A program made the translations under genes and the position numbers. Positions 1 through 34,327 of a stretch of DNA of 34,327 bases are shown piece by piece. A model generated the notes under the pieces. That model searched no databases, was not told the origin of the DNA, and saw nothing but the letters and a program-made list of their open reading frames with translations. Source of the DNA: a virus; IMG/VR virus record IMGVR_UViG_3300025082_000032, positions 1-34,327 of that record. One strand, 5' to 3'. Positions within the stretch are counted from its first letter, which is position 1. The number at the start of each line of letters is the position of its first letter.

Positions 1-48
1 ATTGGCAAGGATATACAAGTCAAAATGAAGTGGGAGGTTGGCGCATGA
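1..48 (+). pseudogene. Chimeric left-end coding fragment (loader gene fused to XF1762 tail)
   Basis: Read from base 1 in frame, this is a short tail ending at the TGA at 46-48. The first 13 bases equal 33300-33312, inside the helicase loader gene. From base 14 the sequence equals 34207 onward, the end of the XF1762-like gene. Both parts keep their native reading frames, so the junction is an in-frame fusion. It could be a minority deletion variant or an assembly end artefact. It should not be counted as an independent gene. Confidence 0.5.
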
Positions 49-134
49 CGATCACCCGCTGCGCTGGCCAGCGGGGCCCACACCAAAATAGTGGGCCGAA
101 GGGGTAGGGCGTCGATTCTTTGCCCCAGCCGGCC
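14..134. repeat. Left copy of 121-bp exact terminal direct repeat
   Basis: Bases 14-134 are identical to 34207-34327. This is what a circular assembly, a circularly permuted genome or a genome with short direct terminal repeats gives. The repeat covers the end of the XF1762-like gene, a 20-codon ORF (45-107) and two small hairpins. The 13 bases before it (1-13) do not match the bases before the right copy. They match 33300-33312 instead. Confidence 0.95.
55..97 (+). other. Two hairpins in the junction intergenic region
   Basis: CCCGCTG (55-61) pairs with CAGCGGG (69-75) around a 7-base loop, and a perfect 12-bp palindrome CGCTGGCCAGCG lies at 62-73. Next, GGCCCAC (75-81) pairs with GTGGGCC (91-97) around an A-rich 9-base loop. 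No T-tract follows, so a rho-independent terminator is not supported. The copy at the right end is 34248-34290. An attenuator or mRNA-processing structure between the two coupled gene blocks is possible. Confidence 0.45.
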
Positions 135-155
135 TTTCAAACGGAGGAACACAAA

Positions 156-320
156 ATGAGCGAACGGGGACGACAGTGCAGCAGATGCGGGCGTGTGCGC
201 CCATGCCATTGGTACGGCTACCAGCGGGCGCAATGTCGGCTGTGCATCGCGGAGCGGCGGCGCCTGCGCTATGCGGTGCAGCGGGCGATCGACGCAAGGC
301 GCAGAGAGGAGGAGAGGTGA
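156..320 (+). CDS. Small zinc-ribbon protein (54 aa)
   Basis: Two CxxC knuckles (C-S-R-C near residues 8-11 and C-R-L-C near 25-28) with a basic Arg-rich C-terminus suggest a single treble-clef or zinc-ribbon fold, as in many small phage nucleic-acid-binding proteins. I chose the ATG at 156 because a GGAGG lies 9 bases upstream. An earlier in-frame ATG at 120 has no ribosome site. The stop overlaps the GTG start of the helicase gene (GTGA), so it is coupled to the helicase, methyltransferase and nuclease genes. Specific function is unknown. Confidence 0.7.
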   Translation: MSERGRQCSRCGRVRPCHWYGYQRAQCRLCIAERRRLRYAVQRAIDARRREEER

Positions 321-1696
321 GCTACACGGAATTCCTAGAACGCAAGCGGCTCGTGGTGCGCCCATGCGGCATCGATTTGCCGCCGCCGCTATCGCCGCAA
401 CTGTTCCCGTTCCAGCGTGACATTACGCGATGGGCGCTGCGCATCGGCAAGGCCGCCGTATGGGCCGATTGCGGGCTCGGCAAGTCGTGGATCGCTATTG
501 AATGGGCGCGCTGTGTCGCGGCGCACGCGGCCAAACCTGTGCTCATACTGACGCCGCTAGCGGTGGCCCAGCAATTCGTTGCAGAGGCAGACAAGATCGA
601 CGTGAGAATCGAACATCTCTACGTGAGCAAAGCGCCCGCCCAGATCCGAGTCTGCAACTATGAGAAATTGCATCGCATCGACGTCAGCGAGTATGGCGGC
701 GTAGTGCTCGACGAGTCCAGCGTGCTCAAGGACTACACGAGCAAGACGCGCAACCAACTGATCGACTCGTTCGCCTTGACACCGTACAAGCTTTGTTGCA
801 CCGCGACGCCGGCCCCTAACGATTTCGTCGAACTCGGCAATCATGCCGAGTTTCTTGGGGCGATGACGCGGGCCGAGATGCTCGCGATGTTTTTCGTGCA
901 CGACGGCGGCAGCACGCAGGACTGGCGCATCAAGGGCCACGCGGAGGCAGACTTCTGGCAGTGGCTTTCGTCGTGGGCGATCAACCTCAAGACGCCGAGC
1001 GATCTTGGATACGACGATGATGGGTATGATCTTCCTCCGCTCGACGTGCGACACCACGTAGTGGAGGCCGATAGCGCGGATGTCGCCCGACAGGCGGGAC
1101 TGCTGTTTGCAGCGGAGGCGCGTACGCTCAGCGCCCAGCGCGCAGCTCGGCGCGTGAGTCTACCGGAGCGCGTGGCGCTATGCGCCGAAATGGTCAATGC
1201 ATCGGATGAGCCGTGGATTGTTTGGTGCGACCTCAACGCGGAGAGTTCAGCGCTCGCGGCGGCGATACCCGATGCTGTCGAGGTGGCCGGGAGGCACGAC
1301 ACGTCTACGAAGGAGTCGCGCATGTGGGGTTTTTCTCGTGGCGAACATCGTGTGCTCGTGACCAAGCCGTCGATTGCCGGCCATGGGATGAATTGGCAGC
1401 ACTGCGCCCGGGTCGCATTCGTTGGCGTGTCTCACTCATTTGAACAATGGTACCAGGCCATTCGCCGATGTTGGCGATTCGGACAGGGGCGCCCTGTCGG
1501 CTGTCACGTCATCACATCGGAGCAGGAGGGCGCAATCGTGGACAACCTGAAGCGCAAACAGGACGACGCGGAACGGCTGACGCGCGGCATGGTGGCCCAC
1601 ATGGCAGAGCTTAGCTGCGCGCAGCTTGGGCAGACGAAACGAACCGAAACGGCATATGAGGCACAGCAGGAGATGAGGCTACCGCAATGGATGTGA
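317..1696 (+). CDS. SNF2-type superfamily 2 helicase/ATPase (459 aa)
   Basis: ATP-dependent DNA translocase or helicase. Visible motifs in order are: a Q-like segment LFPFQ near residue 30; Walker A GLGKS (about 53-57); motif II DESS (about 132-135); motif III-like TATP (about 162-165); and motif VI QAIRRCWRFGQ (from about residue 380), the Q-x3-R-x2-R-x-GQ pattern of SNF2/SF2 enzymes. No nuclease domain is visible. The GTG at 317 is preferred over the upstream ATG at 176 because it overlaps the preceding stop and has a strong AGAGGAGGAG upstream. The last codons overlap the start of the methyltransferase gene by 10 bp, so the two are coupled. Phage helicases of this type often sit beside methyltransferases and VRR-NUC nucleases, as here. 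The likely role is in replication, recombination or DNA modification. Confidence 0.88.
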   Translation: MSYTEFLERKRLVVRPCGIDLPPPLSPQLFPFQRDITRWALRIGKAAVWADCGLGKSWIAIEWARCVAAHAAKPVLILTPLAVAQQFVAEADKIDVRIEHLYVSKAPAQIRVCNYEKLHRIDVSEYGGVVLDESSVLKDYTSKTRNQLIDSFALTPYKLCCTATPAPNDFVELGNHAEFLGAMTRAEMLAMFFVHDGGSTQDWRIKGHAEADFWQWLSSWAINLKTPSDLGYDDDGYDLPPLDVRHHVVEADSADVARQAGLLFAAEARTLSAQRAARRVSLPERVALCAEMVNASDEPWIVWCDLNAESSALAAAIPDAVEVAGRHDTSTKESRMWGFSRGEHRVLVTKPSIAGHGMNWQHCARVAFVGVSHSFEQWYQAIRRCWRFGQGRPVGCHVITSEQEGAIVDNLKRKQDDAERLTRGMVAHMAELSCAQLGQTKRTETAYEAQQEMRLPQWM

Positions 1697-2556
1697 TCGA
1701 TCAGGTGCTCAATGACGACGTGGCGCTCTACCATGGCGACTGCATAGATGCGGTCAAGGGACTGCCGGAGAGCAGTGTCCACTACACCATCTTCTCGCCG
1801 CCGTTCGCGAGCCTGTATGTGTACAGCAATAGCGACCGCGATATGGGCAACTGCGCGGATCAAGGAGAGTTTGCCGAGCACTTCGCATTCCTCGTCGGTG
1901 ATCTGTTGCGCGTGACCAAACCGGGGCGGCTGCTCTCGTTTCATTGCATGAACATTCCGACCGTTAAGGCGCGTGATGGCTACATCGGCATCCGCGATTT
2001 CCGCGGCGAACTCATCCGAATGTTCATTGACGCGGGATGGATCTATCACTCCGAGGTTTGCATCTGGAAGGATCCGGTCACCGCAATGCAACGAACCAAG
2101 GCGCTTGGTCTGCTGCACAAGCAGTTGAAGAAGGACTCGTGCATGTCGCGGCAAGGGATCGCGGACTATCTCGTCACGATGCGCAAGCCGGGTGACAACC
2201 CTGAGCGAGTGAGCCATACCAACGACTCGTTTCCCGTCGAGGTGTGGCAGCGGTACGCGTCGCCGGTTTGGGCCGACATCAATGCGACCCGGACGCTATC
2301 GAAGATCGGTGCGCGAGAGGACAAGGACGAGCGGCACATATGCCCGCTGCAGCTCGACGTCATCGAGCGCGCTATGCGCATGTGGAGCAACATGGGCGAC
2401 ATCGTCCTAAGTCCGTTTATGGGCATCGGTAGTGAAGGCTACGTCGCGCGCGAAATGGGTCGTCGCTTCGTCGGAGTGGAGCTGAAGAGGAGTTACTTCG
2501 ACCAAGCGCGCGCCAACATCCTCGCCGCTGGCCGCCAGCAGGAACTGTTCGCATGA
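1687..2556 (+). CDS. Beta-class DNA methyltransferase (289 aa, N6/N4 type)
   Basis: S-adenosylmethionine-dependent DNA amino-methyltransferase. The catalytic motif IV SPPF lies at residues 37-40, after a GDC segment. The SAM-binding motif I variant FMGIGSEG lies near 244-251, followed by a VGVEL strand. Catalytic motif first and SAM motif last is the beta-class order. SPP rather than DPP at motif IV is common in N4-cytosine enzymes but does not decide the target base. The start ATG has an AGGAG about 15 bases upstream and overlaps the helicase end. It could protect phage DNA from host restriction or act as the modifying half of a restriction-like unit with the adjacent helicase and VRR-NUC genes. 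No restriction endonuclease of classical type is visible. Confidence 0.88.
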   Translation: MDVIDQVLNDDVALYHGDCIDAVKGLPESSVHYTIFSPPFASLYVYSNSDRDMGNCADQGEFAEHFAFLVGDLLRVTKPGRLLSFHCMNIPTVKARDGYIGIRDFRGELIRMFIDAGWIYHSEVCIWKDPVTAMQRTKALGLLHKQLKKDSCMSRQGIADYLVTMRKPGDNPERVSHTNDSFPVEVWQRYASPVWADINATRTLSKIGAREDKDERHICPLQLDVIERAMRMWSNMGDIVLSPFMGIGSEGYVAREMGRRFVGVELKRSYFDQARANILAAGRQQELFA

Positions 2557-2909
2557 CGGAGACCAAATTGAGCCGCGCAGTGCAGGACGCATTGGCCCTC
2601 GACCCCGACGTGCTGGCCATCCGCGTCAACAGCGGCAAGGTGCGCGTCCGCGGCGGCTGGATGCAATTGGCAGACGAGGGCACGGCGGATCTGATGGGCG
2701 GCGTAGCTTTTGGCTCTATGCCGATCACTTGTCGACTGTGGGCACTGGAAATAAAGAAGCCCGGCGCACGCACCGACAGGGCGCGCGCTGCCAAACAGGC
2801 GGCGTTTCGCGAGCGCGTCAGGGCGCTGGGCGGGTTCGCGGCTCAAGTCGATAGCGTTGGGGCTGCCGTCGAGGCGATGAAGCGCGCGAAGCGGGGTGAT
2901 AGCGAATGA
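2553..2909 (+). CDS. VRR-NUC family nuclease (118 aa)
   Basis: Single-domain PD-(D/E)xK-fold nuclease. The pattern GTADLMGG, then ALEIKKPG (the E-x-K pair), then a Q..F...V...GG stretch and a final V.S...A helix fits the VRR-NUC family. That family occurs as stand-alone phage proteins and is related to the FAN1 nuclease domain. The D in GTAD and the E and K of EIKK are the probable metal and catalytic residues. The start overlaps the methyltransferase stop (ATGA). Its place directly behind an SNF2 helicase and a methyltransferase suggests they act on the same branched or unmodified DNA. Family is confident; substrate unknown. Confidence 0.8.
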   Translation: MTETKLSRAVQDALALDPDVLAIRVNSGKVRVRGGWMQLADEGTADLMGGVAFGSMPITCRLWALEIKKPGARTDRARAAKQAAFRERVRALGGFAAQVDSVGAAVEAMKRAKRGDSE

Positions 2910-3220
2910 CGACGGAGAAACGGCTCGAGCGTGCGAAGGCGCAAACGTCGGGCGAAATGAGCTGCTCGCATGGCGCGACGGGATATCACGATTGGCAGCC
3001 GCTGAAGCATGGCGAGGGCCGGCGCTTCCAGTGCACGCTATGCAATGCCTTGGGCTACAACAACTCACTGCGGTGGGGCAAGGGTCGCGTCAAGGCGCGC
3101 ATTAAGGCGCGCTGCTGCAGAATGAAGGGCTGCGACAATCCAGCGACACACATGCGATGGCGCGGCATAACGGCGCATGAGCCATGGTGTGAGGAGCACA
3201 GGCGGGCGGATAGCAAGTGA
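2906..3220 (+). CDS. Cysteine/histidine-rich zinc-binding protein (104 aa)
   Basis: No named family recognised. The protein has CTLC in the middle, then a C-C-x3-G-C pair, and a W-C-x2-H near the end, enough for one or two zinc sites. The region between is basic (K/R-rich). The ATG at 2906 overlaps the VRR-NUC stop (ATGA), and an in-frame ATG at 2957 is an alternative start. As the last well-supported gene of the coupled helicase-methyltransferase-nuclease string it may be an accessory DNA-binding factor. That is inference from position only. Confidence 0.65.
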   Translation: MTTEKRLERAKAQTSGEMSCSHGATGYHDWQPLKHGEGRRFQCTLCNALGYNNSLRWGKGRVKARIKARCCRMKGCDNPATHMRWRGITAHEPWCEEHRRADSK

Positions 3221-3256
3221 GGGTGCGCACATGCCGACGCTGAGGCGCTGGACGAG

Positions 3257-3358
3257 ATGGCGCACGCTTACGACGCGCATGCTCGTGCGGTCGCTGGGTA
3301 CTACCAAAACGTTACACGTAAAAAGGAAGAAGGCGGCCGGAAAGCCAAACGATCCTAA
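3257..3358 (+). CDS. Possible small basic protein (33 aa)
   Basis: This frame continues the frame of the upstream zinc-binding gene past its TGA. The translated stretch, both before and after this ATG, has protein-like composition (Ala/Asp/His then Lys/Arg). The competing overlapping frame (3177-3503) is an Arg/Leu-rich shadow. No convincing ribosome site precedes the ATG at 3257. It could be a separate small gene or a readthrough or decayed tail of the upstream gene. Confidence 0.3.
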   Translation: MAHAYDAHARAVAGYYQNVTRKKEEGGRKAKRS

Positions 3359-3363
3359 GTTGG

Positions 3364-3408
3364 CTCGTGGGCTGCTCGCCCTTCGTGCTCCGGCTCAGCC
3401 CGTGCGAG
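3364..3408. terminator. Weak stem-loop between convergent gene blocks
   Basis: GGGCTG (3369-3374) can pair with CAGCCC (3396-3401) around a loop of about 21 bases, with some further pairing outside (CTCG with CGAG). It sits where the + strand early arm meets the minus-strand cluster, a natural place for a bidirectional terminator. No U-tract follows on either strand, so support is weak. Confidence 0.2.
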
Positions 3409-3443
3409 GCGTTCGTGGATCGGGTGGTCGAGGGCTGCGGGCA

Positions 3444-3536
3444 CTAAAGTTGCCACAGCGCAAACCACGTTGTTGCCGCTGCTGCCACAATCGCGGACAG
3501 TAGCGGCAAGACGATCTCGTCTATGACTTGTTGCAT
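3444..3536 (-). CDS. Micro membrane protein, minus-strand copy (30 aa)
   Basis: The peptide has a short amphipathic start (MQQVIDEIV) and one membrane-spanning stretch (about residues 9-28, ending W-F-A-L-W). The same arrangement occurs at 30455-30556, where the 33-aa protein shares the EIV.PLLSAIVA core and WFALW end. The start has GAGGA 4 bases upstream on the minus strand. It overlaps the end of the coiled-coil gene, just as the + copy follows its coiled-coil partner. Conservation of gene order and sequence in two loci supports it being real despite its size. Function unknown: a toxin-like, anti-holin-like or exclusion peptide are all possible. Confidence 0.65.
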   Translation of the reverse strand: MQQVIDEIVLPLLSAIVAAAATTWFALWQL

Positions 3537-3850
3537 GGGTCCTCGAATAGCTGGGGTTCGCGCTCGCGCAAAATGGCACGGGTTCCTACGGGGGAGTCGT
3601 TGCACGGTGACGATGAGGCGCACCATGAACCCCGCAGCATGCGCAGGGTCTCAAGGTGCCAGTCGCGCTCTCTGGCCAGCTCTTCGACGCGCGAGGCCAG
3701 ATCGTCGGCCATGGCTTGCGCGTCGTCGCGTTCTTTGGCCAGTTCGTTGCCTTCTAGCGCTCTGATCCTATTGGCTGCCCAATCGGGTTCCATGCGGCAT
3801 AGCGCGTTGAGGGTAACCGGGTTTTCATCTATGTCCTGTCGGTCTCGCAT
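3521..3850 (-). CDS. Coiled-coil protein, minus-strand copy (109 aa)
   Basis: The centre (DDLASRVEELARERDWHLE) is a charged heptad-like coiled coil that closely resembles the + strand gene at 30266-30448. Both end in REPQL(F/W). This copy has a longer N-terminus and an insert of about 20 residues before the terminal motif. I place the start at the ATG at 3850, which overlaps the end of the upstream minus-strand gene (3829). A longer frame reaches 3985 but has low-complexity Arg-rich sequence. It overlaps the micro membrane protein gene downstream. Probably a cytoplasmic partner of that peptide (inference). Confidence 0.65.
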   Translation of the reverse strand: MRDRQDIDENPVTLNALCRMEPDWAANRIRALEGNELAKERDDAQAMADDLASRVEELARERDWHLETLRMLRGSWCASSSPCNDSPVGTRAILREREPQLFEDPCNKS

Positions 3851-4011
3851 CGTCCGTTTCTTTCGGCGTGGCCTTTCGCGTCCTTCAGTCGCCAGAACGG
3901 GCCTTCCTCCGCTCCACGATGGACCCACCAGTAGGCACCGTCGGCCCGTCGCGTGATGTGGCCAAGAGTTGGGTGTGAGTAGCATCCTGGCGTTCCGCGT
4001 CGCCAGCTCAT
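3829..4011 (-). CDS. Small conserved-looking hypothetical protein (60 aa)
   Basis: First gene of the minus-strand cluster. It contains a Trp/Gly-rich core (GAYWWVHRG) followed by EGPFWRLKDAKGHAE, a pattern resembling small phage proteins that read like a compact beta-hairpin plus helix. Start at 4011 is chosen for the GGGGTG 8 bases upstream; an in-frame ATG at 4026 would add five residues. The 3' end overlaps the coiled-coil gene. No function assigned. Confidence 0.6.
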   Translation of the reverse strand: MSWRRGTPGCYSHPTLGHITRRADGAYWWVHRGAEEGPFWRLKDAKGHAERNGRCETDRT

Positions 4012-4283
4012 GACAACACCCCGCATCGGGTCGGATGCGCTAACGCCCGCACGCTGACAGGCCGCAGGCTACTCCGCGAGGAGTGCAACCGCGAGGGTAC
4101 GTGTATGCGGATGTAGTCTGTCAAGGCAGGCTGTGGGCAACGTGGCCCAAGGGCGCGAGACCACAGTGAATGTTTTTCGACGTAACCCAGAGGTGAGTGA
4201 CGCTTTGCGCGGATATTCACTACTTACATGATTGTAAGTGTCTTGGAGTTGCTCTGACTGGGATCATGATGTAGGTGTAGATA
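4012..4283. promoter_or_regulatory. Divergent intergenic region between minus cluster and late operon
   Basis: About 270 bases without a supported gene separate divergent transcription units, so promoters for both should lie here. On the minus strand an exact TTGACA (complement of 4119-4124) is present, but no good -10 follows at 16-18 bases. A TACAAT (minus, within 4222-4239) looks like a -10 but lacks a partner. On the + strand I see no convincing -35/-10 pair ahead of 4284. The clearest element is the palindrome at 4222-4239. Late genes may rely on a phage-encoded activator. Confidence 0.4.
4222..4239. promoter_or_regulatory. Operator-like palindrome upstream of the late operon
   Basis: ACTTACA-TGAT-TGTAAGT: two perfect 7-base arms around a 4-base centre, AT-rich in a GC-rich genome, 45 bases before the first late gene. 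Its size and symmetry fit a dimeric repressor or activator site. The small HTH proteins at 30564 and 31824 are candidate binders (inference). The 4-base loop would also form a weak RNA hairpin. Confidence 0.45.
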
Positions 4284-4991
4284 ATGCTCGGGATTCGTGC
4301 TGGTGTGCCCTCAAGGCGCCGGAGATTCTTTGTCCCGACGGACCTAGATGGGCTGATTCTGGGCCTGCGGGCTGACCTGGGGATCACGCTGAACGGGTCA
4401 GACGTCAGCGCGTGGGCCGACTTCTCTGGCCAGGGCAACGATGCCGTGCAGGCCACAGCGGCGCGGCAGCCGACGTACATGCCAACAGGCGGCCCCGGCG
4501 GTCGGCCCGGGGTGAGGTTCACCCGCGCCGACGCAAACTGGATGGACCTCGGGTCCATGACCGACCCGAGCAACTCCTACACTCTGTTCGTGGCGGTGGA
4601 TCTACTCGACAAGTCGCAGCCGCATCAGGATGTGCTCACATCATCGACAACGGGATTTACATTGAACCTCGGCTTTACCGCAGAGACGGTGGCGACGTAC
4701 GACGGTGCGTGGATTAACATCGCGGCATCGCAGGATGGTGCGCAGGTGGTAACGCTGGAGCTGGATGAGGCCAGCGGCGGATCGTCGGAAGCATGGCGCG
4801 ACGGGATATCGATTGGGACGGGTAGCTACGACGGCACCGTGAACTGGGCTGGTCCGAAAATCGGCAGCTGGGCATCCGCAACGCACTACTTGGACGCCAC
4901 CGTGTCGGAAATACTGCTGTACAACCGTGTGCTACCTGCTGCTGAGTTGACCCGGGTGCACGGATATCTGGTCGCAAGGCACGGACTATGA
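4284..4991 (+). CDS. LamG/concanavalin-like jelly-roll protein (235 aa)
   Basis: The pattern DLDGLILGLRADLGIT, then AWADFSGQGNDAVQ, PTY and RPGVRFT, and the C-terminal EILLYNRVLPAAEL..VHGYL..RHG is characteristic of LamG-like jelly-roll domains that bind glycans or surface polymers. The whole protein is essentially one such domain after a short basic N-terminus. It is the first gene of the late arm, directly before the packaging genes, which is unusual because receptor-binding genes normally follow tail genes. Likely a virion surface or host-recognition protein. The ATG at 4284 has only a weak AGGTG ribosome site. Its stop overlaps the next start. Confidence 0.75.
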   Translation: MLGIRAGVPSRRRRFFVPTDLDGLILGLRADLGITLNGSDVSAWADFSGQGNDAVQATAARQPTYMPTGGPGGRPGVRFTRADANWMDLGSMTDPSNSYTLFVAVDLLDKSQPHQDVLTSSTTGFTLNLGFTAETVATYDGAWINIAASQDGAQVVTLELDEASGGSSEAWRDGISIGTGSYDGTVNWAGPKIGSWASATHYLDATVSEILLYNRVLPAAELTRVHGYLVARHGL

Positions 4992-5293
4992 TGATGCACC
5001 ACGTCGGAACCAAGGCGCTCTGTGAAGCGCTGCAGCGCGCAGCGGACAAGATCCTTGGCTACCCTCGCCCCGGGCGGCGCATCGGCGGCGGCCGTCATGC
5101 GGAGGGCGGCACGACCGCGACAGCGGCCGACGTGCGACGTCATCCGACGCGGGAGCAGTGGGCATACCAAGTGACCGGCGAGTTGATCGCGGCGTTGGCT
5201 CTGCCGGGCGTGAGTGACGCTTTGCGCGCGCACCCGCTGAGGCGACTACGTGCCGAGGTGCTGCCGGATGACTGGGAGGCGGCGGCGCAATGA
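4988..5293 (+). CDS. Hypothetical protein between LamG gene and small terminase (101 aa)
   Basis: No family recognised. Starts with tandem Met codons and His residues, then a helical segment (KALCEALQRAADKILGYP), a Gly/Arg-rich loop and a helical C-terminus ending in DDWEAA. ATGA overlaps at both ends tie it translationally to the LamG gene and the DUF5681 gene. Being locked into the packaging operon suggests a terminase accessory or early assembly factor, on position alone. Confidence 0.65.
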   Translation: MMMHHVGTKALCEALQRAADKILGYPRPGRRIGGGRHAEGGTTATAADVRRHPTREQWAYQVTGELIAALALPGVSDALRAHPLRRLRAEVLPDDWEAAAQ

Positions 5294-5679
5294 GCAAGGC
5301 GCGAGAGGTATCACAGCGGGCAAATTCGCCATTCGTGGCAGGCAACACGTACGGCTTTCAAAAGGGCAAAAGCGGCAACCCCAAGGGCGCCAAAAGCTCT
5401 AAGGGCAAGCCGCTGCTGCCCACGACCATCGAATATAAGCGCTTCGTTCAGCTGTGCCGCGAGAACGCCGATAAGGCGCTCCGCACGCTGCTAGACGTCA
5501 TGTCTCACGGTGAGGACGCTCAGCGGGTGCGCGCCGCTGGCATGCTCCTAGATCGCGCGTTTGGCAAAGCCACGGAGCATGTGGTTGTCGAGCAGCAGAC
5601 CGTCGCAGAGTTGCCTCCTGCGCAGCGTCTGCGGCTGCTGGAAAGCGCGGTCGACGCGGTGCGCAAGGAGATTCAGTAG
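5290..5679 (+). CDS. DUF5681-type protein, probable small terminase subunit (129 aa)
   Basis: The N-terminal FQKGKSGNPKGAK motif (about residues 20-32) is the signature of DUF5681, a family commonly encoded just before large terminases in phages. The rest is helical (residues about 45-129), fitting oligomerising small terminase architecture. It would recognise phage DNA and load the large terminase. The start overlaps the upstream stop (ATGA), and the large terminase gene begins 33 bases downstream. Assignment to TerS is by motif plus position; no helix-turn-helix is obvious. Confidence 0.72.
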   Translation: MSKAREVSQRANSPFVAGNTYGFQKGKSGNPKGAKSSKGKPLLPTTIEYKRFVQLCRENADKALRTLLDVMSHGEDAQRVRAAGMLLDRAFGKATEHVVVEQQTVAELPPAQRLRLLESAVDAVRKEIQ

Positions 5680-5712
5680 TCTGTGGCGGAACTGATGGGG
5701 GAGTAGGCCTGT

Positions 5713-7212
5713 ATGGACCCCGTCCTCGAGTACGCCAAACAGCTACGAGCCGAGCGATCCGGCGAGCGCGACATGTTCGCCGAACTCATGTGGCAGGACG
5801 AGCGTCTTGTGGCAGCGGGCTTCCCGCCCATCAGCGACTGGTGGAAAGGCGTTCTCCGAGATTTCTACGCCGGCGGCAAGATTCGCCTAGTGCCACAAGT
5901 GGGCCGACGTGGCGGCAAAAGCTCGACGTTGTGCCGCGTTGCCGTCTGCGAGGTGCTGCATGGCTCGCACGACGTGCCGCCCGGTGACACGGGCGTTTTT
6001 GCATTCGTGAGCGTCAAGAAGCCGGAGGCGCTCGAGCGGCTGGGCACCATCAGAGAGATTCTCGACGCGCTCGGCGTTGACTACGAGCCGAGCGGCGATG
6101 TGATCCAGCTCAGCGGCACTCGGCGCGCGTTCCGCGTCTACGCTGCTAGTTTTCGGACGAGCGTTGGTTTCACCGGCATCGGCTTGGTCTTCGATGAGGT
6201 CAGCCGTTGGCGTGACAGCGACACGGGCGCCAACCCTGCGACCGAGGTGCTGCGCAGCCTGCGGCCCACCATCGTCACGATGCCCAATGCTCGCGAGTTC
6301 CTGAGCAGCAGCCCGTTCAGCACTCTGGACGCGCATTATGAGGCCTTCGAGCGCGGCGACACGGCCGAGCAGACGGTCGTCAATGCCCCGACGTGGGTGG
6401 CAAATCCCACGCTGAGCAAGGACCGCTGTCGGCAACTCGAGCAAGATGAGGCTACGTTCGATCGCGAGTATGGCGCAGTGCCGATGTCAGGCGGCCTCGC
6501 CACGTTCTTCGACCACCGCGAGTTGGAGGCAGCTGTGCGCACCGCAGCGGAGCTCGGCCCGACCACGGCCGACTACCAGCCAGACGACACGCTTACGGCT
6601 GGCGCTGATTTCGGCTTTGCTCGCGACAGCAGCGCAATCGTCACGATGCGACGGCGAGGCGGTATCTACCGTGTTACCGACCTGCTGGAGCTGCGCCCGG
6701 GGCCCGACGCTGCCCTTAAGCCGAGCGAGACAGTGGCCGAGTTTGCGGCGATGCTCGTGGCTCACGGGATTGACGGCGTCATGGCCGATGCGCACTACCG
6801 CGAGAGTATTATCGAACACCTGGCCGAGGAGCAGCTAGGTTTCCTCGACGCGCCAGCGGACGTGCCCGCGACATACGTGCGACTGCGGACGCTGCTGCAT
6901 CAAGGGCAGCTGGAGTTACCCGAGCACAAGCAGTTGCTGCGCGACCTCAAAGAAGTTCAGGCGAGGCCTACGGCAGCTGGGCGACTGCAGATTGTCCTAC
7001 CTCGCCGGACGGGCGGCGGGCACGCTGACATCGTCTCAGCGCTGGTGCTGGCGGCTTGGCAGCGGGCTGGGAAGGTTGTACAAGCGGCGACGATACTGGA
7101 TAATGGCTGGACCCAGCAGGAGCACGATGAGGTTCAGGCGCTAATCCGCAAGCGGCAGCGAGCGAGGGGCGATGACGGATGGATGAGCGACGACTGTACG
7201 TTTGGGGACTAG
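5713..7212 (+). CDS. Terminase large subunit (499 aa)
   Basis: DNA-packaging motor. N-terminal ATPase: Walker A variant GRRGGKSS at residues 64-71 and Walker B LVFDE with DE at 161-162. C-terminal RNase H-like nuclease: D299 in AGADFGF, D359 in VMADAHYRES and D439 in GGHADIVSALV are the expected metal-binding acids. Full length for the family. The start ATG is preceded by GGGGGAG about 10 bases upstream. Together with the portal at 7877 it confirms a tailed, dsDNA-packaging phage (Caudoviricetes). Confidence 0.95.
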   Translation: MDPVLEYAKQLRAERSGERDMFAELMWQDERLVAAGFPPISDWWKGVLRDFYAGGKIRLVPQVGRRGGKSSTLCRVAVCEVLHGSHDVPPGDTGVFAFVSVKKPEALERLGTIREILDALGVDYEPSGDVIQLSGTRRAFRVYAASFRTSVGFTGIGLVFDEVSRWRDSDTGANPATEVLRSLRPTIVTMPNAREFLSSSPFSTLDAHYEAFERGDTAEQTVVNAPTWVANPTLSKDRCRQLEQDEATFDREYGAVPMSGGLATFFDHRELEAAVRTAAELGPTTADYQPDDTLTAGADFGFARDSSAIVTMRRRGGIYRVTDLLELRPGPDAALKPSETVAEFAAMLVAHGIDGVMADAHYRESIIEHLAEEQLGFLDAPADVPATYVRLRTLLHQGQLELPEHKQLLRDLKEVQARPTAAGRLQIVLPRRTGGGHADIVSALVLAAWQRAGKVVQAATILDNGWTQQEHDEVQALIRKRQRARGDDGWMSDDCTFGD

Positions 7213-7237
7213 TGACACGACACGTCGAGGACGGCAA

Positions 7238-7495
7238 ATGAGCATTGATTCGGGAACCCTGACCTCTGTAGGTCAGCTTGCTGACCTGGCCCGCGAAAAA
7301 GGTATCTTGCAGCTACAGGTCGGCAACATCTCAATGGCGCTTGGTGCGCTGCCCACCGAGCAGGTAGATGCGGACGACGAGCAGCCCGCCGACCTCGGCA
7401 CGCCCAGCGGCGGCGATGCTACGGGCGACGACGACATGCGTTTTGCTCACTCACGGATGCGCGCGCCCAACTTGCGAGAGATGCGAAAATCATGA
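7238..7495 (+). CDS. Hypothetical protein between terminase and portal (85 aa)
   Basis: No family recognised. An N-terminal helical half (VGQLADLAREKGILQLQVGNIS) is followed by an acidic Asp/Gly-rich tail and a basic C-terminus (MRAPNLREMRKS). The ATG at 7238 is chosen for the GAGGA upstream. The in-frame ATG at 7202 overlaps the terminase gene and lacks a ribosome site. Coupled by ATGA to the next gene. Probably a small virion or assembly factor, but this is positional inference. Confidence 0.6.
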   Translation: MSIDSGTLTSVGQLADLAREKGILQLQVGNISMALGALPTEQVDADDEQPADLGTPSGGDATGDDDMRFAHSRMRAPNLREMRKS

Positions 7496-7884
7496 GGCGT
7501 CGACTCGTGCACGCTGAACTCGCTGAGCCCGCGGGCACTCCCGGGCCGGGCAACAACATCCGCGTACCCGTGCAGCATTTGCAGACGGAGCACCCGGCCC
7601 ACGGTGGCTACGTCGAATCGTTGGAGTACCGCGATGGCCTAGTGTGGGCAGGCGATACCGCCTACACTGGCGCCAAGCGGTTGCAGTTTGCGCCGCTGCA
7701 CCCAAGCGAGGAGACTGCTTGGATGCCTATCTGGGCCGCGGGACATAACGCCTCCGTGTCAACGTGCGCCATCTGCGGCGATAAGCTAGGACCAAAGCAG
7801 CAGCGGAACAAATCCAAGACATGCGGGCGATCATGCGGTGCGACGCTGCGGCACCAGAAGCGAAAAGAGCTGAACAATGGATGA
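7492..7884 (+). CDS. Zinc-binding hypothetical protein ahead of portal (130 aa)
   Basis: Two parts. Residues 1-85 look like a beta-rich module (IRVPVQHLQ, GYVESLEYRDGLVWAG, LQFAPLHPSEE). Residues about 88-130 carry CAIC and C-x3-C (KTCGRSCG) followed by a basic tail, a short zinc knuckle. The first part may be structural and the second may bind nucleic acid. Overlaps the portal start by 8 bases. No specific function recognised. Confidence 0.6.
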   Translation: MRRRLVHAELAEPAGTPGPGNNIRVPVQHLQTEHPAHGGYVESLEYRDGLVWAGDTAYTGAKRLQFAPLHPSEETAWMPIWAAGHNASVSTCAICGDKLGPKQQRNKSKTCGRSCGATLRHQKRKELNNG

Positions 7885-9751
7885 AACGCGCTGGTGGAAG
7901 GCACAGAGCGAGGACCTAGCCCAGGCCGTGTGCGACGCGGCGTCCGAACTCGATGATGTAACGTTGGGTCGGCAGCAAACGATTCTCGACTCCTATTGCC
8001 TGTATGGCGACCGCAGCGCCATCATCGGCAGCGGGTTCTCAGCTTTGCAGCAGGACGCATCTATCACGCGCAATGTCATCGCCAGCGCAGTGGATACTGT
8101 ACTGAGCGAGGTCACCCAGACGCGCCCGCGCCCGATGTTCGTAACCATTGGCGGCGACTACCTGGAGCAGGAGCGCGCCCGCAAGCTGACGTACTACTGC
8201 GATGCCAAATTCCAGGAAGCATCGGCGCGCGACCAGGGCGACCAGGCGACGCGTGACGCTGTTGTGGCCGGACTCGGTATCCTGTGGCCGTACATCGATC
8301 CGCTGCGGCAGCAGGTGGACGTCGAGCGCATCTTCCCCGCTCATTTCCTCGTAGACGATCGCAATTGCGTAGGCGTGTGGCCGCGCTCATACTTCGTCCG
8401 GCGCATTATGGATCGCTGGCAGCTGTCGAGTATGTACCCGGACCACGCCGATGCCATCGAGAGCGCACCGGGCCCCGACGAGTCGCAGTGGTACGCTGAC
8501 TCCTACAGGACGCAGGATACCGTGGAGGTGTGGGAGGCTATCCACCTGCCGAGCGGACCCGAGACGGGCGACGGGCGCCACGTTACTGTGGTCCCCGGCG
8601 CGGTGCTGTACGATGAGCCCTACATCTACCGCGACCCACCATTTGCTTTCGTCCGCGCAGTCAAGCCCATCTGTGGGTTCTGGGGCGAATCGCTAGCGCA
8701 ACGAGCCGAGCCGACGCAGCTGGAGCTGAACAAGCTCCTGCGGCGCACTCAAGACTCGATGCACTTGAACGCGCGTCCGATCTGGTGGGTGCCGCGACAA
8801 TCGGGCGTGGTGGTGGCGCATCTCACGAACGACGTCGGAACAGTGGTGCAGTACGACGGCGCGAGGCCGCCGGTACAATACAACCCGCAATCCATGCCGG
8901 CAGACGTGTATCAGTACATCGCGGCGCTTGAGGGCAAAATCTACACGCAAATTGGCGCATCTGAGCTCTCCGCTGCAAGCCTCAAGCCCCGCGGGCTGAA
9001 TAGCGGGCGAGCTTTGCAGGTGTACAACGACGTACAATCGCGGCGCTTCATCGGCCTTGAGCGCGACTACGAGCAGCTTTTCGTGCGCCTTGCGCGATTG
9101 ACGGTTCGCCTCGAAAAGCAGATCGCCGAGGACAACCCCGAGCATGAGATCGTCTACGAGAAAAAGAAGGCGGCTACGCGCGTGCGCATCAAGTGGGGTG
9201 ATATCGACCTCGACGAAGACAGCTATCGCGTTCAGGTGTTTCCTGCGTCTGCCTTCCCGACCAATCCCGCGGCGAAGATCGAAATGTTGGAAGGCATGCT
9301 CGAACGCGGCACCATCGACCAACAGGCTTTCTACGAGCTCTCGCTTGACGTCCCCGACTTGGAGGCCATGCGCAACCGCGTTGTGGCGCCGCTCGAGCTG
9401 CTACATCGGCGCTTCGACATGATGCTTGAAGACGGCGAATACCTCGCGCCCGACACATATATGGATCTCGAGATGGGCATCCGCGAGTGCGGCATCACGC
9501 TGCAGCGCGCCGAACTCGATGGCGCTCCTGCTGAGCGTCTCGAGCTGCTCCGGCGATGGCTCGGCGATGCCAAAGCACACCTAGACGCAGCAGCGCAGGC
9601 CATGGCGCCACCAGCGCCGCCGCCGATGCCCCCGGGCATGGATCCAGGCATGATGTCCCCCGAGGGCATGGGCCCGCCGATGCCTCCTGGGGCACCTCCC
9701 GAGCTTGACCCTGCGCTTGCTGGCGTGCCCGACCTGCCGCCGATGAACTAG
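7877..9751 (+). CDS. Portal (head-tail connector) protein (624 aa)
   Basis: Forms the dodecameric ring at the unique capsid vertex through which DNA enters and leaves. Size, position between terminase and scaffold, and composition fit podovirus-type portals: an N-terminal helical region, a mixed alpha/beta wing (FPAHFLVDDRN, DPPFAFVRAVKP), then a long helical stem including ELNKLLRRTQDSMHLN and a segment SGRALQVYNDVQSRRF. The C-terminus (about residue 570 onward) is a low-complexity Pro/Met/Gly tail, common in portals whose barrel ends in flexible sequence. The start overlaps the upstream gene. Confidence 0.85.
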   Translation: MDETRWWKAQSEDLAQAVCDAASELDDVTLGRQQTILDSYCLYGDRSAIIGSGFSALQQDASITRNVIASAVDTVLSEVTQTRPRPMFVTIGGDYLEQERARKLTYYCDAKFQEASARDQGDQATRDAVVAGLGILWPYIDPLRQQVDVERIFPAHFLVDDRNCVGVWPRSYFVRRIMDRWQLSSMYPDHADAIESAPGPDESQWYADSYRTQDTVEVWEAIHLPSGPETGDGRHVTVVPGAVLYDEPYIYRDPPFAFVRAVKPICGFWGESLAQRAEPTQLELNKLLRRTQDSMHLNARPIWWVPRQSGVVVAHLTNDVGTVVQYDGARPPVQYNPQSMPADVYQYIAALEGKIYTQIGASELSAASLKPRGLNSGRALQVYNDVQSRRFIGLERDYEQLFVRLARLTVRLEKQIAEDNPEHEIVYEKKKAATRVRIKWGDIDLDEDSYRVQVFPASAFPTNPAAKIEMLEGMLERGTIDQQAFYELSLDVPDLEAMRNRVVAPLELLHRRFDMMLEDGEYLAPDTYMDLEMGIRECGITLQRAELDGAPAERLELLRRWLGDAKAHLDAAAQAMAPPAPPPMPPGMDPGMMSPEGMGPPMPPGAPPELDPALAGVPDLPPMN

Positions 9752-9758
9752 AGGAACC

Positions 9759-10841
9759 ATGAGCCAAGAAGTTGCCGACATCGCCACCGCTGACACCGCA
9801 GCGCCCGCCCCGGATGTTCCCGCAGCGGCGCCCGATGCCGCGCCCGACGCACCCGCAGCAGCCATCGAAGCGGCAAGCGATGCGGAGCTGCTCGAAGCGG
9901 CCGACGCTGCCCTGAGGGGCACTGACGCAGCAGACGACGTTCCCGACGCCGACGCCGCGACGAAGCCAGGCGCAATCGGCGCCAAGCCCGACGACGCGCC
10001 CAGCGATGATCCACCCAAGCCTGACGCCAAGCCCGACGACGAGCCCATCGGCGACATCGAGCGCAAGACCGGATCGCGCGCGTGGGAGCACAAGCAGCTC
10101 CGGCGCAAGCAGCAGCAGCAAGCGCGCGCTGAGGCGGACTATGACGCGCGCGTCAAGGCGCTCGCCGAGAAAGAGGCAGCTGCCGCGGGTGATGCGGAGC
10201 TCGCCAAGTTGATGACCCTGAATCCAATCAAAGCCGCGGAGGAACTCGCCAAGCGCGGAGGGTTGCGCGGTGACGAGTTTTTGGAGCGCCTGCAGCGGGC
10301 GTACGTCAAGGGCGACGATGGCGGCCAGGCCGACGTGCGCACCGATCTTGCCGAAATCAAGGCAGAGATCAAGGCGCTCAACGAGGCTCGCGCAGCAGCT
10401 GTCGCCGAGCGCAAGGAGGCGGCACAAGCAGACGCGCTGGCCAAGCAGAAAACCAGCTGGGTAGATGGGCTCGCCAAGCAGGCCACCAATGGCGGGGGTT
10501 ACACCTACCTCGCTGCAGCCATGAAAGCAGATCCCGAAAAGACCCGCCGCGCAATGGCTGACGCGGTGGAGACGATCTGCCGCGAAGGGTGGGAGGTCGC
10601 ACCCGAGGACCTGCTTGACGAACTTGACAAGCAGGAAAAAGCCAGCCACGATCACTACGCAGCAATGCAGGCGCACCTCTCGGGGAGCGTTCCGGGCCAG
10701 GGACACCCGGCTGGCCAGCCAGCAAAACCCGCCTCAGCACAGAGGACAGTCACCCCCCACGATGTCGCTAACAGCGGCGGCGCACAACGGGAGCTAACTC
10801 CTGAGGAAAGGTTGCTAGAGGCCGATAAGCTTCTGCGGTAA
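9759..10841 (+). CDS. Scaffolding protein (360 aa)
   Basis: Internal scaffold for procapsid assembly. The first 100 residues are an acidic, Ala/Pro/Asp-rich disordered stretch. Residues about 105-260 are charged coiled-coil (EHKQLRRKQQQQARAEADYD and ALNEARAAAVAERKEAAQ), and the C-terminus is basic-tinged and helical (PEERLLEADKLLR), the usual capsid-binding end. It lies between portal and major capsid genes, the canonical position. GAGGA precedes the ATG. Family-level homology is not needed for the assignment: composition plus synteny are persuasive. Confidence 0.82.
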   Translation: MSQEVADIATADTAAPAPDVPAAAPDAAPDAPAAAIEAASDAELLEAADAALRGTDAADDVPDADAATKPGAIGAKPDDAPSDDPPKPDAKPDDEPIGDIERKTGSRAWEHKQLRRKQQQQARAEADYDARVKALAEKEAAAAGDAELAKLMTLNPIKAAEELAKRGGLRGDEFLERLQRAYVKGDDGGQADVRTDLAEIKAEIKALNEARAAAVAERKEAAQADALAKQKTSWVDGLAKQATNGGGYTYLAAAMKADPEKTRRAMADAVETICREGWEVAPEDLLDELDKQEKASHDHYAAMQAHLSGSVPGQGHPAGQPAKPASAQRTVTPHDVANSGGAQRELTPEERLLEADKLLR

Positions 10842-10889
10842 CCCCGAGGCTGACAGCTCTATTGGCGCATGCCGTCAACAGGAGCTGCA

Positions 10890-12122
10890 ATGGCTAGTCT
10901 GACTACTACGGCGTTCGCCAACGCCTTGAAAATCCTCTACAGCAAGGGCTTGGAGGAGGTTTGGTACAAAAAGTCCCCATTCTTGGCATGGGTCAACAAG
11001 AGCTACAACTTCGAGGGCGCGTCCAAACAGATCGTCCCGCTAGTCGCTGGCATCCGCGGCTCGACGAAGTTCGCAGAGGCGATGGCTGCCAAGAGTAACC
11101 CGACGCTGGCCAAGTTCTTGGTCACGCGGGTAAAGGACTACGTGATCGGCTCGATCGACAACGAGGCAATGAAGGCCTCGCGGTCGCAAAAAGGCGCGAT
11201 GGCGCAGGCTCTCAAGACGCAGATGGACGCCGCTCTGTACGAATTTGGCCGCTCCGCAGCCTTCCAGGTTTGGGGCGACGGCACCGGTACACGCGGCACC
11301 GTTTCGAGTGAATCGACTGTGACGCTGACTCTCACCGATGTGAACGATATGGTTAAGTTTGAGATCGGTATGGTGGTTGAGGCCAAGTCGAGCGGCGGCA
11401 CGCTGCGTTCTGGATCTGTGGCCATCACGGCTATCGACCGCGATGCCAAAACGCTGACCGCTGCGGCCAACTGGACCACGGGCATCCCTGGCCTTGTGGC
11501 TACCGACACCATCGCTCGCGCTGGTGACTACACGGCCAGCAGCAGCAACGTCCTGAGCGGCGTCTTGGCTTGGATTCCGCCAACGGCCCCGACAACCGGT
11601 GACAGCTTCTTTGGGCAGGATCGCTCTGTCGACGTCAACCGGCTGAGCGGAACACGAGTGCTCGGCGCCGGCAAGACGATCGAGGAAATCGTCTTCGATG
11701 CGCAGGCTGAGGCGGCAATCAATGGCGCACAGGTGGACACGCTTTGGCTCAATTCCAAGCGGCGCGCCGAGTTGTGCAAGAGCCTGCAGGGCAAGGCCAT
11801 GTATCAGCAGACCAGCGTTACTAGCAGCGGCGGCCAGAGCGGCAAGGTGAAGGTTGGCTTTACCGGATTCGTCGTACCCGGCGAGGATGGCCCAGTGACG
11901 ATCATGTCAGATCCCAACTGCCCCTACGCCTACGGGCTCATGACTCGTAAAGCGGCGTGGGAGCTTTCTTGCCTCGACGGCTGCCCTCACTTCGCAGACG
12001 AAGCGGGCGGCAAATTCATGCAAGAGACCTCGGCCGATGCCATTGAGTTCCGACTTAAAGTGTATTGGCAGCTCTGCTGCGAAAACACCCGCGACAACAT
12101 CCTGATCAGTTGGGACGCATAG
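10890..12122 (+). CDS. Major capsid protein (410 aa)
   Basis: HK97-fold-sized protein immediately after the scaffold. The N-terminal arm (ALKILYSKGLEEVWYKKSPF) precedes a P-loop/spine-like region with VPLVAGIRGSTKFAEA, a central beta-rich insertion and a C-terminal segment rich in Cys and Trp (WQLCCENTRDNILISW). The ATG at 10890 is chosen for the CAGGAG 9 bases upstream; the in-frame ATG at 10869 has none. The expected copy number would make this the most abundant virion protein. Strong synteny-based call. Confidence 0.85.
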   Translation: MASLTTTAFANALKILYSKGLEEVWYKKSPFLAWVNKSYNFEGASKQIVPLVAGIRGSTKFAEAMAAKSNPTLAKFLVTRVKDYVIGSIDNEAMKASRSQKGAMAQALKTQMDAALYEFGRSAAFQVWGDGTGTRGTVSSESTVTLTLTDVNDMVKFEIGMVVEAKSSGGTLRSGSVAITAIDRDAKTLTAAANWTTGIPGLVATDTIARAGDYTASSSNVLSGVLAWIPPTAPTTGDSFFGQDRSVDVNRLSGTRVLGAGKTIEEIVFDAQAEAAINGAQVDTLWLNSKRRAELCKSLQGKAMYQQTSVTSSGGQSGKVKVGFTGFVVPGEDGPVTIMSDPNCPYAYGLMTRKAAWELSCLDGCPHFADEAGGKFMQETSADAIEFRLKVYWQLCCENTRDNILISWDA

Positions 12123-12131
12123 GAGGCAATC

Positions 12132-12590
12132 ATGGCTATCAAAGACAGCACTGACCTGATTAAACACCTCGCCCACACGCAATCGCAGGACGACATTGAC
12201 TACCTGTTGCGCGAGAGGGTGATATACTGCCACCTTCCAGCGGACGCAGCGGCGGCAGATGCCACCAACTATATCCTGCTGGAGGCCGACGAGAATATCG
12301 AGCTGGTCAGCGCCAAGATCACATGCGCCGCCGCTGTCGCTCTGGACGCGTCTGACTACGCCACGCTAGACCTGAACATCGAAGACGGGGCTGCGGGCGG
12401 ACTCACGTCTATCGACAGCTTTACCACTGCGGCCACCACACTGGCCGCCAGGGTGGCCAAGTCGTGGTCCGGCATCGCTGCCACGGATACCCTCGACGCG
12501 GGGGAAATTCTCGTCCTCGAGGTCACTAAGACCGGGAGCGGTGTCGTGATTACCGACTGCATGGTTGAAGTCAAGTTCCGCTACCTCTAG
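12132..12590 (+). CDS. Probable head decoration or minor capsid protein (152 aa)
   Basis: Follows the major capsid gene by nine bases with a perfect AGGAGG ribosome site, implying high expression. After a helical N-terminus (DSTDLIKHLAHTQSQDDIDY) the remainder is beta-rich and acidic with alternating Val/Thr/Ala (ELVSAKITCAAAVALDAS, ILVLEVTKTGSG), like small jelly-roll or Ig-like capsid cement proteins. No named family recognised. Confidence 0.6.
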   Translation: MAIKDSTDLIKHLAHTQSQDDIDYLLRERVIYCHLPADAAAADATNYILLEADENIELVSAKITCAAAVALDASDYATLDLNIEDGAAGGLTSIDSFTTAATTLAARVAKSWSGIAATDTLDAGEILVLEVTKTGSGVVITDCMVEVKFRYL

Positions 12591-12597
12591 GGCAATC

Positions 12598-12972
12598 ATG
12601 ACCACCTCAGAAAAAGGGCAGTACCGGCCATATGCGGGAGCTCGCGGGCTGACCATTGCGAGCTTCCGCTTCGATACTAACAACGGCTCTGCCGCCGATG
12701 GGTTGGAAGATCCAGGCGGCGTAGTCTCTGCCATGACCTATTCCGCAACGGGTCAGGAAATCGCCACACTCAAGCGGCGGTACAAGCGGATATTTGCGCA
12801 CGCGATCAGCGACGATGGCGACACCGTGGGTGAGGTAGAGGTGGACGCCTCAGCGAGCGCCACAGCGGCAAATACGGTCACCGTGTCCACGTGGTCGGAT
12901 GCGGATCCACAGGTGGCGCTGGCAACCAACAACGTCAAGATCACGGTATTCCTCCACCTGTACGACAACTAG
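12598..12972 (+). CDS. Small beta-rich virion protein (124 aa)
   Basis: No family recognised. Beta-strand-rich sequence with EVEVDASASATAANTVTVSTW and a C-terminal VKITVFLHLYD strand, resembling capsid cement or head-surface proteins. The ATG at 12598 follows an AGGG and the short gap after the previous gene; the upstream in-frame ATG at 12565 lies inside that gene. Probably a partner of the 152-aa protein in decorating the head. Confidence 0.55.
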   Translation: MTTSEKGQYRPYAGARGLTIASFRFDTNNGSAADGLEDPGGVVSAMTYSATGQEIATLKRRYKRIFAHAISDDGDTVGEVEVDASASATAANTVTVSTWSDADPQVALATNNVKITVFLHLYDN

Positions 12973-12985
12973 GAAGTAGGCCCCC

Positions 12986-13708
12986 ATGGCTGCCAGCGTT
13001 CGCCTCGACGAACTACAACCGCGAGTTCGCGAGCTGGCAGACATGGAAACTGCGGCGGCCGCGTCTCACCTTATCGACGATACCGAGCTGAATCGGGCCA
13101 TCAATCGCAACCTGAAGCGCCTGTACGACAAGCTCATCATGGTTCGCGGCGACGACTACTACGCCACCAGCAGCACTATTTCCACAGTGGCAGCGCAAGC
13201 GGCATATGCACTGCCCGCCACGTTCTATCAGCTGCTTACCGTAATGGCGTACGACGGGAGCGGCAACTATCGCGATCTGAAGCGCTGGGGCTACAAGGAC
13301 CTGGCCGCGCTAAAGAGCCTGGAAGCCAACAGCAACAGCGGCCTGGAGTGGTACCGATACAGGCTAGTCGGCACCACGGTTGAGATCCGGCCCAAGCCCA
13401 CCGCGGCAACTGACACGCTGGAATACCATTTTATCCCCACCATGACCGAGCTTGCCAATGCGAGCGACACGTTCGACGGCGTCAATGGATGGGAAGATTG
13501 GGCATGCTACGGGGCTGCCGTCGATATGGCTAACAAGGAGGAGAGTTACGAGCACGCGGCCGCATTGAAGGCGCAGCAGGCCGAACTCACCGAGGCGATC
13601 CGCAAGCTTGCAGGATCCCGCGACGCTGGCCGACCGCAGCAGGTACAGGACACGCGCAAGGACTGGAGCACGCGACGCCGCTTCGGGCGCAATGATTGGA
13701 ATTACTAG
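12986..13708 (+). CDS. Head-to-tail adaptor protein (240 aa)
   Basis: Early helical region (ADMETAAAASHLIDDTELNRA, INRNLKRLYDKLI) followed by a beta module (YYATSSTISTVAAQAAYALP, TVEIRPKPTAATDTLEYHFI) and a C-terminal long charged helix (HAAALKAQQAELTEAIRKLA). This layout matches podovirus adaptor proteins that bind below the portal, such as gp4-like or T7 gp11-like. Position after capsid genes and before the nozzle-like gene agrees. Ends in a basic tail ready for DNA or portal contact. Confidence 0.65.
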   Translation: MAASVRLDELQPRVRELADMETAAAASHLIDDTELNRAINRNLKRLYDKLIMVRGDDYYATSSTISTVAAQAAYALPATFYQLLTVMAYDGSGNYRDLKRWGYKDLAALKSLEANSNSGLEWYRYRLVGTTVEIRPKPTAATDTLEYHFIPTMTELANASDTFDGVNGWEDWACYGAAVDMANKEESYEHAAALKAQQAELTEAIRKLAGSRDAGRPQQVQDTRKDWSTRRRFGRNDWNY

Positions 13709-13711
13709 GCC

Positions 13712-14029
13712 ATGGGTCGGAACCCTGCCAACCCTAGGCCGCACCAAGACGACCGCCGCGCCGAGTCGCTCAGTGAGGCGGCGCGTGCGCTGCAGGGGCA
13801 AACGCGCAGCCTACCCTTCCATGAGGGCAACAAGGTCTCGGTGAGCATGACGGCCAACAGTAGCAAGGTCGTGTACCACCACCTCGGGCACGTGCCGCAG
13901 GGGTATCTACTCTGGGGCGTTAAGGGTGACGAGGGCAACGTCTCGTACACTGCCAAGGACGACAAGACAATCACATTCAAGAACGCCGCAGCAGCAGCGG
14001 CGGTCACATTCGACGCGTGGGTGTTCTGA
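13712..14029 (+). CDS. Small tail or head-tail joining protein (105 aa)
   Basis: N-terminal disordered, charged region, then a beta domain (KVSVSMTANSSKVVYHHLG, GYLLWGVKGDEGNVSYTA) ending FDAWVF. No named family. It sits between adaptor and nozzle genes, and its TGA overlaps the nozzle start (TGATG), suggesting a stoichiometric structural partner. The ribosome site is weak (TAGG), so translation may depend on coupling to the adaptor gene. Confidence 0.6.
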   Translation: MGRNPANPRPHQDDRRAESLSEAARALQGQTRSLPFHEGNKVSVSMTANSSKVVYHHLGHVPQGYLLWGVKGDEGNVSYTAKDDKTITFKNAAAAAAVTFDAWVF

Positions 14030-17000
14030 TGGCTCCGCGTAGCAAAATTCAGATCCCCTTGGCGCGAGGCCTTGGCCAGGGCGTAGACGAGCGCGTGCGC
14101 GCTCCTGCGGTACTGAGCGAGGCCACGAACGCTGATTTTCTCAGAACCGGCGCGTTGACGAAGCGCCATGGCTTCACCGCGCTGGCAACCGCTGTCGTTG
14201 GAGGGGGCAACCCTAGCGCCCAAGGCAACTGCAAGAGCTTGTTTTCCACTGGCACCGAGCTTTGCATTCGTGGCCATCGAAGCCTATATACGTTCAACTC
14301 GAACGATGATCTATGGCTGAATCGCGGCCCGTTGTCGCCAATGACGGGCGAGCTCGAGACCGTCTACCATGACCAGCTATCGTGGGAGGGCGGCGACACG
14401 TGGAGGCTTGGCAACTACATTGCCTATATCGGGCAGAGCCAGCGGCAAACCGATGAGGTTGTCACGAATGTTGAGTATGCTGCCAGCTTCCGCGCTACGA
14501 CTACCGACCACCATGTCCTGATTGCCAACTACGAGCTTGCATCGGACACCGACGCTACAGCGGTACCACACTCGGTCAAGGCCGCAGCTTGCACCGGCAA
14601 GCTCCTGGTGTCCTGGCTAGCGGGCAACCAAGCCGGCACAGCCGCGTCGCTGGTCATTGCGGCGTACGCTACGGCTTCGCCCAGCAGCAACCCGCCCACC
14701 GTCAAGACGATCGCAAACGTCTACCACGCAACGTGGGACAACCGCCGTACTTACGACATGATCGAAATGGCGAACGGCAACTACGCCGTTGCGTGGATCG
14801 ACCACACCAGCAGGGAGATCACCGTTAGCATTTTCAATTCGTCGCACGCGCAGCAGGCCACTGTTCAGATCGCGGCAACGCAGCCCTACAGCCTGGTGTC
14901 GCTGCATCACGACTCGGCCAATAGCCGCATTTACGTGCTGGCGGTAGCGGAACCCACGGGCGGCGGAACTCGCCAGGTTGAAATGTGGAGCAAGGCGGAT
15001 ACCACGCTGGGTGCTGGATTCGGGCCGATTGTGCTCTACACGATTCCGGTCGGCGAAGACGTTACCTCGCTGGGCGTGGCCGAGGGCACCAACAGCGATG
15101 GCGATGATCGCATTTGCGCAGTATGGACGGTCGTGTCCGGTGGCGATAACGACACCAAGGGCAACGCCATCGGGCTAGACGATTGGTCGGTGGACAGCCG
15201 CTCGCTCAGTACCGGCGGCGCGGATCTGGACACGAGGCTCCGCATTTACAATACGCTGCAACTATCGAAGCCATTTTGGCAAGGGGCCCGCTGCTACGTC
15301 GTGGCCAGCACTGCCACAGGGGGCGTGGCCGTTGATAGCCATGTGATTCTCGACCTGGACCCCATGGCATCGGACGCTGCGCGCACCTACACGCTTGCTG
15401 GTGTATACGACGTCGGCGTCTCCCTGGTCGCTGGGTCGAGCGGGTTGAATCTGGCGACGCGCGTGGGGACCGGCAACGCGGTCTACCAGACAGGGGCGAG
15501 CACAGGTATCTGGCGGCACATGTCCACATCTGTAGCCTACGTGATTGAGGACAGTACGACTGAGCGTGCACGCTACTCGCAGGACCGCCTCGAATACGAT
15601 TTCGCCAAGCCGAGCACCAACGCGCTGGTGACCCGCGGCGCTGCGCTCATTGGCGGCGGTCAGGTGGACTGGTATGGCGGTGTAATCGCCGAGGAGCTTG
15701 GCTATGCGCATCCTCCGTTCATCCTCGGACTCAACCCGAGCAACACCGCAAGCGGTACGCTCAGCGTGTCTACCACCTACAGCTACCAGGTGATGTGGGA
15801 GGGCTACGACGAGCGCGGCATCTGGCATCGTAGCCAGCCAAGCCCCGTTAAGTCGCAGGCCACAGGCGGCGCAGATGACACGATGGATGTGACGTGCTGC
15901 TCGCTTGGCGCGACCAATCGGATCGACCGTCGCAACATGGGCCTGGTCGTCTATCGCGCTGCTGCCGACGGCATTTACGCTCGCATCTCGGATCCTATCC
16001 GCGCCATTCGCAACACGGGGTCGCACTGGTACTGCGACGTCTACCGAGATTTTGGCATCGGCGATGTGGGCGAGACGCTGTACACGCTGAGCGGGGCAGA
16101 GGTGGGCGCGATTCAACCCGAGGGCGCTCGGATCGCCATGGTCAACGGCCGCCGCGTTTGGCTCGGAGGCTTCTACCGCCGTGACCGGATTCAGTACTCC
16201 AAACTGGCCACCGCCGGCAGCCCCAACGAGGACGCTATTGCACCCGAGTTTAACGAGGCGTTCTCGTTCACTCTGCCCGGCGGCGAGCGGTGCACGGGGC
16301 TCGCGGGGCTAGACGATAAGGTAGTGGTACTCACCGAGAGTAGCCTCTACCTCATCGCCGGATCTGGGCCGGACGACGGCGGGCGCAACGACGATTTCTC
16401 GGGACTGTCGGAGATCAACGCAGCAGACGGATGTACCGAGCCCCGGAGCGTCGTTACCTATCCGGGCGGCGTGATGTATTTGGGCAAGGAGGGCTTCTAC
16501 CGCGTTGGGCGAGGCCTCGACGTGTCGCTTGTGGGCGATCCTGTCCTCGACGAAATCGCGGCGTACCCTACCGTCACAAGCGCAGTGAGTGTGCCTAAGC
16601 GCAGTCAGTTGCGCTTCACTTGCCTGAGCGCGGACCAGCGCTACTCGATTGTTCTCATTTACGATTACAGTGTGAAGGCGTGGCTCAAGTGGATACCGCT
16701 GGACAGCGCTGGCGCTCAGCTGCGCATCGTTGGCAGCTGCGTCCACAACGACGTCTACCACTTGCTCGAGACTGATGGCACCGTTTGGAAAGAGGACGCG
16801 AGCACCTACTACGATGACGCTACGCGATTTGTGCCGATGTCCGTCGAGACGGGCTGGATCCAGGCCGCTCGCCAAGGTGGCTGGCAACGCGTGCGCAACG
16901 TCTCGGCGCTGGCATCTCGGAAGGACCCGCACAATCTGTCCATCACGCTCTACCAGGATTTTGAGACGGGGTCCTCTCAAACCTACCAGTGGACCGAGGC

Positions 17001-17208
17001 TATCATTGACACGATGGCCCAACCAGCGGTGCGCCTTCAGCCGGTAATGCGGGTGTTGCGCCAAAAGTGCACGGCGATTAAAATCAAGATTGCCGACACG
17101 GAGTCTGCGAGCAGCAGCTCGGGTCAAGGCTACGATCTGGCCGGGTTCATGCTCGAAGTGCAGGAAAAACGCGGACCGGTAAAGGTTGGCTCGATGCAGA
17201 GGAATTAG
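14029..17208 (+). CDS. Large nozzle-like tail protein (1059 aa)
   Basis: By far the longest gene, in the place of podovirus tail tubular protein B (nozzle). The N-terminal IPLARGLGQGVDERVRAP then ATNADFLRTGALTKRHGF resembles the opening of nozzle or hub-type proteins, where an N-terminal segment anchors to the adaptor. The rest is overwhelmingly beta with blade-like repeats such as NYAVAWIDHTSREITV, WLKWIPLDSAGAQLRI and VVVLTESSLYLIAGSG, fitting beta-propeller architecture. The ATG at 14029 overlaps the upstream TGA. It would form the DNA exit tube of a short tail. Exact family needs structure-based comparison. Confidence 0.7.
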   Translation: MAPRSKIQIPLARGLGQGVDERVRAPAVLSEATNADFLRTGALTKRHGFTALATAVVGGGNPSAQGNCKSLFSTGTELCIRGHRSLYTFNSNDDLWLNRGPLSPMTGELETVYHDQLSWEGGDTWRLGNYIAYIGQSQRQTDEVVTNVEYAASFRATTTDHHVLIANYELASDTDATAVPHSVKAAACTGKLLVSWLAGNQAGTAASLVIAAYATASPSSNPPTVKTIANVYHATWDNRRTYDMIEMANGNYAVAWIDHTSREITVSIFNSSHAQQATVQIAATQPYSLVSLHHDSANSRIYVLAVAEPTGGGTRQVEMWSKADTTLGAGFGPIVLYTIPVGEDVTSLGVAEGTNSDGDDRICAVWTVVSGGDNDTKGNAIGLDDWSVDSRSLSTGGADLDTRLRIYNTLQLSKPFWQGARCYVVASTATGGVAVDSHVILDLDPMASDAARTYTLAGVYDVGVSLVAGSSGLNLATRVGTGNAVYQTGASTGIWRHMSTSVAYVIEDSTTERARYSQDRLEYDFAKPSTNALVTRGAALIGGGQVDWYGGVIAEELGYAHPPFILGLNPSNTASGTLSVSTTYSYQVMWEGYDERGIWHRSQPSPVKSQATGGADDTMDVTCCSLGATNRIDRRNMGLVVYRAAADGIYARISDPIRAIRNTGSHWYCDVYRDFGIGDVGETLYTLSGAEVGAIQPEGARIAMVNGRRVWLGGFYRRDRIQYSKLATAGSPNEDAIAPEFNEAFSFTLPGGERCTGLAGLDDKVVVLTESSLYLIAGSGPDDGGRNDDFSGLSEINAADGCTEPRSVVTYPGGVMYLGKEGFYRVGRGLDVSLVGDPVLDEIAAYPTVTSAVSVPKRSQLRFTCLSADQRYSIVLIYDYSVKAWLKWIPLDSAGAQLRIVGSCVHNDVYHLLETDGTVWKEDASTYYDDATRFVPMSVETGWIQAARQGGWQRVRNVSALASRKDPHNLSITLYQDFETGSSQTYQWTEAIIDTMAQPAVRLQPVMRVLRQKCTAIKIKIADTESASSSSGQGYDLAGFMLEVQEKRGPVKVGSMQRN

Positions 17209-17210
17209 CC

Positions 17211-17828
17211 ATGGGATTCGGGAACGTACTACTGACTCTAGGGGGCGGCTATGCGGGCTCCGGCTCTGAGTTGTTCGGCAGTGGCGCGCCAGAGGGTGAG
17301 CGGCCTACTGCCTATAACCAGACGACGCCCGGTTGGCTTGATGAGCAATCGCGGCAGGCAATCGGCGCGATGGGCGAGTACGAAGTGGGCATGGCGCGCG
17401 ATGTCTACGACCGCCGCATGCGGGGCGAGGATAGCGTAGCGCTGGCTGCCCGTATGCAGCAGCTAGGCGATGTGCGGCGCCGCGCAGCCATGGCAGGGGC
17501 CATGGGTCCGCTTGCGGCGCGCCAGGGCATGTTCCGCGGCGGTGATGAGGCTATTGGGCGCTTGACGTCGACAGCCGGAGCGCACCAGAGCGAGATTGAG
17601 CAAGCGCGCGCAGCAGCGGCAGGCGCCTACGCTCGCCGCAGCGACTACGAGCTGGCCTTGCAGCGGCTCAAGGGGCAACGCATGCTCGGCGGTGAAAAAG
17701 CGTGGCAGCAGCATGAGGCGCGACGTGAGGCGCTCGACCAGGCCAACAAGGCGCGCGTCCAGAACTGGATCATGAGCATGGGCAGCAGCGCATCGACTGC
17801 CGCTGGGGCCGCGGCAGGAGGAGAGTAG
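17211..17828 (+). CDS. Internal virion/ejection protein 1 (205 aa)
   Basis: Gly/Ala-rich ends (LLTLGGGYAGSGSELFGSG; SSASTAAGAAAGGE) enclose a long helical, Gln/Arg-rich centre (LAARMQQLGDVRRRAAMAGA and IEQARAAAAGAYARRSDYEL). Small helical proteins with Gly/Ala termini placed after the nozzle gene are typical of podovirus ejectosomes injected ahead of DNA. AGAGGAA precedes the ATG. No named family recognised. Confidence 0.6.
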   Translation: MGFGNVLLTLGGGYAGSGSELFGSGAPEGERPTAYNQTTPGWLDEQSRQAIGAMGEYEVGMARDVYDRRMRGEDSVALAARMQQLGDVRRRAAMAGAMGPLAARQGMFRGGDEAIGRLTSTAGAHQSEIEQARAAAAGAYARRSDYELALQRLKGQRMLGGEKAWQQHEARREALDQANKARVQNWIMSMGSSASTAAGAAAGGE

Positions 17829-17831
17829 ACG

Positions 17832-18473
<642 letters not shown>

Positions 18474-18479
18474 GGCATC

Positions 18480-20345
18480 ATGAGCAACATCTACGACGAC
18501 GAGCGGGCGGCGCTAGCGGCAAGCCTTGGCCAGCCAACTGCGCCGCCTATGACGTACGCGCAGGGCCCTACCGAGCCTCCGATGACGTACGCCGAGCCGC
18601 TCCCAGAGCCGCCCATGACACTGGCAGAGCCGCTGCCCGAGCCTCCGATGACGTACGCCGAGCCCCCTATGACTATGGATGAGGAGCAGCCTTGGCAGCT
18701 GCCCGAGCACCTCAAACGCGGCGTGCCGCAGCTCGCACCGGGCGGCGAAGGTATCCAATCGCTACTCGAGCGCTCTATGTCCGGCGAGCCTCCCACTCCC
18801 GCGGATGCACCTGTCGCGCGGCGTGCTCGCGGTCCGGTTGGTCCGCGGATGCCCACGATTCCCGGCGAACTTCAAGCGCAACACGGCGGCTACTACTACC
18901 CCGAGGACTACGCGCAGCAGGTCGAAGAGTCGGACATGCCGGCGGCGCAGAAAAAAGCGCTTCTGCTCAAGCATGCCGCGTGGCAGAAGACTCAGCCGGG
19001 ACTCGCGGCCGAAATCCTACGCACTCAAAAAGAGGGCGCGCAGGAGCGGATGCAGCTTCAGCAGGGCATGCTCGGCGAAGAGGCAGGGGCGTTCGAGCGT
19101 AGCGGCTTTGCTCGCGGCGTTGCCGGGCTGCACGAGCAACGCAAGCAGGAGCAATTCGACGCCTACCGCGAGGCCTACAAGGGCGAGCAGGAGACGCGAG
19201 CGGCGCAAATCTCGGCGATGAATGCCGAGCTTGCCAGCACCAAAATCGACCCCGGCCGCGCATGGAAAAACAAGCATCCCGCGCAAACGATCATGAGCAT
19301 TATCGGCATTGCCCTTGGCGGCTTTGCGCACGGATTCAGCGGCGGCAAAATCAAAAACAGCGCGCTTGAGATGATGCAGAAGGAGATCGACCGCGACATT
19401 GACGCGCAGAAAGCTGACGTCAAGAACAAGCGCGCTGCGGTGGGGGAGCAGCGCACGCTGTACGCCATGGCTCGTGAGCGATTCGGTGACGACCAGGCGG
19501 CACACGAATACACCAAGGCGAACCTGTGGCGGCAAGCGGAGCGATTCGCGCGGACCCAGGCGCGGCAGCTTCAAGGCAAACAGCTCCAAGCCGATGCAGA
19601 GCTGATTGCCCAGCAATTTGGCGAAAACGCTGAGGTAAACGAGCTGAAATTTCGCTCGCACATGGAAGGCCTCAAGCAGGCAGCCGCTATGCGGAGAATG
19701 GGTGGCGTTGCCAAGCCCAAGGGCGCACCGGGCGCGCAATGGAAGAAGGCTGACTCGAAACGGGAAGGACTTTACGTCCCGTGGCTTGGTGGCTTTGCGG
19801 CCGACAAGGATACAGCCAAGAAGCTGCGAGAGCTTCGTACGTCGTCAACTGCGCTCGATAGGCAGTTGGCAGAACTGCAGCGCCTCAGCAAGACCGGAAG
19901 CACGCTGAGCATCGGCGATCGTGCTCGCTCTGACTCCATCACGCGGCAGGCGCGAATCTCCTTCAATAAGGTTGCTGATATCGGCGTGATGGACAAGGGC
20001 ACAGAGCCATATCTTGAGGGGATTATCCCAGACCCGTTGCACATTTCCACACTGGGCGAAGATGAGCGGTTGAAGGCGGCGCGAGATGGAATCAAGGCGA
20101 AAGTAGCAGCGCACATCGCGGCAGCCAACCTGACGCCCGGTGTGCTCGAGACTCGTCTGGACGAAAAAGGCAACGTGGTCCGCCAATACGCGCTTGCGCC
20201 ACCCGGCGCACGGCCAAAGGTTCGGACCGTTGACGAGACCTCTGGTACCATGTCCGGCACGGGCGTGCTCACGGCCAAGCCGACAATCGCTGAGGCGGCA
20301 ATGAAAGCTGCGCGACTGCGCGCCGAGCAGTTGAAAGGGCGGTAG
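18480..20345 (+). CDS. Internal virion/ejection protein 3 (621 aa)
   Basis: Residues about 20-70 are a tandem 11-residue repeat (EPPMTYAEPLP type), disordered and acidic. Residues about 130-420 are long charged coiled coil, with one hydrophobic Gly/Ala-rich segment (TIMSIIGIALGGFAHGFSGG) that could enter a membrane. The C-terminal third is mixed alpha/beta. Such proteins form the periplasmic or inner-membrane part of podovirus ejection complexes. TAG overlaps the next GTG start. No enzymatic motif seen. Confidence 0.6.
   Translation: MSNIYDDERAALAASLGQPTAPPMTYAQGPTEPPMTYAEPLPEPPMTLAEPLPEPPMTYAEPPMTMDEEQPWQLPEHLKRGVPQLAPGGEGIQSLLERSMSGEPPTPADAPVARRARGPVGPRMPTIPGELQAQHGGYYYPEDYAQQVEESDMPAAQKKALLLKHAAWQKTQPGLAAEILRTQKEGAQERMQLQQGMLGEEAGAFERSGFARGVAGLHEQRKQEQFDAYREAYKGEQETRAAQISAMNAELASTKIDPGRAWKNKHPAQTIMSIIGIALGGFAHGFSGGKIKNSALEMMQKEIDRDIDAQKADVKNKRAAVGEQRTLYAMARERFGDDQAAHEYTKANLWRQAERFARTQARQLQGKQLQADAELIAQQFGENAEVNELKFRSHMEGLKQAAAMRRMGGVAKPKGAPGAQWKKADSKREGLYVPWLGGFAADKDTAKKLRELRTSSTALDRQLAELQRLSKTGSTLSIGDRARSDSITRQARISFNKVADIGVMDKGTEPYLEGIIPDPLHISTLGEDERLKAARDGIKAKVAAHIAAANLTPGVLETRLDEKGNVVRQYALAPPGARPKVRTVDETSGTMSGTGVLTAKPTIAEAAMKAARLRAEQLKGR
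18571..18664 (+). repeat. Tandem repeat coding for PPMT(Y/L)AEPLPE units
   Basis: A 28-base sequence at 18571-18598 recurs exactly at 18637-18664, with a diverged middle unit between. At the protein level the repeat is about 11 residues. It marks a recently expanded disordered linker near the N-terminus of ejection protein 3. Confidence 0.8.
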
Positions 20346-22969
20346 TGGGCGACGTCCAGGTAGTTAATCCTCTTGGGCAGGTCGGGCATGTTCCCGAGCA
20401 CCAGCTAGAGGGCGCCCTAGATGAGGGCTACACGCTGGCCACTCCTGAGCAAGTGCGCGAGCAGGCCTTGCAGGAGCGCTTTGGCGGCACCGCGCAAGGC
20501 GTAGCGGCAGCTGGCATCGGCGTAGCCCACGGGGCCACCATGGGCCTTTCCACGGCGGCGGCGGCGCAGCTTGGCGGCGAGGGCACCCGTGACTATCTCA
20601 AGAACATCCGCGAGATTCAGTCCGGCGCATTCATCGGCGGTGAGGTCATCGGCTCGGTCGTTGGCGCTGGCAAGATTGGCGCTCCGGCAAACCTCGCCGC
20701 TCGGGCTGGTAAGGCCGTAGCGGGACGCCTGGCCGCCAAAGGTGTAACCAGCAAGACTCTGCAGTACGGCGCCGCCGCTGCCGCTGAGGGCGCGCTGTAC
20801 GGCGTTGGAGAGGGCCTCGCCCAGGCGAGCATTGATAACGAGCTGAACGGCGAGAAGTTCGCCGCCACGTTGCTCGGCAGTACAGTAGCAGGCGGCGTTT
20901 TGGGCGGGGGCATCGGGGCGGCAGCCGGCGCATTTGGCAAGTTGCGCAATGCGTTGGGACGCACGCTGCAACGGCCAGGATCGGCGGCGTATCAGCGCGT
21001 TGCCGAGAAGGCCGTTGGCGATGGCGCACAGCCTGGTCTCGGTCGCAAAATAGGCAACATGCTCGGCGATGGCGCTGCGCTGCTCGGCAAGCCGCGCGAT
21101 GCCGCCCGAAAACTGCTCGCGCTTGACAACGAGGGCGCTGCGTTGCGGCGGACGGCCATGGAAGGCGCCGCCAACAAGGCCGCTGCTACCGAGGACCTGG
21201 TCAAACTCATAGATGGCATTGAGCAGCCTTGGGATGAGGTGGTTCGCGTCATCCGCGAGGCGCCATTGAAGCGCGCATCGGTCGCGCAGGTCGTCAAGAA
21301 GGGCAACGAATCAGCGCAAGCGCGAGCCTTCCAAAGCCAGGTCGGCCGGATCGCCGAGCAGCTCGATGGCATGATCACCGCCGGCCGTGGGAAGATCCGC
21401 CAAGGCGGGCTCAAAGACATTCGCGGCGTGCTAGAAGACTTCACCAAACAAGCCGATGAGATCGTTGGACGAGGCGGCGATGACATTGCCGAGCACTTGT
21501 ACAGTACGCTCGATCGCATCAAGCGCGAGGTGGGCCACCACGTCGCGAGCGCAGCGCGCACCAAGGGGCTGGTGAAAAATCAGCGGCAATTCAAGGCGCT
21601 GAATGGAATCTACCACGGGCTGCGCGACGGTCTAGAGGACGTTGGCCTATGGGGCGGCGCCGCCGAGATGCAGCGGGCGATCAACGCCCCTATTACCAAG
21701 TTGCTCGGCGTCCAGAGCAAATACTCGCAGAAGTTCCTCACCAAGTTTGGTAAGTCCAAAATCAACCCATGGCGCCCCGCCTTCGTGGCCGATGCGGACA
21801 AGGTGGCCAGCTACGTCAATACGTTGCTGGATCCGCGCAAAGATATTACCCACCGCGCGCTCGTCGGCTCGCTGACTCATCGGCGCGACGCAGCCCGGGC
21901 CATGTTGCAGCACGCAGACCTGAGCGCTACCCAACGTGCTGGCGTTCAGCAAATCGAGACGAATAGCGCCAAGATGCTGAAGCGCATCGACAAGGCGGCG
22001 CAGGACATCTCAGCAGCCAACATGTTGGAGAGTCTCGAAGGCGCAGGCGAAGGTGCGCTGGGCGGGCTTATCGGCGGCGCTGTCGGTTCGGGTAATCTCG
22101 CTGCGCTCGCTGTGGCGCCGCTACTGAATCCAGCGCGCGCAGTGCGAGCCCTTGCAGCCGTCGAGGGCATGGCGGGCAAGCTGAACTTGCGGATGGACAG
22201 TGGCGTCAAGGGCCTTTTCGGCACCATCGGCGACGCGGTTCCGGCCGTCAAGAGGGCAGCGAAGGGCGCGGCGCTGGGCATTCCGCGCGCTGGTGCCGCT
22301 GCTGCGCGAGGGCTGCAGCGGCACGTCGACAGTCGCGAGCGCTACAAGGCGCAGAGCGACAGGGTGCGCGATCTCGCTGCGCGCTCCGCTGACCTCGACG
22401 CGGAGCTGCAAGAGGAACTCGCCATGCTGAGCAATCGTGCACCCACGGTACACGCGCAAGCGCTGGCGACGCAAAAGCGCGCCCTTGATTACCTGGTAGC
22501 GAACATGCCCGGCGTAGCATCGCCGCACCCGTTTGGGATCGCGCCGAGTGTGAGCGCCACGGACGCCGAGCAGTGGCTACGCCGAGCGCGCGCCGTCGAA
22601 GATCCGATGACGCTGCTGGACGATATGCAGGACGGCGCATTGAGCCGCGAGGCTGTTGACGCCGTCAAAAACGTTTACCCCGCGATGTTCGCCGAGCTGC
22701 AGGGCAAGGTGCTCGAGCGAGTGACGGGCCTCGATGCTGCCGGCAAGCGACCGCCCTATGAGCAGCGCAAACAGCTCGGCGTGTTGCTCGACATCCAGAC
22801 CGACGTTACCCTGGATCCACTGCTGATCGCTCAGATGCAGGCGGGCTACCAGCAGCAGGGCGAGCAGAAGGGGCCCGGCCAAGCGCGGTCCCGATCGTCG
22901 AAACCGGTCAAGTCCATGAGCGCCGCCTACAAATCGGGCAGCGCTGAACTAGAGGAGAGCACGCTATAA
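20345..22969 (+). CDS. Large internal virion/ejection protein (874 aa)
   Basis: Starts with GTG overlapping the previous TAG, with AAAGGGCGG as ribosome site. Residues about 50-200 alternate amphipathic helices with Gly/Ala-rich hydrophobic stretches (AAAGIGVAHGATMGLSTAAA, GSTVAGGVLGGGIGAAAGAF), as in membrane-penetrating ejection proteins. The middle and C-terminus are long helices with coiled-coil bias, another Gly/Ala-rich stretch near residue 580, and a C-terminal Gln-rich tail. No peptidoglycan hydrolase motif is evident, unlike T7 gp16. Likely the main DNA-translocating ejection protein. Confidence 0.62.
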   Translation: MGDVQVVNPLGQVGHVPEHQLEGALDEGYTLATPEQVREQALQERFGGTAQGVAAAGIGVAHGATMGLSTAAAAQLGGEGTRDYLKNIREIQSGAFIGGEVIGSVVGAGKIGAPANLAARAGKAVAGRLAAKGVTSKTLQYGAAAAAEGALYGVGEGLAQASIDNELNGEKFAATLLGSTVAGGVLGGGIGAAAGAFGKLRNALGRTLQRPGSAAYQRVAEKAVGDGAQPGLGRKIGNMLGDGAALLGKPRDAARKLLALDNEGAALRRTAMEGAANKAAATEDLVKLIDGIEQPWDEVVRVIREAPLKRASVAQVVKKGNESAQARAFQSQVGRIAEQLDGMITAGRGKIRQGGLKDIRGVLEDFTKQADEIVGRGGDDIAEHLYSTLDRIKREVGHHVASAARTKGLVKNQRQFKALNGIYHGLRDGLEDVGLWGGAAEMQRAINAPITKLLGVQSKYSQKFLTKFGKSKINPWRPAFVADADKVASYVNTLLDPRKDITHRALVGSLTHRRDAARAMLQHADLSATQRAGVQQIETNSAKMLKRIDKAAQDISAANMLESLEGAGEGALGGLIGGAVGSGNLAALAVAPLLNPARAVRALAAVEGMAGKLNLRMDSGVKGLFGTIGDAVPAVKRAAKGAALGIPRAGAAAARGLQRHVDSRERYKAQSDRVRDLAARSADLDAELQEELAMLSNRAPTVHAQALATQKRALDYLVANMPGVASPHPFGIAPSVSATDAEQWLRRARAVEDPMTLLDDMQDGALSREAVDAVKNVYPAMFAELQGKVLERVTGLDAAGKRPPYEQRKQLGVLLDIQTDVTLDPLLIAQMQAGYQQQGEQKGPGQARSRSSKPVKSMSAAYKSGSAELEESTL

Positions 22970-23235
22970 TGCCGCCAATCAATCCACGCATCGACACGGG
23001 CAAATGCTCTGAAACGTTCACCATGACGGGTAGCGCCGTCAGCTTGCTGAAAACGGTTGGCAAGATGATCGACCAGGCGCCGCGGCAGGTGACGTTCTGG
23101 ACGTCGGACGACTACGCGCTTGTATACACCGGAGCCGAGACGGATACGGTGTCTGTCGTGGCTCCCTACACGCTGGACATTGCGCCGAGTACATGCTCGG
23201 CCACGAGCGGCGTAAAAATCACCTGCATCTACTAA
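22969..23235 (+). CDS. Small beta-rich virion protein (88 aa)
   Basis: Begins in the last base of the ejection gene stop (TAATG). Beta-rich sequence with three cysteines (K-C-S-E-T near the start, P-S-T-C-S and K-I-T-C-I at the end) and VTFWTSDDYALVYTGAETD. Resembles small trimeric tail-tip, decoration or capsid cement folds. No family recognised. Last gene before the lysis module. Confidence 0.55.
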   Translation: MPPINPRIDTGKCSETFTMTGSAVSLLKTVGKMIDQAPRQVTFWTSDDYALVYTGAETDTVSVVAPYTLDIAPSTCSATSGVKITCIY

Positions 23236-23240
23236 GGCCG

Positions 23241-23576
23241 ATGGCCGCCGACGAAGTAACAGCCATTATTGCCGCAGTAGGCGCAGCTATTGCGATCGCG
23301 CTCGGCGTGGTCGCGAAGGCCACCAGGAAAAAGCGCAGGACGATTCCGCCGCCTGCCCATGCGGACAGCGGCGCGGATGCAGGTCTGGCACGGGCAATGC
23401 TCGAGCAATTCGAGCGAGTGCACCGTGCGATCGACAACGGCACGTTTGCCAGAGCCGAGGACCTCAACCGGCTTGAGGCGAAAGTTGACAAGAACCACGG
23501 TGCCATGACCGAGCAGCTGCTCGGGATTGAAAAAACGGTCGCGCGACTCGAAGAGAGGACGGAAGCAAAATCATGA
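23241..23576 (+). CDS. Single-pass membrane protein with coiled-coil tail (111 aa)
   Basis: Residues 4-25 (EVTAIIAAVGAAIAIALGVV) form a transmembrane helix, followed by a KATRKKRR positive cluster, a Pro/Asp linker and a coiled-coil C-terminus (RLEAKVDKNHGAMTEQLLG). The positive cluster after the helix predicts an N-out, C-in topology, against a classical i-spanin. Candidates are a holin-like or antiholin-like lysis regulator. I chose the ATG at 23241 for the AAGG upstream. Overlaps the holin candidate by ATGA. Confidence 0.6.
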   Translation: MAADEVTAIIAAVGAAIAIALGVVAKATRKKRRTIPPPAHADSGADAGLARAMLEQFERVHRAIDNGTFARAEDLNRLEAKVDKNHGAMTEQLLGIEKTVARLEERTEAKS

Positions 23577-23752
23577 AACCAATCTACCGAAGCAAGAAGT
23601 TCTGGACCGCGATCGTCACTGCCATTGCGCTCGTGGTGGCCTACAGCTACAGCCCCGAGCTCGCGCAGCTGCTGACCGTTGTGGGCTCCACGTTGATCGC
23701 TGGATTTGGCTTGGCTGACCTTGGGAAAGAATCGAAGGCGCTCGACAAATGA
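23573..23752 (+). CDS. Holin candidate (59 aa, two membrane segments)
   Basis: A small reading frame with a short basic N-terminus (MKPIYRSKKFW), a first hydrophobic helix (TAIVTAIALVVAYSYS), a short PELAQ turn and a second hydrophobic helix (LLTVVGSTLIAGFGLADL), then a charged tail. The K-SKKFW opening and two-helix plan match many small class II-type phage holins and holin-like membrane proteins. ATGA overlaps with genes on both sides lock it into the lysis module. It would permeabilise the inner membrane to release the endolysin. Confidence 0.68.
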   Translation: MKPIYRSKKFWTAIVTAIALVVAYSYSPELAQLLTVVGSTLIAGFGLADLGKESKALDK

Positions 23753-24162
23753 TCCGCGTGCTCTGCTTGCTGTTGCTTGTCATGGCTACCGGCTGCGCAT
23801 CCGTGGTAGACGGTGCCACCAGAACGGCCAACGCGTTGGGAGCCTTCGGTGACACGACGCACGCCATTCTGGCAGACACCTACAAGGCGGAGCAGGAACT
23901 ATGTGTGGATGTAGCGGAGGAGCGAGAGGCGGCCGAAAAATGCGTTCGGCTGGTGAGGCAGGACTACCGGGAGACGTGGAACGCGTACCGAGCGTTCAGG
24001 TTTGCGTGGCTGGGGCTGGCGACGCTGATTCACGCGGCGAAGCTGACCGGGACGACGCCCGACTTGCCCGCGCTGCTGGCGTCGCTCTCGAGGCTGGCAT
24101 CGGCCCATACCCGATTGAGTCGTGCGTTGAGTGGACAAGGCGTCACTGGAGCTAGCCAATGA
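23749..24162 (+). CDS. Lipoprotein in lysis module (137 aa), o-spanin-like candidate
   Basis: A type II signal peptide: MIRV, a hydrophobic core of leucines, and lipobox A-T-G-C with lipid-modified C16. The mature part is helical with a pair of cysteines (about 50 residues apart from the lipobox) and an Arg-rich C-terminal half. An outer-membrane lipoprotein beside a holin candidate suggests an outer spanin role, although it is longer than typical Rz1. It implies a diderm host. Coupled by ATGA on both sides. Confidence 0.65.
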   Translation: MIRVLCLLLLVMATGCASVVDGATRTANALGAFGDTTHAILADTYKAEQELCVDVAEEREAAEKCVRLVRQDYRETWNAYRAFRFAWLGLATLIHAAKLTGTTPDLPALLASLSRLASAHTRLSRALSGQGVTGASQ

Positions 24163-24347
24163 CGCCGCTCGCATGGGTTACCGCGTTCGCCGCCTTCGCC
24201 AAGGTCGTGCCCGAGGTGCTAGAGGCGTTTACGACGCAACACCCGGAGCTTCGGGGTGACCCACCGCCCGAGGCCGCAGATGAGCGCATCGACGCCGACA
24301 TCGACGCGAGCATCAACGACAAGTTTGGCGACAGTGGCGTAGCGTGA
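24159..24347 (+). CDS. Small protein with hydrophobic N-terminus (62 aa)
   Basis: The first 25 residues are hydrophobic (PLAWVTAFAAFAKVVPEVLE) and the rest is acidic, with DERIDADIDASINDKFGDSG. It may be peripheral to or anchored in the membrane. ATGA overlap with the lipoprotein gene. No family recognised; probably an accessory lysis or structural factor. Confidence 0.5.
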   Translation: MTPLAWVTAFAAFAKVVPEVLEAFTTQHPELRGDPPPEAADERIDADIDASINDKFGDSGVA

Positions 24348-24353
24348 TAGTTT

Positions 24354-24485
24354 TTGCCATTGGCTGCCTGCCTCGCAGTCGTGGCCTTGATGCCAAGTAT
24401 TTGGGCACCGGAAACAGCAGAAAACCCAGGGTCGGCCCCACGTCTAGTTTCACAGCCTAGACGGCTACGCTGGAAACACCTCTGA
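24354..24485 (+). CDS. Possible short secreted peptide upstream of the transglycosylase (up to 43 aa)
   Basis: From a TTG at 24354 the frame reads a signal-peptide-like stretch (MPLAACLAVVALMPSIWA), then a Pro/Arg-rich tail, ending in TGA that overlaps the transglycosylase ATG (TGATG). Later starts are the GTG at 24378 and the ATG at 24390. No good ribosome site precedes any of them. The overlap and the secretion-like composition suggest it is translated and may couple to, or once have been fused to, the transglycosylase. Confidence 0.35.
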   Translation: MPLAACLAVVALMPSIWAPETAENPGSAPRLVSQPRRLRWKHL

Positions 24486-25045
24486 TGTTTCGAGCCATCC
24501 CCACCATCGTCGCAGCTATCCTATCGCTCCACCCTGGTGTAGGGCGGAAGCGTGCTGTATCGTACGCGAAGGTGATGCAAAGTGAAGCTGTCAAGCGGCA
24601 TTTTGATCCGTTCACGTACATCACCCTGGCGAGCCATGAGAGCAAGCTCAACGAGCGCGCCGAGGGCGACTGCAAAAAGGATGGTACCGCATGTCGAGCC
24701 ATCGGCCTTGGCCAGATTTGGGCGATGCACGTCGGGGCGTGCCGAAGCGATCCCGAGCCAAACGGCAACCCCGGCAAGGCGTGCTTGCAAGTGCGCCAAA
24801 GCTTACGCAACGGCGAGTACAACATCCGCGTGATGGCGCGGGCTCTGAGCATACACAGGAAACGATGTCAGAAGGAAACGGGACAGGCGCTGTTATGGCA
24901 GACACTGGGAAGCTACGGGGGTATTGGATGCAGCCGCAAGGCCAAGAAGCACAAGGGCGTCCGGTGGATAGTCAACCGCCGCAAGCAGCTGTTGCGCCGC
25001 CTGTCGCGAGACCGAAAGCGCGCAAGGGCTTCAGCTACCCGCTGA
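24485..25045 (+). CDS. SLT-like lytic transglycosylase (186 aa)
   Basis: Peptidoglycan-cleaving enzyme. The motif TLASHESKLNE provides the likely catalytic glutamate E52, followed by AIGLGQIWAMH, the GLxQ block of soluble lytic transglycosylase/lysozyme-like folds. The N-terminal helix pair (IPTIVAAILSLHPGVGRKRA) fits the start of an SLT domain. The C-terminus is very basic. No cleavable signal peptide of its own, so it either relies on the holin or acts in the virion during entry. Its 3' third overlaps the next gene by 181 bases in a different frame. Confidence 0.78.
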   Translation: MFRAIPTIVAAILSLHPGVGRKRAVSYAKVMQSEAVKRHFDPFTYITLASHESKLNERAEGDCKKDGTACRAIGLGQIWAMHVGACRSDPEPNGNPGKACLQVRQSLRNGEYNIRVMARALSIHRKRCQKETGQALLWQTLGSYGGIGCSRKAKKHKGVRWIVNRRKQLLRRLSRDRKRARASATR

Positions 25046-25200
25046 CGCAGCGGCAGACAGAGCGCGTTATCAAGCGGCGTGCGCTCGACTTGGCTAAAGG
25101 TGAGGGCTGGACGATCCCTGTCGATGACGACGAGTTTTTGGACGGCGCCGAGGTTCACTTCGAGGCCGATGGTAGCGTTACCGTGGTGCTGAGCGTATGA
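24865..25200 (+). CDS. Hypothetical protein overlapping the transglycosylase gene (111 aa)
   Basis: Chosen start is the ATG at 24865 because of an ACAGGA upstream; an ATG at 24895 is an alternative. The first 60 codons lie in another frame of the transglycosylase gene. The remainder (LTQRQTERVIKRRALDLAKG, then EVHFEADGSVTVVLSV) looks like a helix plus beta-hairpin and extends well past the overlap. Its stop overlaps the next ATG. No family recognised. Confidence 0.55.
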   Translation: MSEGNGTGAVMADTGKLRGYWMQPQGQEAQGRPVDSQPPQAAVAPPVARPKARKGFSYPLTQRQTERVIKRRALDLAKGEGWTIPVDDDEFLDGAEVHFEADGSVTVVLSV

Positions 25201-25616
25201 ACCCCTGGGACCTAGCCTTGGCCTTCGTCGTCGGCTGCATCGGCGGGCTCGTGGCCTACGGCGCATCAGTGCTGACCGCGGCAAGGGCGCGCAAGCATCG
25301 CAGCTTCGACCGCTTCAGCGATGACATCGAGGCGCTCTTGCACGAGTGCGTCAATATCAGCATCGCCAAAGCCAACGTGGAGCGCGCCTTGTTCAAGCAG
25401 CTCCAAGAGGGCCCGCGCCACTACGCCTCGCTGATACAGCGCATCCAGGAGCGCGCGCATTTTATGCCTGCCGCGATGCTCGAGCACGCCAAGCGGCTGG
25501 GGCTGTACGCTGGGCCCGAGCCCGAGCAGCCCGCTGTGGGCGTGCCGGCGGCTGCGCCCAGCGCACCAGATGCGCCTATGACCTGGGTGGGTGCTGTGAA
25601 GCGCAAAGCATCATGA
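25197..25616 (+). CDS. Single-pass membrane protein in lysis module (139 aa)
   Basis: Residues 5-27 (DLALAFVVGCIGGLVAYGAS) form an N-terminal membrane helix, followed by an R/K cluster (RARKHR), a helical domain (DIEALLHECVNISIAKANVE) and a Pro/Ala-rich tail. Charge distribution suggests the body faces the cytoplasm. It resembles neither a known holin nor a clear spanin, but ATGA overlaps with both neighbours place it in lysis control. Confidence 0.55.
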   Translation: MNPWDLALAFVVGCIGGLVAYGASVLTAARARKHRSFDRFSDDIEALLHECVNISIAKANVERALFKQLQEGPRHYASLIQRIQERAHFMPAAMLEHAKRLGLYAGPEPEQPAVGVPAAAPSAPDAPMTWVGAVKRKAS

Positions 25617-27028
25617 CGAAACCATTCCGCTCCGACCCTGACAACGTCAGCCTCAGCGATGCCGGCTGGGCCTTGCTGCCAAGCGGCGTCGAGATGAGTC
25701 GCTTGCCCTGCTGGGATGTGGCTGCCAAGCTCTTTGCTCGCCTTGGCCATGGCCCCGCAAGCGAGTGGCTTGCCTCCCGCGGATGGCGACTGCCGACGCA
25801 GCGCGAAACGGTGGAGATGTGGAACTTGCGCGCCTCGAAGCGCCTTGAGCCATACACGATGCCCACCGCCAAGATGCTCCACGATGCAGGCGTCGACACG
25901 AGCAGTCAGCAGGCCATCGACCGCTACCGCAACGCCAACATGATGACCGAAGCGTGGTGCCGCATCCACGATGCCTCGGTGCTGTCGAGGCTTGACGACC
26001 TTGGCTACGACAACGATGTGCCCGTCATCAACGCGGGGAAGCATTGGATCATGCCCGTTGGCACCATCTTCGGCTGGCTGCTCAAGGATGGCAGCGTTAT
26101 CCAAAGCCCGTCACGCGCCCACGCTGGCGAGCCGACCTATGTGGACTACGCAACCACCTTCCACGCTGTACGCAACCCCGGAGCCACCATCCCGCCGCCT
26201 GAGAGCGACGAGGCGCCCCCCAAGCCGTCGACCGTGCCACCTGCGCCGCCAGCGCTGCGCAAGGGCAGCAAGGGGCCTTTCGTGCGCCGCTGGCAGCAAG
26301 TTTTGCTTGATGCGGGGCACTCGCTTGGCAGTTGGGGCGCCGATGGCTCTTTCGGTGAGATGACGTGGGTCGCAACCAAGGCGTGGCAGCGGGGGCGTGG
26401 CCTCCAGGATGATGGCATCGTGGGGCCCATGACGTGGGCAGCGTCAGCCACGGAGCCTATCCCGGATACGCAGCCCAGCGGCTACCGAGCTCTGGTCGAT
26501 GAGCACATCCAAGCTCGCAACTATCGCAAGACGGGGCGCGACCTGTCGCAGCTGCAAGCGATTGTCTTGCACAGCACCGAGAACGCTATCCGCGATGGCG
26601 TGGCCCACAACGTGGCCATGTGGTTCGGCGGGCCCTCGGCGCCGATGGCATCAGCGCATTTCATCGTCGGCCCAGACCAACTCATCCAATGCGTGGCCCT
26701 CGAAGATGTGGCGTTTGCTGCGCCTGGCATGAACCGCTACGGCATCCAGGTTGAGATTGTGGGCCAAGCCGCCAAGTCGGATTGGTTCGGCGCTGACGTG
26801 GCTGTGGTGGAGCGCACGGCGCAACTCGTAGCAGCGCTGTGCACCGAACTGGGCTTACCCGTCGAGCGCGTTGATGCTGATGGGCTCAAGCGAGGTGAGC
26901 GCGGCATCACAAGCCACGCTGCTGTCACCGCTGCGTTCGGTCGTAGCACCCACGTTGATCCTGCCATGCCGGGGGATCGTCGCTGGGACTGGCCGGCATT
27001 TCTAGCCATGGTTGAGGAAGCCATGTAG
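25613..27028 (+). CDS. Modular endolysin: PG-binding domain + N-acetylmuramoyl-L-alanine amidase (471 aa)
   Basis: Last late gene. The C-terminal domain (about 295-471) is an Amidase_2/PGRP fold: IVLHST (H320), AHFIVGPDQLIQCV, IQVEIVGQA, ITSHAAV (H435) and HVDP (D449) give the expected zinc ligands. Residues about 213-285 are a peptidoglycan-binding_1 repeat (LRKGSKGPFVRRWQQ, GSFGEMTWVATKAWQ, DGIVGPMTW). The N-terminal 190 residues are a separate module of unknown family with LPTQRETVEMWNLRASK, joined by a Pro-rich linker. Start at 25613 overlaps the previous stop (ATGA). It cleaves the amide between muramic acid and the peptide stem. Confidence 0.88.
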   Translation: MTKPFRSDPDNVSLSDAGWALLPSGVEMSRLPCWDVAAKLFARLGHGPASEWLASRGWRLPTQRETVEMWNLRASKRLEPYTMPTAKMLHDAGVDTSSQQAIDRYRNANMMTEAWCRIHDASVLSRLDDLGYDNDVPVINAGKHWIMPVGTIFGWLLKDGSVIQSPSRAHAGEPTYVDYATTFHAVRNPGATIPPPESDEAPPKPSTVPPAPPALRKGSKGPFVRRWQQVLLDAGHSLGSWGADGSFGEMTWVATKAWQRGRGLQDDGIVGPMTWAASATEPIPDTQPSGYRALVDEHIQARNYRKTGRDLSQLQAIVLHSTENAIRDGVAHNVAMWFGGPSAPMASAHFIVGPDQLIQCVALEDVAFAAPGMNRYGIQVEIVGQAAKSDWFGADVAVVERTAQLVAALCTELGLPVERVDADGLKRGERGITSHAAVTAAFGRSTHVDPAMPGDRRWDWPAFLAMVEEAM

Positions 27029-27060
27029 ACTTCAGCCTCGTTTCGCTCCTTCGTTGCATG

Positions 27061-27091
27061 CCCGTCGGCCCAAGTGGCCGGCGGGTTTTTT
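27061..27091 (+). terminator. Rho-independent terminator of the late operon
   Basis: CCCGTCGGCC (27061-27070) pairs with GGCCGGCGGG (27076-27085), one G-U wobble, with a short CAAGT loop, followed by six T residues (27086-27091). It lies 33 bases after the endolysin stop and ends the whole late arm. Confidence 0.9.
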
Positions 27092-27103
27092 CGTTTGTGG
27101 GCC

Positions 27104-27132
27104 GATGGGGGGACATCAAGTGTCTCCCCATC
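27104..27132. other. Second strong hairpin without T-tract
   Basis: GATGGGGGGACA (27104-27115) and TGTCTCCCCATC (27121-27132) pair over 12 bases with a single mismatch around a TCAAG loop. No U-run follows. It separates the late terminator from the early promoter, so it may be a backup terminator, a protein-binding site or an RNA-processing site. Confidence 0.6.
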
Positions 27133-27175
27133 GACGCCATGCAATTACGTGCAGTTACAACTATTCTACGAAAAG

Positions 27176-27216
27176 CGTTGCCAAACCGTTGACAATCCGT
27201 TGCGCGTGACTATGTT
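27176..27216 (+). promoter_or_regulatory. Early promoter with three phased CGTTG repeats
   Basis: TTGACA at 27189-27194 and TATGTT at 27211-27216 with a 16-base spacer make a good sigma70-like promoter 24 bases before the first early gene. CGTTG occurs at 27176, 27187 and 27198, exactly 11 bases apart (one helical turn), the middle copy overlapping the -35. Regular spacing suggests a regulator binding one face of the helix. Confidence 0.68.
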
Positions 27217-27239
27217 TGTGGGGCAACGAAGGAGACGAC

Positions 27240-27581
27240 ATGCCCAAGAGCACGAAAACGAACCCCCACGACTACAGAACCGCGCAATCCTACCTCGAAA
27301 TCGGTGACAGCGTCGTGCACCTCGCGCTCCGTCTCGGCGGCGTTGGTGCCGCCGCGGTGCATGAGAAGATCCAGGCTGAGCACAACGGCGTCACCATCGC
27401 GGGCGAAACCGCTACGTCGGACGACATGTATCGCGCCATCGCCTCGATGCTTACACCTGAAGAATGCGAGTCTCAGGGCGCCACGCTCGACCAGGATTGG
27501 GAGCGCGGTCGCACAACGGCAACGTTCGGCGATGGCGTCATCATCACCTTCGACGGCGGCGATATCGAGGTGTCCTCATGA
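27240..27581 (+). CDS. First early-operon protein, unknown (113 aa)
   Basis: AAGGAGACGAC gives a strong ribosome site for the ATG at 27240, directly downstream of the early promoter. The protein has a helical N-terminal half (YLEIGDSVVHLALRLGG, AAAVHEKIQAEHNG) and a beta-rich acidic C-terminus (TTATFGDGVIITFDGGDIEV). No family recognised. Being first in the early operon, it may act on host takeover, which is inference. Coupled by ATGA to the next gene. Confidence 0.65.
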   Translation: MPKSTKTNPHDYRTAQSYLEIGDSVVHLALRLGGVGAAAVHEKIQAEHNGVTIAGETATSDDMYRAIASMLTPEECESQGATLDQDWERGRTTATFGDGVIITFDGGDIEVSS

Positions 27582-27814
27582 CCAAGCCCAACCCCATCAG
27601 CGCCGCCCGCAGCAGCATCGTCGAGACCGTCGCCAAGCTCGAGGCCCTGCGCAAAGAGTTGTCCGCCTTGGCCCCCGATGAGGCAGACGCCATCTTCAAT
27701 CACGTCGGCGATGCCATCATCGCGGTGGCTGACGCCGCCACACAATTCGAGTTGTCCGACGAAATGCGCGCAGGCGAAGGCATGGCAGCGCTACGAAAGT
27801 TGGTGGGCCAGTGA
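27578..27814 (+). CDS. Early helical protein, unknown (78 aa)
   Basis: Almost entirely alpha-helical with coiled-coil character (SSIVETVAKLEALRKELSAL, then DAIFNHVGDAIIAVADAATQ). ATGA overlap upstream; the stop overlaps the GTG start downstream. Small acidic helical early proteins are often inhibitors of host enzymes, but nothing specific can be read here. Confidence 0.6.
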   Translation: MTKPNPISAARSSIVETVAKLEALRKELSALAPDEADAIFNHVGDAIIAVADAATQFELSDEMRAGEGMAALRKLVGQ

Positions 27815-28197
27815 TCCACCACATCGACGTGGAGATCTTCGTGCCGCCGCTGGGATGCCCCTGTAGGGGCGACTGCCGCTGCGACGCATGCGACTGCGTT
27901 CTGCTCAGTATAGAGCTAGCTGTGGGCATGCCAACGCGAGCAACACGCCATTGTCCCGGCGACGGTGGCGACATCGACGTGCAAAGCATCAGCGACGACC
28001 GTGGCAACGTGTGGACCATCGGCGCTGCGTCGCTGCTCATGGCGTGGTCAACGCTCATCGAGACGGGTACAGCGGTGGGCCTGGACGAATACATCGAGAC
28101 GAAGTGGCATGTCATCATGGACAGCGCTGGCGATCAATGGGCCGACGACCGCGACGATGCCATGGTGGCAAGGTGGGAGGCGCGAGGCGCGACGTGA
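27811..28197 (+). CDS. Cysteine-rich early protein (128 aa)
   Basis: GTG start overlapping the previous stop (GTGA). After VEIFVPPLG comes a dense cysteine cluster, C-P-C-x3-C-x-C-x2-C-x-C, within about 14 residues, with another Cys near residue 47. This could bind zinc or be a metallothionein-like cluster. The rest has alternating helix and strand with WTIGAASLLMAWSTLIE. No family recognised. Confidence 0.55.
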   Translation: MIHHIDVEIFVPPLGCPCRGDCRCDACDCVLLSIELAVGMPTRATRHCPGDGGDIDVQSISDDRGNVWTIGAASLLMAWSTLIETGTAVGLDEYIETKWHVIMDSAGDQWADDRDDAMVARWEARGAT

Positions 28198-28409
28198 CAG
28201 GTGACCTAGCACTAGTACGCCAGCTGCGTGCCGAGATACGCGTCCTCGAGCAACAGCTATCAACGACGGTGCAGATGTGCGGCGAGGTGGCTGAGAAATG
28301 CATCGAGCGCCTTGAAGCGGGCGACGTCGAGGGGGCATCGCGTGGCCTCGTCATCCTAGTGCTCAGCGGCGAGCTCGCGCGGAGATGCGAAGGAGGAAGC
28401 AAACGATGA
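28194..28409 (+). CDS. Small coiled-coil early protein (71 aa)
   Basis: GTG at 28194 overlaps the preceding stop. The first half is a coiled coil (LVRQLRAEIRVLEQQLSTTV), followed by a helix with two cysteines. A longer upstream frame exists but lies inside the Cys-rich gene. Its stop overlaps the ATG of the exonuclease-annealase gene (ATGA), so its dosage is tied to that recombination protein. Confidence 0.6.
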   Translation: MTGDLALVRQLRAEIRVLEQQLSTTVQMCGEVAEKCIERLEAGDVEGASRGLVILVLSGELARRCEGGSKR

Positions 28410-29797
28410 CCACGACAATCCTACTAGTCGACCTAAGCAGCGTCTTTTGGCGCGGTTGGCACGCCACAGCAGAAGAGCCTGACGGCAGCGCCGCAGAGCG
28501 CATCACCCTGAGCAAAATCCGCGAGACAGCGCAGGGCTACGACCACGTAGCCATCTGCATCGACTCGCCCAAATCGTGGCGCAGGGACTTGGAGCCTACC
28601 TACAAGGCCAACCGCGAAGCCAAGCCCAAAGGCGCGCTTGACCAGCTCAAACGCTGTCAGGGCATCCTGCAGGCTGACGGCTACCCCATCCTCGGCGCCG
28701 ATGGCTACGAGGCGGATGACGTTATCGCAACGTCGGTGGCGTGGTTGGTCGACGCCATCGAGGGCGAGTATCGCATCAGCATCTACAGCAGCGACAAAGA
28801 CCTGCTTGCGTGCCTTGGCGAGGGCGTTGAGCGCATCAGCGTGGCGACGGGCGAGGTCATGACGGCGGACGACGTCTACAAGAAGCACGGCATCGAGCCT
28901 GCCGAAGTGCCGCACTGGCTCGCGCTGATGGGTGACGCCTCGGACAACATTCGCGGCGTGCATCGCGTGGGCGGCAAGGTGGCAGCGAAGCTCGTGGCAG
29001 AGCACAGCGGCGTGCAGGGCGTGATTGACGCGGTGACCAACGACCCTGACCAATTCACGCCAGCGCTGCGAGGCAACATCATCGAGGCGCGCACATGGCT
29101 GCCCACGTCGCTGCGACTGTCGACGCTGAATGCCGATGCGCCCATCAACTGCGCTGCGATTCTGCAACCACGAGTCATGCAACCATTGGAGACGACGATC
29201 ATGGACGAGCCTGCCGCCGAAGAGATTGACCCACAGCCGCAACAAGCCCCTGCTGTTCGTGAGAGCGAGCCAGAGGCGTTCGAGCGAGGCAACGGCCTTG
29301 CCGTGCGGGATGCGACGTGGGAGCGCGGCTTGGAGCCAACCACGCTGCGCGAGGCCTACAAGCTCGCCTTGGTGGCATTCAACAGCCGCATGTTCAGCGC
29401 CTACGGCAACGCCGAGGCGGTCATGATGACCATTCTTGCCGGCCGCAGTCTTGGCCTCGACGCAATGCTGGCGCTTCGAAGCATCGCGCTCATCAAGGGC
29501 AAGCCGACGCTATCGGCGCAGCTCATGATGGGCTTATGTCTGCGGCATCCGGCCTGCGAATACTTCGCCCTGGTCGAGTCGTCCTCAGAGCGCGCCACCT
29601 ACGAGACGAAGCGCACGGGCAACCCCACCGAGACGCGCATCACGTGGACCATGGCCGACGCCAAGCGGGCCAAACTCGGGGGCGACAATTGGCAGAAGTA
29701 TCCCGCTGCCATGCTGCGAGCTCGCTGCGTGGCTGACCTTGCGCGCGCCGTCTACCCCGACGCGACCCACAACGTCTACGTGGAGGGCGAGCTGTGA
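28406..29797 (+). CDS. 5'-3' exonuclease fused to RecT-like annealing domain (463 aa)
   Basis: N-terminal domain (about 1-255) is a FEN-type 5' nuclease with the acidic set in place: D9 (LLVDLSS), D53 with the basic R..YKANR arch region, E102/D104/D105 (GYEADDV), D130/D132 (SSDKD), D177/D180 (MGDASDN), then a helix-3-turn-helix (GVHRVGGKVAAKLV). A Glu/Pro/Gln linker (about 262-300) leads to a C-terminal region (about 312-463) with ILAGRSLGLDAMLALRSI, IKGKPTLSAQLM, DAKRAKLGGDNWQKYPAAML and ADLARAVYPD. That pattern matches a phage RecT-like single-strand annealing family I know from sequence, in which the block reads GKPSLSAALI ... DARKAGL..KDNWKKFPRNML. Together they resemble a lambda exo/beta pair on one chain. 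GGAGG precedes the ATG. The nuclease call is very firm, the annealase call moderate. Confidence 0.8.
   Translation: MTTTILLVDLSSVFWRGWHATAEEPDGSAAERITLSKIRETAQGYDHVAICIDSPKSWRRDLEPTYKANREAKPKGALDQLKRCQGILQADGYPILGADGYEADDVIATSVAWLVDAIEGEYRISIYSSDKDLLACLGEGVERISVATGEVMTADDVYKKHGIEPAEVPHWLALMGDASDNIRGVHRVGGKVAAKLVAEHSGVQGVIDAVTNDPDQFTPALRGNIIEARTWLPTSLRLSTLNADAPINCAAILQPRVMQPLETTIMDEPAAEEIDPQPQQAPAVRESEPEAFERGNGLAVRDATWERGLEPTTLREAYKLALVAFNSRMFSAYGNAEAVMMTILAGRSLGLDAMLALRSIALIKGKPTLSAQLMMGLCLRHPACEYFALVESSSERATYETKRTGNPTETRITWTMADAKRAKLGGDNWQKYPAAMLRARCVADLARAVYPDATHNVYVEGEL
29201..29797 (+). other. Possible internal translation start for annealase-only product
   Basis: M266 of the fusion is encoded at 29201, right at the linker, and is preceded by GGAGACGACGATC, a plausible ribosome site (compare GGAGACGAC before the ATG at 27240). 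It would release a 198-aa annealing domain without the nuclease. No experimental support. Confidence 0.35.
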
Positions 29798-30018
29798 TCC
29801 CCTTCGCTATTCGCTGCAAATCTCGCGACCTGCTCAAGGCCATTGCTGAGGCGCAGCTCTACTTGCGTGACGGTAGTGTGCTCGACCAACTGTGCGCAAT
29901 GGTGGGCCCCAGCTGGGCCGTGGTCGTCAATGGCGATGGCAGCTGCGAGGTGGTTCCTAATGACCGCAGCGCTCCTCAGCCACAGCATCCACCCACTGCT
30001 GACAAGGACCAAGCCTGA
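29794..30018 (+). CDS. Small hypothetical protein after the recombination gene (74 aa)
   Basis: GTG start overlaps the annealase stop (GTGA), with GGAGGGCGAG upstream. Helical N-terminus (CKSRDLLKAIAEAQLYLRDG) then a short beta segment (SWAVVVNGDGSCEVV) and a Pro/Gln-rich tail. No family recognised; perhaps a partner of the recombination protein on coupling alone. Confidence 0.55.
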   Translation: MIPFAIRCKSRDLLKAIAEAQLYLRDGSVLDQLCAMVGPSWAVVVNGDGSCEVVPNDRSAPQPQHPPTADKDQA

Positions 30019-30089
30019 GCACGCTGTCAAAGCACAACACGTCGAGGGCGCACAGGTGAGGGAACAGCAAGACGAGAAGGAGGAGACCC

Positions 30090-30269
30090 ATGGATGACAA
30101 GGTAACATGCGCGTGGCGTTCCAAGCGAGCCACGCTGCCCGTGCCCGCAGGCTGGGGCGTGTGGCGCGAGCGGCATCTATGCTCGGTGAGATGCCTCAAG
30201 ATGCAGGTGGCATATGAGGACGCATGGCCCACCATTGGCGAAGTTGAGTGGCAAGGGGAGTCGACATGA
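30090..30269 (+). CDS. Small cysteine-containing early protein (59 aa)
   Basis: A strong AAGGAGGAGA ribosome site precedes this ATG, and the stop overlaps the next gene's ATG (ATGA). Sequence has a Trp-rich centre (GWGVWRERHLCS) and three cysteines (near residues 7, 32 and 36), one zinc site at most, with an acidic C-terminus. No family recognised. Confidence 0.62.
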   Translation: MDDKVTCAWRSKRATLPVPAGWGVWRERHLCSVRCLKMQVAYEDAWPTIGEVEWQGEST

Positions 30270-30448
30270 GCGACTGGCAAGCAAGGGCCATCACGGCCGA
30301 GGCGAGGGCCGACGAATTCGAAGCAATGGCATCCGACTTGGCGAGCAGGGTTGAGGTGTTGGAAGGCGAACGCGACCACCATCGCGAGACGCTGCGGCAG
30401 CTGAGGCGCATCTTTGCAGAGCGCGAGCCGCAGCTTTGGCAGTTTTGA
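30266..30448 (+). CDS. Coiled-coil protein, plus-strand copy (60 aa)
   Basis: Nearly one uninterrupted coiled coil (DEFEAMASDLASRVEVLEGE) followed by RDHHRETLRQLRRIF and REPQLWQF. It is a homologue of the minus-strand gene at 3521-3850 and shares with 31545-31790 a 65-bp perfect repeat covering LEGERDHHRETLRQLRRIF. ATGA overlap upstream. Probably a soluble partner of the micro membrane protein that follows it in both loci (inference). Confidence 0.7.
   Translation: MSDWQARAITAEARADEFEAMASDLASRVEVLEGERDHHRETLRQLRRIFAEREPQLWQF
30352..30416 (+). repeat. 65-bp perfect direct repeat, copy 1
   Basis: Identical to 31706-31770 base for base, inside the 3' part of the coiled-coil gene. The two copies flank about 1.3 kb containing the micro membrane protein, the first HTH gene and the DUF5131 gene. 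Such identity beside otherwise dissimilar flanks suggests recent duplication or gene conversion. Confidence 0.97.
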
Positions 30449-30454
30449 AGACCA

Positions 30455-30556
30455 ATGCGACAGCTAATCAACGAAATCGTCATACCCCTGCTCAGCGCCA
30501 TCGTGGCGGTGGCGGCCTCGGCGTGGTTTGCGCTGTGGCTGCGGTGGGGCATGTGA
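30455..30556 (+). CDS. Micro membrane protein, plus-strand copy (33 aa)
   Basis: A polar start (MRQLINEIV) then one hydrophobic helix (PLLSAIVAVAASAWFALWL) and a short RWGM tail. It is clearly homologous to 3444-3536 on the other strand, and in both places follows the coiled-coil gene. Only six bases separate it from that gene. Function unknown. Confidence 0.65.
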   Translation: MRQLINEIVIPLLSAIVAVAASAWFALWLRWGM

Positions 30557-30563
30557 GGCAATC

Positions 30564-30734
30564 ATGACACGAGAACAAATCCTAACCCTGGCCGGCCGCA
30601 CCGGCGTATCAATACCGTCGGTGCGCAAATGGCTCGCCAAGCCCAGCAGCCTCATCCGCTCCGTCCGCTATGCGCTGGAGAAGGGCTGCGAGGAGCTTGG
30701 GTACGACGTGCCGGAGGGCGACGACGATGGGTGA
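30564..30734 (+). CDS. Small helix-turn-helix protein 1 (56 aa)
   Basis: DNA-binding protein with a compact HTH: ILTLAGRTGVSIPSVRKWLAK, where the turn at TGVSIPS and the recognition helix SVRKWLAK are clear, followed by a helix (SVRYALEKGCEELG). Ends in an acidic tail. Homologous to the gene at 31824-32000. The ATG at 30564 lies seven bases after the membrane peptide stop. Could bind the palindrome at 4222-4239, the early promoter or the iteron array. The target is not known. Confidence 0.7.
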   Translation: MTREQILTLAGRTGVSIPSVRKWLAKPSSLIRSVRYALEKGCEELGYDVPEGDDDG

Positions 30735-31548
30735 GAACAGCAAAATCGCCTGGACGGATCACACCTTCAATCCGTGGTGGGGCTGCGCCAAGGTGTCGGC
30801 CGGATGCGCCAGCTGCTACGCCGCAACGCTGGCCCACCGCCTCGGCTACAGCGACGGCGGCACCAAAAAGCATGCCCTTTGGGGACCAGGCGGGCGGCGC
30901 CGATTCTTCAGCGATGAGCACTGGCAGCAGCCGCGCCGCTGGAACGCCAAGGCGGAGCGCGAAGGCGTTCGGCAGCGCGTTTTCTGCGGCTCGATGTGCG
31001 ATGTGTTCGAGACGCTGCCGGGGGCTCACCCTGACCGCGACGCCACGAGATTCGCACGGCGCAAGCTGTGGGCGCTCGTCTACAATACGCCGCGACTAGA
31101 TTGGCAACTGCTGACGAAGCGACCGCAGAATATCGCGATACATGCGCCGTACGACGTGCTTGTGCGCAACATCTGGCTCGGCACTACGGTCGAAAACCAA
31201 GAGGCTGCGGACGAACGCATCCCGCACCTGCTGCGCATCCCGGCGCGGGTGCGTTTTCTGTCGGTTGAGCCGATGACTGGGCCGGTGAACTTGAAAGCGT
31301 GGACTGACTCCCGCCCGCTGCCCGATGAGCAGGCGGATCGCTTCCACGCGCCGCTTCACTGGGTCATCGTCGGCTGCGAGTCCGGCCCGCGCGCGAGGCC
31401 GATGGACCTCGACCGGGTGCGCTCGCTTCGCGATCAATGCGTCGAGGCCGGCGTGCCGTTCTTCTTCAAGCAAGCGATGATTGCCGACAAGCTCGTGAGG
31501 ATGCCCGAGCTAGATGGCCGCGTCTGGGATCAGGTGCCCAGGCCGTGA
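30727..31548 (+). CDS. DUF5131 / phage Gp37-Gp68 family protein (273 aa)
   Basis: Signature KIAWTDHTFNPWWGCAKVSAGCASCYA near the N-terminus gives three conserved cysteines (C-x6-C-x2-C), followed by QRVFCGSMCDVFE, LTKRP, WLGTTVENQE, RFLSVEPMTGP and VGCESGPRARPMD, the ordered blocks of the phage Gp37Gp68 family. Three-cysteine clusters and the barrel-like pattern suggest a radical-SAM-like iron-sulfur enzyme, though no reaction is established. Its start overlaps the HTH stop. The gene is flanked by the 65-bp direct repeats. Confidence 0.88.
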   Translation: MGENSKIAWTDHTFNPWWGCAKVSAGCASCYAATLAHRLGYSDGGTKKHALWGPGGRRRFFSDEHWQQPRRWNAKAEREGVRQRVFCGSMCDVFETLPGAHPDRDATRFARRKLWALVYNTPRLDWQLLTKRPQNIAIHAPYDVLVRNIWLGTTVENQEAADERIPHLLRIPARVRFLSVEPMTGPVNLKAWTDSRPLPDEQADRFHAPLHWVIVGCESGPRARPMDLDRVRSLRDQCVEAGVPFFFKQAMIADKLVRMPELDGRVWDQVPRP

Positions 31549-31790
31549 CGCCACGCAATGACGAGCTGTGCGCGCTGTGCGGCCAGCGTCGTGGCGATCA
31601 CAGCATGATCAGCGAGCGCTGTCCATCCCGAGCGATGGATGCGCATGTGCACTACTGGGCCGAGGACACGTTCACGCCTCGCCAGCCGGCGGAAGAGCTG
31701 CCGCATGAGGTGTTGGAAGGCGAACGCGACCACCATCGCGAGACGCTGCGGCAGCTGAGGCGCATCTTTGGCAGGATGATTGATGCGTGA
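31545..31790 (+). CDS. Zinc-knuckle N-terminus joined to duplicated coiled-coil tail (81 aa)
   Basis: GTG start overlapping the upstream stop. Residues about 7-30 carry C-A-L-C, then H and C-P, a small phage zinc knuckle (CALCGQRRGDHSMISERCP). From about residue 54 the sequence switches to LEGERDHHRETLRQLRRIF, which is the 65-bp repeat shared with the coiled-coil gene at 30266. So the gene appears to be a chimera whose 3' end was supplied by duplication. Confidence 0.62.
   Translation: MTPRNDELCALCGQRRGDHSMISERCPSRAMDAHVHYWAEDTFTPRQPAEELPHEVLEGERDHHRETLRQLRRIFGRMIDA
31706..31770 (+). repeat. 65-bp perfect direct repeat, copy 2
   Basis: Identical to 30352-30416. In this copy the repeat encodes the tail of the zinc-knuckle chimera and is followed about 50 bases later by the second HTH gene, matching the order coiled-coil then HTH seen after copy 1. 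Confidence 0.97.
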
Positions 31791-31823
31791 ACAAGCTTGC
31801 GCACGTATGCGCATAGGTGTAAC

Positions 31824-32000
31824 ATGCCAGTCATGAAAGAGGACAAGCGCGAGGTATTTCGGCTCGCCGGTGAGACCAACGTCGACCCAAGGACGGTGAA
31901 AAAGTGGCTCGCTCGCAAGCCGGTGATGTGGTCGATTGCTCAGTCGCTGGAAAAGGCCGCGAGGCGTCTCGGCATTGAGCGCCAGCCAGCCGAGGGCTAG
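31824..32000 (+). CDS. Small helix-turn-helix protein 2 (58 aa)
   Basis: Paralogue of the gene at 30564: VFRLAGETNVDPRTVKKWLAR has the same HTH plan and a following helix (SIAQSLEKAARRLG). The ATG at 31824 has AGGTG five bases before; the ATG at 31833 is an alternative. It lies just before the replication initiator gene, so it may regulate replication or be a diverged partner or competitor of HTH 1. Confidence 0.68.
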   Translation: MPVMKEDKREVFRLAGETNVDPRTVKKWLARKPVMWSIAQSLEKAARRLGIERQPAEG

Positions 32001-32002
32001 CC

Positions 32003-32857
32003 GTGGTTTGGTTCAGGCTAGACGACAAGGCGCACTCGCACGCCAAGGTCATAGAGGTGGGCAACCGGGCCTACGGCGCATGGGTTCGCATGGGCTGCTG
32101 GTCGAGCGATCACCTGACAGATGGGCGCATCCCGGTAGCGGTTGCAATCATGTTTTCCGAAGACAATGACGACATCCGGGCCCTTTTGCGAGTCGGTTTG
32201 CTCGATGAAATTGACGACGACTCGTACCAAGTCCACGATTTCGTCGACTACAACCCCACCGCCAAGCAGGTGAAACGTCAGCAAAAGCAACGCGTTGATG
32301 CCGGTCGCATAGGGGGCAAGCGGAAGGCTAGCAACTCGCTAGCAAACGCCAAGCGGAACGCTAGCGAGACACCTAGCAAAACGCAAGCAAAACCCTGCCC
32401 CGTACCCGTACCCGTACCCGTACCCGTACCCGGATCCACCTTATCGTCGGCTTCGCCGACTCGTGAAGCTGACGCTTCACTTGCGGCGGCCATCGCCGAG
32501 GTGTTCGAGTTTTGGAAAGACGAGACTGGGCACGCCAAGGCCAGGCTCACTGCCGACCGGAAGCGGCGCATCAAGGCGCGCATCAAAGAGGGCTTTAGCT
32601 CACGGGACCTGTGCTCCGCCATCCGTGGCAGAAGGGGCAACCCGCATCTGATGGGCCAGAACGACACGTCCACGGTGTACGACAAGATCGCAACGCTGCT
32701 GCGGGACGGTGAGCAAGTCGAGAGCCTAATGGCGCTCGACAACGGCGGGAGCGCGGCGGCGTCGACTCCCCAAGTGCAACGAGCAATGCGGCTACTAGCA
32801 GAGGAGCAAGCAGAACATGACGCAGGGCGAAGCGGCAAAGATGATGGCCATGCTTGA
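32003..32857 (+). CDS. Phage replication initiator (284 aa)
   Basis: Origin-binding protein in the lambda O / DnaD-like tradition. The N-terminal part (about 1-90) fits a winged-helix domain (WFRLDDKAHSHAKVIEVG, GAWVRMGCWSSDHL, DGRIPV, LLRVGLLDEID, VHDFVDYNPT). Then come a basic linker encoded by an 11-bp-period array and a PVPVPVPVPVPG stretch. The C-terminal domain (about 160-250: VFEFWKDETGHAKARLTADR, RIKARIKEGFSSRDLCSAI, YDKIATLL) resembles C-terminal domains of phage initiators. GTG start two bases after the upstream stop, with GAGGG. Overlaps the helicase loader gene by 41 bases. Confidence 0.8.
   Translation: MVWFRLDDKAHSHAKVIEVGNRAYGAWVRMGCWSSDHLTDGRIPVAVAIMFSEDNDDIRALLRVGLLDEIDDDSYQVHDFVDYNPTAKQVKRQQKQRVDAGRIGGKRKASNSLANAKRNASETPSKTQAKPCPVPVPVPVPVPGSTLSSASPTREADASLAAAIAEVFEFWKDETGHAKARLTADRKRRIKARIKEGFSSRDLCSAIRGRRGNPHLMGQNDTSTVYDKIATLLRDGEQVESLMALDNGGSAAASTPQVQRAMRLLAEEQAEHDAGRSGKDDGHA
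32316..32480. other. Candidate replication origin inside the initiator gene
   Basis: Seven 11-bp units of consensus GC(T/A)AGCaaaac run from 32316 to 32392, including GCTAGC at 32327, 32338 and 32360 and CTAGC at 32373. Five tandem GTACCC units follow (32402-32431), then two hairpins: GTCGGC-TTC-GCCGAC (32446-32460) and GTGAAGC-TGAC-GCTTCAC (32463-32480). An 11-base period cannot be a codon-level repeat, so selection at DNA level is likely. Lambda-type origins also lie within the initiator gene. Confidence 0.6.
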
Positions 32858-33335
32858 TTTGGCCTTTCCCAATTTCAAATCCAAGCCGGGCACATTCGAA
32901 CTCTATGAGCGGATGTTGCTCAAGTTCGATCACGACGCAGCGCGCGAAGCGATTGAGACGCACATTGCCACAGCGAAGTTCTTCCCCACCATCGCAGAGC
33001 TGCTCGACGCAATCGCCCCAGCAGGCGGCGGCGTAGCCCTTGAGCAATGGGGCCACCTCTGCCGCGCCATCAGCGACGTAGGCAGCTACCAGCCAGCGCC
33101 GCGCTTCCGTGACCCCGTGACGGCGCATTGCGTGGCCACGATGGGCTGGAAGGAGTTGTGCAGGTCAGTCAACGATGTGGCCGACCGCGCGCGCTTCTGC
33201 GAACTCTATGGGCAGGTAGCGTCACGTGACAGGCTCGAGCAACGCGGTGGCCAGCCGAGGACGCTGGAAGAGCGCAGGGTGCCGCGGCTGTTGGCGTCGA
33301 TTGGCAAGGATATGGCGAGCATTGGAGGTGGGTGA
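32817..33335 (+). CDS. Helicase loader-like protein (172 aa)
   Basis: N-terminal LDLAFPNFKSKPGTFELYER and then IETHIATAKFFPTIAELLDAI match the helical pattern of phage helicase loader/inhibitor proteins (G39P/DnaI-type N-terminus, lambda P functional class). It would bring the host replicative helicase to the initiator at the origin. It overlaps the initiator gene by 41 bases, with GGAG before the ATG at 32817. The C-terminal half is helical and charged. The contig's first 13 bases come from near its 3' end. Confidence 0.7.
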   Translation: MTQGEAAKMMAMLDLAFPNFKSKPGTFELYERMLLKFDHDAAREAIETHIATAKFFPTIAELLDAIAPAGGGVALEQWGHLCRAISDVGSYQPAPRFRDPVTAHCVATMGWKELCRSVNDVADRARFCELYGQVASRDRLEQRGGQPRTLEERRVPRLLASIGKDMASIGGG

Positions 33336-33655
33336 TGGGCGACAAGCTGACAGCAGAGGACCACGAGCGCCTTGAAGGCTGCCGCGTTGTCGCGAGCATC
33401 AGCGGCGGCAAAGACAGCGCGGCGCTGTCGCTGTGGCTGGCTGAGCAGGGTATCGACCACGACCGAGTGTTTGCTGACACTGGCTGGGAGCACCCTGCAA
33501 CGTACGAGTATCTGCGCGGGCCGCTGACAGAGAAGATTGGGCCTATCGTCGAGGTCAAAAGCACGGTCGGCGGGTTCGCCGACTGGTGCCGAAAAAAAGG
33601 AATGTTCCCGGGTACCAACCCCCGTGTCTCTTCCATGACAGGGGGAAGCGGATGA
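33335..33655 (+). pseudogene. Truncated PAPS reductase/ATP-pyrophosphatase family protein, N-terminal part (106 aa)
   Basis: PP-loop motif SISGGKDS with ALSLWLAEQG and VFADTGWEHPATYEYL identifies the PAPS-reductase-like adenine nucleotide alpha-hydrolase family, in phages often linked to DNA or base modification. The reading then reaches ADWCRKKGMFP, normally followed by about 100 more residues including a cysteine motif, but here the frame ends after GTNPRVSSMTGGSG. GGAGG precedes the ATG at 33335, and a GTG at 33332 overlaps the upstream stop. The remainder of the fold appears deleted, with its C-terminus in the next frame. Confidence 0.7.
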
Positions 33656-33777
33656 CGCCAAAGCCTATCGACGAAGTTGTTGCATGGTCGCGCACCGCGT
33701 ACGGCGGCAGGCAGCTCCTACTGCTGGACACTGAACCACCTGGCTGCGTCCGCTGGGGCCTGTGCGAGGGCGCATGA
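33652..33777 (+). pseudogene. C-terminal remnant of the PAPS reductase-like gene (41 aa if translated)
   Basis: The frame reads KPIDEVVAWSRTAYGGRQLL and CVRWGLCE, which I recognise as the usual C-terminal end of phage PAPS-reductase-like proteins. It is in the -1 frame relative to the N-terminal part. The ATG at 33652 overlaps that part's TGA (ATGA) and follows GGGGGAAG, so it may be translated as a separate peptide. An A7 run at 33592-33598 is where a -1 shift or a base-calling error would join the frames into one shortened protein. Confidence 0.6.
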
Positions 33778-33791
33778 TGCGAGGTGAGCGC

Positions 33792-34241
33792 ATGAAGCTA
33801 GAGGTTGTCCCGATGACGAGATCGGAAGCGCAAGCGTTCATTGCGCGATGCCATCGCCACCACAAGCCGCACGTGAGTGACATCTTTCGGCTTGGGGCGG
33901 CAGTTGGCGGGTCTGTTGTTGGCTGCGCCGCCATGGGACGACCCATGGCTAGGGCGCTGTGTGACGGATGGACACTAGAGGTGGTCCGATTGTGCATTTC
34001 GGACGATGCGCCTCGCAACTCTCACTCGTGGCTTTTGGCCAAGTCGTGGAGGGCAGCTCAGGCACTGGGCTATCGCAAGCTCATTACCTACACGCTGCCC
34101 GAGGAAGGCGGCGCTTCGCTCCGTGGAGCAGGGTGGCGCTGCGTTGGCCAAGCGGGGGGAGGATCGTGGTCGTGTCCGTCAAGGCCAAGAGTAGACACGC
34201 ATCCGCTACAAGTCAAAATGAAGTGGGAGGTTGGCGCATGA
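33792..34241 (+). CDS. XF1762-family, GNAT-like protein (149 aa)
   Basis: Pattern VVPMTRSEAQAFIARCHRHH, then FRLGAAVGGSVVGCAAMGRP, ALCDGWTLEVVRLC, SWLLAKSWRAAQALGYRKLI, TYTLPEEGGASLRGAGWR and GGGSWSCPSRPR is that of the phage XF1762 family, an acetyltransferase-like fold of unknown substrate. I chose the ATG at 33792 for the GAGGTGAG four bases upstream; an ATG at 33774 overlaps the preceding stop. Last gene before the circular junction, with its 3' end inside the terminal repeat. Confidence 0.8.
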   Translation: MKLEVVPMTRSEAQAFIARCHRHHKPHVSDIFRLGAAVGGSVVGCAAMGRPMARALCDGWTLEVVRLCISDDAPRNSHSWLLAKSWRAAQALGYRKLITYTLPEEGGASLRGAGWRCVGQAGGGSWSCPSRPRVDTHPLQVKMKWEVGA

Positions 34242-34327
34242 CGATCACCCGCTGCGCTGGCCAGCGGGGCCCACACCAAAATAGTGGGCCGAAGGGGTAG
34301 GGCGTCGATTCTTTGCCCCAGCCGGCC
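34207..34327. repeat. Right copy of 121-bp exact terminal direct repeat
   Basis: Exact copy of bases 14-134. Joining the copies gives a 34,193-bp circle in which the XF1762-like gene (ending 34241) is followed after about 100 bp by the zinc-ribbon gene at 156. The sequence alone cannot tell an assembler overlap from a physical terminal repeat. Confidence 0.95.
34238..34300 (+). CDS. Possible 20-aa peptide after the XF1762-like gene
   Basis: An ATG overlapping the TGA of the XF1762-like gene (ATGA) opens a 20-codon frame ending in TAG. The same frame lies at 45-107 in the left repeat. The only support is the translational-coupling overlap typical of this genome. The coding sequence runs through both hairpins, so it may be a leader peptide or chance. 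No recognisable domain, and there is one cysteine. Confidence 0.2.
   Translation: MTITRCAGQRGPHQNSGPKG

Follow-up and report, generated by a model that had tools for sequence, protein, structure and literature searches.

In phage lambda, the origin repeats lie within the O gene, between the parts that encode the N-terminal DNA-binding domain and the C-terminal domain of the initiator, and the next gene encodes the helicase loader. Bacillus phage SPP1 has its oriL inside initiator gene 38, adjoining the gene for the helicase loader G39P; its origin boxes and AT-rich region, as generally described, differ from those of the element considered here. In the plasmid pSK41, the N-terminal domain of Rep, a RepA_N initiator, binds origin boxes located centrally in the rep gene, and Rep can do without the linker that the origin encodes (PMC5703833). 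Here we describe a 165-bp stretch of viral DNA that, judged from its sequence and from its relatives, is very probably the cis-acting replication origin of the phage, bound by the initiator in whose linker-coding part it lies. The DNA analysed, referred to below as the window, is 34,327 nucleotides long.

The initiator gene (32003–32857, plus strand, GTG start) encodes a protein of 284 amino acids with an N-terminal domain, a linker and a C-terminal domain. Most of the protein (residues 2–217) matches the profile of the replication initiation protein family phrog_2447 (E = 3.6e-31), with further profile matches to phrog_3926 (E = 4.6e-18) and phrog_16167 (E = 1.6e-16). The N-terminal domain (32003–32311, plus strand), which we propose as the repeat-binding module, is predicted to be a winged helix on the basis of its AlphaFold2 model (pLDDT 94.3, pTM 0.84). 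The fold matches of this model are weak (Z of about 6), the plasmid initiators 4pt7, 4pta and 5kbj being tied with unrelated winged helices, and a sequence-based search of solved structures gave no relevant match. The next gene (32817–33335, plus strand) encodes a probable helicase loader of 172 amino acids, which matches the helicase loader family phrog_2289 (E = 5e-8); its match to Pfam Inhibitor_G39P, the family of SPP1 G39P, falls below the cut-off (E = 0.099). This product is likely a replisome-loading partner, and in relatives of the initiator DnaB is encoded adjacent or nearby. Elsewhere in the window, we noted a Mom-like DNA modification protein (33762–34241; phrog_1384, E = 3.4e-36), a short PAPS-reductase-like protein of 107 amino acids (33332–33655) that matches part of the family profile and may be truncated, and a 470-amino-acid protein (28385–29797) whose first half matches an exonuclease family and whose end matches RecT-like annealing families, possibly as a fusion.

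The element begins with seven 11-bp repeats. The initial five (32316–32370, plus strand; GCAAGCggaag, GCTAGCaactc, GCTAGCaaacg, CCAAGCggaac and GCTAGCgagac) are in exact phase, with AGC cores at 32319, 32330, 32341, 32352 and 32363, while the other two (32372–32393, plus strand; CCTAGCaaaac and GCAAGCaaaac) follow a 1-bp slip, their cores lying at 32375, after a 12-bp step, and at 32386, after a further 11 bp. The sequence-only reading, which had placed all seven units in exact phase, was therefore correct as to their number but correct as to phase for five of them. It had also argued that the periodicity is not driven by protein repeats, and this is borne out by the unit cores, which occupy all three codon phases. 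The array is the strongest 84-bp stretch of 11-bp periodicity in the whole window; its lag score was reached in 34 of 5000 synonymous-codon shuffles and in none of the 5000 in which codon order or bases were shuffled.

Past the array lies the C-tract CCCC(GTACCC)5 (32398–32431, plus strand). Its five GTACCC units (32402–32431) are exact, as had been reported, and its reverse strand carries six G3 tracts with 3-nt loops, which constitutes a G-quadruplex motif. It is the only site with at least four C3 tracts on either strand of the whole window. The two perfect hairpins described earlier are likewise exact. Hairpin 1 (32446–32460, GTCGGC-TTC-GCCGAC) reads GTCGGC(GAA)GCCGAC on the minus strand, giving a C(GAA)G loop and containing GCGAAGC, and hairpin 2 (32463–32480, GTGAAGC-TGAC-GCTTCAC) reads GTGAAGC(GTCA)GCTTCAC on the minus strand, giving a C(GNNA)G loop. 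A contig with an approximately 98% identical initiator keeps the array and both hairpins and has four GTACCC units compared to the five in the window. We also noted two 13-nt arms (32270–32282 and 32468–32480) that are 92% complementary and 185 nt apart, the second of which overlaps the 3′ half of hairpin 2; this pairing may be due to chance.

We surveyed the corresponding region in 133 non-redundant homologs of the initiator N-terminal domain, with loci taken from viral contigs (80), bacterial genomes (80, mostly actinobacterial) and annotated phages; the host range of the bacterial genomes is biased, since actinophage-like N-terminal domains supplied the profile that retrieved them. The initiator protein matched 427 phage records, most of which contain a relative of this domain. 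The homologs display a fixed order, with an array of 11- or 12-bp repeats followed by a coding-strand run of C3 tracts and then, in nearly half, by a hairpin. A repeat class could be assigned in 103 of the 133 homologs, versus 1.5% of random windows, and a C-tract in 108; 89 have both, and all three components are present in 42. A period excess past the N-terminal domain, defined as a score above the 99th percentile of control windows, was observed at 11 bp in 30% and at 12 bp in 21% of homologs, compared to 0–5% for ten other tested periods. The repeats sit at the homologous place within the initiator gene in most relatives, and their half-sites vary between phages (AGCAA, GTCAC, GTAAC, GTTCG, GTCCC and others), several occurring in both orientations. 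Repeat class tracks the tree of N-terminal domains (42 changes versus 65.3 ± 2.4 when shuffled, minimum 58), an agreement that is expected from linkage alone because the repeats and the domain share one gene. In one locus (L008), a similar C-terminal domain is fused to a different, lambda-O-like N-terminal domain and the repeats are lambda-type by eye; the type of repeat may thus follow the N-terminal domain. The complete element is also found on a circular 86-kb plasmid of Saccharopolyspora pogona. Taken across these sequences, the GTACCC tract and the hairpins are regular members of the element rather than extras.

Coding-strand C3 tracts with 1–4-nt spacers were counted between +280 and +700, and at least four were present in 88 and at least three in 108 of the 133 loci. 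Elsewhere, the four-tract form has a background of about 0–2% per 100-bp bin, and its G version is almost absent. The tract is also the sole site with four or more C3 tracts, both strands considered, in three out of the four complete phage genomes; the fourth, 1191A, has three tracts only. The tract units differ across the family (CCCGA, by eye the commonest, CCCGT, CCCGTA, CCCGAT, CCCTT and others), resulting in periods of 5 and 6. The distance from the last half-site to the tract is about 8–9 bp for the GTCAC and GTTCG classes, and for the AGCAA class it is most often 12 bp; the last AGCAA of the window array starts at −12, the commonest distance for its class. Directly past the tract, A+T averages 57% in the first 10 bp versus 34% overall, and this AT-richness spans only about 30 bp (family mean). 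The earlier statement that there is no obvious AT-rich unwinding region holds for the DNA adjoining the repeats, which is the C/G tract, but not for the short patch past the tract, which is AT-rich family-wide.

The C-tract is absent from the gene in 25 of the 133 homologs, 7 of which have a coding-strand G-rich run, in some cases probably by chance. In the clade formed by L034, L022, L038 and L095 such a run (e.g. GGGACGGGACGGGAC) replaces the C-tract with the repeats still upstream, and the strand of the tract may have been flipped. Four other loci (L023, L024, L055 and L063) contain a perfect DnaA box (TTATCCACA, on either strand) 26–37 bp past the C-tract. DnaA boxes were rejected as a general part of the element, since these four are among just 14 found in 108 loci. 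Several viral contigs that have no N-terminal domain nearby (L214, L218, L239, L243, L250, L265, L288 and others) carry (CCCGA)n runs near terminator-like stems, some with more than one run each, perhaps representing a different use of the same repeat.

A perfect stem of at least 7 bp was found just past the tract in 44% of the 108 loci versus 4.4% of random windows, and a 9-bp perfect stem in 25% versus 0.56%; in about half of the elements the search detected no hairpin. The stem sequences vary between loci and the loops hardly do so. Of 73 loops of 3–4 nt, when read on the G-rich minus strand, 49 have the form GN(N)A (GTTA, GTA, GTCA, GAA and others), 13 the form TNNA and 11 some other form. 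GN(N)A loops were found on the plus strand in only 4 of the 73, and among 118 background hairpins in 4 (minus strand) and 6 (plus strand). By DNA folding energy, the minus strand was favoured in 34 cases and the plus strand in only 3, with the remainder tied. The hairpins of phage N4 need a C-G closing pair and a loop with a 5′ G and a 3′ A in order to extrude and to be stable, and they were seen to extrude at sub-physiological superhelical density (PMC4496689). Both window hairpins conform to this rule on one strand, the minus strand, and the GCGAAGC of hairpin 1 corresponds to d(GCGAAGC), which the title of a paper cited by PMC6479982 terms an extraordinarily stable structure. The possibility that the plus-strand loop supplies a primase trinucleotide (CTA/CTG) was discarded, as the minus-strand GN(N)A rule fits the loops better. 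Stem mismatches of the G-T versus A-C type, which bear on whether stems form in RNA or DNA, numbered five, too few to tell.

Comparison of these sequences suggests that selection acts on the DNA and not on the protein, because the tract occupies all three frames (its first C falls in them 28, 38 and 36 times), continues beyond an early ORF end and occurs, with the rest of the element, in non-coding DNA. The tract is retained past the ORF end in six homologs, all without a canonical hairpin by eye. When a 20-base tract pattern was searched over viral contigs with the protein ignored, 92 of 125 sites lay near a homolog of the N-terminal domain, 90 of them on the same strand. Among the exceptions are L192 (minus strand, near 6487) and L240 (minus strand, near 3453), in each of which a complete element consisting of GTTCG repeats, tract and C(TAAC)G hairpin sits in apparently non-coding DNA. 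These two genomes encode the initiator elsewhere (L298, L297), at a distance from the element of 6.3 kb on the contig in one genome and, in the other, of about 6.6 kb if it is circular and 26 kb otherwise. Their initiator, of 209 amino acids, has the N-terminal domain almost directly joined to the C-terminal domain and lacks linker, array and tract; the presence of the origin therefore seems to be the reason for the linker. Relatives that keep the protein and lose the periodicity had been named as a case against an embedded origin. Such a loss occurs in these two phages, but it supports the idea of an origin because the whole element is intact elsewhere in their genomes. Streptomyces phage SF3 may be a third relocated case: the C-tract is missing from its initiator, and about 10 kb from there a 1-kb gap devoid of genes contains a C-run whose flanks are similar. 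Among ten relatives with no C-tract or a doubtful one, a C-run elsewhere was found in SF3 only.

These observations bear directly on whether the repeats could be a by-product of the protein, with a low-complexity linker rich in Pro/Val/Asp and in Ala/Ser/Lys/Asn yielding DNA repeats that expand by slippage. Slippage does act, as is evident from the four versus five GTACCC copies in near-identical contigs. However, there is no frame preference, units of period 5 as well as of period 11 occur, and the tract runs past the ORF end; relocated non-coding elements accompanied by a linker-free initiator refute this explanation for the family as a whole, and we give it almost no weight for the window. 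An RNA-level signal, in which a C-rich Rho-type or ribosome-related sequence and a stem regulate expression of the initiator gene, is very unlikely. The C-rich strand is indeed the RNA-like strand, and the TAAC and TGAC loops on the plus strand resemble the UNAC tetraloops of RNA, but the loops obey a rule for DNA, and do so on the opposite strand (49 of 73 versus 4 of 73), where the GTTA and GTCA loops are not RNA GNRA loops, the DNA folding energies favour that same strand (34 versus 3), and the element is retained when relocated away from the gene.

Phased arrays of 11- or 12-bp repeats are typical of ParR-type centromeres, and the array could accordingly be read as a partition centromere or an operator that is protein-bound for segregation or for autoregulation of transcription. 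The predicted winged-helix domain would suit such a function, and so would the similar tract in the gene-free gap of SF3. We nevertheless regard it as unlikely, given that the gene is a member of replication-initiator families, that a helicase-loader-like gene comes next and that DnaB is close by in relatives, and given that neither the C-tract nor the hairpin has an obvious role in a centromere or operator. Moreover, three of the four phages for which the whole gene list was read have an annotated integrase, so that partition is unneeded there.

An origin embedded in the initiator gene, as initially proposed, appears to be the best reading in light of the phrog_2447 match, the predicted winged helix and the conservation of the element independently of the protein; comparison with relatives strengthens this reading well beyond what the window by itself allows. 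The winged-helix domain would bind the 11-bp repeats, and since the array stops at an almost constant distance from the tract, the bound initiator would be placed to open the adjoining DNA beside it. The G-rich minus strand of the tract could then fold as a G-quadruplex and the adjoining C(GN(N)A)G-type hairpin extrude from supercoiled DNA, the two together keeping the strands apart or marking a single-strand entry point, while the downstream helicase loader, judging from the order of the genes and from relatives that encode DnaB nearby, would bring a DnaB-type helicase. Extended to the whole of this large phage family, the proposal is tentative and may well be wrong: non-B DNA would replace a long AT-rich region in opening the origin, with the initiator-bound array bordering a G-quadruplex tract of fixed strand and an extruded C(GN(N)A)G hairpin of that strand, and with tract and hairpin holding the bubble or presenting a priming or helicase entry site.

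A switch in GC skew, which the sequence-only reading had proposed as a check of the site, was seen neither in the window nor in the complete phage genomes examined (in Footloose, one of the four, the site is not marked by the pattern). Across the family, a slight drop in skew is seen on the right-hand side of the site, whereas a simple bidirectional origin is expected to produce a rise. A rolling-circle origin, considered because of the repeats and the hairpin, was rejected, since scans of the family gave no match to a rolling-circle initiator. We found no description of the element in the open-access literature searched. It provides a specific candidate for the origin of a phage family that is widespread and mostly actinobacterial, and for which we found no origin described in that literature; reading it as an origin would explain the odd low-complexity linkers of these initiators. 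The relocated elements, and the tracts without an ORF, offer natural experiments on the role that tracts of the G-quadruplex type and extruded hairpins may have at the origin of a bacterial virus. A short cis element used with a single initiator could also serve as a replicon module for actinobacteria.

Compared with the known systems, the locus shares with lambda O the location of the repeats inside the initiator gene, between the N- and C-terminal domains, and the helicase loader gene next to it. Unlike the approximately 18-bp palindromes of lambda, its repeats are 11–12 bp long, and neither symmetric repeats of about 18 bp nor an AT-rich unwinding region adjacent to them was found; instead, a C/G tract with a G-quadruplex motif adjoins the repeats and is followed by the short AT-rich patch and the hairpin. 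It resembles SPP1 gene 38 with oriL in having the probable origin within the initiator gene and a probable helicase loader adjoining, the match to G39P being sub-threshold here. The linker-free initiators suggest that nature has arrived at the same dispensability of the linker as that described for pSK41 Rep. By contrast, none of 39 N-terminal domains scanned matched Pfam RepA_N, and the passages of PMC5703833 consulted describe no C-tract or hairpin for pSK41. Because of the missing RepA_N domain, the middling fold similarity and the different repeat length and adjacent region, we place the element in neither the lambda O nor the RepA_N group. Its hairpins share with the N4 early promoter hairpins the C-G closing pair and the one-stranded loop with a 5′ G and a 3′ A (PMC4496689), but they adjoin a putative origin and a G-rich tract, their loops are often 4 nt long, and an N4-type virion RNA polymerase is not implied. 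The layout has precedents in pSK41 Rep and lambda O, and from its sequence the element appears to be a variation on the embedded-origin design.
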